Shown here: positions 1-64,000 of the stretch, in pieces
Layout of the letters: every line of letters begins with the position of its first letter
Position numbering within the stretch: the stretch's first letter is position 1
DNA from: Aeriscardovia aeriphila
GTDB taxonomy: Bacteria; Actinomycetota; Actinomycetes; Actinomycetales; Bifidobacteriaceae
Direction of reading: 5' to 3'
Assembly (NCBI RefSeq): GCF_002259595.1
Contig: NZ_MWWU01000002.1
Location: 744,001-808,000 of the forward strand
Length of the DNA stretch: 64,000 nt
Made by a program: the position numbers and the translations under genes
The notes under the pieces: generated by a model
The model's input: only the letters and a program-made list of their open reading frames with translations
What the model was told of the DNA's origin: nothing
The model's database searches: none

Positions 1-770
1 TGGAAGAGGTCGTTCAAGCGGTCCTGGTTGATCTTGTCAACCTGCGCGTTGTGCGGGTAGAGGTGAATGACGGTTTCCGAGGCGGAAGGCCTCTTGCCCA
101 TACGAGATTGCAGCTCGCGCCGGTCGGCCACGCTCACCTGGTCGTTTCGAATGTCGGTGAGAATGTCGAGAAGCTCGCCGTCGTCTTGGCGGTGCTGCTC
201 GGTGATGTAACAGGTGCGGAATTTCGCGGTTTCCCAGGCGAAGGAATCCGTCATGAAGCCGTCGGGGTTCTTGCCGTGCGCGAGGTATTCTTTCTCTACT
301 TCTTCGACGCGAGGGTCGGGAGCTTCCAAGCCTTTGCGAGTGACAGGCGGGAGCTGGAAGAGGTCGCCAGCGAGAATGACTTGCAGGCCGCCGAAAGCGC
401 GTGCATCTGAGCGGATTTTGCGGCAAACTTCATCCACCATGTCCACAACGGAGGCTTTGAGCATGGAAATCTCGTCGATGACGAGAATATCCGTACTGCG
501 GATTGCTTGTGCGCGACGGCCACGAATTTCCGAGAGCTTTCTGGGCGTGAGCACCTGGGAAACGCCAATTCCTGCCCATGCGTGAACCGTCATGCCATCG
601 AGGTGAGTGGCGGCTATGCCTGTCGAGGCAGTGACAGCGACGTTTTTGCCGTGTTTGCGTGCCCAAGTGATGAACTGGTTGAGAACATAAGTTTTTCCAG
701 CGCCTGGCGCTCCAGTAATGAAAACAGAAAGGCCGGCTTTCATCAGTTCAAGCGCGTCGTGTTGCTTCAT
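1..770 (-). CDS. PIF1-family AAA/SF1B helicase, 3' part outside the window
   Basis: The minus-strand frame starts at ATG 770 (behind GAAGGTGCT) and stays open to the left edge, so about 256 N-terminal residues are visible. Walker A is GAPGAGKT at residues 20-27, followed by a TASTGIAATHL block, Walker B VIDEISM near residue 95 and a GGLQVILAGDLFQLPPV stretch, which together are typical of PIF1/RecD-like 5'-3' DNA helicases. The family acts in replication, recombination and G-quadruplex removal. The C-terminal helicase motifs lie outside, so full-length architecture is unknown. The next upstream gene on the same strand is oligoribonuclease, about 50 bp away. Confidence 0.85.
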   Translation of the reverse strand, partial: MKQHDALELMKAGLSVFITGAPGAGKTYVLNQFITWARKHGKNVAVTASTGIAATHLDGMTVHAWAGIGVSQVLTPRKLSEIRGRRAQAIRSTDILVIDEISMLKASVVDMVDEVCRKIRSDARAFGGLQVILAGDLFQLPPVTRKGLEAPDPRVEEVEKEYLAHGKNPDGFMTDSFAWETAKFRTCYITEQHRQDDGELLDILTDIRNDQVSVADRRELQSRMGKRPSASETVIHLYPHNAQVDKINQDRLNDLF

Positions 771-820
771 AGCACCTTCTCTCAGACGCTGGAATCACTT
801 CAGTTCGGCTTGTGGTGAGC

Positions 821-1516
821 TCAGTAGTCGAGCTTCGACTCTCCCGACTTGTCAGCAAGCACCCGACCATGGCCCTCATATTGACGCAACAGAGAGGTTG
901 CCTCCACATGCTCGCAGATTTTCTTCGCTTCCTCAGTGTCGGGGCCAGGAACAGGCTTGAACATCACTTCACGGTAGAAGCGCAGCTCGTCGATAGATTC
1001 GATGATGTCACCCAACGAGCGGTCCTGGCCATACTTTCCTGGACGTTCCACGAATGCTGCCGGGTACCAGCGACGGCACAGCTCCTTGAAGCTGGACACA
1101 TCAATAGAGCGATAGTGCAATTGACTCATCAGGTTGGGCATGAAGTGGTCAAGGAACTTCTTATCCGAGCCAATGGTGTTACCAGCCAGGTGGGCTTTAC
1201 CTTCAGCAGGCAGATATGGCTGAATGTAGTCGATGACCTGCTTCTCAGCCTCCTGGTAGCTCACGCCATGCTTCATCTTTTCCATCAGGCCGTTTTCCGT
1301 GTGCATATTGCGCACGAAATCATTCATCTGCTCCAAAGCTGCATCGCTTGGCTTGATGACGATGTCAATACCCTCGTCGAGCACGTTGAGATCGAAATCA
1401 GTAGGGACCACGGCAATCTCACACAGCTCGTCGTGGAACACATCAAGGCCCGTCATCTCACAGTCGATCCACAAAAGTCTCGATTCTTGAGAGCTAAAGG
1501 TCTGAAAATCTGCCAT
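821..1516 (-). CDS. orn: Oligoribonuclease
   Basis: A 231-residue protein of usual Orn length, starting at ATG 1516 behind GAAAGG (an in-frame TTG lies 6 bp upstream). It belongs to the DEDDh 3'-5' exonucleases that degrade 2-5 nt RNAs to mononucleotides in the cytoplasm. The first metal-binding pair is in [12 protein letters not shown] (D18, E20), the third acid in a [11 protein letters not shown] block, and the last acid in [16 protein letters not shown]. The catalytic His that normally sits five residues before the last Asp (HxALxD) reads as Asp here (GQDRSLGD), confirmed at codon level (CAG GAC CGC). Identity as Orn is secure; full activity is not. Confidence 0.93.
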
Positions 1517-1567
1517 TACCAATGCCTTTCTTCATAACAGATCAGGACAGAACTTATCACCATAATA

Positions 1568-2107
1568 TTAGCGGCGGACGTGATGATCCGCATTTTCTAA
1601 CGCTTCCAGCGTCAACTGTTCAGCCCGGCTCGCAACCATATGAGAAGTGGCAAACAGCGCAAGGGCAAGAACCAGGAAGATTATCACCACGAAAATCGCC
1701 TCTAACTGCGGCCAAAACACCACGCGAATCAGTGTAATGAGCACCGCCAGGCTGCTCGCAATACCCATGCGTCGAATATTTCTCGACACGCGCAGCGAAA
1801 TAGGCTTGTCGAGCACGACACGTTCCACCACGTCGAGTTCGGCCAGAATCCACACTCCCAGCAGGGACATGCTCATCATGTACGCCGGACCGGAGAGCAT
1901 GTAGAGCTTGTCCGTGCGATAGCCGTCGTGGAAAGCGAGCTGTAAGGCGCGAGAATACTGAGGAGCAGCCAGAATAAAGATTGCCAGAATCACCATCAGC
2001 ACCCACCCGGCAATGCGGGCTGTCTGCACGAAGTTCTTCGCTTTTTCACGGTGCGCTGCAATCCGCTCTTCGGCTTGTGCCCTGCGGTTTTCTTCCAGCG
2101 TGCTCAT
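1568..2107 (-). CDS. Membrane protein of unknown function (four predicted TM)
   Basis: About 179 residues from ATG 2107 (MSTLEENRRAQ); an upstream in-frame ATG at 2122 lacks a better ribosome site. A charged N-terminal helix is followed by four hydrophobic segments (roughly residues 30-50, 70-90, 115-135 and 140-160), then a short cytoplasmic tail. I recognise no family motif. It lies between guaB and orn on the same strand and may be transcribed with orn. One dispersed GATTATCA word lies in the codons of the last TM segment (1679-1686). Confidence 0.75.
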   Translation of the reverse strand: MSTLEENRRAQAEERIAAHREKAKNFVQTARIAGWVLMVILAIFILAAPQYSRALQLAFHDGYRTDKLYMLSGPAYMMSMSLLGVWILAELDVVERVVLDKPISLRVSRNIRRMGIASSLAVLITLIRVVFWPQLEAIFVVIIFLVLALALFATSHMVASRAEQLTLEALENADHHVRR

Positions 2108-2302
2108 AAGCCTCCCTGGCAATCTCAGTGAACTGACAACAGTATCAGCGAACTGGCAATCTCAATAAACTCCTTCAACGCTAGCACGCGAGAGCCTCAG
2201 AATTCCCAGCGCGCCAGCAAGTTTTGCGCCGAGAGTTGAGGTTGCCGCCAGTTTGAGACCACCAACTCTCCGCGCCAGCTTGCGTCCACCAGCTTGCGCA
2301 TA

Positions 2303-2335
2303 CAAAAAGGGCTTGACCCTCACAAGCCAAGCCCT
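2303..2335 (-). terminator. Rho-independent terminator of guaB
   Basis: On the minus strand AGGGCTTG and CAAGCCCT (8 bp, arms 2328-2335 and 2308-2315) enclose a 12-nt loop and run into five T. It lies about 50 bp after the guaB stop. Confidence 0.8.
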
Positions 2336-2384
2336 CACAACAACGCCGTCACAGCGAGCTGTTCAGAAACGTGCAGCGAACCAC

Positions 2385-3998
<1,614 letters not shown>

Positions 3999-4001
3999 TT
4001 A

Positions 4002-4637
4002 TCACCGCGCTTGAAGCATCGCTTCGAGCAAGTTATACACGTCCAGCGTGTCCTTGGCATCGGAGAGCGCCCGATGTTTTTCCACCCTGGTAATCCCGAG
4101 CCGTATCATGACGTCTTGGAGGCGGTGGCGCCTTTCTTGCGGGAATTTATCGCGCGAAATCAGCATCGTGTCGATCAGCTTGTTGGTGACGCTTGGCAAC
4201 AGGAATCGCTCGGCTGCGGCTTGCAAAAAGCTTTGGTCAAAGCTCACATTGTGGCCCAGAAGAGGCCTGTTGCCCAGCAGTTTCCGCACTGTAGGGAAAA
4301 CCTCGCCCAATGTTGGCTGGTTGACGAGGTCACTATCGCTGATGTGCGTGAGCTGGACGATGACCGGCGCAAGATTAACACCGGGGTAAATCAGCTGCGA
4401 GTATTCGTCGACAATTTTCCCGTCAATCACCTTGGCCATGCCGATGTCGATAATCTCGCACTCTTCGGGTTTAAGGCCGGTGGTTTCGAGGTCGAGTGCG
4501 ATGAGGTCAGCGTCCGACCAATCGAGGCTCTTGGGTGCAATATTGCCCAGCTCGTCTGCTGCAAGGCCTGAAAGTTGAGCTTGTTGTTCACCCTGCTGTA
4601 CTGGTTCCTGCTGTGCCTGTTGTGATGTCGTGCTCAT
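4002..4637 (-). CDS. DnaQ-like DEDDh 3'-5' exonuclease
   Basis: 211 residues from ATG 4637 (SD GAGGG); an in-frame GTG at 4655 overlapping the upstream stop is the alternative. After a Gln-rich leader of about 30 residues come the exonuclease motifs: ALDLETTGLKPEE (Exo I), LLGHNVSFDQSFL (Exo II) and EKHRALSDAKDTLDVYNLL (Exo III, HxxxxD). It resembles the proofreading epsilon subunit or RNase T type domain, but the genuine role (DNA repair versus RNA trimming) cannot be told. It is the last gene of the clcA-prfA run. Its TGA stop is the first three bases of a TGATAATC copy of the dispersed word. Confidence 0.88.
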   Translation of the reverse strand: MSTTSQQAQQEPVQQGEQQAQLSGLAADELGNIAPKSLDWSDADLIALDLETTGLKPEECEIIDIGMAKVIDGKIVDEYSQLIYPGVNLAPVIVQLTHISDSDLVNQPTLGEVFPTVRKLLGNRPLLGHNVSFDQSFLQAAAERFLLPSVTNKLIDTMLISRDKFPQERRHRLQDVMIRLGITRVEKHRALSDAKDTLDVYNLLEAMLQAR

Positions 4638-4651
4638 ATCTGTTCCCTCGC

Positions 4652-5254
4652 TCACGCCTTATGCTCATCCTGGTGACGCTGATCTTGTGCCAGCCCTGAA
4701 CCGCTGTGATGCGATTTCTTGTTCACCGATTTCTTGTTCTGTGATTTTTTATTCTGAGGCTGGCTGGGCTTGTCAAAGGTCAAGCCGGCCACAAGCTCCG
4801 CACCCAAAATCAGAACAGCGCCGACGAACACTGACCACACAAAGATCGTGTGGTCGTAGAAGTTCAAATCTCCCAAAATCAGCAGTGTGCCGAAGAGGAT
4901 GACAAGTTTGAAAATCCAGTTGACCATGGTGGCCATCGTAAAAGTACGCATCGGGTTTTGCGCGCGCTTCAGCCCCGGCATATGAGAGGTCACCCAAAAA
5001 GCCACAGGAGTACTCAAGCAAAAGATCACTACCACCACAACGGCGAGCACAATAGCCCACACGTGTGGTGCTCCCCCAATCACGGCTCCGGCAATCACTT
5101 CCGCCAGAGTGAACAACGAGAGCAGCGGACGGGTTATGTGCAAAACTGCTGCCACATACCTGTCCATCATGTCGGCGTTCTTGGGCCGATCATTCAAAAT
5201 CGCTTCGAGCTCAACGTCGCGCTGTTGGCTCTCATCGTTTGTGACATCACTCAT
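4652..5254 (-). CDS. AtpI-like small integral membrane protein
   Basis: About 200 residues from ATG 5254, preceded by GGAGGT and overlapping the GT4 gene's stop in the string ATGAGTGA. There are four TM segments between residues 40 and 165 and a Lys/Asn/Gln/Ser-rich tail with repeated NKKS units. In bifidobacteria I know a similar small membrane protein between the WecA-like transferase and the ATP synthase genes, often annotated as ATP synthase I-like, a predicted helper of c-ring assembly. No atp genes follow here, so the assignment rests on topology and neighbourhood only. Confidence 0.7.
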   Translation of the reverse strand: MSDVTNDESQQRDVELEAILNDRPKNADMMDRYVAAVLHITRPLLSLFTLAEVIAGAVIGGAPHVWAIVLAVVVVVIFCLSTPVAFWVTSHMPGLKRAQNPMRTFTMATMVNWIFKLVILFGTLLILGDLNFYDHTIFVWSVFVGAVLILGAELVAGLTFDKPSQPQNKKSQNKKSVNKKSHHSGSGLAQDQRHQDEHKA

Positions 5255-6389
5255 CGCGACCTCCAATATGCTGGCCTGCTTGCGCGTGAGCGCGAATCTC
5301 TGCCAAACGGCGACGATAATGCGGAGCCATCGTCGCCACCGTCAACACTGGCACGACGACACAAGCCACAATGAAAATCTCCCAGAGCGGGACAAAAAGC
5401 GTGGAAATAGCGCCAAAGGAAATGAGGGCAGCCCAGCCCCACAAAATCGCAACGGCGCCACGAATCGAATGGCCAATGCGGATCATGCGATGATGCAAGT
5501 GCATGCGGTCAGGGTGCATCGGCGACTGGCCCTTCGCCAAACGGCGAGTAATAGCTAGGCACATGTCGAGCACGGGGATGAAAAGCACCAAGATTGGCAG
5601 AATGAGTGGCATGAAGATCGGCAAATACGTCGAGCTCGTCATCGTTGCCGGGTCGAGGTGGCCGGTGAGAACAATCGAAGCCACGGTCAGCAAATAGCCC
5701 AAGAGCATGGAGCCTGAATCACCCATGAAGAGTTTGGCTGGATGCCAGTTTTCCATGAGGAAGCCCACGCAAATACCCACCAAACACACATCCACCAAAA
5801 TGGCCATGGAAGCGTAGCTCGGCTGAGTTCGGGCCAAAATATACGAATACGCGGCAAACGCGATACCGCCGATCGCGCAAATTCCTGCGGCGAGGCCGTC
5901 CAAACCATCTACAAAGTTGACAGCATTAATCGACGCCACAATCAAAAAGGCCGTCACCGCCATGGAAACCGAGGGGCTTGCCGTAATCAGCGAATGTCCC
6001 CACGGCAGCGAAACGATTTGCACGCCCTGCCAGGAGACGAAAACAGAGATGAGAATCTGGCCGGACATTTTGAGCATCCAGTCCAAATCCCAAATATCGT
6101 CGCACACACCGAGCAGGCAGATTGCTACTGCGCCGACAAGAATAACCCAGGCTTGGTGGGAATTGCGGAAAAGTCCGCCGATCCACGGCATACGGGAGGC
6201 GAAGAGGAAAGCGATGATGAAACCGAAGAGCATGCCTACTCCGCCCATGCGCGGGGTGGGGACGCGGTGAACGTCACGTTTGCGAATTTCGCCCACAGCG
6301 CCCATATCGATGGCGAGATGCCTGATCAGCGGGGTCACCAAATAGGTTGCCGCTGCTGCAATCGCTGCGATCAGAAGGTAAACGCGCAT
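5247..6389 (-). CDS. wecA: Undecaprenyl-phosphate GlcNAc-1-phosphate transferase-like (GT4, WecA/TagO/Rfe family)
   Basis: A 380-residue polytopic membrane protein with about 10-11 TM helices. It carries the family signatures: DDIWDLDW (Mg2+-binding Asp pair), NAVNFVDGLDGLAAG, FMGDSGSMLLGY and the His-rich RMHLHHRMI near the C-terminus. The family transfers a sugar-1-phosphate to the lipid carrier on the inner face of the membrane, starting cell-wall polymer synthesis. Start ATG 6389 follows AAGGCGG. It lies downstream of tsaC and overlaps the AtpI-like gene by 8 nt, suggesting translational coupling. The exact sugar substrate cannot be read from sequence. Confidence 0.93.
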   Translation of the reverse strand: MRVYLLIAAIAAAATYLVTPLIRHLAIDMGAVGEIRKRDVHRVPTPRMGGVGMLFGFIIAFLFASRMPWIGGLFRNSHQAWVILVGAVAICLLGVCDDIWDLDWMLKMSGQILISVFVSWQGVQIVSLPWGHSLITASPSVSMAVTAFLIVASINAVNFVDGLDGLAAGICAIGGIAFAAYSYILARTQPSYASMAILVDVCLVGICVGFLMENWHPAKLFMGDSGSMLLGYLLTVASIVLTGHLDPATMTSSTYLPIFMPLILPILVLFIPVLDMCLAITRRLAKGQSPMHPDRMHLHHRMIRIGHSIRGAVAILWGWAALISFGAISTLFVPLWEIFIVACVVVPVLTVATMAPHYRRRLAEIRAHAQAGQHIGGRDE

Positions 6390-6452
6390 AACACCGCCTT
6401 TGCTAGTACTTCTTCGATGCTAGCTCATTGCCTTACTTCCTGCACGCAAGGC

Positions 6453-7166
6453 CTACTGTTGTGGATAACTGATAATCTCAGCAAGTCGAGACCGAGAGAT
6501 TACCCCTTCGCGCAGCACGTCAATGCCCAAAGCAGCCCCAGGAGCAGCCTTCACCACCGTCGACGCAACCGGGCCAGGGGTCGGGCCAGCATCCAGGTAG
6601 AGCGCCACCGAGTCACCCAACGCAGCAGCAGCTTGCCACGCCGAGGTTGCAGACTCTTCACCCGAGAGGTTCGCCGAAGTCGCCGCCAGTGGCCCCGTCA
6701 CAGCAGTAATCGCATGCAAAGCGTCACTATCGGGCACGCGAATAGCCTGCGTCAAACTGCCATCGTCCTCGCGGCGAACAGTGGCCAGAGGGGTCGACTC
6801 GCGAGCCTGCGCAATCGGTGAGAAACCACCCGGCAGAAGGGCTGCGCTCAAACGGTCCAGCGGCTGCGGAAGGCTCAAATGAAGCTGAGGCAGACGCTCC
6901 AACGAGTCGAGCAAAACCTGAATAGACTTCGCCCGCGGGCGATGCTTTGCAGCAAAAATACGCTCTACCGCATGCGCGTTGGCTGGGTCTGCTGCCACAC
7001 CGTACACGGTGTCAGTGGGCACGACGACGAGCTGACCAGAACGGATGAGGAATGCCGCGAGTTTCAAGCTTTCCTCAGTGATAGGCAGCACGCGAGCCTT
7101 TACTTCTGCGCTGAGCTGTTGAGCGTACGTGAGCTCAGACGATTGCTTGGGTTGATAATCACTCAT
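6453..7166 (-). CDS. tsaC: Threonylcarbamoyl-AMP synthase (Sua5/YrdC/YwlC)
   Basis: 237 residues from ATG 7166, overlapping the prmC stop by 8 nt (ATGAGTGA). It makes L-threonylcarbamoyl-AMP from Thr, bicarbonate and ATP for the t6A37 modification of ANN-decoding tRNAs. The YrdC domain is clear: VVVPTDTVYGVAADP, a KHRPRAKSIQVLL block, and TSANLSGEESA. It lacks the C-terminal Sua5 domain, so it is the short TsaC form. The second to fourth residues after Met (SDYQ) are encoded by a copy of the dispersed GATTATCA word, and another copy sits at the C-terminus (EIISYPQQ). Confidence 0.93.
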   Translation of the reverse strand: MSDYQPKQSSELTYAQQLSAEVKARVLPITEESLKLAAFLIRSGQLVVVPTDTVYGVAADPANAHAVERIFAAKHRPRAKSIQVLLDSLERLPQLHLSLPQPLDRLSAALLPGGFSPIAQARESTPLATVRREDDGSLTQAIRVPDSDALHAITAVTGPLAATSANLSGEESATSAWQAAAALGDSVALYLDAGPTPGPVASTVVKAAPGAALGIDVLREGVISRSRLAEIISYPQQ

Positions 7167-8385
7167 TGCTCTCACTCCTTCGGCCAGCTGCTCGAGCCTG
7201 TGGTTGGTACGCTTGGCTCCACCGGTCTGCTCCAGAATAATCCTGGGCGGTCATGATCTGTTCAAAACCGGCGTTTTTATAAGCTTCTCGCATGGCTTGG
7301 CCTTGGGTGAGGTCATGCTCCATGGCAACGAACCCGCCCGGTTTCAGAATAGAGGCTACGTGGTGGATCAAAGCCTGAGGGAATTTCATCCCGTCAGCAG
7401 AACCGCCGTACAGGGCCATATCTGGGTCGCTGCTCGCCTCGGGCTGCTCGATGGGCCTCACGGTAGGCAGGTAAGGCGGGTTGGAAATGACGATGTCAAC
7501 GCCTGGGGTGAGCTGCTCCTTGCTTGCCAGTTTGGCGAAGGTCTCGTTCAAGAGTTTCCCCAGATTATCAGCCAGAACATCTGCTTGAATGCCGCAGAAA
7601 TTGGGCAACGCATAGCGTTTTTCATTGCGCCGCAAGTAAGCAAAGGCGCCATCGGAAAGTTCCACACCAACGACGAGCGCTTGAGGCAATTCTTGTGCGA
7701 TGCTCAGGCCTATTGCGCCACTTCCTGCGCATAGGTCGACGATGGTGAGCGGGTAAGGTTCGTCGGACTTACCGCTCTCGGCAGACTGCGCCATATGAGC
7801 CCGCGTCGAAGCGTCGCTAGCAAGCCTGCGAGCTGCTTCATCGAGAACGGCTTGTACTACGAGTTCGGTTTCGGGACGCGGCACAAACACACCCTGTCCT
7901 ACCTGCAACTCCAAGTTTCTGAAGGGAGCATAGCCGAGAATCCATTGCAATGGCTCGCGGTTCACGCGCCTGCTCACCACGTCAGCAAAACTGGCACGAA
8001 CGAGCTGCTCGTATGCGGCTTCACTCAACTCGCCGTCAGCTTCAGAACTGTTTCCCCCACTCTGAAAAACCCCAGTTCCCGCGTGGACCTCAGCGCTACT
8101 CCCCTCGCTCTGCGCCTGCGCAAACAGTTCGCGCGCATGCGCGAGCACCTGGCCCCACGGCTCGTTCATCACTTCCCACACGCGCAAGCGCGAGAGCAGC
8201 TGCCCAGAAAGCTCAAAGCGCTTGCCCGCTAAGCTGAAAGCGAGGAGTTCGCGGGCTTCAAAACCTGCTGAAGCCTGCTCAATCCCCGCATCCGTCAACA
8301 CCTGAGAAAGCGCAGTGACGACAGTGTGCAGGCGAGATGGAGGCGCACTGATAATCTCAAGAAATGCTGAAGAAGGGTGAGCCAT
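7159..8385 (-). CDS. prmC: Release factor glutamine methyltransferase, enlarged
   Basis: PrmC methylates the Gln of the GGQ motif in RF1 and RF2 using SAM; prfA (RF1) is immediately upstream and overlaps by TGATG. The SAM site reads VDLCAGSGAIGLSIA and the catalytic signature is DIVISNPPYLP. At 408 residues it is over 100 longer than typical PrmC (about 280). The extra length is a Gly/Ser/Glu-rich insertion at about residues 88-130 in the N-terminal RF-binding domain and a smaller one near 175-205. Motif copies lie in the N-terminal codons (8349-8356) and at 7563-7570 (DNLGKLL). Confidence 0.95.
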   Translation of the reverse strand: MAHPSSAFLEIISAPPSRLHTVVTALSQVLTDAGIEQASAGFEARELLAFSLAGKRFELSGQLLSRLRVWEVMNEPWGQVLAHARELFAQAQSEGSSAEVHAGTGVFQSGGNSSEADGELSEAAYEQLVRASFADVVSRRVNREPLQWILGYAPFRNLELQVGQGVFVPRPETELVVQAVLDEAARRLASDASTRAHMAQSAESGKSDEPYPLTIVDLCAGSGAIGLSIAQELPQALVVGVELSDGAFAYLRRNEKRYALPNFCGIQADVLADNLGKLLNETFAKLASKEQLTPGVDIVISNPPYLPTVRPIEQPEASSDPDMALYGGSADGMKFPQALIHHVASILKPGGFVAMEHDLTQGQAMREAYKNAGFEQIMTAQDYSGADRWSQAYQPQARAAGRRSESNE

Positions 8386-9539
8386 CAGTGAGCCTGCGCT
8401 TGCAACTTAGCCTCTTCATCAGCGGCAATGCACGAGTCAATCACCGCCTGCAAGTCGCCTTGCATCACCTTGTCGAGGTTGTACGCCTTATAGCCCGAGC
8501 GATGGTCGACGATCCTGTTCTCCGGGAAGTTATACGTGCGGATTCGCTGGCTGCGGTCGAGGTTCCTCACCTGCGAGCGGCGCGCATCAGAAGCCTGAGC
8601 CTCCGCCTCCTCACGCTTGAGGGCCATCAAACGCGAGACGAGAACGCGCATAGCTGCCGCACGGTTTTGAATTTGGGAGCGCTGGTCCTGCATGCTCACC
8701 ACAATGCCCGTCGGAATATGGGTGAGGCGAACGGCCGAATAGGTGGTGTTCACGCCCTGACCGCCTGGGCCCGAAGCTTGGAAGGTGTCGACGCGAATAT
8801 CCTTAGGGTCGATCTCGATTTCCTCGTCCTCATCCGCCTCCGGGAACACGTATACGCCAGCCGCTGAGGTTTGAATGCGCCCCTGTGTATCGGTGACGGG
8901 GATTCGCTGGACGCGGTGCACACCACCCTCATACTTGAGCTGCGCCCACACGCCTTGGGAGGGGTCGGAAATATGAGGTGCGCGAATGGCGATCTGCGCG
9001 TCCTTAATACCGCCCAGGTCAGTCTCCGTGCTCGACTGAATTTCGACATTCCAGCCCTTGATCTGGGCAAAACGCTCGTACATGCGCAAAATATCGCCGG
9101 CAAACAGCGCTGCCTCTTCGCCGCCCGTGCCTGCCTTAATTTCCATAATGACGTCACGTCCGTCGTCAGGGTCGTGAGGCAACAAGGCTTGCCTGAGATT
9201 ATCAGCGCTGCTATTCCTCTGCTCTTCCAGCGCAGTCGCCTCAGCTTGCACGTCGCTCGCCTCAGGGTCGAGCTCTAACAGCTCGCGCGCTGCAGTCAAG
9301 TCAGCATCCGCACTCGAAAAAGCTCGGTAAGCGTCGACGACGACGCCGAGCTCGGCAAGTTGGCGGCCGAGTTTTTTCAGCGCAGCAGGGTTGGCTGCCA
9401 CCTCAGGGCTGGCCAAAGAGTTTTCCACTTGGGCGTGCGCGCGCAGAGCAGATTCGATCGCCGAGCTTTCAATGCCGTAAGCGTTCAGCGCTTCCTCATG
9501 CGCGTTCAATGTTTTCAGCAGTTCGTCAGAACTCGCCAT
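8385..9539 (-). CDS. prfA: Peptide chain release factor 1
   Basis: 384 residues; it recognises UAA/UAG and triggers peptidyl-tRNA hydrolysis. The catalytic loop is SGPGGQGVNTTYSAVRLTHIPTG (Gln methylated by PrmC), preceded by GTGGEEAALFAGDILRMY and followed by the domain 2/4 helix QDQRSQIQNRAAAM. It is slightly longer than the usual 355-360 residues owing to a longer N-terminal helical domain. The start ATG 9539 lies inside the last codons of clcA (14-bp overlap) and the stop overlaps the prmC start. Confidence 0.97.
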   Translation of the reverse strand: MASSDELLKTLNAHEEALNAYGIESSAIESALRAHAQVENSLASPEVAANPAALKKLGRQLAELGVVVDAYRAFSSADADLTAARELLELDPEASDVQAEATALEEQRNSSADNLRQALLPHDPDDGRDVIMEIKAGTGGEEAALFAGDILRMYERFAQIKGWNVEIQSSTETDLGGIKDAQIAIRAPHISDPSQGVWAQLKYEGGVHRVQRIPVTDTQGRIQTSAAGVYVFPEADEDEEIEIDPKDIRVDTFQASGPGGQGVNTTYSAVRLTHIPTGIVVSMQDQRSQIQNRAAAMRVLVSRLMALKREEAEAQASDARRSQVRNLDRSQRIRTYNFPENRIVDHRSGYKAYNLDKVMQGDLQAVIDSCIAADEEAKLQAQAH

Positions 9540-11211
9540 TCTCAGCCTTTCTTGCTTGCCCGTTCAGCGTTCCCAGTTGGCTCACTCGCAACAGTGAGAA
9601 TACCTTCTTGGCTGGGTGGGCACCCAACTCATCGTAAATGGGCTCGCCACCGAACAGATCGTAAATCAAGTATGCCAACAAAGTCACCACACCCAGTGGC
9701 AACAGCTCCGCATCCGAAGTCATTTCCATCACGAGGATAATCGCCGTCAAAGGAGCCCTTGTCACCGAGCCAAAAAGCCCAGCCATACCCACGATCACCA
9801 TTAAGGAAATATAGCCCATCGTGTTGTAACCCAGCCCCAGCGCAATGAAAATCTCAGCAACCAAGGCGCCGACCAGCGAACCGAGGGCGAGCATGGGCAG
9901 GAAAATACCTCCCGGTACGCCCGAACCATAGGACAGCTGCGACACCACCAGGCGGATCACCAGGAAGGCGACGAGCAGGCCAATGCTGTAACGGTTCTTG
10001 CCCAGAGCGTCCACCAAACCGTTGCCACCGCCCAAAAGGAAGGGGAAGTACACGCCTACCGGGAGCAGCAAAAGCATCGGGATAAACGGGCGGAAAGCCA
10101 TCGGAATGCGCGCCCAGGAGTAGAAGTTGGTCGCCCAGAACAGGCTCTTTTCATAGAGTTTGGCAATCAAACCGACCACGAGGGCGAGGACGAGCAGCTG
10201 CCAGTACTGCCACAGCGGAAGCTTGTAGGTATCCGGCAGGGCGAAAACCGGGTGCAAACCGAACACTTGCACGGTCACTGCCGAGGCGACAATTGAGGAG
10301 GTAAAGGCACACAAGCCTGTTTTGATGGTGAAGCGGGAATATACTTCCTCCATCACGAAGAGCACGCCAGCAATCGGCGCGGTGAACGCGGCAGACAGGC
10401 CAGCTGCTGCACCGGCGGCGACGAGCTCTTTGCGCGTTTTTCTTGTGGTTCGCGACAGCGGGCCAAAGCCCATGCCCACGCACGCGCCAATCTGCACGGA
10501 GGGGCCCTCGCGTCCCAACATCATTCCAGGAGCGAAGCAGAGTAGGCCGCCCACAATCTTGCGCCACAAAATAGACCACCAGTGGAAGAAGATCGGCTGG
10601 GAAGCACGCAATCTCTTCTCCACATCAGGAATGCCAGAGCCGGAGCTCGCCGGCTGGGTGAGCACCATCCAGGCCACCACAAACGAGATCATCAGGCACA
10701 CGGCTGCAATCACGCCAAGCCACCACCACTGGCCCATGCGCGCTTGAGCGTACACCCATTGCACGCCGAGCAGCAAATGCGAAATAGCACGACGGAAGAG
10801 CGAGACGATGACGCCAACGACGAGGCCGATGAGCACGGACCAGCCCATCAGGCGCACAGGGGCGAGATGGTGGTAATGATCCGCCCTCAGCTCGTCTCCC
10901 ACATAGTCGACAGGGTGGCGAAAGGCTTGGCGCAGGGCGATTTTCTCATGGATTTTCTTGCCGCGCTCAAGCCTTTGTTGGCGGATATGCTGGCGCGAAT
11001 GGTTGCCGGCTTTGACCCAGTTCACATGCCAAGAATCGTGTGTGCGCTGGCTTTTCTTGCTCGCCTTCTTCGTGCCAGTCTTCTTCGTGCCAGTCTTCTG
11101 CACACTCGCCTTTGTCGCGTTCAGTTCTCCTTCGTTTGTCTTCTGAACGCTCAGGTCGGCAGGTTGCTCGCTCTCAGCCTTCTCATGCTCTTCGCTCGTT
11201 GTGCTCACCAC
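9526..11211 (-). CDS. clcA: ClC-family chloride channel/H+ antiporter
   Basis: 561 residues with a GTG start (11211, or GTG 11208) behind AAGGTGGAG. After a charged Lys/Thr-rich cytoplasmic leader of about 120 residues the ClC core shows GSGIPDVEKR, GREGPSVQIGACVG and GSGVPGGIFLPMLALG, the three selectivity-filter stretches, with about 11 TM helices. The family exchanges Cl- for H+ or conducts Cl-. Leader repeats TGTKK-TGTKKASKK reflect a small DNA duplication (11070-11100). It is the first gene of the run into prfA. Confidence 0.95.
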   Translation of the reverse strand: MVSTTSEEHEKAESEQPADLSVQKTNEGELNATKASVQKTGTKKTGTKKASKKSQRTHDSWHVNWVKAGNHSRQHIRQQRLERGKKIHEKIALRQAFRHPVDYVGDELRADHYHHLAPVRLMGWSVLIGLVVGVIVSLFRRAISHLLLGVQWVYAQARMGQWWWLGVIAAVCLMISFVVAWMVLTQPASSGSGIPDVEKRLRASQPIFFHWWSILWRKIVGGLLCFAPGMMLGREGPSVQIGACVGMGFGPLSRTTRKTRKELVAAGAAAGLSAAFTAPIAGVLFVMEEVYSRFTIKTGLCAFTSSIVASAVTVQVFGLHPVFALPDTYKLPLWQYWQLLVLALVVGLIAKLYEKSLFWATNFYSWARIPMAFRPFIPMLLLLPVGVYFPFLLGGGNGLVDALGKNRYSIGLLVAFLVIRLVVSQLSYGSGVPGGIFLPMLALGSLVGALVAEIFIALGLGYNTMGYISLMVIVGMAGLFGSVTRAPLTAIILVMEMTSDAELLPLGVVTLLAYLIYDLFGGEPIYDELGAHPAKKVFSLLRVSQLGTLNGQARKAENGEF

Positions 11212-11232
11212 TCCACCTTAGCGAGCGTTTAA

Positions 11233-11278
11233 GAAAAGAAAAGCTCCCGGCCGCACGCCGAAGGTGCAACGGGGAGCT
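11233..11278 (-). terminator. Terminator of groES
   Basis: Minus-strand arms AGCTCCC and GGGAGCT (11272-11278 and 11242-11248) are followed by TTTTCTTTT. It lies about 30 bp past the groES stop, so groES is transcribed alone, without groEL. Confidence 0.8.
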
Positions 11279-11305
11279 GTTAATCTCACGAGTTTGTCGA
11301 GATTA

Positions 11306-11599
11306 TCACTGCAGAACAGCGAGAATGTCACGAGCAGAAACGATCAAGTACTCTTCGCCCTTGTAGGTCAGCTTGGTGCCGCCGTAGCGAGAATAGAGAA
11401 CCTCATCGCCGACCTTGACGTCGACAGGAATGCGCTCACCCTTGTCGTTGCGGGTGCCTGGACCAACGGCCAGAACTTCACCCTGCTGTGGCTTCTCCTT
11501 GGCAGAATCTGGGATGACCAGACCGGAAGCAGTCGTGGTCTCTGCTGGAGCCTGCTTAATAATGACCTTATCTTCCAATGGCTTGAGTGAAACTGCCAT
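11306..11599 (-). CDS. groES: Co-chaperonin GroES (Hsp10)
   Basis: 97 residues from ATG 11599 ([16 protein letters not shown]) behind AAGGAGGAAG; the longer open frame upstream is untranslated leader. It forms the heptameric lid of the GroEL folding chamber. Canonical segments are [25 protein letters not shown], the mobile loop, and [20 protein letters not shown] near the C-terminus. It stands alone with a CIRCE operator upstream and a terminator downstream, as in many bifidobacteria where groEL is elsewhere. The TGA stop begins a TGATAATC copy of the dispersed word. Confidence 0.98.
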
Positions 11600-11703
11600 C
11601 GCGAACTTCCTCCTTATGAGATGTTCCAATGGTGACTCCCAAGCGCGCGGCGGCTGACGAACACCCACACTTCAGAAGTTCCACTACAGGAGAATACCAC
11701 GAA

Positions 11704-11730
11704 TTAGCACTCATAGTGACAGAGTGCTAA
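11704..11730. promoter_or_regulatory. CIRCE operator (HrcA box) of groES
   Basis: The sequence TTAGCACTC, nine bases, GAGTGCTAA is a perfect match to the CIRCE inverted repeat bound by the heat-shock repressor HrcA. It lies about 105 bp upstream of the groES start codon, so groES is expected to be derepressed on heat shock. Confidence 0.97.
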
Positions 11731-11895
11731 ACTCTCGGCGATTTGCACTGAAAGCGAACGGCTTGAGATTATCACCGCGATTATTCCGCTGCCATTCCCG
11801 CCTTCACCTGTGCTGTACTCCGCGCTTCGCGCGTAGCTGTCAGCAGGTTGTGGTTATCGCATTGCGATCAGCACGCAGCGATCTGCGCGTGCCAA

Positions 11896-12933
11896 TCAGC
11901 GGGTTTTGTCGAGCACGCCGAGAACTTGAGCCATGCTCACCGACGGGGTCACGCTCTCCTCAATCTTGCGCTGCTCAGCAGTGCTCGGCTTCGTAGCCTT
12001 GGCGACTACCTTCTGCGACTTCACCGGCAAGGACAGTGCCTGGGACGGCGCTTCCACCGAAGCTTCAGATTGCGCCTTCGACGGTGCTGGAGCAGGGTTG
12101 TTCTTGAGATCGGAAAGCTTGGTGACTTGCGCCCCGGCCTGCGCAGCAGCTAGCTTAACACCCGCAGCTTGTGTCTTCTTCGCCTGAGCCTGCTGAGCTT
12201 GCGCCCTCTGCTGTGCCTTCATCTGTGCACGAGTGCAATCGGCAGAAGTGAGCTTGAAGATTTCTGCCGCACTCATCACATCAGTCTGTGGCTCGTCGCT
12301 GCTCTTGCTCTGCTCGGCGCGCTCACCAGCTCGCTTGCTCTCAGCGTGCAGCTCGGCACGCTCACTAGCTCGCTTGCTCTCAGCGCTCAGCTCTCCCCTA
12401 GCAGCTTGCGCGCTATTCCTCGTCACCGCCTTACCCACACGCTGCTCACCAGCCAGGCGGGAACGCTGCTCGGCCACTTGTTCTTCCCACGTCCTGGCAA
12501 TCTGGGAGGCTCGAGCACCTAAGCCCAAAACAACGGCCAGCAAAGCCAGAGGAATGAGCACGAAAGCGGCGTTATAGTGGGCCACAAAAGCGCCAAGACC
12601 AACAGCGAGAGTGAGAACGAGCAAGCCTGCCACCAGGTAGCGGCGGCGGCGAATACTGGCCTTGCGAGCGGCGCGAACAGAGGCGATGTACGAATCGGAA
12701 AGTCGACCAGCAGCAGCTTCACTCATAGTGTCCTCCCACGTTTTGCGCTCGCGGGCCTGCTCATCCAGTTCCCGCGTCAAATTCACCGAATTAAGTTTGC
12801 CTGAGTTTTCAATAGCCCGATCCCTGCGAGTTTTCATCTGGTGCTGAAAGTAAGCCAATGGCGCCATTGCCAGTACGGCTACGATCGCAATTACCAGAAA
12901 GGCGAGGCTGGCAAAACTATCAAAACCCGGCAT
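11896..12933 (-). CDS. Membrane protein with long charged, repetitive tail (unknown function)
   Basis: 345 residues from ATG 12933, well placed behind GAAGGA. Three TM helices are apparent (about 5-25, 95-115 and 118-138), with a charged coil between the first two. The remaining 200 residues are Ala/Ser/Glu/Lys/Gln-rich and probably disordered, with near-identical units around SAESKRASERAELHAESKRAGERAE (12300-12390) arising from a tandem DNA duplication. No family is recognised. It may be an envelope-associated coiled-coil protein, but that is only a guess from composition. Confidence 0.75.
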   Translation of the reverse strand: MPGFDSFASLAFLVIAIVAVLAMAPLAYFQHQMKTRRDRAIENSGKLNSVNLTRELDEQARERKTWEDTMSEAAAGRLSDSYIASVRAARKASIRRRRYLVAGLLVLTLAVGLGAFVAHYNAAFVLIPLALLAVVLGLGARASQIARTWEEQVAEQRSRLAGEQRVGKAVTRNSAQAARGELSAESKRASERAELHAESKRAGERAEQSKSSDEPQTDVMSAAEIFKLTSADCTRAQMKAQQRAQAQQAQAKKTQAAGVKLAAAQAGAQVTKLSDLKNNPAPAPSKAQSEASVEAPSQALSLPVKSQKVVAKATKPSTAEQRKIEESVTPSVSMAQVLGVLDKTR

Positions 12934-13013
12934 ACCTGTTCCTTCTCTATTCTCCCTCACCACCCTAATAGTTCAGGGGAGAAAAAGCTCGCAAAACGCC
13001 TGAAGTTTTCCCC

Positions 13014-13048
13014 AGATTAACATCACAGATTAACACCGCAGATTATCA
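13014..13048 (+). repeat. Three-copy 13-bp array of the dispersed word
   Basis: AGATTAACA, AGATTAACA and AGATTATCA start at 13014, 13027 and 13040, exactly 13 bp apart, in the gap between the membrane protein gene and the acetyltransferase gene. The last is an exact copy of the window-wide GATTATCA word; the first two differ by one base. Confidence 0.85.
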
Positions 13049-13108
13049 CCCAGCAATTCTCCAGAGCTCAGAAGCCACCCGCGCATCAATGAGCGGCGAT
13101 CGTTCAGC

Positions 13109-13157
13109 GCGCTCCCTCAGCGCACACTCTCGCGGCGCTCCCTCAGCGCACACTCTC
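13109..13157. repeat. 23-bp tandem duplication at the end of the acetyltransferase gene
   Basis: The 23 bases from 13109 to 13131 recur at 13135-13157 (period 26). The second copy contains the last codons and TGA of the acetyltransferase gene, so the gene end has been duplicated into the spacer. Confidence 0.85.
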
Positions 13158-13853
13158 ACGACCATCCGCCTGCAAAGTTTCAAATTGCACGTGGTTGAGC
13201 ACACCCTCATGAGCAACTGGGTCCGTCGCTAACAGTGCAAAGCACAGGTGGTCACGCCACTGTCCGTTGACATACATGAAACCTCGGCGCAGTCCTTCCT
13301 CGCTAAAGCCTGCTTTCTGTACGACTCTGAGTGAGCGGGAGTTGAAGGGAACAATGTCGACTTCTACGCGATGCAAGTGCGGACCAGTCGGCGCACTCAA
13401 CGCCCAGTCACTGACCAAACCCAAAGCCGCAGGGGCGATATCGTGCCCAGCCCAGCCTTGTGCCACCCAGTAGCCCACAATTCCTTGGCGAATCGGGCCA
13501 TATTGCATCGCCCCGATGCTTATTTCTCCTACCAGCTCGTCATCAATGAAGATTCCCCAGACTACTGAGTTTCCGTTAAGTTCATCTTCATGGTTGGCTT
13601 GCACCCATTCAGGAAACTGGGGTGCAGCAGCATAGTCAGGGTCGCAAGAATCCCAGGGCCTGAGCCAATGAGCATTGTCCGAGCGCACGCGAAGCCACTG
13701 TTGTTCATCTGCAGCTTGGTATTCGCGTAATACGAGGTTGAGGTTGTGAATGCGGCCGGTGAGGCTTACCGGGCATTCAAATCCGCCTCGGCTCATCTGT
13801 GTGCGTGCTTCGCTTCCTGTCAGCCATACTCGGATGGACTGCAATATGCTCAT
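13143..13853 (-). CDS. GNAT N-acetyltransferase, RimJ/RimL type
   Basis: 236 residues. The RimJ/RimL-like GNAT fold is shown by LREYQAADEQQWLRVRSDN at the start of the domain, IDDELVGEISIGAM, IVGYWVAQGWAGHDIAPAAL (acetyl-CoA pyrophosphate loop, here Q/GxGxD-like) and LHRVEVDIVPFNSRSLRVVQKAGFSEEG. Such enzymes acetylate N-termini of ribosomal proteins or other substrates from acetyl-CoA. The N-terminal 25 residues are an extension. It is divergent from the FmdB gene. Confidence 0.9.
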   Translation of the reverse strand: MSILQSIRVWLTGSEARTQMSRGGFECPVSLTGRIHNLNLVLREYQAADEQQWLRVRSDNAHWLRPWDSCDPDYAAAPQFPEWVQANHEDELNGNSVVWGIFIDDELVGEISIGAMQYGPIRQGIVGYWVAQGWAGHDIAPAALGLVSDWALSAPTGPHLHRVEVDIVPFNSRSLRVVQKAGFSEEGLRRGFMYVNGQWRDHLCFALLATDPVAHEGVLNHVQFETLQADGRESVR

Positions 13854-13958
13854 ACTTCTTATTATGCTCAGCGTGAAGTCAACAGATTTTCATCTGCTCG
13901 TGAGAAATTCCGCGCTGCTACTAGTATCTTCTACAGATGTACTGAAGAAAGGGTTTTC

Positions 13959-14144
13959 ATGCCAACCTATCATTACCGTTGCAAGAACTGCGGCTATGAC
14001 TTTACTCAAGAACAGTCTTTTGAAGATTCTGCCCTCACCGTATGCCCGAACTGCCATGAAGAGCAGCTGCGCAAGGTGTTCTCTGCTGTCCCGATCGAAT
14101 TCAAGGGCAAGGGCTTCTATCGTACGGACCACTCCTCCAAGTGA
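13959..14144 (+). CDS. FmdB-family zinc ribbon protein
   Basis: 61 residues from ATG 13959 (SD GAAAGG); open sequence upstream in the same frame has no homology and is rejected. The zinc ribbon is MPTYHYRCKNCGYDF with a second CPNCHEE pair about 20 residues on, the FmdB/CxxC_CxxC_SSSS putative regulatory family. Members are often encoded next to mscL in actinobacteria, as here. Molecular function is unknown; a nucleic-acid or regulatory role is usually assumed. Confidence 0.92.
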   Translation: MPTYHYRCKNCGYDFTQEQSFEDSALTVCPNCHEEQLRKVFSAVPIEFKGKGFYRTDHSSK

Positions 14145-14262
14145 GTGAAACCTACTGAGTAACCTGCCCTAACAACTGCAGCATAATGTACAGCTCAACG
14201 TACAAGACAGGTGAGGGGTCACTCGTTCACTGATCGGTGCGTCTGCCGTATACGAGAGAATG

Positions 14263-14290
14263 AGAGCGGTATAACCGCTCTTTTTCTTTT
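14263..14290 (+). terminator. Terminator between the FmdB gene and mscL
   Basis: AGAGCGGT-ATA-ACCGCTCT is an 8-bp hairpin with a three-base loop followed by TTTTCTTTT, typical of intrinsic termination. It separates the zinc ribbon gene from mscL. Confidence 0.85.
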
Positions 14291-14376
14291 TCACCCCGGG
14301 GCATACCCAGCTGCAACTGCGGTAGTGCGTGGGTAAAAGTAAAGATTGCCACCATTGAGGAAAGAAAGGTTGAAAA

Positions 14377-14895
14377 ATGGCTGTTGCCCCTCAGGATTCC
14401 GTCGAGCAGTATCGCGAAGAAGGCGTGATCGCCGGTTTTAAGAAGTTCATTGCTCGCGGCAACATGATTGACATGGCAGTCGGTCTGGTCATGGGTACTG
14501 CTGTGACCACTGTCGTGACTGCAATCGTCAAGAACATCATTAACCCTCTGATCGCCATGATCTTTGGTAAGGCTGATATGTCTGGTCTCTTGGCCTTCAC
14601 CTACAACAACTCGACGATCAGCTTCGGTGCTGTTCTGGACGCTTTGATCAACTTCTTCGCTGTCGCTGCTGCCGTCTACTTCTGCATCATCGTTCCCATC
14701 AACAAGGTGCGTGAATTGAGCACTCGTCTGGTCAAGAAGAATGCTGCCGATGCTCAAGCTGCTGCTGATGCTGCTGCGGACGCTGAAAAAGCTGAGGAAG
14801 AAGCTGAAGCAGAGAAAGCTAAGGCTAACCGTGAGCATGAGCTTGCTCTTCTGGAGAAGATCGCTTCTGAGCTCGAAGCTCTGAATAACAAGTAA
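14377..14895 (+). CDS. mscL: Large-conductance mechanosensitive channel
   Basis: 172 residues; the pentameric channel opens under membrane tension to release solutes on hypo-osmotic shock. TM1 follows GFKKFIARGNMIDMAVGLVMG (pore-lining, Gly/Ala-rich), TM2 is at about 85-108. The C-terminal helix is unusually long and charged (Ala/Glu/Lys/Asp-rich, residues 120-172), against about 30 residues in typical MscL. Start ATG 14377 follows GAGGAAAGAAAGG. It has its own terminator and an AGATTATCAG word just after the stop. Confidence 0.96.
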   Translation: MAVAPQDSVEQYREEGVIAGFKKFIARGNMIDMAVGLVMGTAVTTVVTAIVKNIINPLIAMIFGKADMSGLLAFTYNNSTISFGAVLDALINFFAVAAAVYFCIIVPINKVRELSTRLVKKNAADAQAAADAAADAEKAEEEAEAEKAKANREHELALLEKIASELEALNNK

Positions 14896-14920
14896 TTCTT
14901 CAGATTATCAGTACGCTAAA

Positions 14921-14953
14921 GGCCTGCAGGTACTCACCTGCAGGCCTTCTTTT
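14921..14953 (+). terminator. Terminator of mscL
   Basis: A perfect 11-bp stem (arms 14921-14931 and 14936-14946), ACTC loop, then TTCTTTTT. Confidence 0.92.
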
Positions 14954-15083
14954 TGTGTTCATGCGCTCTCACTGTGCTTTATCGCGTAGCACACGCGGTG
15001 ACCTCATTCGCTTTGGCGCAGTCACGTTCCTCGCACGTGCACGCTCATTGAACTCGCAGCTCGTCGCAGCACATGCGCGTGCG

Positions 15084-15299
15084 CTACACTCCCGCTTGGT
15101 CTCGCTCAGCGCTGAAGAGGGAGAAGTGCGGTGGAAGCTCGCGCAACAACCGCTCCTCTTCCTTCTTCGCTTCAATTTTCTGCTGCGTTGTCGGGCCCGT
15201 TTCAAACTCGGAGAGGCTCACAGTGAACTTCTCTTTGCCTTTGTACACCACGCGCTTATGCTGGCGCGGCTTGCGCTTTGGCTTCTCACTGAGCGTCAT
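15084..15299 (-). CDS. Small basic hypothetical protein
   Basis: 71 residues from ATG 15299, which overlaps the last codons of the 1460-residue gene and is preceded by GAAGGAG at the right distance. The product is rich in Lys/Arg at the N-terminus (KPKRKPRQHKRVVYKGK) followed by an acidic-basic helix (KIEAKKEEERLLREL). I recognise no family. Overlap and a good ribosome site argue for a real, translationally coupled gene; the length keeps this uncertain. Confidence 0.6.
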   Translation of the reverse strand: MTLSEKPKRKPRQHKRVVYKGKEKFTVSLSEFETGPTTQQKIEAKKEEERLLRELPPHFSLFSAERDQAGV

Positions 15300-18200
15300 G
15301 CTGCTCCTTCGATTCAGACTGTGCAGACTCTGCAGACTGTGCAGCCTCCGCCTCAGAGTGATCCGCTCCTTGCGCATCACCAGCAGGTGACGAAGCCGCC
15401 TCGCCACCAGGTTCGCTCCCCGGCTCACCAGTAGTCAGCTCATCTTCAACCTGAGCCTGCTCCCCTGCTTCATGCTCTTCTGAACCCACGGGATGCTCCA
15501 CCTTGCTCTGCTCAACCAAATCCGACAATGCGGTGTGAGCTTGCTCGAGCTTCTGCTTGGTATCCGCATCGAGTGGGAGAATCTTCTCAATTCTGGCAAT
15601 CTGGCGGTCAGGGTCAACAAACAAGCCCACGCTCCACACCTGCAAGGTTTTCCAACCAGCAGCAGCAAGCTGAGCCGGGTACGTGCGATGACGCAAACGC
15701 AAGGACGGGACAGCCATGAAAGCCTCGTCATCAGTAAACACGGCCAAAGTAAAGCCTTCACCCGGCTTACCCACCACCAAAGGCAGGTTCAAACGCGAGG
15801 TGCCGGAGTTCACACCATACGACACTGCCGTCTCATAGCCGCGAGCACGCAAACGCTGAGCCAAATCACTGAGCAACACACCAGCAGACTGGATGTGCTC
15901 CACCGCCTGCCATTCCGAATTCGGATCCGTACGGCGGATTGCGGAATGCTGCTCGCGCGACACCTTCTCAGCCCAGGCGAGAATATCCTTGAGCAGGCGA
16001 GAACCAGGTTGCGTCAATCTCGAGTCAACCATGTCAGCAGCCTTGAAGGCCGAGACGATCGTGAGATTACCACGAACCAATTCCAACGCCGAGTACAGCA
16101 GCATGTCGCCACCAGGCTGGCCCACCTCACCAAACTGCTGAAGCAGAGTGCCGCTCGGAAGCTTGCCAAAACTCGTCGAAATAATCACGTCACCTGGCAG
16201 CGCTGCACCCACCGAAGCGATAGTCAACACGGAAACCTGAGCCAGGAAGCGACGCATCACCTCCGAGCTGCGAGCCTCACCGTTAAGCGCCTCGACGATA
16301 AGCTGACGGTCCTCGTCAGTCACCGTAATGATGCTCAGATGTGCCGACGAGCGGGCAGGGTCGCCAGCCTGACGGCGAACTTCAGCCACTACTGCGGCCA
16401 CACCTTCCTTCGTCGAGCTAACCACCGAATTGTTCACCGGCAAGCCCGTCGAATTGGTGAACACCCAGTTGATGGACTGGCGAGTCTTCAAGCCCACCGG
16501 CGCATCCCACGGCACGCCAGGAGCAGGCAAAACCGCAAGCTCACGGTGATGGGCGAGCAAGAACTGGACGAGAACGGCAGGAAGAGATGCCGGCGCAACA
16601 GGAACCTCCACCACCGGCAGAAGCTTCATCACATAACGCAACACAGGGTTGACAGTGTGCTCGCCATCGGCAACCACCGCGGCACTCGTTCCAGCAGCCA
16701 ACGCCACAATAATCTGTTCGACGCTCGCACGCTCAAAGCCGTCCAGGATTACCACATCGGCGTGAAGGTTCGAACCAAAACGAGCGGCCTCACCAGCGCT
16801 CACCACCCAAATCGGCTTAGCAGCGGCCATGAGGTCAGGGAACTTCGCGGCAATCTGCGTGATATTCGAGGCGGCCGAAGTGCTGAGCAACTGGTGGAAG
16901 CGATTGGCCTTCGCCTCATCCGAGTACAGCAACTGCACGAGCTTCTTGGTGAGCTCTTGGCATACGCGCGGGCCGATAGTCTGGATGTGCTTGGCGTCCA
17001 AGGAGCGGAAGTCCTCCACCGTCTGGCGCAACAGGGAGCCATCTTGATCGCTCAAGATGCCTGTCGTATGAACTAGCTGCTCGAAAACGGTGGACCACCA
17101 TGCCAAGCGCAGCTCGGCTGGAGCTTGGTCGGTTTCAATATGCCTGCTCGACAAGTTCTCCAGCAAGTCGCCCAAGCCTGCCTGGACGAGGTCGCGTTCC
17201 AAACTGGCGCGTTCGGGCAGAGAGTCGAGGTCCTTACGATCGGCGTAGAGGGCGCGCAGGTCGTGGTCGAGCTGGACGAAGCTGAGCTCTCCCAGCGGCG
17301 TGGTGCGCGGAGTGGATGCCAAAACGGCGTCCAAAGCGGTGATGTCCGAGTTGAGGTCGTCGAAGGAGTTGACCATCTCATCCAAGCCGTCTGGAATGGT
17401 CGGCCAGCCACCGCGGGTGACCATCTCGTGCCAGCGGCGAGACTGGTGACGAACTTCTTCCAACACTTCATGAAGGTCGAGATCGTGCATTCCTGGGCGT
17501 AGCAGGTGGCGGATTTCTCGCTTCATGCGATGCCTCTCCCACCAGCCCATCGAACCGGCCTGGCCCTTACGCTCCTTACGCTCCTTCTTGCTCAGCGTTG
17601 CTTCAAGGAAGGGGTCGAGGTCGCGTTCGAATACTTCAGGGGTGAACACGTCGAGAACTTGGCGCACTCCTTGCAAAACGTTGAGCTGCTGGCCCCATTC
17701 GGCTGGAGATTGTGGCACCGGGAAGCCGGTGGCGGTGACGGCTGCGGCGATCTGCTTGCGCAGTGTTGGCATGGTCTTGTCCAGCAGGCGGATCACGCGG
17801 ATCGTCGCCTGGTGGGCTTGCTCATGCGTGTAGAGTGCGGCATGGTACCAAGTGGTATCTTGTGGGCCCAAGGTGTAGCCGTGAAGTTCGCCCAAACGCA
17901 CCAGCTGGTCAGCATAGTCATCGAGCTTGCCGGCTAAGCGTTGAGCGGTTTGCTGGCTGAAGCGCACGCGGTTACGTGGCCTTTGCGGCAGGCTGGCGAG
18001 CTTGGCCAAGTGTTCGATGGCATCGTAAGCGCTCACCGACCAGGGCTTGACCTCGTGGTGCAGCTCGTCGAAGTAGCCGCTCAAACGTTGGCGCAGACCG
18101 GAGAGTTCGTCAGAGGTGCGAATGAAGGCGCTCATCGACTGGTCGGCGTGATTCTTGCTGTTGAGCGCGGCAACGAGGGTAGCGTCGATGTCGCGTGCCA

Positions 18201-19668
18201 CTTCCGGGTCGGCAACGTCGGCGATAGCAGAGGCCATCTTGTTATGCTCGGCCTGCTGCTTAAAGAGTTTCTTTTGCTCCAGATTACCAGCCACATACAG
18301 CACCGATTTGCCCGTCTGAGCTACTCGTGATGCTACGGCAAGCGCTTGGCGGGCGGATTCGTTGCCCATCGCAGCGTTGATAAACAGCGAAGTTCCCTTC
18401 GACACCTGACGTGCTGCGTAACGCACAGTGTTGGAAACATCGCCTACTTCCAGCTCGGCGTGAGGGTCGGCATCCTCTTGGCTGAAGCTTTCCAGTTGGG
18501 CGTCGTGCAAGGCGCGGATAGAACCTGCATCCTCGGCGAGAGCTTGGATGATGACTGGCGTTTTCGCACGGTTCCTCGCGTCGAGCAAGATTGCTGCCGA
18601 GCGTGCGGCGAGCATGAAGCGAGGGTCGTTGAAGCAGCCGACGATCATCGTCTTGTCGATGGTGAAATTCGGGATGATATCTTGTACGGCGACTTCGATT
18701 TTTTGCAAAATGAAGCGCTCGTTGACAGCACCTGGGCGGTATTCGGAGGAGGTGATGATCTCGTCAATATTGAGGTGCACACCGCATTGTGCCAGGTGTG
18801 AGAGGAAGACCGGGTTGATGGTTACGCGCTTGATGAGCTTGAGCTGTGCTTGGCTCATCACCTTGTTTGCGGGGATTTCCAGTTGCGCTGGGAAGAGGAC
18901 AACAGGCATGTGCTCAACCTGAATTGGCTCGCCTGCAGCCTTCTTCTTCTGTGTTGGCGCGGGAGTGGACGCCTGCTGAGCAGCTGGCCGTGTAGTTGCA
19001 GCCGGCTGAGCGGCTGCGACCGACTGAGCGGCTGCCGCAGCTTGCACGCCACTACCCTGCTGAGTTTGCTCGGCCGGCGCGTGTGCTTGCTCAGGCGCAT
19101 GCGCAGAATCATCTTGTGCAGCGCCACGCTCAGAAGCCTGTACAGAATCAGCCTTTTCCACACCTTCCTGCGCGGCTGCTGGTTGTTCAGCTCCCTGCTC
19201 AGCCGCGCCTTCCTTCTTCTCCCCCTGGGCAATCAGCGGCTGGGTTTCACGCACGTGAGCGGACGAAGCAGCAGGTGAAGCAGAAGCAGGAGATTTCGCG
19301 GACTGATAATCTGGAGCCGTCCAGGAAGCGAAACCATAAGCGACAGAAAGCTCCTCAGAACCGTACTCCTCGCCATTCTCGCGCGTGAGGTGCCACAGAC
19401 GCTCCACTTCGCGCTCGGCGCTCATACGCGTCGCCGACTCGCGGAAAAGCATGTCCACCGTCGCACTGCCCGAGCTCAAGAGGCGCGACATGCCGTTCGG
19501 GTTCGCCCCCGACAGGTCGAGACTTGCCTTGAGATTATCAGCATTGCTCAACGCCGAACTGTAATGCTGTTTGATCGTGGGCTTCAACCATTGGGCAAGC
19601 TTGGTTTGACCCAGCGGCTTGGCATTTTGCGCAGCAGGATTAGCAGACTGATTAGCTTCTGTATTCAC
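15286..19668 (-). CDS. Very large helicase-like protein with degenerate SF1 motifs and a nuclease-like C-terminus
   Basis: 1460 residues from GTG 19668 (SD GGAAGG). Residues 1-110 are helical, 125-255 a low-complexity Ala/Gln/Glu linker, 265-720 and 760-960 helical-rich. The order of blocks resembles large UPF1-like SF1 helicases with a C-terminal restriction-endonuclease fold, but each catalytic block is altered: the Walker A site reads NAAMGNESARQ (about 426), the DEAS box VILDGFERAS (about 971), and the Q-G-x-E block GAALPGDVIISTSFGK (about 1160). The C-terminal nuclease-like part (1280-1325, LAVFTDDEAFMAVPSLRLRH) also lacks the usual acids. The tail is acidic. It follows the FHA gene on the same strand. 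The assignment is by block order, not alignment. Confidence 0.8.
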   Translation of the reverse strand: MNTEANQSANPAAQNAKPLGQTKLAQWLKPTIKQHYSSALSNADNLKASLDLSGANPNGMSRLLSSGSATVDMLFRESATRMSAEREVERLWHLTRENGEEYGSEELSVAYGFASWTAPDYQSAKSPASASPAASSAHVRETQPLIAQGEKKEGAAEQGAEQPAAAQEGVEKADSVQASERGAAQDDSAHAPEQAHAPAEQTQQGSGVQAAAAAQSVAAAQPAATTRPAAQQASTPAPTQKKKAAGEPIQVEHMPVVLFPAQLEIPANKVMSQAQLKLIKRVTINPVFLSHLAQCGVHLNIDEIITSSEYRPGAVNERFILQKIEVAVQDIIPNFTIDKTMIVGCFNDPRFMLAARSAAILLDARNRAKTPVIIQALAEDAGSIRALHDAQLESFSQEDADPHAELEVGDVSNTVRYAARQVSKGTSLFINAAMGNESARQALAVASRVAQTGKSVLYVAGNLEQKKLFKQQAEHNKMASAIADVADPEVARDIDATLVAALNSKNHADQSMSAFIRTSDELSGLRQRLSGYFDELHHEVKPWSVSAYDAIEHLAKLASLPQRPRNRVRFSQQTAQRLAGKLDDYADQLVRLGELHGYTLGPQDTTWYHAALYTHEQAHQATIRVIRLLDKTMPTLRKQIAAAVTATGFPVPQSPAEWGQQLNVLQGVRQVLDVFTPEVFERDLDPFLEATLSKKERKERKGQAGSMGWWERHRMKREIRHLLRPGMHDLDLHEVLEEVRHQSRRWHEMVTRGGWPTIPDGLDEMVNSFDDLNSDITALDAVLASTPRTTPLGELSFVQLDHDLRALYADRKDLDSLPERASLERDLVQAGLGDLLENLSSRHIETDQAPAELRLAWWSTVFEQLVHTTGILSDQDGSLLRQTVEDFRSLDAKHIQTIGPRVCQELTKKLVQLLYSDEAKANRFHQLLSTSAASNITQIAAKFPDLMAAAKPIWVVSAGEAARFGSNLHADVVILDGFERASVEQIIVALAAGTSAAVVADGEHTVNPVLRYVMKLLPVVEVPVAPASLPAVLVQFLLAHHRELAVLPAPGVPWDAPVGLKTRQSINWVFTNSTGLPVNNSVVSSTKEGVAAVVAEVRRQAGDPARSSAHLSIITVTDEDRQLIVEALNGEARSSEVMRRFLAQVSVLTIASVGAALPGDVIISTSFGKLPSGTLLQQFGEVGQPGGDMLLYSALELVRGNLTIVSAFKAADMVDSRLTQPGSRLLKDILAWAEKVSREQHSAIRRTDPNSEWQAVEHIQSAGVLLSDLAQRLRARGYETAVSYGVNSGTSRLNLPLVVGKPGEGFTLAVFTDDEAFMAVPSLRLRHRTYPAQLAAAGWKTLQVWSVGLFVDPDRQIARIEKILPLDADTKQKLEQAHTALSDLVEQSKVEHPVGSEEHEAGEQAQVEDELTTGEPGSEPGGEAASSPAGDAQGADHSEAEAAQSAESAQSESKEQHDAQ

Positions 19669-19741
19669 AATTACCTTCCATCTGGCTCACCGCCACCATT
19701 GCGGCAAGGAGCATGCGACACAACGGGCAGAACAGGCAAGC

Positions 19742-20686
19742 TTAGGAGCGTGCCTCACGGAAAGCCTTGTAACCAGGGTTCGTGCTCAAAGCCTGAGCGA
19801 TATCTGGGTCACCCAGCGAGCCGAGCCACTGGTACAGGTCGGCGTACAAGTACGGGTTGAGCGCCAAGAATGGCAGGAACTCATGGTGCTGAGCCATCGC
19901 ATACTGACGCTGCTGATCGGCGGTAGTCTTAGCGTCGTCGGAGGTCATGCCATCAATTTCAACAGCAGGCTTCTGGCTCATCTGCCCGCGAGTCAAACGG
20001 TCAAACACAGAGCCAGGCTCATAACCCGTCGAACCGGCAGGAGCGTTTTGGGAAGACTGAGCCTGAAGGTTTTTCACCGCGTGCTGAGCCTGCTGGGCCT
20101 GTGCTGCCTGTTGGACTTGCTGGGCTTGGGCAGCGGCTGGGTCAAAGTTCACGCCTTGCGCGCTTTGCACGGCCTGGCGAACCTGACCTGCACAGAAGGC
20201 ATCCGTCGGCTCGCCTTCTCGCACGTCAACGATCTCGTCCACATTGAGGTTGCGCTGCTGCTGAGCGGGACGAGCGCCGAACAGATCAGGAGTTTCTACT
20301 AGGCGCTGCTCTCGAATGGCGAACTGCTTGAGCTCAACACCCACCTCACCCAGCTGGAGCTTGACGTCAGGCTGGTCGAGGGACAGTGGCTTGTTGGCAG
20401 GAATCTTGATGAGGCGGCCGTCGTCACGCACCACATAGGTGCCATTCGTCGAGTTGAGGTCGGTGATGATGCCCACGCCAGTCTCGGTCACTTTCAGCGA
20501 AAGGTGACGCTTCGACATAGAGCGCTGAGGGTCGTCAATGTCCAAACGCTTGGAGTTGTCGTCAGGCAGGGATGCTGGGCGCAGAGGGGTGCGGCCGATG
20601 ATGACGCTTTCGCCAGGAATATAGCGATACTGCTGGCCGGTGGCCAGAACGGTGATAAGCCAGCCATGCCTTACTTCTGTGGACAT
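19742..20686 (-). CDS. FHA-domain protein
   Basis: 314 residues, ATG 20686 behind GGAGG. The forkhead-associated domain occupies residues 10-105: GESVIIGRTPL, then SMSKRHLSLKV and DLNSTNGTYVV, the Gly-Arg, Ser/His and Asn residues that bind phosphothreonine peptides. The rest is Gln/Ala-rich (QQVQQAAQAQQAQ) and ends in a helical LNPYLYADLYQWLGSLGDPDIAQAL segment. FHA proteins read Ser/Thr-kinase signals. The gene sits 70 bp upstream of the 1460-residue helicase-like gene and probably forms an operon with it, hinting at phospho-dependent recruitment. Confidence 0.93.
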   Translation of the reverse strand: MSTEVRHGWLITVLATGQQYRYIPGESVIIGRTPLRPASLPDDNSKRLDIDDPQRSMSKRHLSLKVTETGVGIITDLNSTNGTYVVRDDGRLIKIPANKPLSLDQPDVKLQLGEVGVELKQFAIREQRLVETPDLFGARPAQQQRNLNVDEIVDVREGEPTDAFCAGQVRQAVQSAQGVNFDPAAAQAQQVQQAAQAQQAQHAVKNLQAQSSQNAPAGSTGYEPGSVFDRLTRGQMSQKPAVEIDGMTSDDAKTTADQQRQYAMAQHHEFLPFLALNPYLYADLYQWLGSLGDPDIAQALSTNPGYKAFREARS

Positions 20687-20803
20687 GTGAACCTCCGAAC
20701 ACTAGTGCTCTGCTTTTGCAGTCTCTAGCTTCAAGACTACCGTTTTGGCTCCATCATTGACAGATTTTCTGAGATTTTCAGCGATTTTGAAGCAAATTGG
20801 AAA

Positions 20804-20836
20804 TACAAAAAGGGCATGCCCTTGTGGACATGCCCT
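20804..20836 (-). terminator. Terminator of rplJL
   Basis: Minus-strand arms AGGGCATG and CATGCCCT (8 bp, 10-nt loop), then five T. It follows the rplL stop by about 35 bp. Confidence 0.85.
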
Positions 20837-20871
20837 GAAAGTAACAAGTGACCTGCTTATGCAGGCATGAA

Positions 20872-21255
20872 TCACTTGAGCTCGACGGTTGCGCCTGCGC
20901 CCTCGAGGTCTTCCTTAGCCTTCTTGGCGTCGTCAGCAGACACGCCGGAGAGGATGGTGGAAGGAACCTTGTCGGTGAGAGCCTTAGCCTCGGCGAGACC
21001 CTTCTTGGTGAGGTCCTTGAGGACCTTGATGACCTGGATCTTCTTTGCACCGGCGTTGGTCAGAACGACGTCGTACTCGGACTTCTCTTCAGCAGCAGCA
21101 CCTGCAGCTGGAGCAGCAGCAGCGGCAACAGCAACTGGAGCAGCAGCCTTGACGTCGAACTTATCCTCGAATGCCTTGACGAAGTCGTTGAGCTCGACGA
21201 GGGTCATGTTCTCGAACTGAGCGAGGAGCTCTTCCTGAGTGAGCTTATCAGCCAT
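20872..21255 (-). CDS. rplL: 50S ribosomal protein L7/L12
   Basis: 127 residues, the stalk protein that recruits translational GTPases. The N-terminal dimerisation segment [30 protein letters not shown] is followed by an Ala-rich hinge (residues 40-60) and the globular C-terminal domain [27 protein letters not shown] through GATVELK. It lies 110 bp downstream of rplJ in the usual rplJ-rplL order, and ends before a terminator. SD GAAAGGAAG precedes ATG 21255. Confidence 0.99.
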
Positions 21256-21368
21256 GATGGCTTCCTTTCATTTCGCGGTTTCCCGCACTTACATTTTTGT
21301 AAATCTTTGTTTCAGTGGCGAAGCGTTAGCCTCACACTGTCAAGCACACAGGGCATATCCCTGTAAGC

Positions 21369-21881
21369 TCAGGCCTGCTTCTGTGCCAGAGCGTCGATCG
21401 TGCGGGCAGCCTTGGTTGGCACCTGAACGAGAACGCGAATACCAGAAGCGAGAGCGGACTTGATGTCGCCAGCAAGCTGAGAGAGAGCACCCTCACGAGT
21501 CTGCATGTCGGCAAGACGGTTGACTTCTTCAGCAGTAAGAGTGCTGCCGTCAACATGGCCGCCCTTAACAATGAGCTGCTTGTTGTCCTTGGCGAAGTCA
21601 CGAAGAGTCTTGGCAGTCGACACGTAGTCGCCCTTGATGAAGGCGATAGCGGACGGTCCCTTGATTTCTGCATCAAGGTCATCAATGCCGGCCTCATGGG
21701 CGGCAATGCGAGCCAGTGTGTTCTTCGCCACGGTATAAGAGACATCCTGGCCGAGCTTGACGCGCAGATCGGAGATCTGCTCGACAGTCAGACCACGATA
21801 CTCAGTGAGAATAACAGCGTCAGCTTCCTTGAACTGTTCAGTCAAGGCCTTGATCGCCGCATTCTTCTGTGGCTTATCCAT
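21369..21881 (-). CDS. rplJ: 50S ribosomal protein L10
   Basis: 170 residues; L10 anchors the L7/L12 dimers to 23S rRNA. It shows VILTEYRGLTVEQISDLRVKL and VAKNTLARIAA, typical of L10, and a helical C-terminus that binds L7/L12. Start ATG 21881 follows AAGGAAGGAA. A leader with an L10 autoregulatory-type structure lies upstream. Confidence 0.99.
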   Translation of the reverse strand: MDKPQKNAAIKALTEQFKEADAVILTEYRGLTVEQISDLRVKLGQDVSYTVAKNTLARIAAHEAGIDDLDAEIKGPSAIAFIKGDYVSTAKTLRDFAKDNKQLIVKGGHVDGSTLTAEEVNRLADMQTREGALSQLAGDIKSALASGIRVLVQVPTKAARTIDALAQKQA

Positions 21882-21974
21882 GGCGTTCCTTCCTTAACAC
21901 CGTTGTTTCGAAGGAAATGTGCACAGGAAAAGATAAAGAACAAGCGGCGCACAAAATGCACGCAAGCATGCTTT

Positions 21975-22045
21975 CAACTCAACCTGCGCTGGCTTCCTCA
22001 CGAATTTACCGGAGTTTGCTCCGACCAACGGTCTTTGGTTTGCGT
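21975..22045 (-). promoter_or_regulatory. L10 leader (autoregulatory mRNA element)
   Basis: In the minus-strand transcript the segment ACCAAAGACCGTTGGT (22039-22024) with a following GGAG-CTCC hairpin and GCCAGCGCAGGTTGAG (from 21993) resembles the conserved parts of bacterial L10 leaders that bind L10(L12)4 and repress rplJL translation. It lies about 95-165 nt before the rplJ start. A TATACT box at 22056-22051 is a good -10 for the transcript; no convincing -35 is seen. Confidence 0.7.
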
Positions 22046-22114
22046 GTGTTAGTATACACAGAACCCCTCGACGTATCCGATTACGACACGCCGAGGGGCT
22101 CAGTTTCTCAAACT

Positions 22115-22190
22115 CAGTAGTGAGCTCACATATTCATCACACGAAGTGATGAGCTCACGTGTTTTCACACTCAGTGATGAGTTCACATAC
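22115..22190. repeat. Three direct repeats after mtnN
   Basis: AGT(GAT)GAG[C/T]TCAC[A/G]T occurs three times (from about 22117, 22145 and 22173; spacing 28 for the last two). Each contains a GAGCTC-like palindrome. The last copy spans the mtnN stop codon. Together with a 7-bp CCCCTCG/CGAGGGG inverted repeat at 22064-22098 they fill the gap between mtnN and the rplJ promoter. Confidence 0.7.
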
Positions 22191-22911
22191 GGCGAATGAT
22201 GGCTTCCACCAAGCTACTCGCCGTTTCCGCATACGTCGAAATATCGAAGTGACGGAAGGACTCATACTTCGTATTCGTGTTATCCGACAGAGCGCGAATG
22301 ACGAGGAATGGCAAGCCGTTCTTCGTGGCAATATGACCTACGGCTGCACCTTCCATCTCCACAGCATCTGCCTGCGTTTCCTCACGAACCTTGTTACGCA
22401 GCTCATCCGAATCCACAAAGTAATTACCAGAAGCGATAACACCCACCTTGTAGTTGGTTCCCTGCTCGTCCAAAGCCTGCTCGGCGATGCGGATCAATGC
22501 AGGGTCGGAACGGTATTCAGTCAAGCCAGGAGCAGCCTGACCCACTAAACGCATATCCGTATCCAAGTAGCGCAGAATGCCACCCAACACCACATCGTTA
22601 ATGTCGAGCTCGCCCGACACGTTGCCGGCGATGCCAGAGAAGATAACTGTGTCCGGAGAGAAACGGGTGATGAGGTACTGGGTTGCAGCACCTGCTGCCA
22701 CGGTTCCCATACCAGCAACGGTCGCGACAATCCTTACGGTGTTGCCACGATTGGTCTGAGCCATACCCACCGTAACTGGCAATCCTGCTTCGCTGAATTG
22801 CTGAGCGCCGCTGAGCCACTCTCCCAGTTGGCGGACCTCTTCATCCATGGCGCCGATGACGGCGATGGTGGCGGTGGTCTCTTCTTCGGTTTCGTTGACT
22901 TCGTCACTCAT
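22183..22911 (-). CDS. mtnN: 5'-methylthioadenosine/S-adenosylhomocysteine nucleosidase
   Basis: 242 residues from ATG 22911, which overlaps the pepC stop (TGATG). The enzyme cleaves MTA and SAH to adenine and the thioribose product, feeding methionine salvage and the activated methyl cycle. Family features: IAVIGAMDEEV, VRIVATVAGMG, VIFSGIAGN, VEMEGAAVGH (Glu contacts ribose) and VIRALSDNT (catalytic Asp). The N-terminus carries a short acidic extension. The first possible start, nine codons upstream, lies inside pepC and lacks a ribosome site. Confidence 0.95.
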   Translation of the reverse strand: MSDEVNETEEETTATIAVIGAMDEEVRQLGEWLSGAQQFSEAGLPVTVGMAQTNRGNTVRIVATVAGMGTVAAGAATQYLITRFSPDTVIFSGIAGNVSGELDINDVVLGGILRYLDTDMRLVGQAAPGLTEYRSDPALIRIAEQALDEQGTNYKVGVIASGNYFVDSDELRNKVREETQADAVEMEGAAVGHIATKNGLPFLVIRALSDNTNTKYESFRHFDISTYAETASSLVEAIIRRM

Positions 22912-24263
22912 CAGGCGAGAGCTCCCATCGGATCCCAAGCGTCGAGCTCGAGGGCTGGCTTATTTAAGCCTTCCTGCAGTTCGGCGGAAAGCATGGACTT
23001 TGGCACAGCAACCTCATAGACGTACTCGTCGAACCACTCATCATCCATGGTGAAGTAACCCTTGTCGGCAACGTCCTCACCCCACGAGTTCTCCACGCGC
23101 CAACGCTTGGTGGTGGTGCCGTCGTCAGCAACATCCACACCGTTGAAGGCCATAGCGTGGTTCATTGCGGAATCCCAGTAGCGAACGCGCTCTTCCTTGT
23201 TGAGGCTCTGGCCGAAGCCATACACGGACTCATAGTCGAAGAGGTTCACCGACCAGTTGCCCTTCTGACGGTCAGCGAATGCGCCGCAATCGCAGCCGAA
23301 CCACACCGGGATGCCCTCTTCCACGAGGATGCGACGAGCGAGATCCTTCATCACGCTCATATCCACGTTGAGGTACTCGGTTGGGTCACCGCCAGCGACA
23401 TTACCCAAATGCTGGATGGCGATCTTCTCACCGCGTGGGTGCTCCTGACGTGGGTCGTTGACCAGGCACACATAATCTTCGAGGTGTGCTGGGCCGACGT
23501 ACTTGTTCCAGAACTCAACAGGAGTCATTTCGCCGTCACGGTGGAAGTTGCCCTCATCGTCGGTGTACTCCCACTCGAAGCTTACTGGTGGCTCACCGAG
23601 GTTGACGGTGAGGATGGAGTGTGCACGTTCCACGCCTTCGTTAATCAAACGCTCAACTTCAGCAGCGTTGTCCTTGTTCTGGAACATGCGAGCCACCTGC
23701 TCGTGCAGCATGTGGCGCAGGTGCTCATCAAGGAAGCGAGTGTTCATCGAAGCTTCGGTCTCTGGGAAGAAGTCCTTCGGAACAGCACCGTACTTCTTGT
23801 ACACGTTCATAGCCATGGTCCACTGGCCACCGTCGCCCATCACCGATTCCATCTGGAACTGGACGAGGCGAGAATCTGGGGTTTTACCCTGAGCAATGAG
23901 TTCGGCCATATCGCGCAGGAAGTAGTTGGCACGCTCGAGCTTGTCGAAGTACATGGCGTAGTTCTGGGAGAACTCGAACTCCTGGTTGGCGATGCCCATT
24001 TCACGCTTGGCGACGAAGCGAGCAACGTTGAGGGAGCTGAACAGCCAGCAACGGCCAGAACGACGCTGGTTGGTCACCTTGCCCTGGTTGAGCTGGGTGG
24101 AGAAGCGACGCTGCAAGAAGCGAGCAGCATCGTAGTTGTAAGCAACCTTATTCACACCATTTTCCACGCTGGCGTTCATAGCCAGGCGACGCTGTGCATT
24201 GGAGTCGAAGGAGGTGCGAATATCATTCAAACGCTGTGAGGTAAGTGGCTGATAATCTTGCAT
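22911..24263 (-). CDS. pepC: Aminopeptidase C (bleomycin hydrolase family C1B)
   Basis: 450 residues from ATG 24263 behind AAGAAAGG. A papain-fold cytoplasmic cysteine aminopeptidase, usually hexameric. Catalytic residues: Gln66 and Cys72 in NQRRSGRCWLFSS, His in MNHAMAFNGVD (about 370), Asn in RVENSWGEDV (about 392). Length matches the family. The N-terminus MQDYQPLTSQ is encoded over a copy of the dispersed word (24250-24257). It is co-transcribed with mtnN. Confidence 0.97.
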   Translation of the reverse strand: MQDYQPLTSQRLNDIRTSFDSNAQRRLAMNASVENGVNKVAYNYDAARFLQRRFSTQLNQGKVTNQRRSGRCWLFSSLNVARFVAKREMGIANQEFEFSQNYAMYFDKLERANYFLRDMAELIAQGKTPDSRLVQFQMESVMGDGGQWTMAMNVYKKYGAVPKDFFPETEASMNTRFLDEHLRHMLHEQVARMFQNKDNAAEVERLINEGVERAHSILTVNLGEPPVSFEWEYTDDEGNFHRDGEMTPVEFWNKYVGPAHLEDYVCLVNDPRQEHPRGEKIAIQHLGNVAGGDPTEYLNVDMSVMKDLARRILVEEGIPVWFGCDCGAFADRQKGNWSVNLFDYESVYGFGQSLNKEERVRYWDSAMNHAMAFNGVDVADDGTTTKRWRVENSWGEDVADKGYFTMDDEWFDEYVYEVAVPKSMLSAELQEGLNKPALELDAWDPMGALA

Positions 24264-24319
24264 AATTGCCTTTCTTCCCAATTCTGAGCTCGAGGGTTTT
24301 ACCAAACCCAAGATAAACA

Positions 24320-24350
24320 GATCCGACGCTCACATAAAGAGCATCGGATC
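24320..24350 (-). terminator. Hairpin after the DivIVA-type gene
   Basis: A 12-bp stem with one wobble (24339-24350 with 24320-24331) and a 7-nt loop lies between the DivIVA-type stop and pepC. The following T-tract is weak (TGTTTAT), so it could be a terminator or an attenuator ahead of pepC. Confidence 0.5.
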
Positions 24351-24462
24351 ATAAATTCGCGTATGTGCCTAGTCTGCTTGCTCAATATGACAATTCAGTT
24401 ACATACAGAAACATAAGGAGTGATACCTGCGTTTGTTCTGATGTTCACTGTCACCGGTGAGC

Positions 24463-25827
24463 TTACTCCTCAGAAGTCTGTTCAGCTTCGTTTCCACCGT
24501 CCTGATCAGCAGAAGCATCAGCAGAAGTGTGAGAATCAGAACCTGACTGAGCAGAAGCATCCTTCGCAGCAGGAGCTGGAGCCGGAGCGAAGTTACCGAA
24601 AGCCTGAGCGAACATGGAGCGAATCTCCGACACACGCTGAGTAATCGAAGCCTCGCGAGTCTGCAACTGAGCAATACGCTCGTTCAAACCATCAATCTCG
24701 CTCTTGGCAGCCTCACGCTGCTCGTCCAGCTGCTTGCTGGCCTTGACGCGAGCTTCTTCCACCATCTGGGCAGCTTCAGCATCCGCATCCTTACGCTTCT
24801 TATCGGCGTAAGCGTCAGCAGCGTCACGAGTTTCATGAGCCTTCGCCAAAATCTCCTGGCTCTCCTTCTCACTGGCTTCACGGCGAGCCTTGAGGTCATC
24901 GAGCAGCTGGCGCACCTTCTCAGTAGCCTCGCTCTGCTGCTGGGAGATTTCGTTGCGCACATTCTCATACTCGGAAGCAGCCTGGGAGAGGGTGTCGGCG
25001 CGCTTAACGTCAGCAGCGTCGAGAATCTGCTGAGCCTGAGCCTTGGCAGCATCGGTGATTTCCCCGGCCTGGCGCTGAGCGTCGGAGATCATCTTGCTCA
25101 CCTGTTCGCGAGCGCGAGAGAGCTTCTGGTTGGCATCAGCCAAAGCCTGCTGAATCTGATCATTCGTGTCCTTCTTCTGACGAGTGATCTCATCGGCAGC
25201 GCTCTTACGCTGCTGGGCAATCTGCTGGCTGGCATCAGCCTGCTTCTGAGCGATTTCACGCTCTTGAGCGCTCTTCCATGCCTGAGTTTGCTTGGTTTCT
25301 TCCTCACGCTTGTTCTTGAGCTCAAGGGTGAGAGCTTCACGCTGCTCGTTGCACTGCTGCTGGGTTTGAGCAGTCAGCTGGTCAGCCTTGTTCTGAGCCG
25401 TGGTGGTAATCGTGTCAGCCTTCTCCTGAGCCTGGGAGATGATGGCCTGGCTCTTGCTCTGTGCGTCGTCGAGCATGTGGCGAGCCTGCTGTTGGGCGGT
25501 GTTCACCGTCGTTTCTGCGCGTTCCTTAGCATTGCGCTCGATGCTGGCAGCATCCGACTTGGCGCGTGCGAGCAACTCGCTGGACGTTTGCTCTGCAGAG
25601 GCGAGCAGCTGCTGGGCGTTAGCACCCAGGGACGCGAAAGAATCCTTCGAAGGGGCAGCCTTGCGGTTCTTCTCCTTTTGCAACTGTGCTTCCAGAGTCA
25701 GAATTCGCGTGTCATACGCCTTAATCTGCTCGCGCATCAAGCGTGCAGACTCTTCGTACTCTGCCACCGCACGATCAACAGTTTCCTTGTCATACCCGCG
25801 CAACGTGATCGGGAAAGACTCTGGCAT
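24463..25827 (-). CDS. DivIVA-domain coiled-coil protein
   Basis: 454 residues from ATG 25827 behind GGAGGT. The N-terminal motif FPITLRGYDKETVDRAVAEYEE is the DivIVA/Wag31 membrane-binding signature. It is followed by almost 350 residues of Gln/Ala/Glu/Lys heptad-like coiled coil (QQARHMLDDAQSKSQAIISQAQEKA and similar) and a Pro/Ala/Ser/Asp-rich tail. Actinobacterial relatives organise polar growth or septation. It is much longer than DivIVA itself (about 160-300), resembling the Scy/FilP-like long coiled-coil group. The same-frame 100 residues upstream of the chosen start are not supported. Confidence 0.88.
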   Translation of the reverse strand: MPESFPITLRGYDKETVDRAVAEYEESARLMREQIKAYDTRILTLEAQLQKEKNRKAAPSKDSFASLGANAQQLLASAEQTSSELLARAKSDAASIERNAKERAETTVNTAQQQARHMLDDAQSKSQAIISQAQEKADTITTTAQNKADQLTAQTQQQCNEQREALTLELKNKREEETKQTQAWKSAQEREIAQKQADASQQIAQQRKSAADEITRQKKDTNDQIQQALADANQKLSRAREQVSKMISDAQRQAGEITDAAKAQAQQILDAADVKRADTLSQAASEYENVRNEISQQQSEATEKVRQLLDDLKARREASEKESQEILAKAHETRDAADAYADKKRKDADAEAAQMVEEARVKASKQLDEQREAAKSEIDGLNERIAQLQTREASITQRVSEIRSMFAQAFGNFAPAPAPAAKDASAQSGSDSHTSADASADQDGGNEAEQTSEE

Positions 25828-26001
25828 AGTTACCTCCGCTACCATCAGCTGCTCATGCAGACTGACCACATGTGTATTACTTCTCTTTCTACCACGCTCA
25901 CCCGATAGAAAACTGACATAGCTCAAACTCGCAAACGCTTGTAATTTCAGGCAAACCTGGTGAACGCGCCGCTCATTTTTGCTCCGCGCTAGGATTGCAG
26001 T

Positions 26002-26685
26002 ATGCGCGAATTCTCCGTAATCGTTTCTGGTTTCTCCGACACGCCAGATGACCCGACCTCTCAAACTGCTCTGAGCCTCGGTAGTGCTGAAACTCAAGCC
26101 TGGCTCGAGCAGGAAACTCAAGCTCATGTGCAGGTGACGCCCGTTTTAGTCCCGCTCTCCTTTGACAAGGCATGGCCTACCTTGCTCGCCACTATTGAGG
26201 AGGTTCAGCCTCAGATTGTGGTGTGCTTGGGTCGTCGTCGTGGCGCCCCTGGCATTGCTCTCGACCGTTCGGCGCGCAATCGCATTGAAACCAACCATCC
26301 CGATGCTGACGGCACGCAGCCTTTGCCCGGCCCGATTGAGGCGAATGGGCCTGCTGCTTACTGGACTCGCCTTCCATTAGGCCGCATCTTGAACGCTTTT
26401 GCCACGCATAATGTTCCCGCTTCCCTCAGTTCGGACGCAGGCACGTATGTGTGCAACGCGCTGTTCTACCATCTGATGCATTACGCTCACGATGCGCACA
26501 ACCTGTTGGGCGGCTTGATTTGCCTGCCCGATTGGCGCACTACTGATCAGTCGGGGCTCGACCCTGCTGGTTTGACGGCCTCTCAGATGAGTTTGGCTGG
26601 AAGGCTCGTCATCGCTCAAACAATCCTCTTCCACGAAGAGCTCAGCGCGATGAACCCTCTGGTCCCCCAGCAAAACACGCATTAG
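26002..26685 (+). CDS. pcp: Pyroglutamyl-peptidase I family protein with altered catalytic residues
   Basis: 227 residues, C15 family. The order of blocks matches pyrrolidone-carboxylate peptidases: ...VVCLGRRRGAPGIALDRSARN, GPAAYWTRLPLGRIL, SSDAGTYVCNALFYHLMH (nucleophile Cys), then GGLICLPDW. In characterised enzymes the second residue of the triad is Glu in a T(P)ERVAIN block and the third is His in a (V/I)H(V/I)P block; here the positions read Asp and Cys. Activity is therefore doubtful, although fold and Cys are kept. A TAGGAT box ends 7 bp before ATG, which may also serve as SD (AGGA). Confidence 0.85.
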   Translation: MREFSVIVSGFSDTPDDPTSQTALSLGSAETQAWLEQETQAHVQVTPVLVPLSFDKAWPTLLATIEEVQPQIVVCLGRRRGAPGIALDRSARNRIETNHPDADGTQPLPGPIEANGPAAYWTRLPLGRILNAFATHNVPASLSSDAGTYVCNALFYHLMHYAHDAHNLLGGLICLPDWRTTDQSGLDPAGLTASQMSLAGRLVIAQTILFHEELSAMNPLVPQQNTH

Positions 26686-26697
26686 CGCTCAAGATTA

Positions 26698-27597
26698 TCA
26701 CAGCTGAGGTTCGGGCACGATGATGTTCATAAACCTGCCGTTGCACTCAGGCCGCATGCTCTTCGTCCACTCGCGATAAGAGTAAAGCAGGGGATTTTCC
26801 AGCGTACACCCGGCGTGCTGCATCCCGTGGGGATTGACGGCAGGGTTGATGAGACGGCGCTGATAATCTGGAGAAATGCTGGCCCACAGTTTTTCGGTTT
26901 GCTCGCCGATTGCCGGGTCATCACTGTGAACCGTGGCCTCGCGCCAAGGGCTCAAGGAAAGCTCAAGCAACAGTGCGGCGCTCATATCGATGCCGCGGCC
27001 AGAAAAGCGCGTCAGCGTTGAGCAGCCGGGGAATTGCGCTTCAAAAGCGGTGGCAATCTCGTCACCAGTTTCGTAACAGTCGCCGCAAATATGAGGGCCA
27101 ATCCAGATTTCCGTCGTAGTAGGCTCGGCACCCTTCTCACCCATCATTTTCAGCGTTTCGAGCATCACGCCATTTTCCACTCCCCTGCGCCCCGCGTGGC
27201 AAGCAGCAAAAACGTGGTGAGTGGTGTCAGCGAAGAGGAGTGGCGTGCAATCTCCCGTAAAGATTGCCAGGGCGACATCATCGCGCGTGGTTACCATGCC
27301 ATCCGCATCGGTGTGCTCCTGGTCAAGTCCTGCCTGGTCGAGGTCGATCACGGTGTTCGAATGCACCTGGTGGAGCAGGACGAGCTTGCGGTGGAGCAGC
27401 TTTTCCAATTGAGCACGATGCTCATCGATGAGCGTTACATCTTGGCCCATTTTTCGCGCGGTAATTTCCGAAAGGTTGAAATCAGACGGAAAATGCGAGC
27501 CCACCGAATCAGGGTCCAACGCTGTGGTGTAGGCAACAGCTACTTTTTTCGGATCCGATAAGGTGAGACTCGCATTCAACAATCCGCTGTAATTCAT
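26698..27597 (-). CDS. pgeF: Laccase-domain (YfiH/PgeF) protein
   Basis: 299 residues. The family comprises cytoplasmic purine-nucleoside-active or peptidoglycan-editing enzymes with a Cys/His metal site: LHQVHSNTV, TGDCTPLLFAD, ACHAGRRGVENG and IGPHICGDCYE. The C-terminal part (HAGCTLENPLLYSYREWTK) matches the usual CTxxNxxxFYSYR ending. Substrate is not evident. It faces pcp tail to tail: only 12 bp separate the stops, and a GATTATCA word fills them and supplies this gene's TGA. A second copy lies at SPDYQRRL (26861-26868). Confidence 0.93.
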   Translation of the reverse strand: MNYSGLLNASLTLSDPKKVAVAYTTALDPDSVGSHFPSDFNLSEITARKMGQDVTLIDEHRAQLEKLLHRKLVLLHQVHSNTVIDLDQAGLDQEHTDADGMVTTRDDVALAIFTGDCTPLLFADTTHHVFAACHAGRRGVENGVMLETLKMMGEKGAEPTTTEIWIGPHICGDCYETGDEIATAFEAQFPGCSTLTRFSGRGIDMSAALLLELSLSPWREATVHSDDPAIGEQTEKLWASISPDYQRRLINPAVNPHGMQHAGCTLENPLLYSYREWTKSMRPECNGRFMNIIVPEPQL

Positions 27598-27609
27598 ACT
27601 GCGAGACTA

Positions 27610-28485
27610 TCAGCCGCGGTTGAGCAGCTCCATCTCCTCAGCGCTCAGCTCAAGCACGCTGGCATGCAAAGAGTCGAGAATCGTCTGCGGACGGTGAGCA
27701 CCAGGAATGGTGAAAACGTGCTCACCTTGAGCAAGCTCCCACGCCAAAATCACCTGCTGGTAGCTCACACCATGCTTCGTGGCTACTTGCTTGAATGGCT
27801 CAAACTTGCTCTCATCCACTGCACGTCGGTAACCACCCAGAGGGCTCCAGCACACAAAAGCCAGACCAAGCTTGGCGCAGTAATCCAGAATATCCCGCGT
27901 GGAGCGGTATACCGGAGAATACTGGTTTTGCACGGCGACGAGCTTGTCACCCAAAATGGAGCGGGCGATATCAATCTGCTCGACGGAGGCGTTAGAAATA
28001 CCGATAGTCTTAGCAACTCCCTCATCAGCAAGCTGCTTCATGGCCTCGATCGACTCGGCATAATCGACCTTCGGGTCAGGACGGTGCATGTAGAGCAGGT
28101 CGATAGCGTCAACACCCAAGTTTTCCAAGGATTCGTGAGCATCGTGGATCAGACGCTCCGGGCGAGCATCCTGGCCCCAGGTAGGAACACCGTCAGTGAA
28201 GTTGCGGAAATGGCCGACCTTGCTGGCCACGATAACCTCTTCACGAGGCCCATCCCAGGTAGAGAGTGCCTGGCGGACCAAGCGTTCGTTGGCGCCTGGC
28301 TCTTTTCCAGATTCGTAGTAAGCCCATGCGGTATCCAGGTGGCGGCAGCCGGCGTCGAGGGCTGCGTGAATGGTTTCCACGCCTTTTTCTACGCCAAGGT
28401 TGTTTTCCAGTGAGAGTGGCATGCATCCCAAACCGATGCTCGTCGTGGTGTACGGGCCGAGCTTGCGCAGTGCGTTCGTGCTCAT
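27610..28485 (-). CDS. Aldo/keto reductase
   Basis: 291 residues from ATG 28485 (SD AAAGGAG); the 32 codons upstream in frame are leader. NADPH-dependent reductase with the (beta/alpha)8 barrel. The catalytic tetrad is visible: Asp and Tyr in CRHLDTAWAYYESG, Lys in VIVASKVGHF, His in LLYMHRPDPK. The C-terminal cofactor site is TIPGAHRPQTILDSL. Substrate is unknown. It lies 12 bp upstream of pgeF's start but its own promoter region holds short ATTGATGA repeats (28495-28560). Confidence 0.93.
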   Translation of the reverse strand: MSTNALRKLGPYTTTSIGLGCMPLSLENNLGVEKGVETIHAALDAGCRHLDTAWAYYESGKEPGANERLVRQALSTWDGPREEVIVASKVGHFRNFTDGVPTWGQDARPERLIHDAHESLENLGVDAIDLLYMHRPDPKVDYAESIEAMKQLADEGVAKTIGISNASVEQIDIARSILGDKLVAVQNQYSPVYRSTRDILDYCAKLGLAFVCWSPLGGYRRAVDESKFEPFKQVATKHGVSYQQVILAWELAQGEHVFTIPGAHRPQTILDSLHASVLELSAEEMELLNRG

Positions 28486-28579
28486 TTCATCTCCTTTGAT
28501 TGATGACCGTTTATTCATTGCAGTTGGTTGATGACTGTTGATTGATGACCACTGATTGGTGGTACACAGCCAGTCATAC

Positions 28580-28668
28580 AAAAAGCCTCAGAATAACCGA
28601 GTGTTTCTTCATCAGGGCACTTCACAATAAAGTCCCTAAGAACATGACTCGGTCATTCTGAGGCCTAG
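28580..28668 (-). terminator. Long two-tier hairpin terminator of pnp
   Basis: Arms 28585-28602 and 28647-28664 pair over 18 bp with one A/G difference; an inner hairpin (AGGGCACTT 28614-28622, AAGTCCCT 28630-28637) sits in the 44-nt loop. On the minus strand it ends in TTTTT. It lies about 100 bp after the pnp stop and before the aldo/keto reductase leader. Confidence 0.75.
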
Positions 28669-28767
28669 TTTATACGCTCCTCGTTCAGCGTGAGCTGGCA
28701 GCGACTTTCAACTGCAAGTCACATGCAGCTGTCAGTCGCGTGCAGCCGTGCGTGCCGCTCGAAAGTA

Positions 28768-31488
28768 TCAGTCCTCGTAGCGGCGGCGCACAACGCGGCG
28801 ACGCGGACGCTCGGAACGCTCTACGCGATCCTCATGGTACTCGCGGTAAGCGTTCTCATCAGCGCTGAACTCGCGGTTGCCACGGCTGCGACGTGGACGG
28901 TAGCTGCGCTCTTCGTCATCGTAGCGACGACGTGGACGACGCTCAGAACGCTCACGCTCCTGCCTGTCGGAACGATCCTCAGAAGCAGCATCCTCGTCAG
29001 CGTCCTCATAGTGACGGCGACGTGGACGGCGTGGCTCGTAATCATCCTCAGCAGCGTCATCATCGCTCATGCGACGGCGAGGACGACGAGCTGGACGAGC
29101 AGGCTCTTCATCGTCCTCTTCGTAGTGACGACGCGGACGGCGAGCAGGACGCTCCTGAGCTTCATCGTCATCATCGCTCATGCGACGGCGGGGACGACGA
29201 GCTGGACGAACAGAACCCTCATCCTCGTCATCCTCATAGTGACGGCGTGGACGACGAGCAGGACGCTCTTCGCGAGCTGGAGCTTCATTCTCAAAGCCTG
29301 GGATTGCCAGAGAGATCTTTCCTCGCTCATCGACACTCTCGACGACAACATCCACGCTGTCGCCTTCCTTGAGAACATCCTCCACACGCTCCACACGCTC
29401 GCCGTCGCGCAGGTTGCGAATTTGGCTGATGTGGAGCAAGCCATCCGTGCCAGGAGTGAGGTTGACGAATGCACCGAAACTGGTGGTCTTCACCACAGTG
29501 CCAGTGAAGCGTTCTCCAGCCTGAGGAACATGAGGGTTGACAATCTGGTCAATAACGTCAGAAGCCTTCTGAGCAGCTTCACCTTCATCAGAAGCGATGT
29601 AGACGGTGCCATCATCTTCAATAGTGATGTCAGCGCCGGTATCTTCCTGAATCTGGTTGATCATCTTGCCCTTCGGTCCAATGATCTCGCCGATCTTATC
29701 GACTGGAACGTGCAGGGTCAGGATGCGAGGAGCAGATGGAGCCAGCTCAGCAGGTCCGTCAATGCACTCGTTGATGATCTCAAGAATCGTGCTGCGAGCT
29801 TCGTAAGCCTGCTGCAAGGCCTCAGCCAAAATGTCAGCTGGAATGCCGTCAAGCTTCGTGTCGAGCTGAAGGGCAGTGACGAACTCAGAGGTACCAGCAA
29901 CCTTGAAGTCCATATCGCCAAAAGCGTCCTCAGCACCTTGAATATCGGTGAGGATCTTGAACACCTGCTTGCCGTTGACCTCGCCGGACATCAAGCCCAT
30001 GGAGATACCAGCAACAGGAGCCCTCAGCGGCACGCCTGCATCGAGAAGAGCCAAGGTGGAAGCGCAGACCGAGCCCATGGAGGTCGAGCCGTTGGAGCCC
30101 ATGGCTTCAGAGACTTGGCGGATGGCGTAAGGGAACTCTTCTTCGCTAGGGATCACTGGTACAAGTGCACGCTCAGCGAGGTCACCGTGACCAACTTCGC
30201 GGCGCTTCGGCGAGCCCAAGCGACCAGTCTCGCCAGTGGAGAATGGCGGCATGTTGTACTGGTGAATATAGCGCTTGGTGTCGGGGCCGGAGAGTGCGTC
30301 CATTTCCTGACGCATCTTGAGCATGCCCAGCGTGGTGATACCCATAATCTGGGTTTCACCGCGCTGGAAGAGGGAAGAACCGTGGACGCGAGGAACTACG
30401 TCAACCTCAGCGGAGAGGGTGCGGATATCCTTCAGGCCACGGCCGTCAATGCGCTCACCCTTTTCGAGCACGCGACGGCGGACGATGGAGCGCTGCAAAG
30501 CCTTGAAGGCGTTGCCCAGCTCGCGGTCCTTCTCTTCGTCGCTCATATCTTCGAATTCAGAGGCGAGGGTTTGGGCAACCTTCTCCTTGATTTCGCGCAC
30601 GCGCTCCTGGCGCTCGATCTTGTCAGCAATGACGAGTGCTGGGTCGAGGTCGGCGGCGGCGAGCTCTTCGACGCGCTTGTAGAATTCGTCGGTGTATTCA
30701 GGGAAGAGCTGGAACTCCTTGGTTGGCTTTGCAGCCTTCTTCTTGAGTTCGTTGATGGCGTCGCACAGGGTGCGGATGAATGGCTTAGCAGCCTCGATAC
30801 CCTCAGCAACGACCTTCTCGTCTGGCTTGACGCCGTTGCCGTTGTAGATGAGGTCCCAAGCGTTCTTGCCAGCGCCAGCTTCGATCATGGCGATTGCCAC
30901 GTCGTTGGCTGGGGTGATGCGGCCGGCCACGACGAGCTCGAAGGTGGCCTTTTCACGCTCAGACCAGCGTGGGAATGCCACCCACTGGCCGTCGATCAAA
31001 GCCAAGCGCAAGCCGCCAACTGGGCCTTCAAATGGCAGGCCGGAGATGGTGGTGGATGCGGATGCTGCGTTCAGAGCGAGCATATCGTAGGAGTCATCAG
31101 GGTCGACTGCCAGCACGGTAGCGGTGATCTGAACCTCGTTACGAAGAGTGTGTGGGAACAGAGGGCGCAATGGGCGATCAATCACGCGGCATGCCAAAAT
31201 TGCCTCTGTTGATGGGCGACCTTCGCGACGGAAGAAGGAGCCTGGGATGCGACCAGCTGCATACATCTTCTCTTGAACATCAACCGTCAGCGGGAAGAAG
31301 TCGTAGTTTTCCTTTGGTGCGTGGCCTGCCACAGTGGTGGACAGGATCATAGAATCTTCATCAAGATAGGCTGCAACGGCACCATCAGCCTGCTGGGCGA
31401 GACGACCGGTCTCGAAGCGCAGCGTGCGCTTGCCGAACTTACCATTATCAATAACGGCTTCTACTGCCGTGATATCGGGACCCTCCAC
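28768..31488 (-). CDS. pnp: Polyribonucleotide nucleotidyltransferase with repetitive charged tail
   Basis: 906 residues with a GTG start (31488) behind AAAGGAGGAA. PNPase degrades RNA 3'-5' with phosphate. Two RNase PH-like domains are present (catalytic region [23 protein letters not shown] near 510-535), then a KH domain with [10 protein letters not shown] (about 600) and an S1 domain [15 protein letters not shown] (about 662). Residues 735-906 are a mixed-charge tail of [13 protein letters not shown] or MSDDD repeats, absent from E. coli PNPase, likely RNA-binding. Downstream of rpsO, the common rpsO-pnp order. Confidence 0.97.
29007..29262. repeat. Internal tandem repeats in the pnp tail
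   Basis: Two alternating ~55-bp half-units encoding [13 protein letters not shown]... and [14 protein letters not shown]... recur with a higher-order period of about 110 bp (for instance 29118 and 29229; 29071 and 29181). They are in frame. Confidence 0.85.
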
Positions 31489-31582
31489 GGGTTCCTCCTT
31501 TGTTCTACCTAATACCTCACGCGTGTTTTCAGCCCTCTTCCTCGGGCTTTCAGGTCGCGGCGATGACCTTTCCCCTACACGC

Positions 31583-31612
31583 AAAAAAGCCCAGACACAC
31601 ACGTGCCTGGGC
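31583..31612 (-). terminator. Terminator of rpsO
   Basis: Minus-strand GCCCAG and CTGGGC (6-bp stem, about 12-nt loop) followed by TTTTTT, immediately after the rpsO stop. It may be partly read through into pnp. Confidence 0.8.
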
Positions 31613-31619
31613 GGAAGAC

Positions 31620-31889
31620 TCAGTGGCGAAGGCCGAGACGCTGAATCAGCGAACGGTAACGATTGATGTCCACCTTGGTCAAGTAATCGAGAAGGCGACG
31701 ACGCTTACCGATCAGCAGCAGAAGACCACGCTGAGAGTGGTAATCATGCTTATTAGCCTTCATGTGCTCGGTCAGATCAGAAATGCGCTTGGACAGCAGG
31801 GCAACCTGAACCTCTGGGGAGCCAGTGTCACCCTCGTGGGTAGCGTACTCGTTGATGATCTGCTGCTTTTCTTCATTGCTCAGAGCCAT
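31620..31889 (-). CDS. rpsO: 30S ribosomal protein S15
   Basis: 89 residues of standard length. It binds the three-way junction of 16S rRNA and helps 30S assembly. Signature: [33 protein letters not shown], then [32 protein letters not shown]. Start ATG 31889 follows AAGGAGGAG. Confidence 0.99.
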
Positions 31890-32071
31890 AGCTCCTCCTT
31901 GTGTTCCGTTGCGCGGTGCCTTACCATCATGGCAAGGCGCTCTCTATCCGCGGGCGTTTCACGCCAGCTGTCAGTTTCTCACCACACGCGGACAACTACC
32001 GTACTGGTAATCTTGCGCCATTCTTTATGGATTTTCTTAAGATTTCCACCGACGCAACTCACCTGCGAGCC

Positions 32072-32758
32072 TTAGAGGTTTGCAAAAATAGAGATGCCAC
32101 CGAAGAGCATGACTATCAGCATCGCCATTTCCACCAGCAAAAACAGGGTAAAAGCCATCCAGCCTTGCAACAAAATGTTGAGTGGAGAATCGCGCTTGAC
32201 CATCACCAGCAGCAACACGAAAACAACGGCGAAAACCACCAAGCCAAACAAGGATGCCATCAGGCCTAAGTCGATGGCGTCGGCAAAAACGGAGGATTCA
32301 TCGTAAACCACCCACGTGGAATACCAGAAATTCCATTTGAGCAGCCCCACCCCGGCGAGAAGTTGGACGACGAAGAAATTCGCGTAGGCCAGCCACAGCC
32401 AGCCAGCACGACGGGTCGCGCTCATCGCCCGGCCCAAGCAGGCGCACAGCAGGGTGACAGAAAGCCAGGCGACCACTGCCCAACCGCGAGGGTCAATATG
32501 TTGGAAGATGCGAATCACCTGGCCCGTCTTGCTCAGCGCCCAGGCTCGACCCATGCCGTAGGGAACGATCATGTCGAAGACGATTGCCACGAAAACACCG
32601 ATTTTCGCTGCCGTGGATAGCGAGCTTTGCTTCTTTTGGTCGGCCAGCGAGAGGCGATAGTGAGGGGTGAGTGTGGACTCAACACCTTGCGTACTCTGCT
32701 CTGCTTTCTCCGCTCTTTCTTGCAAACGCAAAGCAGCGCGCTGTGTTTCGTCGTCCAT
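32072..32758 (-). CDS. Polytopic membrane protein of unknown function
   Basis: 228 residues. A charged N-terminal 45 residues precede five to six TM segments (about 50-70, 90-110, 120-140, 165-190, 200-225). Short loops contain WNFWYSTWVVYDESS. I recognise no family. It lies between rpsO and pullulanase on the same strand; the 130-bp gaps on both sides suggest its own promoter. Confidence 0.75.
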   Translation of the reverse strand: MDDETQRAALRLQERAEKAEQSTQGVESTLTPHYRLSLADQKKQSSLSTAAKIGVFVAIVFDMIVPYGMGRAWALSKTGQVIRIFQHIDPRGWAVVAWLSVTLLCACLGRAMSATRRAGWLWLAYANFFVVQLLAGVGLLKWNFWYSTWVVYDESSVFADAIDLGLMASLFGLVVFAVVFVLLLVMVKRDSPLNILLQGWMAFTLFLLVEMAMLIVMLFGGISIFANL

Positions 32759-32890
32759 ACTCCCCTCCTCACATCGTCATCATATTGTTCAATGTCGTTG
32801 TCACACCTTGAATATGGTTGTCAATTGATTGCGCTGTCAATTGCTCACGCCGTCATCACACGTGGAGCGTCACCTCAGCGCAGCCAAGCC

Positions 32891-34963
32891 TCACAGCACC
32901 GAGCTGCGCAGCACATTCACCGACAACCCAGCAGCTGTGAAACCATGAGCAACCTCGAGTGCACGAGGCTCCACCACCTCAGAATTCTCGCACAACACCT
33001 CGTAGTAGCCCGAGCTCACCTCACGCACCTGCTGCGAGACCTCGTTGGCATTGAGAACAACCGTATACGCATGGCTCTCATCGCTCACCCGCCAGGCAAC
33101 CACACCGTTCTCCATCGCCAGAACCGAAGCATGAGCGTTGATCTGCTGGTAAGAAGAGTAACGGAAGGCAGGAGTCGAAGCACGCAAAGCCCACAAATCA
33201 CGCACAAAACGAGCTACACGAGCAGCAACAGGGTTTGCCAAACGATTCCAATCAATCGCATTTTGCGTGTCACCGGTGTTGTAGGAGTTGTGCTCTCCAT
33301 CCTTCGTGCGCAAGAATTCCTGGCCCAGTTGAATCTCTGGAACGCCTTGTGCAAGAAGTGCTGCTGCAGTGGCGAGCATCTGACGACGAGCAACATCCTG
33401 CAACTTCTCCCCATCCAGATTCCTCAACACGGGGCTGGAGGTAATCGGGTTTCCTTGCTCATCAAGCTCGGCGTAACCCAAACTAATAGCAAGTTTATCG
33501 AAAAGAGTCATTCCGTCGTGAATTTCCGCATATTGCACCACTTGCGAGGCGTCTGCATGGTTCATCGCCGTTCCATGGCTCTTGACAATCTCTTCGTCTT
33601 GGGTTGGCTGAGTTCCCAGCATGTTGTAGGCGATAATCCGCTCTTTTCCTGGCTGGCCGGTAACAAAGCCTCTCGATGTCGGCTCGGAATCGAAGTCGGC
33701 ACCCTTGAGATTGTCACGCAGAGAATCGTTAAAGAAGCCCACCGTTGAGCCAGTGCGGGAACCTCTTCCCTCTTGGTTATCCACCAGATTGGCATATTCC
33801 TGAACCGTCATCTGTTCAGTAGGAAGATCCGCGTGCATATCCCAGCCTTCACCGTAAGCCAGAATACTGGTGTCAATCTCATCCATCATCGCGCGAGCTT
33901 GACGAATGGTTTCGTTATCAATCAAGCCCAAAATGTCGAAGCGGATACCGTCGAGGCGGAAGTTTTCAATCCAGTAGCGCAAGGAGTCGATGATGTACTT
34001 GCGCCCCATCGCGCGCTCGCTTGCCACATCGTTGCCACAGAAGGAGCGCGAGGTGAGCTTGCCATCAACCGTGCGGAAGAAATAGCCCGGAACGCTCAGC
34101 GCCAGCGGATGCGTTTTCAGCGAGTACACGTGGTTGTACACCACATCCATCACCACGCGGATACCCGCTTCATGCAGCGCTCGAACCATGAGCTTGGCTT
34201 CGCGAATGCGCGTAGCCGGGTCATACGGGTTCGTCGAGAACGAGCCTTCCGGAACATTGTAATTGAGCGGATCATAACCCCAGTTGTAGTTGTCATCCGA
34301 GAATGGCTTGGTTTCATCAACGGATTCGAAGTCGTACATCGGCATAATCTGCACGTGAGTGACGCCAAGCTTGACCAAGTAATCGAGGCCGGTCGACTTG
34401 CCAAAGCTATTCGTGGTGCCCTTTTCCGTCAAACCCAGGAACTTACCGCGATGAGCCTCGCTCACGCCAGAAGTCGGGGAAATAGTCGAGTCGCGAACGG
34501 AGAGCTCAGCGATGCGCGCATCGGTTTGCAAGCTCGAGAAGTGCGACATGCGCGGAAAGTCAGGAATCGTCATCTGCTCTGGCGCAAGAACCACACTGCG
34601 ATGGCCGTTCACCACTGCAGCAACGGCATAAGGGTCAGGAGTGGTGTTTGATGAGCCGTCTTCAAAAGTGACCTGGTAATCATAGGCCTGGTCGCGCAAG
34701 TCGCCGAGGACGGTTGCTGACCACACGCCCTTGTCGTGGCGAGCCATGGCAACGCTTTCGCGCAGTGGGGCGTCGCTGCTCTGGTCGCTGTCGTACAAGT
34801 TGAGGCTCACCTGGGCTGCGGTTGGTGCCCAGATGCGGAAGGTGGTGGCGTCGGGGTTCCATTCAAAGCCCAGATCGTTGCCGTCGTAGGCGTAGAGGGC
34901 GTCGAATTCAGGTGAACCAATTTCTACACCGTGGTAGGAGCCGCTGACTGCTGTGTTGTCCAT
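32891..34963 (-). CDS. pulA: Type I pullulanase (GH13)
   Basis: 690 residues, no signal peptide, so an intracellular debranching enzyme for alpha-1,6 links of glycogen or imported glucans. A CBM48-like N-terminal module (FEWNPDATTFRIWAPTAAQVSLNLY) precedes the GH13 barrel. The type I signature YNWGYDPLNYNVPEGS is at about 226, followed by the four GH13 regions: VVMDVVYNHV, GIRFDILGL (nucleophile Asp), ILAYGEGWD (acid/base Glu) and YAEIHDGMTLFD. Length and motif order are complete. Confidence 0.95.
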   Translation of the reverse strand: MDNTAVSGSYHGVEIGSPEFDALYAYDGNDLGFEWNPDATTFRIWAPTAAQVSLNLYDSDQSSDAPLRESVAMARHDKGVWSATVLGDLRDQAYDYQVTFEDGSSNTTPDPYAVAAVVNGHRSVVLAPEQMTIPDFPRMSHFSSLQTDARIAELSVRDSTISPTSGVSEAHRGKFLGLTEKGTTNSFGKSTGLDYLVKLGVTHVQIMPMYDFESVDETKPFSDDNYNWGYDPLNYNVPEGSFSTNPYDPATRIREAKLMVRALHEAGIRVVMDVVYNHVYSLKTHPLALSVPGYFFRTVDGKLTSRSFCGNDVASERAMGRKYIIDSLRYWIENFRLDGIRFDILGLIDNETIRQARAMMDEIDTSILAYGEGWDMHADLPTEQMTVQEYANLVDNQEGRGSRTGSTVGFFNDSLRDNLKGADFDSEPTSRGFVTGQPGKERIIAYNMLGTQPTQDEEIVKSHGTAMNHADASQVVQYAEIHDGMTLFDKLAISLGYAELDEQGNPITSSPVLRNLDGEKLQDVARRQMLATAAALLAQGVPEIQLGQEFLRTKDGEHNSYNTGDTQNAIDWNRLANPVAARVARFVRDLWALRASTPAFRYSSYQQINAHASVLAMENGVVAWRVSDESHAYTVVLNANEVSQQVREVSSGYYEVLCENSEVVEPRALEVAHGFTAAGLSVNVLRSSVL

Positions 34964-35114
34964 CGTGTCTCTTTCTTCGCTGGCGCGCGCCCGTTCGCTT
35001 CACTGCTGCTCGTGCGCGTGCAAAAGTCGTTGTGTCTGTACCCGCATCCAGCTTAGCCGAAAGGCGGGCGCACTCGCCGGGCAACTCACTGCCTCTGGGT
35101 GGCAGCTCGCGTTG

Positions 35115-35180
35115 CCTCTCCTCCAAGCTCCAGCCCATGCGGGCCACCGCCGCCACTACCTCTCCTCCAAGCTCCAGCCC
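35115..35180. repeat. Two copies of a 22-bp direct repeat
   Basis: The same 22 bases (beginning CCTCTCCTCCAAGCTC) occur at 35115-35136 and 35159-35180, spacing 44, in the C-rich gap before the acyltransferase gene. No gene is seen in 34964-35237. Confidence 0.85.
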
Positions 35181-35237
35181 TCGCGTCCCCAGGCCTCAAC
35201 TCCCCCTCGGCACCGGCTCTGGCTATAGTGAAACCTT

Positions 35238-36041
35238 ATGAAACGAGCTCCTCAGGTTGTGACCTACACCTCCACGACGCAAGATTTCGTGAAGTCCGCC
35301 GACCAAAACCATCACCTTCCCGCCGGCTACCGCTACTATCACGGCCACGGGCTCGCGCAACGCTGCTTCTACCACATCATCTACTTCCTCGCCTACCTCA
35401 TTTGTTGCGTCTACGGCTACCTATGGCTCGGCATTCGCATTAAAGGCAAGCGGCAGATGAAGCGTACTTTGCGCAAACTTCACGCCAAGAGCTCCTTCAT
35501 TTATGGCAATCACACGCTTGCCGGTGGAGACATCGCGTTAAGCGTTTTGATGAACTACCCTCACCATATTTCCGCGGTCGTCGCGCTGGGAAATATCGGC
35601 ATTCCGGTGATCGGCCCGATGTTGCACCAGCTCGATTTTCTTGCTGTTCCCCACACGCTTGAGGAAAGAAAAAACTTTAAGATTGCCATGACGCATTTGG
35701 TCGAGGACGGCACTACCTTCATGATCTACCCGGAAGCTCACGTCTGGCCGTGGTACACCAAGATCCGCGACTTCTCCTCTACTTCCATGCGTTACCCTGT
35801 GCGCTTTAAAACCCCGAGTTTCGTTGCCACCACAACCTTCCACCGCAGACGGTTTGCCTGGCTCAACCCGCGCCCCGCCATCACCGTGTACATTGATGGA
35901 CCTTTTTACCCTGATAATCTTGAGGCAAGCGAACAGGAGCAAAAAGAGAGCTTACACGCCAAGATCGTTGAAACTATGCGTAAGAGGGCGGAACTTTCTG
36001 ATTATCAGTACGTGATTTATGAAGAACAAGCAGACAAATAA
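35238..36041 (+). CDS. PlsC-like acyltransferase (first of two)
   Basis: 267 residues. A TM segment at about 45-65 (CFYHIIYFLAYLICCVYGYL) precedes the acyltransferase region: FIYGNHTLAGGD, where the usual NHxxxxD is spaced by five residues between His and Asp; YPEAHVWPW takes the place of the EGTR block. PlsC enzymes acylate lysophosphatidate; such variants may act on other lipids. A TATAGT box ends 8 bp before ATG, with no clear SD, so translation may be near-leaderless. Dispersed-word copies lie at PDNLEAS and LSDYQYV. Heads the GT8/acyltransferase cluster. Confidence 0.82.
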   Translation: MKRAPQVVTYTSTTQDFVKSADQNHHLPAGYRYYHGHGLAQRCFYHIIYFLAYLICCVYGYLWLGIRIKGKRQMKRTLRKLHAKSSFIYGNHTLAGGDIALSVLMNYPHHISAVVALGNIGIPVIGPMLHQLDFLAVPHTLEERKNFKIAMTHLVEDGTTFMIYPEAHVWPWYTKIRDFSSTSMRYPVRFKTPSFVATTTFHRRRFAWLNPRPAITVYIDGPFYPDNLEASEQEQKESLHAKIVETMRKRAELSDYQYVIYEEQADK

Positions 36042-36208
36042 AAACAGTTTGTCAACTCAGATCGGTGAGTGCTGACTTCCCAGACTCTTTGTCTCGTAGA
36101 ATACCGGAAGGTTTTGTGCGCTTGTGCCTTGTGTGAGTGCTCGGCTGTACTTTCGCTGGTGTGCCTCAAAGCTGAGAAGCAACAGAAAACGATAAAGCGA
36201 GGTGACAT

Positions 36209-37153
36209 ATGCTCGAGCGCTCACGCACGAGACGACGAGTCACGACCTCACCACATGCTAGGCCTGCCAGCAGCATCAACCTGCTCTACTGCGGCGATCA
36301 GAACATGCGAGACGGACTTCTCATTTCTGTGCTTTCGCTGACCAAGCACACATCAACACCTCTCCACGTTTTCGTTCTGACAGCACATGTCAGCACACAA
36401 ACTCGCGAATTCCTTGCTTTGCAAGAAAGCGATGTCGAAGCTGTGCGCGAGCTGATCACAGAGCATAACGCACAAGGAAGCTTGACTCTCATCGACATCA
36501 CTGACCTTTTTGAAGCTCAGCCTCCTACGGCCAATATGCAAACGCGCTTCACTCCCCTGTGCATGTTGCGTCTATATGCCGATCAGCTCAGCGCTATTCC
36601 TGACCGTCTCCTCTACCTCGACACAGATATTGTTTGCCACAAGCCTTTTGAACAGTTCTACAACCAAAACCTCGATGGCGTCGAACTGGCAGCAGTGCTC
36701 GATTATTACGGACGCTGGTTCTTCCGCCAGAGGTATTCACATATGCTTCCTGACTATTTCAATTCAGGAGTGCTCTTGCTCAACATGGCCGAAATTCGCC
36801 GCACTGGTCTGTTTGCGCGCTGCCGCGATATGTGTGAAAACAAGTGGATGTTCATGCCTGACCAGTCTGCATTGAATAAATGTGTGCGATCCAAGGTCAT
36901 TGCCTCCCATCGTTTTAACGATCAGCGCCGCTTCCACTCCAACACAGTTTTCCAGCACTTTACTACCTCCTTCCGCTTTTTCCCCTTGTTCCATGCAGTC
37001 AGCGTGAAACCATGGCAGGTGGAAGAGGTCCACTCTACTTTGCATTTGCACGAGTATGACGATTTGCTGGAAGAATTCCAACAGCAACGCTCACAACGCC
37101 TTACTGGAATTGACGTTGAGAGCAATACAGAAAGGATCATTGAAGATGAGTGA
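36209..37153 (+). CDS. GT8-family glycosyltransferase (first of two)
   Basis: 314 residues, ATG 36209 behind GAGGTG. The nucleotide-sugar site of GT8 is shown by INLLYCGDQNMRDGLLISVLSLTKHT, the metal-binding RLLYLDTDIVCHKPFEQFYN (DxD at about 139) and YFNSGVLLLNMAEIR. GT8 enzymes retain the anomeric configuration, commonly Gal/Glc transferases of cell-wall or LPS-type glycans. The C-terminus (VEEVHSTLHLHEYDDLLEEF) is unconserved. The 3' end overlaps the next GT8 gene by 8 nt. Confidence 0.92.
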   Translation: MLERSRTRRRVTTSPHARPASSINLLYCGDQNMRDGLLISVLSLTKHTSTPLHVFVLTAHVSTQTREFLALQESDVEAVRELITEHNAQGSLTLIDITDLFEAQPPTANMQTRFTPLCMLRLYADQLSAIPDRLLYLDTDIVCHKPFEQFYNQNLDGVELAAVLDYYGRWFFRQRYSHMLPDYFNSGVLLLNMAEIRRTGLFARCRDMCENKWMFMPDQSALNKCVRSKVIASHRFNDQRRFHSNTVFQHFTTSFRFFPLFHAVSVKPWQVEEVHSTLHLHEYDDLLEEFQQQRSQRLTGIDVESNTERIIEDE

Positions 37154-38141
37154 GCCAACCGCCACCTCCTTGACGGAAACCCAGCCAACTGTGACTGTTT
37201 TCTTCGCCTCAGATGAAACGTATGCGCCTTACCTTTCGGTAGCCATTACCTCTCTTCTCGCTAATTGCGACCCGCGTCGCCGTTACCACATCATTGTGCT
37301 GGAGCGCGGAATGAGCCATGAGCACCAGCATCAGCTTGTTGGCCTTTCTCAGCCCAATGCCACGGTGGAGATGTGCCATATTTCTGACAAGATCAATGAC
37401 TTGGTCAATTCAGATAACAACACTTTGGTTGCAGACTATAAGACGACTACACTCTATTTCCGTCTGTTCATTCCTGAGCTTTTCCCCGACATTGATCGTG
37501 CCATTTACCTGGATACGGACACCGTTATCACCGACGACGTTGCACAGCTGTATGACATCGACTTGCAAGGTAACCTCATGGGTGCCGTCCATGATCAAAC
37601 CATGGATGTGCAAGAAGCTTTGATTCGCTATTGCCAGGCTGAGCATGGTTTTGATACTCGCGGTTACATCAACTCTGGTGTACTTCTGATGGATTGCCAG
37701 CGCTTGCGCGAAATCAACTTTGTTCAGCAGTTTACTGAGCTGCTCAACACCTATCACCCTGAGCTTGCCGCCGTCGACCAGGATTACATCAATGCCATGC
37801 TTCATGACAGTCTCCTGTTGCTCGATCCACGCTACAACGTGTTGAGCGCCAATGGACCAGACGATGTTGCTGATCCGTGCATCATTCATTTCAACCTCTT
37901 CAACAAGCCGTGGAATTATCCTGATGTGTTGCGAGCAGACATCTGGTGGAAGTATGCAGCGCAGAGCCCAAACTATGAGGAACTGTTGTTGCGTTTACAG
38001 AACTTCCCTCCTATCAACCGTGAGCTGGACGAGTTGAAGAAGCACCGTTTGATGAATCAAGCGTGGGCGATTACCGATCATGCGAACCCCACTTTTGCTT
38101 CATTGATTAAAGATGGTGTTCAGGTTCGCGTGAAGATGTGA
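37146..38141 (+). CDS. GT8-family glycosyltransferase (second of two)
   Basis: 331 residues from ATG 37146, inside ATGAGTGA at the previous stop, SD AAAGGA. Domain order: TVFFASDETYAPYLSVAITSLL, YFRLFIPELFPDIDRAIYLDTDTVITDD (DxD at about 122), TRGYINSGVLLMDC, and the closing HFNLFNKPW that belongs to the GT8 acceptor side. Both GT8 proteins share this plan but are not near-identical, so they probably transfer different sugars in one pathway. Cytoplasmic, no TM. Confidence 0.94.
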   Translation: MSEPTATSLTETQPTVTVFFASDETYAPYLSVAITSLLANCDPRRRYHIIVLERGMSHEHQHQLVGLSQPNATVEMCHISDKINDLVNSDNNTLVADYKTTTLYFRLFIPELFPDIDRAIYLDTDTVITDDVAQLYDIDLQGNLMGAVHDQTMDVQEALIRYCQAEHGFDTRGYINSGVLLMDCQRLREINFVQQFTELLNTYHPELAAVDQDYINAMLHDSLLLLDPRYNVLSANGPDDVADPCIIHFNLFNKPWNYPDVLRADIWWKYAAQSPNYEELLLRLQNFPPINRELDELKKHRLMNQAWAITDHANPTFASLIKDGVQVRVKM

Positions 38142-38265
38142 GCCGAGTTGCGCCAGACGTACCCGTCGTACGCGCGCGCAACGCTCAGCACTGTGCAACC
38201 TCACAGCCGTCCAGCAGCCGTCCAGCAGCCCGTAACTTCGTATTCGCTTGAGGAAAGGAGCCATC

Positions 38266-39351
38266 GTGATCGTCGGTGGAGATAAGCAAGCGGTAATTGA
38301 CAATATTCAGCGCAATTTTGCCCTGGGTGAGATGAACCGTAAGGTGGAAATCAACGACCCGAAAATTACTGACCGCAATGCCCGCCTTTCCCTTGTTGAG
38401 CGTCACCTCGCGTACACGAGAACTTGGCGTTATACCGCGAAGAACTGGGCTGCTCGCACCATCGTTCACGCTCTGGCGGACCTGCTCAACTGGCGTACCA
38501 AGTACGTAGGCTTGGAAAAGGTGCATTCCATCCGCTCGGGCGCTATCGTCACGTCGAACCACTTCTCTCCTTTGGAGAATATGACGGTGACGGCTGCTAT
38601 GCGGCACTCTGGCCATCGTCGTACCTACATCATCAGCCAGGATACGAATTTTGCGATGCCCGGATTCTTGGGTTTCTTCCTGAAGTATTACGACACCATT
38701 CCAATTACTAAGAGCCACGTGTACCTCTCGCGTCAGTTCCCAGCCATCATCGACCAGCTGCTCTCTCGCGGCCGTTTTGTGCTGATTTACCCTGAAGAGG
38801 AAATGTGGTTTAACTACCGTCGTCCTCGCCCGGAAAAGCATGGCGCTTTTGATTTTGCTGCTCGCGCGGGCGTGCCGATTGTTCCGTGCTTTGTGGAGAT
38901 GCGCGATAAGAAGTCTGCTGATAACGAGCAGTTTATGAAGACGCGCACGATCATTCACATTCTTGACCCGATCTACCCTGACCCTGAATTGTCGGTGCAG
39001 GAGAATTCTTCCTTCATGCGCGCTCAGGATTACCGCGAGAAGGTTGAGGCGTACGAACGCATCTACGGCAAGAGTGTTGATGCTCCGCTGAGCGCTGAGG
39101 ACATTGCTGGTTGGCGTGAGCCTCTGAAAACTGCTGAGCAGCTGGGCTTGGATGCTGAGCTCGACTCTGCTTTTGACTTGGAAACTCGCTCTTCGGCCGT
39201 TGAGGCGCTGGCTCGTAAGGAAGAGAAGAAGGCCGCACGTCAGGCTCGCTGGAAGCGTTCCACTTCCCGTCGCTCGTCGCAGAACGCTCCAGATTATCAG
39301 TCCGCTGAATCTTCCGACGAGCTTTCTTCGGCAGAGCAAGCCGCTGAATAA
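38266..39351 (+). CDS. PlsC-like acyltransferase with C-terminal extension (second of two)
   Basis: 361 residues from GTG 38266, preceded by GAGGAAAGGAG. The acyltransferase domain shows SNHFSPLENMTV (His with Glu instead of Asp at the HX4D position), FLGFFLKYYDTIPITKSH and FVLIYPEEEMWFNYR. The last 100 residues are charged and poorly conserved and include APDYQSAESSD, encoded by a copy of the dispersed word. Together with the preceding three genes it suggests a cluster that assembles and acylates a glycolipid or lipoglycan. Confidence 0.82.
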   Translation: MIVGGDKQAVIDNIQRNFALGEMNRKVEINDPKITDRNARLSLVERHLAYTRTWRYTAKNWAARTIVHALADLLNWRTKYVGLEKVHSIRSGAIVTSNHFSPLENMTVTAAMRHSGHRRTYIISQDTNFAMPGFLGFFLKYYDTIPITKSHVYLSRQFPAIIDQLLSRGRFVLIYPEEEMWFNYRRPRPEKHGAFDFAARAGVPIVPCFVEMRDKKSADNEQFMKTRTIIHILDPIYPDPELSVQENSSFMRAQDYREKVEAYERIYGKSVDAPLSAEDIAGWREPLKTAEQLGLDAELDSAFDLETRSSAVEALARKEEKKAARQARWKRSTSRRSSQNAPDYQSAESSDELSSAEQAAE

Positions 39352-39545
39352 CCCACCTCCTCTGAACAGCCAGCTTCCTGCGAATGAGCAGCTGCCTCGG
39401 CGGCAAGTGCTCGGTCAAGTCACAAGGGGGTGCCTTCTGTTCTTTCAGCTGGCACCCGTTTTCTCGCTCGAGCGTTTTTCAATCTGCCTTTTTCGTGTGT
39501 TGCCTAGACCTTTGTGCAAATCTGTGGCATACTAGTTTTTTGTTC

Positions 39546-39616
39546 GCGGGCGTAGCTCAATGGTAGAGCCTCAGTCTTCCACACTGATTACGCGAGTTCG
39601 ATTCTCGTCGCCCGCT
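39546..39616 (+). tRNA. tRNA-Gly (anticodon UCC)
   Basis: Acceptor GCGGGCG pairs with CGCCCGC, D-arm GCTCAATGGTAGAGC, anticodon stem TCAGT/ACTGA around CTTCCAC (anticodon TCC), T-arm CGAGTTCGATTCTCG. CCA is not encoded. Confidence 0.97.
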
Positions 39617-39762
39617 CTCAGCTATCGTTGCGAGTTCATTATATTTTCTTGTTGTTCGTAGATTTGACGTGTCATCTTTCTTGCAACAGTGCGTTCAGCA
39701 TGAGCAGCACAAGATTGTCACTACACGAAACCGCCCCCGAACGGTGAAATGGCTTGTTTACC

Positions 39763-40230
39763 TCACTGCAGGTAGGAGCGCGGATCCACCGGCTGCTCGC
39801 GTTTGGGCAGCGTCTCCACGACAAGCGCGTACGATTGCTTGACGAGCTCGCGCACTAGCCCCACCGTCACAGCTTCACCAGGCGCAATGGTAATCCAGTG
39901 CTTCTTGTTCATGTGGTAGCCCGGGCTGATCGATGGAAAGTCGGCGCTCAGGGAAAGAACATCTTGAGGGTCTGCCTTGAGATTAACAATCCGCTGATCC
40001 CTGACCGTGGAGATCATGAACCACTTGCCTTTGACTCGGGCCGCATCCCACTCGAAAGAGAACGGGTAGAGTTCTGCGGCAGGCAGCTGCTCGGCTGTTT
40101 CTTTCACCGTGTTCCACAGCAGCTCATCGCTCATCACCGGCGTATTTTCGTCGCCAGAGGTCGTCATTTCCTCGTCGCCGGAGGTCGGTATCCCCTCATC
40201 CCTCACCGCAGGCCTATCTTCGTCGCTCAT
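39763..40230 (-). CDS. MmcQ/YjbR-family protein
   Basis: 155 residues from ATG 40230 behind AAGGAGG. The C-terminal 115 residues match the YjbR fold: YPFSFEWDAARVKGKWFMIS, VNLKADPQDV and PSISPGYHMNKKHWITIAPG. Function unknown; members are small, often DNA-linked. The N-terminus has a duplicated SGDEEM/SGDEN acidic stretch that looks like a local DNA repeat, and an internal Met (residue 33, MSDELLWN) could be the true start. Confidence 0.82.
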   Translation of the reverse strand: MSDEDRPAVRDEGIPTSGDEEMTTSGDENTPVMSDELLWNTVKETAEQLPAAELYPFSFEWDAARVKGKWFMISTVRDQRIVNLKADPQDVLSLSADFPSISPGYHMNKKHWITIAPGEAVTVGLVRELVKQSYALVVETLPKREQPVDPRSYLQ

Positions 40231-40282
40231 CACTCCCCTCCTTCCCGCTCACCTCGATCAGCGCGAAAGATTATCAGCTCGT

Positions 40283-40843
40283 TTACTTCCGATCGCATTC
40301 CACACTCGCCTGCACTGCTTGAACTACTGCTGGGGCGAATCCGTTCTTTTCCAATGCCACAACTCCTGCAACCGTGGTTCCACCAGGAGATTGCACGCAA
40401 TCAGCCGTATCAGCTGCTGAAACGCCTTGCTTCAACTGCTCAGCAACCAGTGCAGCCGATCCTTCAACCGCGCGAGCCGCAATACGCGTCGCCATAGTCT
40501 TGTTGAAACCGTAGTAAACGCCCGCCCTCGCCAGCGCATCAATGTAGAGTGTGGTGAAGGCTGGAGAGCAACCGGCGAGTGCAGAGAATAGCGAGAAATC
40601 CTTCTCTTCAATCTCTTCAACGCTTCCTACCGCGGTGAAAATCTTGCGAGCAGTGTCAATCTCATCAGAAGTGCAAGCCGAACCAGGGCACAGAGCCGTC
40701 ATCGAGCGGCCAATGCGTGCGCCAACATTAGGCATGGCGCGCAGAACAGGGATGTCAGGGCCAGCAGCTTCTTGCAATTGGGCGAGGCTTACCGATGCGG
40801 CGACAGAGATTACCATGGCTCCTGCTCCGACGAAACCCAGCAT
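40283..40843 (-). pseudogene. proC: proC (pyrroline-5-carboxylate reductase) lacking most of the NAD(P)-binding domain
   Basis: The frame is open (186 residues, SD AAAGGAG, ATG 40843), but against the usual 260-270 residues about 80 are missing. MLGFVGAGAM, the start of the Rossmann fold, is joined directly to VISVAASVSLAQLQ, which normally lies near residue 90. The C-terminal dimerisation half is intact (AMPNVGARIGRSMTALCPG; ALAGCSPAFTTLYIDALARAGVYYGF; DCVQSPGGTT). P5C reduction needs the lost NADPH site, so the product is expected to be inactive in proline synthesis. The junction (40807-40815) reads AGATTACCA, a one-base variant of the dispersed word. It could alternatively be an expressed, repurposed protein. 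Confidence 0.75.
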
Positions 40844-41007
40844 GCTGGTCTCCTTTCTGCTTCAGTGGTGGCGAAGAAAACTCGCGGTAACAGGATTAGT
40901 TTAGGCTCAAACCCAGTGATTGTCTTCAAGGCAAGCCGCGCTGTGCCGCTGGTTGCACTACGGTGAGCGCGCTTGAAGAATGTCGGTAAGAACAGAGGAG
41001 TTGGACT

Positions 41008-41772
41008 ATGCGAATTTTGGTGACGGGAGCTTCTTCAGGTATTGGTGAGGCTACGGTACGCGCGTTGGTGAAGGAAGGCCATGAGGTTGTCGCGACTGCT
41101 CGTCGTGCTCAGCGTTTGGAAAAGCTTCACGAACAGACTGGCGCTACGGTGATTCCTGCTGATTTGACGAAGCCAGAGGATGTTACTCGTCTGGTCGAGC
41201 AGGCGGGAAGCACTGATGCGCTGGTGAATAATGCGGGTGGTGCCCGCGGCTCCGATCCTGTTGCTACCGGGAAACTTGAAGATTGGCAGGCAATGTATGA
41301 GCTCAATGTGCTCGCCACCTTGCGTTTAACACAGGCGCTCTTGCCTCAGATTCGCGAGAAGAATGGCACGATTGTGTTCATCACTTCGACGGCTGCTCAT
41401 GAAACCTATGTGGGTGGTGCTGGCTACACGGCAGCCAAGCATGCCGAGGCAATGATTGTGGAAACGTTGCGCTTGGAGCTGGTCGGCGAGAATGTTCGCC
41501 TCATTGAGATCTGCCCTGGCATGGTGAAGACGGAAGAGTTTTCTCTCAACCGTTTGGGCAGTAAAGAGGCTGCTGAGAAGGTGTATGCCGGTGTTGACCA
41601 GCCGCTGCTCGCCAAGGATATTGCCGATGTGGTGGCTTTTGCCATTTCTCGTCCCAGCTATGTGAACTTGGATCGTATTGTTATTCGCCCGGTTGCTCAA
41701 GCGAATTCGTGGACGGTTGCCCGTAAGGGTACGAGTGATGGTGAACTGCCTACCTCGCCACTGGCTGATTGA
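41008..41772 (+). CDS. Short-chain dehydrogenase/reductase
   Basis: 254 residues, ATG 41008 behind GAGGAG. Classical SDR: cofactor motif TGASSGIGEA, NNAGG at about 77, catalytic Ser in VFITSTAAHE and YxxxK in GAGYTAAKHAE. The TGxxxGxG and the basic residues AR-RAQR after the second strand favour NADP. Substrate is unknown; the family close to YdfG acts on 3-hydroxy acids. Divergent from proC. Confidence 0.95.
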   Translation: MRILVTGASSGIGEATVRALVKEGHEVVATARRAQRLEKLHEQTGATVIPADLTKPEDVTRLVEQAGSTDALVNNAGGARGSDPVATGKLEDWQAMYELNVLATLRLTQALLPQIREKNGTIVFITSTAAHETYVGGAGYTAAKHAEAMIVETLRLELVGENVRLIEICPGMVKTEEFSLNRLGSKEAAEKVYAGVDQPLLAKDIADVVAFAISRPSYVNLDRIVIRPVAQANSWTVARKGTSDGELPTSPLAD

Positions 41773-41825
41773 GTGGGAAACTGAAGGCTGAACCGAACCG
41801 AAAACTGAGCCGAACTGGACTGGCT

Positions 41826-43142
41826 TTACGAGTTCAACTTCCATGGGCGCACAACATTAGGGTCAGCACCCTTGGAGTAGATCACTGATTGCAAGCGGTT
41901 TCTTATCGCAGTGTCTTGTTGAGCAGACCAACACGGTCCATCGGGCTGGTCTTCTCCCAGCGAACACCAGTGGTAGCGTCCTGCTCGCATATTGGCACTT
42001 CCCACCCAGTCGATGTTTTGAACGTGCCAGGATGCACGATCACCCTGGTAGCCTGCAAAGGTAATGCGAGCAGTCATGCCCTGGTTGTTGGAGATGCGCT
42101 CAGCCGGTGCACTTTCCGTAACAGTGTTGCCCGTGCCGTAAATGATCCACGTGTTGTTGTAGTTCTCAATGGGCTGCACGCTGTGGCTTCCCGCACCATA
42201 GATCAGGTCGAAAATACCCAGGTCGGCAAGCTCATGAGCCGAGTCCACCTGCCAGCTATCGGCGTAGTCAATGTATTCTTGCACGGAATGCATGGCGAAG
42301 ACGACCAGGTCAGCACCTTCTTCCCGCGCCATTTTTGCTTGGTCGACGATGCGTTGAACATCGGCCGCATGGTGAGGGTCTTCTCGACCACGCAAACGGT
42401 CAATCATCCAATCCTCATCTGGCACTAAACCATTGACGGAAACCGTACCAGTGATAACGGCGATGCTCGGGCCGCCATCTGCGCTGTGCAGAATCATTGG
42501 CTTGATCTGGTCTTGGCTCGTGTATGAGCCGACTTGTTGCAAACCGTGATCTTGCATTTCTTGGCGCAAGAGTGCGATGCCGTCAGCATGCTGATCCCAC
42601 GAATGGTTCGTCGCATGCGTGCACCCTTGGTAACCTACTTTGGCTGCTGCATCAACAACTTCCGGCGGGATAGCAAAAATCGGGTAGGCGCTGTAAGGGC
42701 CACCGCGATGAGCGATTGGGGTTTCGAACTCGCATACGGCAATATCAGAAGCATCAATGTAGGGTTTGAGCGAAGCGAAGAGGTCGGTGAAATCGAAGGC
42801 GCTTCCGTCTGCTGCCGAAGGGTTGCGCGCATATTGGTTCCACAAGCCTGCGTGGAAGAGCAGGTCGCCGTTGACGAGCAGGGAGACGCAGTCGGTTGCG
42901 CTGCAGTTTGCGGTTTTGCCATGGTGAGGCACGTGTGCAGCCGGAACTTCACTCTTTTTGCTGAGCGCCTTCTTCACTGGCTTCTCTACGCTTGTTGCCG
43001 CAAGCTGATGCGTGAACAGGGCGCGAGCTGGATTGAAAGTGAAGATGAGGGCAAGGCTCACGATGAGCACTACGAAAGCTGCGATCACTGCACTCAAGTA
43101 GGTGCGTGATCGTGGTTGTTGTTGAATGTGTTCACCGTGCAT
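41826..43142 (-). CDS. CapA-family (poly-gamma-glutamate synthesis type) protein, membrane-anchored
   Basis: 438 residues. One N-terminal TM (about 15-37, YLSAVIAAFVVLIVSLALIF) with positive charges before it, so the rest faces outside. The CapA metallophosphatase-like domain begins VSLLVNGDLLFHAGLW and contains DIAVCEFETPIAHRGGPYSAYP, THATNHSWDQHADGI, FAMHSVQEYID and GAGSHSVQPIENYNN. CapA proteins act in polyglutamate or related envelope polymer synthesis; in bifidobacteria their partner genes are usually missing, as here. Exact role is open. Confidence 0.88.
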   Translation of the reverse strand: MHGEHIQQQPRSRTYLSAVIAAFVVLIVSLALIFTFNPARALFTHQLAATSVEKPVKKALSKKSEVPAAHVPHHGKTANCSATDCVSLLVNGDLLFHAGLWNQYARNPSAADGSAFDFTDLFASLKPYIDASDIAVCEFETPIAHRGGPYSAYPIFAIPPEVVDAAAKVGYQGCTHATNHSWDQHADGIALLRQEMQDHGLQQVGSYTSQDQIKPMILHSADGGPSIAVITGTVSVNGLVPDEDWMIDRLRGREDPHHAADVQRIVDQAKMAREEGADLVVFAMHSVQEYIDYADSWQVDSAHELADLGIFDLIYGAGSHSVQPIENYNNTWIIYGTGNTVTESAPAERISNNQGMTARITFAGYQGDRASWHVQNIDWVGSANMRAGRYHWCSLGEDQPDGPCWSAQQDTAIRNRLQSVIYSKGADPNVVRPWKLNS

Positions 43143-43329
43143 TGTCCACCTCTTCCCCGTATGTTTGTACTCCCTCTAGCTTAGCGCCAACCACGTCCTC
43201 AGTTATCTTTGACGAGGCTTCGCATTCGTTTCGTTTCTGAGGCTCAGCAGGCTGGTAATCTCAGTATTTCCCAAGATTATCAGCCCTTCAAATCCCCTGT
43301 GCGCCACAAGGTTTTCTCCCCTGCTCGCA

Positions 43330-43675
43330 TCGCAGCGATGCTGCTACATGGTTACCTGCAAATAAGAGCTTCCGTTGTGAGTATGTGGCTCGTCAGATTG
43401 GAGTGAAGAAGAAGTATTCGCTCTGGGTGACTTCTGCGGAGCATGATGCGATGCAGCGTGTGCTCACCGCATTCCCTGACCAAAAAGTTCCTGCTGATGG
43501 CGGTGTGGCAAACAAGGACGCTCTCAGCGCACAGGCTTCTTCTGCACAACCGGAAAATCGATCCTCTCATTCCGGTACTACCTCTACGAGGAGTACTTCT
43601 CCTCGGCAGAGCTCCCCCTCACCATCGGGGAACAACTGCAGGCAAGCTGCTGAGCTGATGCCTTCCTTGTTCTAA
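43330..43675 (+). pseudogene. C-terminal remnant of a DUF1524-type HNH endonuclease
   Basis: In one frame the residues AATWLPANKSFRCEYVARQ and IGVKKKYSLWVTSAEHDAMQRVL resemble the C-terminal end of secreted HNH endonuclease-family (DUF1524) proteins, in which a W-P-x-N stretch, C-x-Y-V-A-R-Q and K-x-K-Y-x-L-x-V-T-x-x-E-x-D follow the catalytic part. The catalytic His-Asn-His half is absent: upstream in frame nothing matches and a dispersed-word pair occupies 43252-43283. After residue 60 or so the frame continues as Ser/Thr-rich sequence to a stop at 43673. No RBS is seen. Identification is from memory of the family. Confidence 0.45.
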
Positions 43676-43684
43676 GATGAGCTT

Positions 43685-45607
43685 ATGGAAGAGCACGCGA
43701 GCGAACCTCTCATTACCCCTGCGAACTCACCTGCGAGCGAGCCATCGAGAACATCACCGAGCACATCGCAGAACACCCCTCGTCATAAGAGAGTTCTGCG
43801 AATAATCGTGCTCATCCTTGCTTCACTCATCACTCTCTGCGCGCTCATACTGGGAATGATCTGGTCGAATTTCACTGAAACTGGTTGGCAGTCAGGCTGT
43901 ATTGCCATCCAAATACCTGACGGCAATTCCCATCACAGCTCTGATCACAGCTCCGATCAAACCTCCAATAAAACGTCCGCTGACACCTCAGGAACTTCTC
44001 CCAACAATTCTGCTTCTTCTCAGCACTCCTCACGCTCAGTAAACAACACCAAACATCAGCATTCTTCCTCCTGCACGGATTCCACCACCAGGTTTTCTGA
44101 CGCTCAGATGCGCGATAAGGAAACAATCACCTACTCGGTGGAGCAATGGTTCCGCGATTGGATTAACCTGCACCAGCGCTGGACTACCGCACCTAATAAA
44201 CAGATTGCGCAGCTTGATAATCTCAGGGTAAACTTCCTGTCCACGCCAGTCGAAGACTCCGAGCAAACTGATTCCAGCGTGGAAAACAAGCCAAACCGCT
44301 TTGCCGACGAGGCTTTCGTCAACGTCATCATGGACTTCACCCCTCGCTTCAGCGCATGGGAAGCCTTCTCTGCCGACCAACTTCTGCAACCGCTTTTCTT
44401 CAACGGCACTACGATTCATGTCGATATGATTCTCGAGCTCAGTTTGACGGCGAAACACTACTCGATCCTTGAGGCGATGACCGAGGCACGCTACCAGATT
44501 TTCACTGAACCGCAAACCCTTGAACCACCTCGACCCCAGCATCCCACTTATTTGCCGAAGGCTGGCCAGAAAAATACGTACGAGATTACCAGGAATTCCT
44601 TACTCGTCACCTACGATGGGAACAACTGGGTTTCCGTTCCCGGCCCGGATGGCAACAATGCCGTGGACGGGCTTGCCTATTTGGATGATCATGCAATTAC
44701 TGCTCAGTTGCCGGTGAATTCCTATGTGATTTCGCCTGAGTTTACTGGTTTCTTGTATGACATGTCGAAGAGCAAGATGACCGGGCAGGCTGCTTCGAAC
44801 TCGAACACGCCTGATTCGTCAACTGACAGTGATTCAGCACAGGTCAATCCTTCTCAAGGAAGCCCATCTGACGCTCATCCATCTCAGAGCAATGACCGTT
44901 ACTCCTATGATCCCAGTGATCCTGACCAAGCTGCGCTCATCTTCTCTCTTGATGAGGGAAAGAACTGGTATTACTCGCCTCTCGGCCATGGATTTTTGGA
45001 CAGTGCGTACATTTCGTACGCTCAGGGACGCATTTTGGTCGGTTATGACGTGGATGCAGCTTTGGGCTCTGAACTGATGAATGTGGCGATCTCCCCTGTT
45101 CCTTCTGCTGATCAGCTTGCTCACGCTTCGCAGTTGAATTCTGCCTCACCCTCTCACGGTTCTGGGAGTTCAGGCAATGCACCTTTGACTTCTGTGTCGT
45201 TGCCCTGGAAAGCAATTGTGCCGAGTGAGCGTGCTGATGACGTGAACTTGGCAACCCTGCTTCCTCAAGGGACAATTCTGATAGGCTACAGCGGTCATGA
45301 GAGTAACCCGCAGAAGCCTGCACAGTTGTACACCTCTACCGATGGAAGCTCATTCACGAGTGTCAGCGTTCCTGCAAGTGCTGATTCTCAAAAGCTTGGC
45401 TGGGAGCCCTTTGTTGTTCCTCGCCGAGTAGAAATTGACGCGAATGGCAATGTGTTTGTCGCTATCGGTCAAGGTCAAGATGGTGACTATGCACACAACA
45501 AGCGCTTCTACGAGGGCATCTATCAGCTCTTTGACGCTGATAGCAATCACCCTCGTTTAGATTTTGTACGCTCGCAACTGCAACCAGAAGTTCAGCTTCC
45601 AGGCTAA
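43685..45607 (+). CDS. Membrane-anchored extracellular protein with Asp-box-like repeats
   Basis: 640 residues. A cytoplasmic Ser/Pro/Thr tail of 36 residues, one TM at about 37-60 (VLRIIVLILASLITLCALIL), a long Ser/His/Asn linker to 130, then a domain to the end with FSLDEGKNWYYSPLGHGF and YTSTDGSSFTSV, which look like BNR/Asp-box turns of sialidase-type beta-propellers. Catalytic Arg triads of sialidases are not obvious, so it is likely a binding or scaffold protein. A second low-complexity linker (about 365-405) interrupts the domain. Start ATG 43685; only weak SD. Confidence 0.78.
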   Translation: MEEHASEPLITPANSPASEPSRTSPSTSQNTPRHKRVLRIIVLILASLITLCALILGMIWSNFTETGWQSGCIAIQIPDGNSHHSSDHSSDQTSNKTSADTSGTSPNNSASSQHSSRSVNNTKHQHSSSCTDSTTRFSDAQMRDKETITYSVEQWFRDWINLHQRWTTAPNKQIAQLDNLRVNFLSTPVEDSEQTDSSVENKPNRFADEAFVNVIMDFTPRFSAWEAFSADQLLQPLFFNGTTIHVDMILELSLTAKHYSILEAMTEARYQIFTEPQTLEPPRPQHPTYLPKAGQKNTYEITRNSLLVTYDGNNWVSVPGPDGNNAVDGLAYLDDHAITAQLPVNSYVISPEFTGFLYDMSKSKMTGQAASNSNTPDSSTDSDSAQVNPSQGSPSDAHPSQSNDRYSYDPSDPDQAALIFSLDEGKNWYYSPLGHGFLDSAYISYAQGRILVGYDVDAALGSELMNVAISPVPSADQLAHASQLNSASPSHGSGSSGNAPLTSVSLPWKAIVPSERADDVNLATLLPQGTILIGYSGHESNPQKPAQLYTSTDGSSFTSVSVPASADSQKLGWEPFVVPRRVEIDANGNVFVAIGQGQDGDYAHNKRFYEGIYQLFDADSNHPRLDFVRSQLQPEVQLPG

Positions 45608-45687
45608 ACCTTCACTGAACTTCTGGTTCGCAATATGGCGACCGCCACTAACCTGCCCTGCTAAGAATTCGCTAAATCTGCCTAGGC

Positions 45688-48012
45688 TTACTCATGGTCG
45701 AGATACTTCGGTACTGCAGGCAAGCTGTTGGGCTGATTCATGTACTGCGCCCAGGAGAGCACACGTTTCTTCATTTCCTCCACGTCAAGCACGCCATAGG
45801 CAAAGCCCTTGCGCAGCAGCGTTGGAGGAATGAACTTATCGTACTTTTGAAAGCGCGGCGCATAATGAGGGCCGAGCAGGTCAAGCGGGTCGAAGTCGCG
45901 GGCAGCCTCTTCGGTCACGATGTGGAAGAACTCCTCTGCGGTAGCTTCCATTTGCAGCATGATGTAGTACGGCTTGAGCGATTCCAGCTTTTCCAAGCCG
46001 AGACGCTCACCGCATTTTCTGGAGAGGAACATCTGCAACGCAGTGAACGAGTACGTACCCAGCCACGGGAACAACGCCCAAGTGTTTCCTCCCAGGTGAA
46101 TGAGCGGCGAGTCGGCAAGGCCTGCATGGTCATACAACGAGCGAGCATCTTGCAAACGGAAGCGAGCATGGCGCATAAGGTACGGGTACATCGTGTTCTC
46201 AGCGAGAACATCCCTCATTCTTTCGAGAATTCGGGTATGAATGTCGCCCATCTCATCGCCGAAGAATGCAGGAACATTGCCTCCTGTAGGCTCAACATAG
46301 ACTTCGTTGCGATGCCAGTCGACTTCCTTCACTTTCCACACATGTCCAGCAATAGCAAGCTTCTCGTCTTCTGGCGGTGGGAGAAGAACAGTACCCAACT
46401 GCTGTGAACCGTAATGAACGGTATATTCCTCAGTATCGTTGAAAACAGCGTAGAACTTGTAGTCATTAACTACTCTTTCACCCGTTGTTCCCAGGATGAT
46501 CCCATCATGCTCGGTGAGCTCAATATGCCCGATTTTAATCAGGTGGGTCAGCAGTTCTCGGTAGTCATCGGTGCTGATATTGCTAAACGGCGAAAGAGTG
46601 AGAACTCGCGAGGCAAGCTCTGCAGGAGTCATCTCTCCATTCGATTTGAGCGTGCTCATCGTCTGATGGTAGAGAAGAGAGTACGGAAACCTGCCCAAAC
46701 GAGGCGGTTCCACAAATCGCTCTTCTGTGTAGAGCTGAACCAATGCAATTCCTTGAATCAGCGACCACGGAATGCGCGCAGCAAATTCCGCATTCTTGTT
46801 CAGGTGATGTTCAGCCATCACAAACCACATTTGGGATGGCTGGCCTCGTCGGCCCGTTCTTCCCATGCGCTGAAGGAAGCCAGAGACGGTTGCTGGAGCT
46901 TCCGCTTGGAATGCTCGATCGAGTTTTCCCACATCGATGCCGAGCTCCAGGGTAGCTGTAGCGCAGATCGATTTCAGCGAGTCATCATCTTTCATATCCT
47001 CTTCTGCGCCCTGGCGTACTGCAGCAGAAAGGTTGCCGTGGTGAATGAGGAATCGATCCTCTTCCCCATTCTTCGCGCAATACTCACGAAGCAGTTGGCA
47101 CAGCAGTTCGCAATCCTCACGGGAGTTGGTGAAGATGAGGCTCTTATGCCCCCTCGTGTGCTCGAAAATATAAGCAACGCTGGGCAGAGCGTACTCAGGA
47201 GCTTGATCCGTCGGCGGTTCAGGTTCGAGCGGAGCTTGGAGAAGTTCACCGGCGATCGCTGGGTCGCGATCATGATCCGCTTGATCCCCGTCATCGTAGA
47301 ACTGTTCCATCGACAGCTGCCACACCTCAGGCTCGCTCTGAAAACGAGGAATAACAGTGCGCCTCGTTGTTCCGGCAGCAAGGAAGTCACCTACGGCGAG
47401 AGGGTCCCCTATTGTTGCAGACAAACCAATGCGGCGAGGGTCGCAGCCTGCCGTACGGCACAAACGCTGGATGAGAGCGAAGGTTTGCAAACCACGGTCT
47501 CCTCGCAACAGCGAGTGAATTTCATCAATGACGATGAAGCGAAGGTCCCCAAACAGCGAAGGGATAGCAGCATGCTTGTTGATCAGCAGGCTTTCCAACG
47601 ATTCTGGGGTAATCTGCAAAATACCTGCAGGATGCTTGATCAGCTTAACTTTCTGGCTGGTGGAAGCATCACCATGCCAGCGGGTTACCGGGATACCCGC
47701 TTCCTGGCACAGCTCATTGAGCCTTCCAAACTGATCATTAATCAGTGCCTTGAGCGGAGCAATGTAGAGGACACCCACACTGGTGGAAGGCTTTTCTTCC
47801 AGCAGAGTGAGGATGGGGAAGAATGCTGCTTCCGTTTTTCCCGATGCGGTTGAAGCGCACAACAGCACGTGGTCATCCGAACCAAAAATGGCTTGACCAG
47901 CGGCATTCTGCACTCCCCTGAGCGACTTCCACCCAGAACGGTAAATGTACTCTTGAATGAAGGGTGCATACCTCGAGAAAACATCGATGCTGTGTGAGTT
48001 CTTGCTCTCCAT
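45688..48012 (-). CDS. Lhr-like DEAD/DEAH-box helicase (BrxHI-like)
   Basis: 774 residues, SF2. Q-like WKSLRGVQNAAGQAIF, motif I CASTASGKTEAAF (Lys59), Ia IAPLKALINDQ, II VIDEIHSLLRGDRG, III GLSATIGDP, then LIFTNSREDCELLC, ATATLELGIDVG and QRMGRTGRRGQPSQ. The C-terminal 300 residues form the Lhr winged-helix and unique region. It is the last of three codirectional genes after the TerB-N protein and BrxD-like ATPase, an arrangement that in other bacteria accompanies BREX or TerB-type DNA-processing modules. It lacks a nuclease domain. Confidence 0.9.
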   Translation of the reverse strand: MESKNSHSIDVFSRYAPFIQEYIYRSGWKSLRGVQNAAGQAIFGSDDHVLLCASTASGKTEAAFFPILTLLEEKPSTSVGVLYIAPLKALINDQFGRLNELCQEAGIPVTRWHGDASTSQKVKLIKHPAGILQITPESLESLLINKHAAIPSLFGDLRFIVIDEIHSLLRGDRGLQTFALIQRLCRTAGCDPRRIGLSATIGDPLAVGDFLAAGTTRRTVIPRFQSEPEVWQLSMEQFYDDGDQADHDRDPAIAGELLQAPLEPEPPTDQAPEYALPSVAYIFEHTRGHKSLIFTNSREDCELLCQLLREYCAKNGEEDRFLIHHGNLSAAVRQGAEEDMKDDDSLKSICATATLELGIDVGKLDRAFQAEAPATVSGFLQRMGRTGRRGQPSQMWFVMAEHHLNKNAEFAARIPWSLIQGIALVQLYTEERFVEPPRLGRFPYSLLYHQTMSTLKSNGEMTPAELASRVLTLSPFSNISTDDYRELLTHLIKIGHIELTEHDGIILGTTGERVVNDYKFYAVFNDTEEYTVHYGSQQLGTVLLPPPEDEKLAIAGHVWKVKEVDWHRNEVYVEPTGGNVPAFFGDEMGDIHTRILERMRDVLAENTMYPYLMRHARFRLQDARSLYDHAGLADSPLIHLGGNTWALFPWLGTYSFTALQMFLSRKCGERLGLEKLESLKPYYIMLQMEATAEEFFHIVTEEAARDFDPLDLLGPHYAPRFQKYDKFIPPTLLRKGFAYGVLDVEEMKKRVLSWAQYMNQPNSLPAVPKYLDHE

Positions 48013-48059
48013 TTTCCGCTCTTTTCTACTTACAACACTGAATTCTTCCTTATGAGTTA

Positions 48060-49409
48060 TTACAAAGTGAACTGTGCGAACTGAGGCACAGTTTGGTTAG
48101 AAACACTCTCATCCTGCGCATAGGTGAAATCATCCGACTTCAGAAGCTCATCCACGCTCATATCAGGGTGCTGATAGATCAAATCCAACAATTCGATGAA
48201 GTCACGAATCACCTCGCGAGGGGTGATGTGATCATCCGCGCCAATACGCGCATACTCAATTTTGAGGAACTGTGCGAGGTCTTCATCGCTCAAATGCGGC
48301 TCGTAATCGTACAAGCCAGCATGCATATGCTCGAGTTTCTCACACAGAACAAGCATCTCTTCCATGCTCAACGGGTCGAGGCGAATCACCGGTGCGAGGA
48401 GGTCGCGGGCACCTGGGCGGGAGAACTTGCCTTCGGCCAAGCGGGAGCGGAGAGCTTCATACGAGTAGATTCCGCGACGGCTATCCTCCAAAGTTTGTGG
48501 AGTGGCACCCATAATAATTCCCAGGTAGCGAGCCTTGCCTTGCAAGGTGTCGTTATACATGGTGAGAATCTTTTCGTAGTTGTACTGGCGAGTAATGGCG
48601 TTCGGCACCTTATAAATGTTGATCAGCTCGTCGATCATGATGAGCATGCCTTCATACCCGGCCAGGCGGAAGAATTGGGCGAAGAGTTTGATGTACTCGT
48701 ACCAATCGTCATCGGTAATGATGATGTTGATTCCCAAAGCTTCCTTCGCGTCACGCTTGAGCGGGTATTCTGCCCTGAACCAGCGGATCACTTTCTGCTT
48801 GAGCTCATCGTCGCCTTCCCGATAAGCCTGGTAGTAGAGGGTGAGCAGACGAGCGAACTCAAAGCCGTGAACCATTTCATTCATGGCCTGAGTAACCGCA
48901 TAAATCTTGTTTTCTACCTGTGCTTCCAGTTCGGGAGCATCTGCAGAAAGGCCCGTCTCTTGCATGGTTTGAACCTGCACGTTGCTAATCCAGCGGTCCA
49001 AAATGAGAGTGAGGGCGCCACCTTCGGGCTTCGTCTTCGTCGACAAGTTAGTGATCAGCTCACGGTAGGTTGCTAAACCTTGACCGCGAGTGCCTTGCAG
49101 CCTGCGTTCTGGGGAGAGGTCAGCATCGGCAACAATGAAGCCACGGTCCATCACATAGTTTCTAATTGCTTGAATCAAAAAGCTCTTACCCGAGCCATAC
49201 CTACCCACGATGAAGCGGAAGGAAGCCCCGCCTTCACTAATGATGTCAACATCACCTAAAAGCGCGTCAATTTCGCGTTTGCGGCCCACAGTGATGTACG
49301 GCAGGCCGATACGAGGAACGACGCCACCTTTCAAAGAATTGATGACAGTACGCGCAATTCGGCGAGGGATACGCCTGTTTTCGCGCTCCACGCTCTTTTC
49401 TTCACTCAT
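48060..49409 (-). CDS. P-loop ATPase (BrxD/DUF2791-like)
   Basis: 449 residues from ATG 49409, overlapping the TerB-N gene by 8 nt (ATGAGTGA). Walker A is VGRYGSGKSF (residues 68-77), preceded by a VPRIGLPYITVGRKREIDALL approach and followed by ADADLSPERRLQG; Walker B is LIMIDELINIYK (about 267), and MGATPQTLEDSRRGIYSYEALRSRL forms the sensor region. The set matches the DUF2791/BrxD-type ATPases that couple to Lhr-like helicases. Likely a DNA translocase or loader for the downstream helicase. Name BrxD is used by analogy; pgl/BREX core genes are absent. Confidence 0.85.
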   Translation of the reverse strand: MSEEKSVERENRRIPRRIARTVINSLKGGVVPRIGLPYITVGRKREIDALLGDVDIISEGGASFRFIVGRYGSGKSFLIQAIRNYVMDRGFIVADADLSPERRLQGTRGQGLATYRELITNLSTKTKPEGGALTLILDRWISNVQVQTMQETGLSADAPELEAQVENKIYAVTQAMNEMVHGFEFARLLTLYYQAYREGDDELKQKVIRWFRAEYPLKRDAKEALGINIIITDDDWYEYIKLFAQFFRLAGYEGMLIMIDELINIYKVPNAITRQYNYEKILTMYNDTLQGKARYLGIIMGATPQTLEDSRRGIYSYEALRSRLAEGKFSRPGARDLLAPVIRLDPLSMEEMLVLCEKLEHMHAGLYDYEPHLSDEDLAQFLKIEYARIGADDHITPREVIRDFIELLDLIYQHPDMSVDELLKSDDFTYAQDESVSNQTVPQFAQFTL

Positions 49410-51666
49410 CTTGATGTTCCTCTCTGAGCACAGCTCGTACGTCTTCTTCATAGTCAGGAACGAGCGAAAGGTTATCGCCATCGCTCTCAATGACGACATC
49501 GCCGATCTGCTCGTACAACGCATCATTGATAGCATCGGCAACCATCGATGCCATCAAATGCTTGTCGCGAAGGTTCTGGCTCACATCACTGCCCACAAGC
49601 AGCTTGGTTAAGACATCATGATACTGAGCAAGAACGCTCGTTTCGACCTTGCCAGTCTGGTCAGGTACATCCTCTAATTTCGTTGGAATAACAGGCTTTT
49701 GCGCAGGCTCTGGCTGCTGAAGTAGCTCCGGTTTCTGCGCGTTTTTTGTTTCTGGCTCGTTTTGCGCGACTTCCAACTCGATTTTTTCGCTCAGAGCGTT
49801 ATCTACTCCCCTTTCTTCGTCGGTGAGCAGATTTTCCCGTGTCACATCAGCATCCCTGCGAATCGTCTTGAGCTGCGAAAAATCAATGGAAATCGCCGCA
49901 ACCCGTGCCTTCGCCTTCTCCTCGCTCTGGCGAGCCTGATACTGCTGAACAACAGTGTGAGCAACCTGGTCAAAAACCTGATCTTGCGCCTTGTGCCGCA
50001 AGTAATGCCCAGTTTTCAAAAGCTTTCTCAGCACCAAATCAACCGAATGAACGAGTCGTCCGATGAGCTCGGTTTGGAAGAAAACCTTGTCATACCGCTT
50101 CATCATCCACTTTTGGTGGAGATATTCAATCGTCGTCACCTCAGTAAGGTGATACGTCACAGCCTGTTCTGGCCTGTCGATGAGCACGACAGCATCGCTC
50201 AATCCTTCTGACGGGTAGGTTTGCGGATTATCGAAGCACCGAACGAACAGGGGTTCACCCTCGAAAGGCGAGTCAGTGTTAATCTCACGCCATGCCTGGG
50301 CAAAAAGGTGGCGCGCAACCTCAGGGTTTTTGGCAACGGCAGGTGAAGCCGACACTTTTCCGCCACTAAAGTAGTCCAGCGCCTGGCACACCTCAGCATC
50401 GTTATGCTCGTCAAAATCCCTCAAGATTACCAGGTTGCTATCTTGTTCCAGCAGCTCAGGGTCGACATACTTGCGCATGGTTTGCGGCGGGAACGAATAG
50501 ATAATTCCTAAGAAGAGCATCCAGCGCCGATACATGCTGATCGCTCCCAAAGGCCCTAAATGCTGCTTTCGCATGGCTTGCGTAAAGGCAAGAAGCTTAT
50601 CGAGGGAATCTTGAACATCACGGGTACCAATGCCGTTGAGCAGCTCGTAAACGTACATGGTGAAGAATGCAGGGGAAGCCTGCTTGAGTGAGCCTTGCCG
50701 CACGTATTTGCGCCAAGTGAAGTAGCCGCGCAGTTGAGCTGCATTGAAATCGTGATAGGTCGGAGAAAACTTGATGAGATTCGTCAGCCACGGCTTGTCA
50801 TCTTCATAATCTTGCATGAAGGTGCCTTGAACCACGAAGTTATGCGCATCGTTGATGTCACCATTGCGATGTTCATGGGTGTACAAGCTCTGCATTTGCA
50901 GAATTTTTTCCGGGATTTTCGCGCTGTTGCGCGGCAATCCGAGGTCGAGGGTTTCGGCCATGCGCTGCGCTTGTTCAGCGCGCTTACGCATCTCGGCGTT
51001 GAAAGCTTCTGTTGCGGCCGTGTGATCATGTACTGCGGGTTGGCTTGCGGCATCCTGTTGGTGCGGCGGGAGCATGGTAGGCGGCACGAAAAGCAGAGGG
51101 TCACTCACCTGGGCAGCGGATGCTTCAACAGTTTGGCGTGATGCTGGCGATGCCTTGCGAAGAGTCGAAGGCGAAGTTTCTGGGAAAGTCACTGGCGAAG
51201 TGGAATGTGGAGCAACCGGGTAAGCGGTTTGAGAAGCGAGAGGTTGTTCCTCGTTGACGTGCATTTTGTCGTAGAGTTTGCGTGCCATTCCGCGATACTT
51301 GCGCACGAGCTCCTGCGGGGCGTTCTCTCGAGCGATTTTCTGCGCGTGGTCGAGCAACATGTAGACGGAGTCTTCATCGCGTACCTTGTCGAAACGCACT
51401 CCGGCCCAGTCTTTTCCTTTCTTCCTGAAAGGCTTGGAGACTTGGCCCGAGACAAGAACACCGAACTCGTAGCCGCATTTGATGTCACAGCAGGGAACAT
51501 CCTCGAAAGACTTTTCATCCCATAAGTCAATGATATAAGCGATAACCGTACCGCTGTGATGCTCGCTCACCGTGTATTCGTCAGGGTAATCTCCCCATCC
51601 CTTTTGCACGAGAACATCAAGCTCTTCTTGAGCTCGGGCATACTCTACGAGGTCGGAAAGTTCCAC
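49402..51666 (-). CDS. TerB-N/TerB-C domain protein of a DNA-processing operon
   Basis: 754 residues from GTG 51666 (SD GAAAGG). Residues 1-130 form an unrecognised alpha/beta domain (CCDIKCGYEFGVLVSGQVSKPFRKKGKDW). After a Pro/Ala/Ser linker (135-205) comes the TerB-N domain, about 255-345, with LQMQSLYTHEHRNGD, SPTYHDFNAAQLRGYFTWRKYVR and YVYELLNGIGTRD. The C-terminal TerB-C-type part runs from ISIDFSQLKTIRRDADVTRENLL (about 600) to ADAINDALYEQIGDVVIESDGDNLSLVPDYEEDVR. The central metal-binding TerB itself seems missing. First gene of the operon with ATPase and helicase. Confidence 0.82.
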   Translation of the reverse strand: MELSDLVEYARAQEELDVLVQKGWGDYPDEYTVSEHHSGTVIAYIIDLWDEKSFEDVPCCDIKCGYEFGVLVSGQVSKPFRKKGKDWAGVRFDKVRDEDSVYMLLDHAQKIARENAPQELVRKYRGMARKLYDKMHVNEEQPLASQTAYPVAPHSTSPVTFPETSPSTLRKASPASRQTVEASAAQVSDPLLFVPPTMLPPHQQDAASQPAVHDHTAATEAFNAEMRKRAEQAQRMAETLDLGLPRNSAKIPEKILQMQSLYTHEHRNGDINDAHNFVVQGTFMQDYEDDKPWLTNLIKFSPTYHDFNAAQLRGYFTWRKYVRQGSLKQASPAFFTMYVYELLNGIGTRDVQDSLDKLLAFTQAMRKQHLGPLGAISMYRRWMLFLGIIYSFPPQTMRKYVDPELLEQDSNLVILRDFDEHNDAEVCQALDYFSGGKVSASPAVAKNPEVARHLFAQAWREINTDSPFEGEPLFVRCFDNPQTYPSEGLSDAVVLIDRPEQAVTYHLTEVTTIEYLHQKWMMKRYDKVFFQTELIGRLVHSVDLVLRKLLKTGHYLRHKAQDQVFDQVAHTVVQQYQARQSEEKAKARVAAISIDFSQLKTIRRDADVTRENLLTDEERGVDNALSEKIELEVAQNEPETKNAQKPELLQQPEPAQKPVIPTKLEDVPDQTGKVETSVLAQYHDVLTKLLVGSDVSQNLRDKHLMASMVADAINDALYEQIGDVVIESDGDNLSLVPDYEEDVRAVLREEHQDE

Positions 51667-51724
51667 GGTCTGCCTTTCGTCGAACAGATGTTCCTCTTTT
51701 TGTTATAGCAGAAAATAAGAGAAC

Positions 51725-51753
51725 AAAAAACGGAGAGGCAGAGCCCCTCCGTT
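51725..51753 (-). terminator. Terminator of tpx
   Basis: A 10-bp stem with one wobble (51744-51753 with 51729-51738), 5-nt loop, and TTTTTT on the minus strand. It separates tpx from the TerB operon. Confidence 0.88.
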
Positions 51754-51864
51754 TCCTGATTTTCACTTGTTCCGTTCACTACCGCTGCTCGACGAATCAG
51801 CAGGTGCTCGCCTTCACCATGGGAAGCTGAAGCGCGCTGATAATCTTGAGCGATGCTGTGAACG

Positions 51865-52371
51865 TTACTTTACCGACTCGAGTGCGTCAAAAACTGCTTC
51901 ATAGTCAGGCTCATCGTGAGTTTCTGGGACGAGCTGAGTGTAAGCAACCTTACCTTCAGAGTCCACAATGACCACAGAACGAGCGTTCAGGCCAGCCAAA
52001 GCGCCATCCTTCATGCGAACGCCATAGTCCACACCAAAGTTGGAGCGGAAAGTGGAGCCTGTGGTCACATTCTTAATGCCTTCCACCGTGCAGAAGCGGC
52101 CTGCAGCGAAAGGAAGATCAGCGGAGATGCACAGCACCACCGTGTTGTCCAAACTAGCAGCGCGCTTGTTGAACTCACGCACAGAGCGTGCGCAGGTGTC
52201 CGTATCCAAGCTCGGGAAAATGTTGAGAATGACTCGCTTTCCCGCGTAATCAGAGAGGGACACATCGCTCATATCCGAGCCAGTAACAGTAAATGCTGGA
52301 GCTGGGGAGCCAACGGCTGGCAGTTCGCCAACGAGATGTACCAGCTCGCCACCCAAAGTAATCGTAGCCAT
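51865..52371 (-). CDS. tpx: Thiol peroxidase
   Basis: 168 residues from ATG 52371 (three codons inside the longer frame). An atypical 2-Cys peroxiredoxin that reduces H2O2 and alkyl hydroperoxides. Peroxidatic Cys60 in PSLDTDTCARSVREF, resolving Cys94 in AAGRFCTVEGIKN, the standard 34-residue spacing. A single-copy gene between its terminator and a divergent promoter region. The AGATTATCAG word lies 20 bp after the stop. Confidence 0.97.
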   Translation of the reverse strand: MATITLGGELVHLVGELPAVGSPAPAFTVTGSDMSDVSLSDYAGKRVILNIFPSLDTDTCARSVREFNKRAASLDNTVVLCISADLPFAAGRFCTVEGIKNVTTGSTFRSNFGVDYGVRMKDGALAGLNARSVVIVDSEGKVAYTQLVPETHDEPDYEAVFDALESVK

Positions 52372-52687
52372 ACCTCTCATTATCGCGTATTGCTCAGCGA
52401 TGGCGAGCTTGCAAGCGGTCAGCTGAATGAGGCAGGCGCACCCTTGACGGCAACAGTACTGTCACGTATGCGTGCCCATGTTGATATCGGAGTGCTCAAC
52501 CAGTTCAACCAGGTGCTCGTCACCCGCTGTTGGGATGAAGACCATAACGAGGATAAAGACGAAGATGATGCCTGAATGGGACGATAACGCCTGACGCACT
52601 GTTCACAGCATTATCACTAACTTTCACTTCCAGCGAGAGCTCCTCACAGCACTGATATGCTTCTCACGTTAGAAGCTTCGGTGAAAG
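52372..52687. other. Intergenic region with a possible coding remnant
   Basis: Between divergent tpx and the oxidoreductase gene there is no complete gene. From about 52390 to 52575 one plus-strand frame reads SDGELASGQLNEAGAPLT and then VDIGVLNQFNQVLVTRCWDED with host-like codon use, ending in an acidic tail and a stop, but has no start of its own. It may be the 3' end of a lost gene. The rest should hold the two promoters. Confidence 0.4.
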
Positions 52688-53209
52688 ATGACAATGAAAA
52701 CAACTGTTTTGGTGTTCCATCCTTCCCTCGAGAAGGCATATATCCACTCGCGCATGGCACAAGCTGCTCGCGATGCAGGAGCTGAGGTTCGCGATATGTA
52801 CCAGCTCTACCCCGATTTCCAGATCGACGTGGATGAAGAAAAGCGCGTGCTCAGCGTTGCTGACCGCATTGTTCTGCAGTTCCCCATGTACTGGTACTCC
52901 TCTCCCGCCCTGCTCAAGCAGTGGGAAGATTACACTTTGCAACACGGCTGGGCGTATGGGCATGAAGGCAAAGCTCTCGCTGGCAAGGAGCTGCTCTTGG
53001 CCGTTTCAGCCGGAGCAAAACAGGAAGATTATCAGCACGAGGGTCGCTTCCACCACACTTTTGAAGAGATTCTCACTCCGTTTGAAATCACTGCTGAACA
53101 TGTGAACTTGACCTACCTCACACCCTTCGTCCTCTCCGGCAGTCGAGATATTGAGCCGGGCAAGCTAGAGGACGCTTTGCGCGAATATCAGCAGGTTCTG
53201 AGCCAGTAA
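52688..53209 (+). CDS. NAD(P)H oxidoreductase (KefF/MdaB-like flavodoxin-fold)
   Basis: 173 residues from ATG 52688 or 52694. Flavodoxin-like family of quinone/azo reductases and Kef subunits: VLVFHPSLEKAYIHSRMAQA near the start, LQFPMYWYSSPALLKQW (FMN/FAD-ring loop with the PMYWYS motif) and LLAVSAGAKQEDY. It probably reduces quinones using NAD(P)H, a plausible partner of the nearby thiol peroxidase in redox defence. QEDYQHEG carries a dispersed-word copy (53027-53034). Confidence 0.93.
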   Translation: MTMKTTVLVFHPSLEKAYIHSRMAQAARDAGAEVRDMYQLYPDFQIDVDEEKRVLSVADRIVLQFPMYWYSSPALLKQWEDYTLQHGWAYGHEGKALAGKELLLAVSAGAKQEDYQHEGRFHHTFEEILTPFEITAEHVNLTYLTPFVLSGSRDIEPGKLEDALREYQQVLSQ

Positions 53210-53311
53210 ACCACACGCGGGCAGTTGTACCCATCAGCCGTAAAATTGTGTATGATTTCTCCGTCTAGGAGTGGAGCTGGCTCCACATCCCCCTCGGGAT
53301 TAAGGAGTGAC

Positions 53312-53893
53312 ATGGCTGAGAACACTGCTGCAACATCTGCAACTTCAAACACCGCACCAACCTCTTCTCAAGGTGAGTTCTACCTGCGTCGAGCCACTGC
53401 TGATGACCTCGATGCAGTGATGGAGATTATCGAACAGGCTCGTGCCGTTCTTGCTCGCGATGGCATTCCTCAGTGGCAAGCAGGAAGGCCGAACCGTGGG
53501 GAGATTGCTCAAAGCATCGCCAAAAAGGTGACCTACGTCTATATGTCACCTGATGGCAGGGTTGCTGGCACAGCTTCTCTTGTTCCCGGCCCCGATCCCA
53601 ATTACAACAAGTTGTATGCCGGCAAGTGGATTGAACCAGACGAAGAATACGTTGTTATTCACCGCGTTGCCGCTAACGCTGACTTCAAGGGCATGCATAT
53701 GGGTTCGCGCTTGCTCGACGCTTTGATTGAAAAAGCACGTAAGTTGGGTTACCCACAAGTGCGCATTGATACCCACGACCTCAATGGGCGTATGCGCCAC
53801 CTGATTAGCAAAGCTGGTTTCACGTACGTAGGGAAAATCCTCATTCACGGAGATTCCTACAATTCGCGTCGCGCCTACCAACTATTGCTCTAA
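53312..53893 (+). CDS. GNAT N-acetyltransferase
   Basis: 193 residues from ATG 53312 behind AAGGAG. After a Thr/Ser/Ala-rich leader of 20 residues the GNAT fold shows YLRRATADDLDAVMEIIEQAR, VVIHRVAANADFKGMHMGSRLLDALIEKARKLG (motif A, acetyl-CoA loop) and RHLISKAGFTYVG. Substrate unknown. A TATGAT box at 53251-53256 is a good -10; the leader contains a GTGGAG/CTCCAC hairpin (53271-53286) just before the SD, which may modulate expression. Confidence 0.93.
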   Translation: MAENTAATSATSNTAPTSSQGEFYLRRATADDLDAVMEIIEQARAVLARDGIPQWQAGRPNRGEIAQSIAKKVTYVYMSPDGRVAGTASLVPGPDPNYNKLYAGKWIEPDEEYVVIHRVAANADFKGMHMGSRLLDALIEKARKLGYPQVRIDTHDLNGRMRHLISKAGFTYVGKILIHGDSYNSRRAYQLLL

Positions 53894-54010
53894 GTAGGAA
53901 CCACCCTTCTTCGCAGTAATGATGTGCTGAAGACGCGCGAGGTATTGCATTCTGGTTACTTTCTCAGCTGAGCTGGAAAAACTCAGGCGAAGAGGAATAG
54001 GCTAGAAGGC

Positions 54011-56071
54011 ATGACTACATTAGATGCACCACAGAGCTCTACAGCTCCAATCCGTCCGCAGGATGACTTCTTCTATGCCATCAATGGCGAATGGATTAAG
54101 AATTATGAACTGCCAGCTGATAAGGCCGGTTACGGTTCCTTCAACAAGCTTGCCGATGATGCAGAAGAACAGCTGCGCGACATCGTTGAGGACCCCAACT
54201 CCACCTCCCCTCTTTCCAAGATCGTCTACAACCTGTTCATGGACACTGAACGCTTGGAAAAGGATGGTAATCAGCCTGTTCAGGCTTACCTCAAGCGCTT
54301 CTTGGACGTGACCAGCAAGGATGAGCTGCTCGCAACCCTGGGTGAGCTTGACCCTGTCGGTGGCCCAGCATTCTTCTCTATCGATGTGGATGCGGACCCA
54401 GGTAACCCAGAGATGAATAAGATGTTCATCGCTCAAGGTGGTTTGGGCCTTCCAGATGAGTCTTATTACCGCGAAGATCAGCATGCCCCTATTCGTGAAG
54501 CTTATGTTGCTATGCTCACTCGTCTCTTCCTGCTGGGCCAGGTGGATAGCGACGAGCAGGCTGCTCATGATCGTGCCGAGAATGTTCTGGCTGTAGAAAC
54601 TGGTATTGCAAGCCATCACTGGGATCAGGTGACTGACCGCGATGACGACAAGACTTTCAACCCCACTACTTTTGCTGATCTCGCTGCTCGCATGCCTCAT
54701 TTTGACCTTGCAGCTTGGGTTGCAGCCTGGCAGAAGGGCTATGATCAGACGCTTTCTGCTGCTGAGCTGCCTGCATCGATGAAGGATGCGATGAGCGAGC
54801 TCATCGTGCGTGAGCCTGACTTCTTCAATGGTTTGGATAGTGAGTGGGAATCTCGTAGTGTTGAGGATTTGAAGAACTGGGCTCTCGCTCATGTTCTCAT
54901 TGGTTCGGCAAGCTATTTGAATAATGATTTCCAGCAGGCAAGCTTTGACTTCTATGGCAAGATTCTCAACGGTACGACGAAGATGAGGGACCGTTGGAAG
55001 CGTGCAGTCTCGCTCGTTGACACTGTCACTGGTGAGGAGATTGGCCAGGAGTATGTGAAACGCCACTTCCCTGCTTCTTCCAAGCAGCGTATGGAAAAGC
55101 TTGTTCAGGGTTTGATCGAGGCGTACCACGTTTCTATCACCAACTCGACGTGGTTGAGTGAAGAGACAAAGAAGAAGGCTTTGGAGAAGCTCTCCAAGTT
55201 CCGCCCAATGATCGGCTACACCAAGCATTGGCGTGATTACACTGCTCTGCACCTGGATTCGAGCCTGAGCTTGCTGGAGAATATGCATCGTGCTGACGCT
55301 TTCGGCGCAGGCATTGAGGTGAGCAAGGCTGGTAAGGCTGTGGACCCAGAAGAGTGGTTCATGACTCCTCAGACGGTGAACGCTTACTACGCTCCAAACA
55401 TGAACGTCATCGTGTTCCCTGCCGCCATTTTGCAGCCACCATTCTTCGACCCTGAAGCGGACGATGCTACCAACTTCGGTGGTATTGGTGCAGTGATCGG
55501 CCACGAAATCGGCCACGGTTTCGACGATCAGGGTTCCAAGTATGACGGCGATGGTCGCATGCATAATTGGTGGACCGCTGAGGACCGTGAGAACTTCGAG
55601 AAGCTTACTCACGCGCTCATCGCTCAGTACGACCAGTTCGTTCCTCGTCAGCTCGAAGAGAAGTACGAGGCTGAAGGCAAGAAGGATCAAGCTCCTCACG
55701 TCAAGGGTGCTTTGACCATTGGCGAGAATATTGGTGACCTTTCTGGTGTGAATATTGCACTGAAGGCTTATGTTCTCAGCCTTGGTCTTCCTGCAAACAA
55801 TGAGGAAGAGTTGGAGGCTGGTTTGGCTCAGGCTCCGGTGATTGATGGTAAGAGCGCAGCTGAGCGCTTCTTCCTCAACTATGCGGAGATCTGGCGTGGT
55901 GTCAGGCGTGATGAGATTGCTGAACAGCTGCTCATCATCGACCCTCACTCCCCAGCTGAGTTCCGTGTGAACGGCATTGTCAGCAACGTGGATGCGTTCT
56001 ATTCCACCTTCCATGTTGAGCCTGGCGATGGCATGTGGATTGATCCAGATAAGCGTGTTCGCATCTGGTAA
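54011..56071 (+). CDS. pepO: M13-family endopeptidase (PepO/neprilysin-like)
   Basis: 686 residues without signal peptide. Cytoplasmic oligoendopeptidase. The zinc site is VIGHEIGHGFDDQGSKYD (HExxH about 498) and the distal Glu lies in GENIGDLSGVNIAL (ENxxD about 575). N-terminal region SFNKLADDAEEQLRDIV and the YYAPNMNVIVFPAAILQPPFF block before the zinc helix are M13-typical. The family prefers peptides up to about 40 residues. ATG 54011 follows AGAAGG. It ends before a terminator shared with ssb. Confidence 0.98.
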   Translation: MTTLDAPQSSTAPIRPQDDFFYAINGEWIKNYELPADKAGYGSFNKLADDAEEQLRDIVEDPNSTSPLSKIVYNLFMDTERLEKDGNQPVQAYLKRFLDVTSKDELLATLGELDPVGGPAFFSIDVDADPGNPEMNKMFIAQGGLGLPDESYYREDQHAPIREAYVAMLTRLFLLGQVDSDEQAAHDRAENVLAVETGIASHHWDQVTDRDDDKTFNPTTFADLAARMPHFDLAAWVAAWQKGYDQTLSAAELPASMKDAMSELIVREPDFFNGLDSEWESRSVEDLKNWALAHVLIGSASYLNNDFQQASFDFYGKILNGTTKMRDRWKRAVSLVDTVTGEEIGQEYVKRHFPASSKQRMEKLVQGLIEAYHVSITNSTWLSEETKKKALEKLSKFRPMIGYTKHWRDYTALHLDSSLSLLENMHRADAFGAGIEVSKAGKAVDPEEWFMTPQTVNAYYAPNMNVIVFPAAILQPPFFDPEADDATNFGGIGAVIGHEIGHGFDDQGSKYDGDGRMHNWWTAEDRENFEKLTHALIAQYDQFVPRQLEEKYEAEGKKDQAPHVKGALTIGENIGDLSGVNIALKAYVLSLGLPANNEEELEAGLAQAPVIDGKSAAERFFLNYAEIWRGVRRDEIAEQLLIIDPHSPAEFRVNGIVSNVDAFYSTFHVEPGDGMWIDPDKRVRIW

Positions 56072-56147
56072 TTCACCCACCTGCGCTGGCACAATGCAGC
56101 GTGAAAATCTCCATCCCCGTGTGATGGGTATAACTCACAGATGAAAT

Positions 56148-56182
56148 GAAAGGCCGAGAGCATACAGCTCCCGGCCTTTTTG
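56148..56182 (+). terminator. Terminator of pepO (probably bidirectional)
   Basis: AAAGGCCG-GAGC pairs with GCTC-CGGCCTTT, with one mismatch each side of the stem, and ends in TTTTT. It lies between the convergent pepO and ssb genes, with A-rich flank on the other side. Confidence 0.85.
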
Positions 56183-56218
56183 TGAGGAAGTATGAAAGAG
56201 AGGGTTTAGTTCATAGGC

Positions 56219-56842
56219 TCACATCGCTTCCGCGCCGACGAGAAAATCAGCATCAACGCTGTTCTTCTCCTCGTTTGCTGTATTCTCGTCGCTACCACCA
56301 TCAGCATTGATTTCCTGGCTCGTGGTGTATTCGTCGAGCAGTTCAGCAGCATCCTCAGGGCAAGTGTCCTGTGTAATGTTGACACCTGATTGAGCCTTGC
56401 TGTCAGTAGTAGAAACAGGAGCTGTCAGCTGGTCGATACTCAGGTAGGACTTTGTTGTTGCATTTTGTGTCTTGCGTAAGCGTCGATAGGTTGAAGTCCC
56501 AAAGAGCAAGTCATGGCCCATGGATTGAGCTTTGAGCACGAGCAGGGAATGCTTATCGTCTCCTTCTCCCCATTCATCGGTTTCGAGGTAGCCACTGACT
56601 AACACGGAGTCACCTTTACGAATAGAGCCGGCTACATTTTGCGCGAGAACTCCGTAGCAGTGGACGGGAAGCCACGTAGATGGGCGCGCCTTCCACTGTT
56701 GTGAAGCAGCATCCCAATAGCTTCGTGATGCTCCTAACCTGAAGGAGCAGCCGCTCGATTGGCCGGTACGCGAATGTACTGCGAAGAGCTTCGGGTCAGT
56801 TCCTACAAATCCGCGCATGATGATGGATGGTGTGGTAGCCAT
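56219..56842 (-). CDS. ssb: Single-stranded DNA-binding protein, paralogue type
   Basis: 207 residues. One OB fold in residues 5-115 (SIIMRGFVGTDPKLFAVHSRTGQSSGCSFRLGAS; WLPVHCYGVLAQNVAGSIRKGDSVLVSGYLETDEW). The C-terminal 85 residues are acidic and Asn/Ser-rich but do not end in the usual DDDIPF-type tip (they end in DFLVGAEAM), so it is not the main replicative SSB; paralogues of this kind act in competence, recombination or sporulation in other Gram-positives. Start ATG 56842 behind AAAGGAA. Confidence 0.88.
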   Translation of the reverse strand: MATTPSIIMRGFVGTDPKLFAVHSRTGQSSGCSFRLGASRSYWDAASQQWKARPSTWLPVHCYGVLAQNVAGSIRKGDSVLVSGYLETDEWGEGDDKHSLLVLKAQSMGHDLLFGTSTYRRLRKTQNATTKSYLSIDQLTAPVSTTDSKAQSGVNITQDTCPEDAAELLDEYTTSQEINADGGSDENTANEEKNSVDADFLVGAEAM

Positions 56843-57148
56843 TGCGCATTCCTTTCTCAGAGGGTTTCAGCACACTGCGTGTCAGTACACTGCGTGCTGC
56901 CAGGAGCACTTCAGAGGTAAAGAACATCAGCCGCAAAGAATCATTCGCGTTGCTGCTTGCCGTTCTCACTGGTGAAGCGTTCTGAGATGAGTGTCGCAGG
57001 ATAGGCAAGAGTGAACAGGTAATTTTTGAAAATGTGGATAAAGTGCGACTTGGTTTTCCACAATTTCAGAAAACACTTGACAGTTCCAGTCGTGCCCCGC
57101 GACTCGGCGCGCTTTGAGAAAAATCGGAGCGCTCGCTACTATAAATGC

Positions 57149-57225
57149 GGGGATGTAGCTCAGTTGGTTAGAGCAGCGAACTCATAATTCGTTAGTCCAC
57201 GGTTCAAGTCCGTGCGTCCCCACCA
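57149..57225 (+). tRNA. tRNA-Met (elongator, anticodon CAU)
   Basis: Acceptor GGGGATG pairs with CGTCCCC, D-arm GCTCAGTTGGTTAGAGC, anticodon stem around CTCATAA (CAT), T-arm CACGGTTCAAGTCCGTG, encoded ACCA. The stem lacks the three G-C pairs of initiator tRNA. Confidence 0.93.
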
Positions 57226-57737
57226 CTCACACCGCTCATTCCAACGCATGCGATTGCTCCCACAAGCACACATTCCCTCTTTCGTGCGTCGTCACTCATT
57301 TTCCGCGTTTTTCGACACATTTTGTGAAAATCTCACCACAATAGCGCAGGGTGCGGCATATACTGGGAAACAGTGTTCCGCAGGACTGAGTAATTTCACT
57401 CACGTCCACGGCGCAGCCGGAAAAGGTCTCCAGAACCTCGAAATGCTCGCAGCGCAATGACGCAGCGTGGCAATCTTGGTTCCTACTCCCATTCGGCGGT
57501 TGTACTGCAAACAGTGCTCACGGAGGTTTACCCCGGAAAGGTAAGCCAGAAAGCAGCGCGGCAACGGAAGCACAGTCGCGATCCGCATCCGAGCGAAGGA
57601 CACGCACAGCAGACTGTCTGGAACAGTCACAGTGTTTAAGGATGGTGAGGTATGTGTCAACACGACGTCAAACGAAGCCAAAACCTTCGTTTCGCTGTGC
57701 TTACGCATGCTGCAGCCACCACTAGTCCGAGAATCTG
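57226..57737 (+). promoter_or_regulatory. Gene-free leader with several hairpins before the transporter gene
   Basis: About 500 bp without a convincing gene. Structured elements can be seen: GGTTTACC/GGTAAGCC (8 bp, 57525-57547), GACTGT/ACAGTC (57610-57626) and a C-rich/G-rich alternation in 57440-57500. The whole stretch from 57440 to 57650 looks like a structured 5' leader of the 57738 gene or an independent small RNA. I could not fit it to a riboswitch, SRP, RNase P or 6S consensus. Confidence 0.4.
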
Positions 57738-59174
57738 ATGAGTACTGTTATCACGAAATCAACAATTCCTAGTAACCTCAACCAACCTGCAGCCGCACAC
57801 CGCGTGCGAGTTCAGGAAAGTGTCAGCAAGGACAGCATGGCTACTTCACCAGCTGGCGGGGCAGGCGAAGCCTCATTTGAAAAATCTGAAGGCGCATCAA
57901 CCGACTCTTCCCAACGCCACTTCATTACTCACGATCACGATGGTTTCCATCTCAACTACGCAGCACGCCAGTCTCACCTGCCGCATCGCAGGGAAATTCA
58001 AATGCGCTCCCGTCGCTTCTCCGACCACCTGCGCGAAGAAGGCGTAGCTCGCGCACTGTTCGGCTGGATGCGCAACAACATGTTCCTGAGCATCCTGGTC
58101 ATCGTCGCCGTCGTCACGAGCTTCTTCAACACCCCTCAGTGGAGCTACGTCGACTGGCATATCATCGCCATCATGTTCGAGCTGATGGCAGTGCTCTGCG
58201 CCTTCGAACGGTACGGCGTGTTGCAGTGGTTCTCGATGAAAATTCTCTCCCGCGCCCACAACGAGCGCAGCTTGAGCATCGCCATGAGCCTGGTTGCCTT
58301 GGGCTTGGGCATGTTCGCCACCAACGACGTGACCATCCTGACCATCATCCCGCTGGTGTTGATGATGAAGAAGCGCACAAGTACGCCGATGTACTTGCAG
58401 ATGACGCTGGTCACGATCTGCGCTAACTTGGGCTCTTGCCTCACCCCGTTTGGCAACCCGCACAACCTGTATATTTATACGCATTTCAACATCACGCTGG
58501 CCGAGTTCATGCGCTGGTCGGTACCACTGTTCCTCACCTCTTTAGTGCTCATTTTTGTTACCTTGGCATTCGTTCCCAAGAAGCCGATCGAGATTAGCAA
58601 AGACGACATTCCTCAGCTGGTGATGAAGAAGCGCATCATTCCGTTCGCTTTCCTCGCCGTTGTCGTTTTTGTGAACTTGCGCATCAACGATTGGCGTGCT
58701 GACGTGATCTGCGCCGTCATTGCCCTTGTGGTGACGATGCTCTTCGACCCTCGCGTGCTCTTCCACATCAACTGGAACCTGATTTTCACGCTGTTCTTCA
58801 TCTTCATCGGCATTCAAAACATCGCTCATATGAGCTTCCTGCAGACTGCTTTGACCGCATTGGTGTCCTCGCCAATCGCCACATACATTTCTGCTTTGCT
58901 CATGTCGCAGGTGATCACGAACGTGCCGGTGACGGTGCTGCTGGCCAACTTCATCAATCATGGTTCGGCTGCAGCTCTGTTCTTCGGTGCTGATATCGGC
59001 GGTTTGGGTACCCCGATCGCTTCTTTGGCTAACTTGATTACCATTTCGCTGGCCAACAAGCAGTACCCTGAGGAGTCCAAGCCGTTCTTGCGTCAGTTCT
59101 TGACACTTAACTTTATTGCTCTGGCAATCTTGGGTACGCTTTTTGGCGTGCTTCAGCATGTCGGTTTGGTGTAG
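57738..59174 (+). CDS. ArsB/NhaD-superfamily (IT) ion transporter
   Basis: 478 residues. Residues 1-100 are a hydrophilic Ser/His/Arg leader; then about 10-11 TM helices. IT-superfamily features: MFATNDVTILTIIPLVLMM and TICANLGSCLTPFGNPHNLYIY in the first half, LMSQVITNVPVTVLLANF and IGGLGTPIASLANLITI in the second, i.e. the inverted-repeat re-entrant loops with NPxN- and SxxTxxNVP-like motifs. Likely an anion or Na+/H+ transporter; substrate cannot be read. Terminator follows. The word AGATTATCAG lies 8 bp after the stop. Confidence 0.9.
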   Translation: MSTVITKSTIPSNLNQPAAAHRVRVQESVSKDSMATSPAGGAGEASFEKSEGASTDSSQRHFITHDHDGFHLNYAARQSHLPHRREIQMRSRRFSDHLREEGVARALFGWMRNNMFLSILVIVAVVTSFFNTPQWSYVDWHIIAIMFELMAVLCAFERYGVLQWFSMKILSRAHNERSLSIAMSLVALGLGMFATNDVTILTIIPLVLMMKKRTSTPMYLQMTLVTICANLGSCLTPFGNPHNLYIYTHFNITLAEFMRWSVPLFLTSLVLIFVTLAFVPKKPIEISKDDIPQLVMKKRIIPFAFLAVVVFVNLRINDWRADVICAVIALVVTMLFDPRVLFHINWNLIFTLFFIFIGIQNIAHMSFLQTALTALVSSPIATYISALLMSQVITNVPVTVLLANFINHGSAAALFFGADIGGLGTPIASLANLITISLANKQYPEESKPFLRQFLTLNFIALAILGTLFGVLQHVGLV

Positions 59175-59236
59175 CCCTCAAGATTATCAGTTCGCTTTTC
59201 TCTTGTGCCTCGCATTCGTGAGCGGGCTCATCACAT

Positions 59237-59270
59237 AATGGCTCCGGTTTTCGCCGGAGCCATTTGTTGT
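59237..59270 (+). terminator. Terminator of the transporter gene
   Basis: A perfect 11-bp stem (arms 59237-59247 and 59254-59264), 6-nt loop, followed by TTGTTGTTT. Confidence 0.9.
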
Positions 59271-59384
59271 TTACAGCGGGTGAAGGCTGCACAAGAACTG
59301 TGGCAGCTCGCTGGTAGCTCTCGAGACCAAACCGGATGAGTTCAGCGAGTTCACCAATGCAGCGAGTTCACCAATGCAGCGCGC

Positions 59385-59615
59385 TCAGTTCATCAAGAAG
59401 TCGAGAATATTCATACCGGTATCGGTATTGGCCTTGAACAGCTCCGTGTAGCCGCAGCGCGTGCAGGAAACCGTAATGAAGCGCTTGTTCTGCACGTCAA
59501 AGATCTTCGCAAAGTTACCGCCAGTTGCTTGGAACTGGTCAGAGGTGAAGCTGCAATTGCCGCACTTCGCGCACACGTATTGCATTTGGCCAGGCTGAGT
59601 GTATGGCTGTGTCAT
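59385..59615 (-). CDS. Zinc-ribbon nucleic-acid-binding protein
   Basis: 76 residues. Two Cys pairs: YVCAKCGNCSF and VSCTRCGYTELFK, the YpeQ-like zinc ribbon usually annotated as a predicted nucleic-acid-binding protein. The C-terminus TGMNILDFLMN is also typical. The 3' flank has a 17-bp tandem duplication (GAGTTCACCAATGC units, about 59341-59378) near the stop. No partner genes suggest a pathway. Confidence 0.88.
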   Translation of the reverse strand: MTQPYTQPGQMQYVCAKCGNCSFTSDQFQATGGNFAKIFDVQNKRFITVSCTRCGYTELFKANTDTGMNILDFLMN

Positions 59616-59895
59616 CTTTACTCTTTCTCACAACAATAGAATTTCTTCATTATCGCATGAAATCTCGCACTACGAGTAACCACAAACTGCCAGCTCGTCA
59701 CACCATTGCGCGCGATCAGAGAGGGTTAAAATCATGTGCGCGCCGCGCATAAGCCACCGCACATAACTACCGCTCAGTGAAATTTGGCCGTGTAGAGAGC
59801 CTATGGGATACTAGAAGAGGTGTGCTGGCCGCAAGCGTGACGCATAGGCTAGCAAAATCGCTGGAATTCCAACGTTCCTTAAGGATGGATCAGAC

Positions 59896-61575
59896 TTGGC
59901 TGACATCATTTATCAGATGATCAACGCCCGCAAGGCTTTTGGCGACCGCGTCATTCTCGACGATGTGACCATGAGCTTCCTTCCGGGCGCAAAAATTGGC
60001 GTGGTTGGCCCTAACGGTATGGGTAAATCCACGCTTCTGCGCATTATGGCTGGCTTGGAACCGCTCTCGAACGGTGAAGCACAGCTCGCACAGGGCTACA
60101 CGGTTGGCCTGCTGCAGCAGGATCCGCCGCTGGACGAAAACAAGACGGTGATCGAGAACATCGAATCCGCTGTCGGCGAGATGAAGAAGAAGCTCGACCG
60201 TTACAACGAGATTGCTCTCGAAATGGCTCAGCCAGATGCCGACTATGAGAAGCTCGGCGACGAGATGAGCTCCCTGCAGGCTGAAATTGACGCAGCTGAC
60301 GCATGGGATCTTGATAATCAGCTTGCTCAGGCAATGGACGCCTTGCAGTGCCCACCGCCGGACGCGGATGTGAAGGTGCTCTCTGGTGGTGAACGCCGTC
60401 GTGTAGCACTGTGCAAGATCCTTTTGGAAGCTCCTGACCTGCTTCTGCTCGACGAGCCGACCAACCACTTGGATGCTGAGTCCATTCTGTGGCTTGAAGG
60501 CTTCTTGAAGAACTACAAGGGCACAGTTATCGCCATTACCCACGATCGCTACTTCCTCGACTCTTTGGCAGAGTGGATCTGCGAGGTGGATCGCGGCCAG
60601 CTCTACCCTTACAAGGGCAACTACTCCACGTACCTGGAAACCAAGGCAAAGCGTTTGGAAATTCAGGGACAGAAGGATGCCCGCCTTGCTAAGCGTTTGA
60701 AGAAGGAAATCGAATGGGCTCACTCCTCCGCGAAGGCGCGTCAGGCAAAGTCTCGTGCTCGTCTTCAGCGTTATGAGGAGATGGAAGCTGAAGCTCGTAA
60801 GTTCCAAAAGCCCGATTTTGCTGATATTCACATCCCACCGGGGCCACGTCTGGGCACTCAGGTCCTTGAAGTCGAGCATTTGCACAAGCAGTTCGGCGAC
60901 CGCGTGCTCATCGACGACCTCTCCTTCTCACTTCCACGTAACGGCATTGTCGGCGTGGTTGGCCCGAACGGTGTGGGTAAGTCTACCTTGTTCAAGATGA
61001 TCACTGGCTTGGAGAAGCCAACCAGTGGTGAACTGAACTTGGGTGAAACGGTGTCGATTTCCTATGTTGACCAGAACCGCGCTGGCTTGGACCCGGAAGC
61101 AACCTTATGGCAGGCTGTTTCCCATGGCGACCAGCTCATCACCGTCAACGGCATGGAGATTCCTACTCGCGCTTATGTTGCCAGCTTCGGTTTCAAGGGC
61201 ACAGATCAGCAGAAGCTCGTTCGCGTGCTTTCTGGCGGCGAGCGTAACCGCTTGAACTTGGCTTTGACGCTCAAGGAGGGCGGTAACCTTCTGCTGCTCG
61301 ACGAGCCGACGAACGACTTGGATATTGAAACCCTCGAGTCGCTGGAGAATGCTCTGCTCGACTTCCCTGGTTGCGCAGTGGTAATCTCCCATGACCGTTG
61401 GTTCTTGGACCGTTTGGCTACCCATATTTTGGCGTGGGAAGGCACGGACGATGACCCAGGCAACTGGTTCTGGTATGAGGGCAACTTCCAGGGCTATGAG
61501 GAGAATAAGATTCAGCGTCTCGGCCCGGATGCTGCCAAGCCTCACCGTTTGCATCGCAAGCTGACTCGCGGCTAA
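59896..61575 (+). CDS. ettA: ABC-F translation factor (EttA type)
   Basis: 559 residues from TTG 59896, SD AAGGA at 59881-59885; an ATG within the SD is out of frame. Two ABC cassettes: GPNGMGKSTLL with LSGGERRRVAL and LLLLDEPTNHLD, then GPNGVGKSTLF with LSGGERNRLNL and LLLLDEPTNDLD. No TM domain. The arm and toothbrush-like linker (residues 255-320, KRLKKEIEWAHSSAKARQAKS) mark EttA, which gates ribosomes at the first peptide bond under low energy. Length is as in E. coli EttA (555). Confidence 0.97.
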   Translation: MADIIYQMINARKAFGDRVILDDVTMSFLPGAKIGVVGPNGMGKSTLLRIMAGLEPLSNGEAQLAQGYTVGLLQQDPPLDENKTVIENIESAVGEMKKKLDRYNEIALEMAQPDADYEKLGDEMSSLQAEIDAADAWDLDNQLAQAMDALQCPPPDADVKVLSGGERRRVALCKILLEAPDLLLLDEPTNHLDAESILWLEGFLKNYKGTVIAITHDRYFLDSLAEWICEVDRGQLYPYKGNYSTYLETKAKRLEIQGQKDARLAKRLKKEIEWAHSSAKARQAKSRARLQRYEEMEAEARKFQKPDFADIHIPPGPRLGTQVLEVEHLHKQFGDRVLIDDLSFSLPRNGIVGVVGPNGVGKSTLFKMITGLEKPTSGELNLGETVSISYVDQNRAGLDPEATLWQAVSHGDQLITVNGMEIPTRAYVASFGFKGTDQQKLVRVLSGGERNRLNLALTLKEGGNLLLLDEPTNDLDIETLESLENALLDFPGCAVVISHDRWFLDRLATHILAWEGTDDDPGNWFWYEGNFQGYEENKIQRLGPDAAKPHRLHRKLTRG

Positions 61576-61608
61576 ACGTAGGCTTATCAGGCTTATGAAG
61601 GCGAGAGA

Positions 61609-61637
61609 AACCGGTCAGTTTTCTGGCCGGTTTTTCG
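61609..61637 (+). terminator. Terminator of ettA
   Basis: AACCGGTCAG-TTTT-CTGGCCGGTT (10 bp with one G-T wobble) then TTT. Confidence 0.88.
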
Positions 61638-61659
61638 TATCCGTCGGCGAGCTTGGGCT

Positions 61660-61749
61660 TGTGGCCAGGCTCGAACCTGTGGCCAGGCTTGGGCTGTGGC
61701 ATGGCCCGAGCTTGTGGCCAGGCTTGATCGTCTGGCAAGGCTTGGGCTC
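61660..61749. repeat. Five degenerate 18-bp tandem units
   Basis: Units of the type TGTGGCCAGGCTTGGGCC begin at about 61660, 61678, 61695, 61713 and 61731. They lie wholly in the gap between the ettA terminator and tesB. Confidence 0.8.
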
Positions 61750-61799
61750 GCGAAGGCCGTTTCCCCAAATTTCGTCATGAACGACTAAGGATTATCAGT

Positions 61800-62768
61800 A
61801 TGGGTGAAAAATCACCGTTTGAAAACCTCGTCAACGCTGTTCGCGCCGACGACATCACCGACCAGCGTCACGCAGTAGAAGTGGCGGAAACCATCATCGA
61901 AGAATGTCCTGAAGTGCGTACCTTCAATGCACCGAGCCTCTACTTCCCCACCGGGCGCGTCTACGGTGGCCAGATGGTGGCGCAAGCTCTGATGAGCGCA
62001 GGAATGAGCGTGGAAACGAAGCCTAGCCGACTGCCACACTCTTTCCATGGTTATTTCGTCTCGTCGGGTGATATGAGTAAGCCGATCGACTACCGCGTGG
62101 AAGTGCTGCGCGATGGTCGTAGCTTCTCCGAGCGTTCCATCCGCGCCTATCAGGGTGAGAAAACCCTGCTCACGGCAATTGCGAGCTTCCAGGTTGCTGG
62201 CCAGAAAGGTTTGGCCTTTGCCGATCAGCAGCCCAGCGACGTTCCTGACCCGGAAAGCTTGCCCAGCTCGATTTCACTGATGGAACCCTTCGCCCAGAAG
62301 TCTCCGTTGGCGAATTATTTCGCTAACGAGTCCAGCTGGGATATTCGCCATTGTGAAACCCCTGTTGTTCTGGCTCCGGATACGAGTGAGCAGGGCCGTC
62401 GCGGTGTTCAGATGGTGTGGATGCGAGCGATGAGCGCTGGTATGGATGCTGATGCCCTCGCCCAGGTGAAGAAGGATCAGCTGCTGCAGCGTGCGCTTCT
62501 GGCCACTGGCTGCGACCAGATTATGATGGAGCCTGCTCTTCGTCGTGCAGGTCTGAGCTACTCGATTCCTGGAATGAGTTTCACTTCTCTTGACCATTCG
62601 ATGTGGTGGTACCAGTCAATCGATGTAACCCGTTGGCATCTCTACGTTCAAGATGCTCCTGTCGCCCGTCATTCTCGCGCTTTGTGCCGCGCTCGCGTTT
62701 TCCAAGACGGCAAGCTTCGCGCCGAGATTACCCAGGAAGCCATGATCCGTGTACCGCAAACGCACTGA
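61800..62768 (+). CDS. tesB: Acyl-CoA thioesterase II
   Basis: 322 residues; double hot-dog fold hydrolysing medium/long acyl-CoA. Features: LYFPTGRVYGGQMVAQALMSAG, LPHSFHGYFVSSGD, YRVEVLRDGRSFSERSIRAYQG, and in the second half FTSLDHSMWW and the catalytic-type Asp/Thr/Gln near ATGCDQIMMEPAL. Start ATG 61800; SD AAGG at 61787-61790 and the dispersed GATTATCA word (61790-61797) fills the spacer between SD and start. Followed by a terminator made of the word's variant. Confidence 0.95.
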   Translation: MGEKSPFENLVNAVRADDITDQRHAVEVAETIIEECPEVRTFNAPSLYFPTGRVYGGQMVAQALMSAGMSVETKPSRLPHSFHGYFVSSGDMSKPIDYRVEVLRDGRSFSERSIRAYQGEKTLLTAIASFQVAGQKGLAFADQQPSDVPDPESLPSSISLMEPFAQKSPLANYFANESSWDIRHCETPVVLAPDTSEQGRRGVQMVWMRAMSAGMDADALAQVKKDQLLQRALLATGCDQIMMEPALRRAGLSYSIPGMSFTSLDHSMWWYQSIDVTRWHLYVQDAPVARHSRALCRARVFQDGKLRAEITQEAMIRVPQTH

Positions 62769-62806
62769 GCAGAACCGCTCGTAGAGTAAGTGAACTGAAA
62801 TTTCTT

Positions 62807-62852
62807 GAGATTACCACAGCGCATATTCCCCTGTGGTAATCTCCTTTCTTTA
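62807..62852 (+). terminator. Terminator of tesB built from two copies of a dispersed-word variant
   Basis: GAGATTACCACAG (62807-62819) and its exact reverse complement (62831-62843) form a 13-bp stem with an 11-nt loop, followed by CTTTCTTT. GAGATTACCA is the window-wide GAGATTATCA word with one change, preceded by TTTCTT as in the copies at 3997 and 8349. Confidence 0.9.
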
Positions 62853-63074
62853 TGTTCTCTGGTTGCTGTTGCGAAGTGTTAATCTTCCTGCGTGTTGAGA
62901 ACTACGGTTCCCATAATCAGATCAGCAATAGTTTGCTTATTTGACGTCACCAATGGAAAAAAGAAAAAGAAGTACACGTCTATTATCTCTCCACAGGGTG
63001 CGCTTGAGTAGCGTGCAGCAAGGGATACAACAAGTTGAGGAAGAAGCAGCCAAAACAGCAGAGAGAAAACGCTC

Positions 63075-64000
63075 TCAGCGCTTGCGGCGAGTTTTCGCCT
63101 TCGACGAGCTCTTTGTCAAACCGGTAGCACGCTGCGAAGAGGACGCAGAAGAGGACGAAGAAGCGCCCGCTTTACGCGAAGCTTTCTTCGCCGCCACCTT
63201 CACACGCGGAGCCAAACGGTTCGCCAGATTCGCCACGGTGACCGGCTTGCCATCTTTCAACTCGTCCAAGGCCTCATTCACCTGGTCGGTGGAATCCTGC
63301 TGGTCGCCCACCACCATTTGCGGGCCACGCCACGAGCGCACCTTCACCAAAGCGGGAGTATCCGAATTGACCGCCTGCTCTGCCTTGGGAAGAGAGCCGG
63401 AAGCCTGCGAGCGAATCCAATCAGCCAGCTGCTGGTCATTGTGGAAGACCAACATGTTGGAATCCTTCACCAGCCTGGAAATCTGGCGGTATGTAGGAAA
63501 GTCAAGGTCGTTATTCATCGACTTGCGCAAACTGGCCACCTGCTCGGCAACCTCCGAGTTTTCACCAAACTCGGCGACCAAAGCCTCCAGAAGGGCCGTC
63601 ACTCCCCTGTAGCACGTGATCGGATCCTTGCTCACATTCGAGCGCGAGTAGACGTTCACTACATACCAGGCCTGCGGGTCGATGCGCGTGTGTGCCAAAG
63701 GCTGAGCTTTACGCCAATTATTGCCCTTCAACACGTCAGTAACAGCAGGAGCGTCACGCTGAACCAGTAAGGCGAGTACCTGCTGCTCCATATGCGTCCA
63801 CAAATCGCGCGCATCCACATAGCGCGAGCCGACAGAACCCGAACCGTCCGAGACTACTTTCACTGCGCGACGCGTCAGAGTTCGCAAAGTGACAGAAGGG
63901 TCTTTCGCTGCTGCTTGAGCCTTCTTATTGCTGCCCGGCTTCACACCTTCAGGGCCAAAGCCAGCCACCACATCGAGAAGGTCGACAAAAAGGTTTCCCA
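63075..64000 (-). CDS. Unidentified protein with basic Ser/Lys-rich tail, 5' part outside the window
   Basis: The frame is open to the right edge (visible end reads NLFVDLLDVVAGFGPEG), so at least 308 residues are present. Recognisable secondary pattern is helical; WTHMEQQVLALLVQRDAPAVTDVLK and TYRQISRLVKDSNMLVFHN are regular helices. The last 60 residues are Arg/Lys/Ser-rich (AAKKASRKAGASSSSSA; TRRKR end), suggesting nucleic-acid binding. I recognise no family; no function is proposed. The gap 62853-63074 holds no gene that I can support. Confidence 0.8.
   Translation of the reverse strand, partial: GNLFVDLLDVVAGFGPEGVKPGSNKKAQAAAKDPSVTLRTLTRRAVKVVSDGSGSVGSRYVDARDLWTHMEQQVLALLVQRDAPAVTDVLKGNNWRKAQPLAHTRIDPQAWYVVNVYSRSNVSKDPITCYRGVTALLEALVAEFGENSEVAEQVASLRKSMNNDLDFPTYRQISRLVKDSNMLVFHNDQQLADWIRSQASGSLPKAEQAVNSDTPALVKVRSWRGPQMVVGDQQDSTDQVNEALDELKDGKPVTVANLANRLAPRVKVAAKKASRKAGASSSSSASSSQRATGLTKSSSKAKTRRKR

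Follow-up and report, generated by a model that had tools for sequence, protein, structure and literature searches.

The Shango system (sngABC) is reportedly to be credited to Millman et al. in 2022. It consists of three genes, which encode a TerB protein, an ATPase, and a helicase (Johnson et al. 2023, PMC10250203). The PA14 Shango operon cloned into P. aeruginosa PAO1 confers protection against several phages, and activity in E. coli had been reported earlier according to the same study (PMC10250203). A 2026 review lists the mechanism of Shango as unknown (PMC12926258). BREX type 2 contains a homologous ATPase and helicase, BrxD and BrxHI, as a tightly linked pair. BrxD has been described as an ORC/Cdc6-like AAA+ ATPase and is proposed to load BrxHI, an Lhr-like SF2 helicase (PMC12839542). 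The Shango helicase SngC shares a clade of defence helicases with BrxHI, DruE, and DpdJ, but its partner proteins differ from those of the Hachiman, Druantia, and Dpd helicases (PMC12278908).

The window analysed here is a stretch of 64,000 nucleotides from Aeriscardovia aeriphila. Its open reading frame listing contains three intact frames, sngA, sngB, and sngC, on the minus strand between positions 45688 and 51666 (Table 1). They very probably (about 0.9) constitute a Shango anti-phage operon that is complete and apparently intact, as judged by profile matches and gene order.

Table 1. Features of the sng locus, with positions in the window
Feature	Position	Strand	Description
sngA	49402-51666	-	754 aa, GTG start; PADLOC SngA 2.4e-54; TerB_N + TerB_C; AlphaFold model pLDDT 79
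YjbR/MmcQ (DUF419) 'double-wing' domain, SngA residues 1-110	51337-51666	-	profile and fold match
TerB_N domain, SngA residues 248-365	50572-50925	-	PF13208, 8.5e-17
TerB_C domain, SngA residues 578-744	49435-49935	-	PF15615, 3e-19; internal linker 637-675, by pLDDT
sngB, BrxC/BrxD-family P-loop ATPase	48060-49409	-	449 aa; PADLOC SngB 629.8 bits; PF10923
sngC, SF2 Lhr/BrxHI-like helicase	45688-48012	-	774 aa; PADLOC SngC 869.5 bits
Terminator-like 16-bp stem and T run, between tpx and sngA	51724-51758	-	pattern scan

An earlier note on this DNA had described three closely spaced genes with an 8-nt overlap and a gap of 50 bp. The overlap is exact, because sngB starts at the ATG at 49409 (MSEEKSVEREN...); this start is a correction of the mechanical reading frame, which reaches 49541. 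The gap between sngB and sngC measures 47 bp. The stem at 51724-51758 stands between the operon and the thiol peroxidase gene (tpx) upstream of it, and is by far the longest in a scan whose total count of terminator patterns is not above chance. It suggests that the sng operon is a transcription unit of its own.

The operon is flanked by ordinary genes (tpx, flavodoxin, acetyltransferase, peptidase M13, SSB, and PGA_cap). No defence genes were found near it in the window, and the locus lies outside any defence island. A gene convergent with sngC (43685-45607, plus strand) encodes a 640-residue Ser/Thr-rich protein with no Pfam match. Across 189 family genomes it recurs in the nearest relative only, apart from one weak partial match, and is lineage-specific. 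The lowest G+C content of the window (49.5% versus about 55%) occurs at 36001-38000, some 1.5 kb from a tRNA-Gly gene, and PADLOC gave no match on this segment.

All three products have Shango models as their best PADLOC matches. SngA scores 183.9 bits, SngB 629.8 bits versus 154.6 for BrxD, and SngC 869.5 bits versus 424.1 for BrxHI. The genes are adjacent, co-directional, and ordered A-B-C, which is the Shango arrangement. SngA is divergent at 184 bits: its residues 228-747 align to positions 63-527 of the 528-position PADLOC profile, and the N-terminal part falls outside the model. A Pfam search confirms the earlier assignment of a TerB-N/TerB-C protein, a BrxD-like ATPase, and an Lhr-like helicase, with E values of 8.5e-17 and 3e-19 for TerB_N and TerB_C (PF13208 and PF15615), 1.4e-168 for BrxC_BrxD (PF10923), and 2.6e-29 and 7.8e-18 for the DEAD and Helicase_C domains of SngC. 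The copy is an ordinary, previously unnamed instance of a widespread known defence system, and is neither a new system nor a minimal BREX. The earlier note had proposed a phage-defence or DNA-processing operon that was either a stand-alone module or a minimal BREX variant. Phage defence and the stand-alone module, namely Shango, stand, and the BREX variant does not. The note overrated the novelty of the locus because it did not name Shango. Phage protection by the Aeriscardovia copy is predicted from that of PA14 Shango. The locus differs from described Shango in its host lineage, a gut relative of Bifidobacterium, in its position outside a defence hotspot, and in a SngA domain that the PADLOC model does not cover.

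SngA comprises a YjbR-like domain (residues 1-110), a disordered linker (118-214), TerB_N, a helical middle region, and TerB_C. According to the AlphaFold pLDDT, a second disordered linker (637-675) splits TerB_C. The canonical metal-binding central TerB domain (PF05099) gave no match in SngA or elsewhere in the genome, in agreement with the earlier view that the central metal site seems absent. The tail after the second linker (residues 676-754) was compared with LysR winged-helix domains, and the match (Z about 4.9) is too weak for a claim.

The N-terminal domain, earlier called unrecognised, is assigned by profile and by the fold of the AlphaFold model as a YjbR/MmcQ (DUF419) domain of double-wing/CyaY-like fold. 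The Shango form in the window is accordingly one whose SngA bears such a domain at its N terminus, and the domain is common to 46 of the 67 SngA proteins compared. The family profile of residues 1-110 matches PSPTO_3016 (2kfp/3h9x) over its full length with an E value of 3.9e-13. The Pfam YjbR profile (PF04237) matches 9 of 14 family members tested (best 1.9e-6) and gave no match with the window's own SngA alone. Full-length SngA was modelled with 63 relatives, yielding a mean pLDDT of 79 and values mostly about 87-95 in the N-terminal domain. In this model, residues 1-110 match 3h9x with a Z score of 13.6 and 2.4 Å over 110 residues, followed by two further YjbR folds, 2a1v (Z 11.1) and 2fki (Z 10.5). 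A single-sequence AlphaFold model of the domain had a pLDDT of 41.5 and was set aside. SngA thus resembles PSPTO_3016 and E. coli YjbR of the YjbR/MmcQ family over residues 1-110, but here the domain is fused to TerB-N/TerB-C.

The YjbR family has a probable DNA-binding fold, predicted from structure, and YjbR-TerB fusions have been mentioned in the same work (PMC7641849). By extension from the family, the YjbR domain of SngA is predicted to bind DNA. A literature search found no paper tying the YjbR domain or YjbR-TerB fusions to Shango.

The N-terminal regions of SngA in three Bifidobacterium loci (L026, L027, and L030) appear YjbR-like by eye but give a weak profile match with a probability of 69%. 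One locus (L081:3742-8970) carries two different tandem sngA genes, encoding 1092 and 648 residues, ahead of a single sngB-sngC pair. Both products begin with a YjbR-like domain, and the arrangement suggests interchangeable SngA subunits. Another locus (L101:5910-9026) encodes a SngA of 1038 residues with about 410 extra residues before the YjbR domain, which is possibly an additional domain or an over-long start.

SngB contains a Walker A motif (GRYGSGKS) at residue 69 and an MIDE motif at residue 258. SngC contains the helicase motifs ASTASGKT, DEIH, SAT, and QRMGRTGR. These Walker A, MIDE, and SF2 helicase motifs are intact here and conserved across the family. No solved structure was matched to SngB by sequence profile. 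Pfam searches of the three products found no nuclease or toxic effector domain, and the earlier statement that no nuclease is visible holds.

The three proteins diverge at different rates. Over 67 operons, the median pairwise identity is 45% for SngA and 81% for both SngB and SngC. Within SngA, the linkers vary freely, and TerB_N, the YjbR domain, and TerB_C keep about 48-56% identity. The much faster change of SngA is as expected for a sensor or adaptor subunit. The pairwise distances of SngA, SngB, and SngC correlate at 0.86-0.91 over the same operons, indicating that the three proteins travel as a unit. In a quick SngB tree with few well-supported branches, the window copy clusters with a copy from Bifidobacteriaceae (support 94), and relatives from different phyla are close in sequence.

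SngB and SngC are present in 13 of 189 Bifidobacteriaceae genomes, distributed over five genera. All 13 loci retain the A-B-C order, as do nearly all of 80 loci sampled more widely across many phyla, with few exceptions. The 13 copies lie mostly between different genes, although Bifidobacterium copies that are closely related have a common neighbourhood. The earlier note had called for such a neighbourhood survey, and the result is that of an accessory operon. All four genomes of the genus examined carry SngB, so that the operon looks stable within the genus. The same genomic place is occupied only in the nearest relative; the SngB proteins of two other species of the genus are about 66% identical and have other neighbours. 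In a comparison that yielded no empty site, the flanks of one copy (genome G002) are not adjacent in its relatives. One family genome has sngB broken into three pieces by a frame change or stop (L033, G030:C12:88480-89791) and represents a decayed or mis-assembled Shango.

Across species-level genomes in general, at least 584 confirmed SngB relatives occur in many phyla, largely from gut and rumen. The best among the matches listed share 74-78% identity and belong to Bacillota, Bacteroidota, Spirochaetota, Chloroflexota, and others. More distant relatives are found on 675 plasmids, many of them conjugative, and the two plasmid loci inspected have the same order of TerB, ATPase, and helicase genes. 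The distribution is that of a mobile accessory defence system. Carriage by phages was also considered and rejected, as no SngB was found in 50,697 phage records.

Some loci contain inserted genes. Three rumen genomes share a near-identical small module between sngA and sngB (L048:7050-8000, L053:6960-7916, and L060:7027-7977). Its products have about 74, 171, and 73 residues, the 171-residue one starting with LILYHGSNTEV, and it is perhaps a toxin-antitoxin unit. DNA methylase or restriction-like genes lie between sngB and sngC in two loci (L059:3783-6813 and L060:11554-14574), so Shango operons can also accommodate further defence genes.

Two other accounts of the operon would place it outside Shango defence. 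In one, it is a BREX type 2 module, degenerate or minimal, in which only the BrxD-BrxHI pair has been retained and which works by BREX logic. The linkage of this pair in BREX-2 (PMC12839542) and the matches of SngB to BrxD (155 bits) and SngC to BrxHI (424 bits) fit this account, but the Shango models outscore both by hundreds of bits, and SngB reaches 156.7 bits with the BrxD equivalog NF033438, whose cut-off is 350. Partners are also missing. The locus has a TerB-N/C protein instead, and PglX, PglZ, BrxC/PglY, and PglW were not found near the operon, with PglX and PglW sought at its flanks. The assembled genome (about 84% complete) contains a single BrxC/BrxD-family gene, and for PglZ there is only a partial, weak match at a distance of about 280 kb. 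The same three genes moreover recur as a unit across phyla. On the profile scores and the missing partners, the BREX account is rejected as extremely improbable. Hardly more credible is a housekeeping or stress-related (Ter-linked) DNA-processing role in the lineage rather than defence. The earliest discussion of TerB-N/C domains concerned stress and DNA processing, every examined genome of the genus has the operon, and its surroundings in the window are free of defence genes. A core operon, which the earlier note had named as a refuting case, is rejected by the sparse family distribution, mostly with different neighbours. The diverged SngB proteins with other flanking genes within the genus, the broken family copy, the plasmid-borne homologues, and the phage activity of Shango elsewhere (PMC10250203) likewise speak against it.

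How Shango would act on phage DNA can be outlined tentatively, and the outline is somewhat less likely than not to be right in detail. The YjbR and TerB-N/C modules of SngA may let the protein recognise, or attach to, infecting DNA or a nucleoprotein state produced by the phage. SngB, as an ORC/Cdc6-type AAA+ ATPase, would load or activate the SngC helicase at the SngA-marked site; this loader-motor part is drawn by analogy only. Translocation or remodelling by SngC would then block replication or expression of the phage DNA, and unwound DNA might be left to host nucleases. Host nucleases or a block of replication or expression are proposed because the operon encodes no nuclease. A less probable course is abortive infection, in which sensing of phage DNA by the complex would lead to damage or arrest of the host, the phage DNA itself not being the target. 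PMC12278908 describes certain helicase systems of several genes, Hachiman among them, that sense the state of DNA and release a toxic effector, but Pfam searches of the three proteins and the fold search of SngA found no toxic effector domain.

The YjbR domain of SngA could be an interchangeable DNA-recognition module that sets which phage DNA Shango acts on, although this is an unlikely proposal at present. If it were true, Shango would be a nuclease-free loader-helicase defence whose target range shifts by exchange of SngA domains, with the YjbR form as the lineage that dominates in the gut. Beyond what is known of Shango, the analysis adds a name for the locus, the YjbR domain, and evidence that the variability lies in SngA. 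A probable DNA-binding module and a diversifying SngA, set against nearly fixed SngB and SngC, provide a concrete, testable division of labour.
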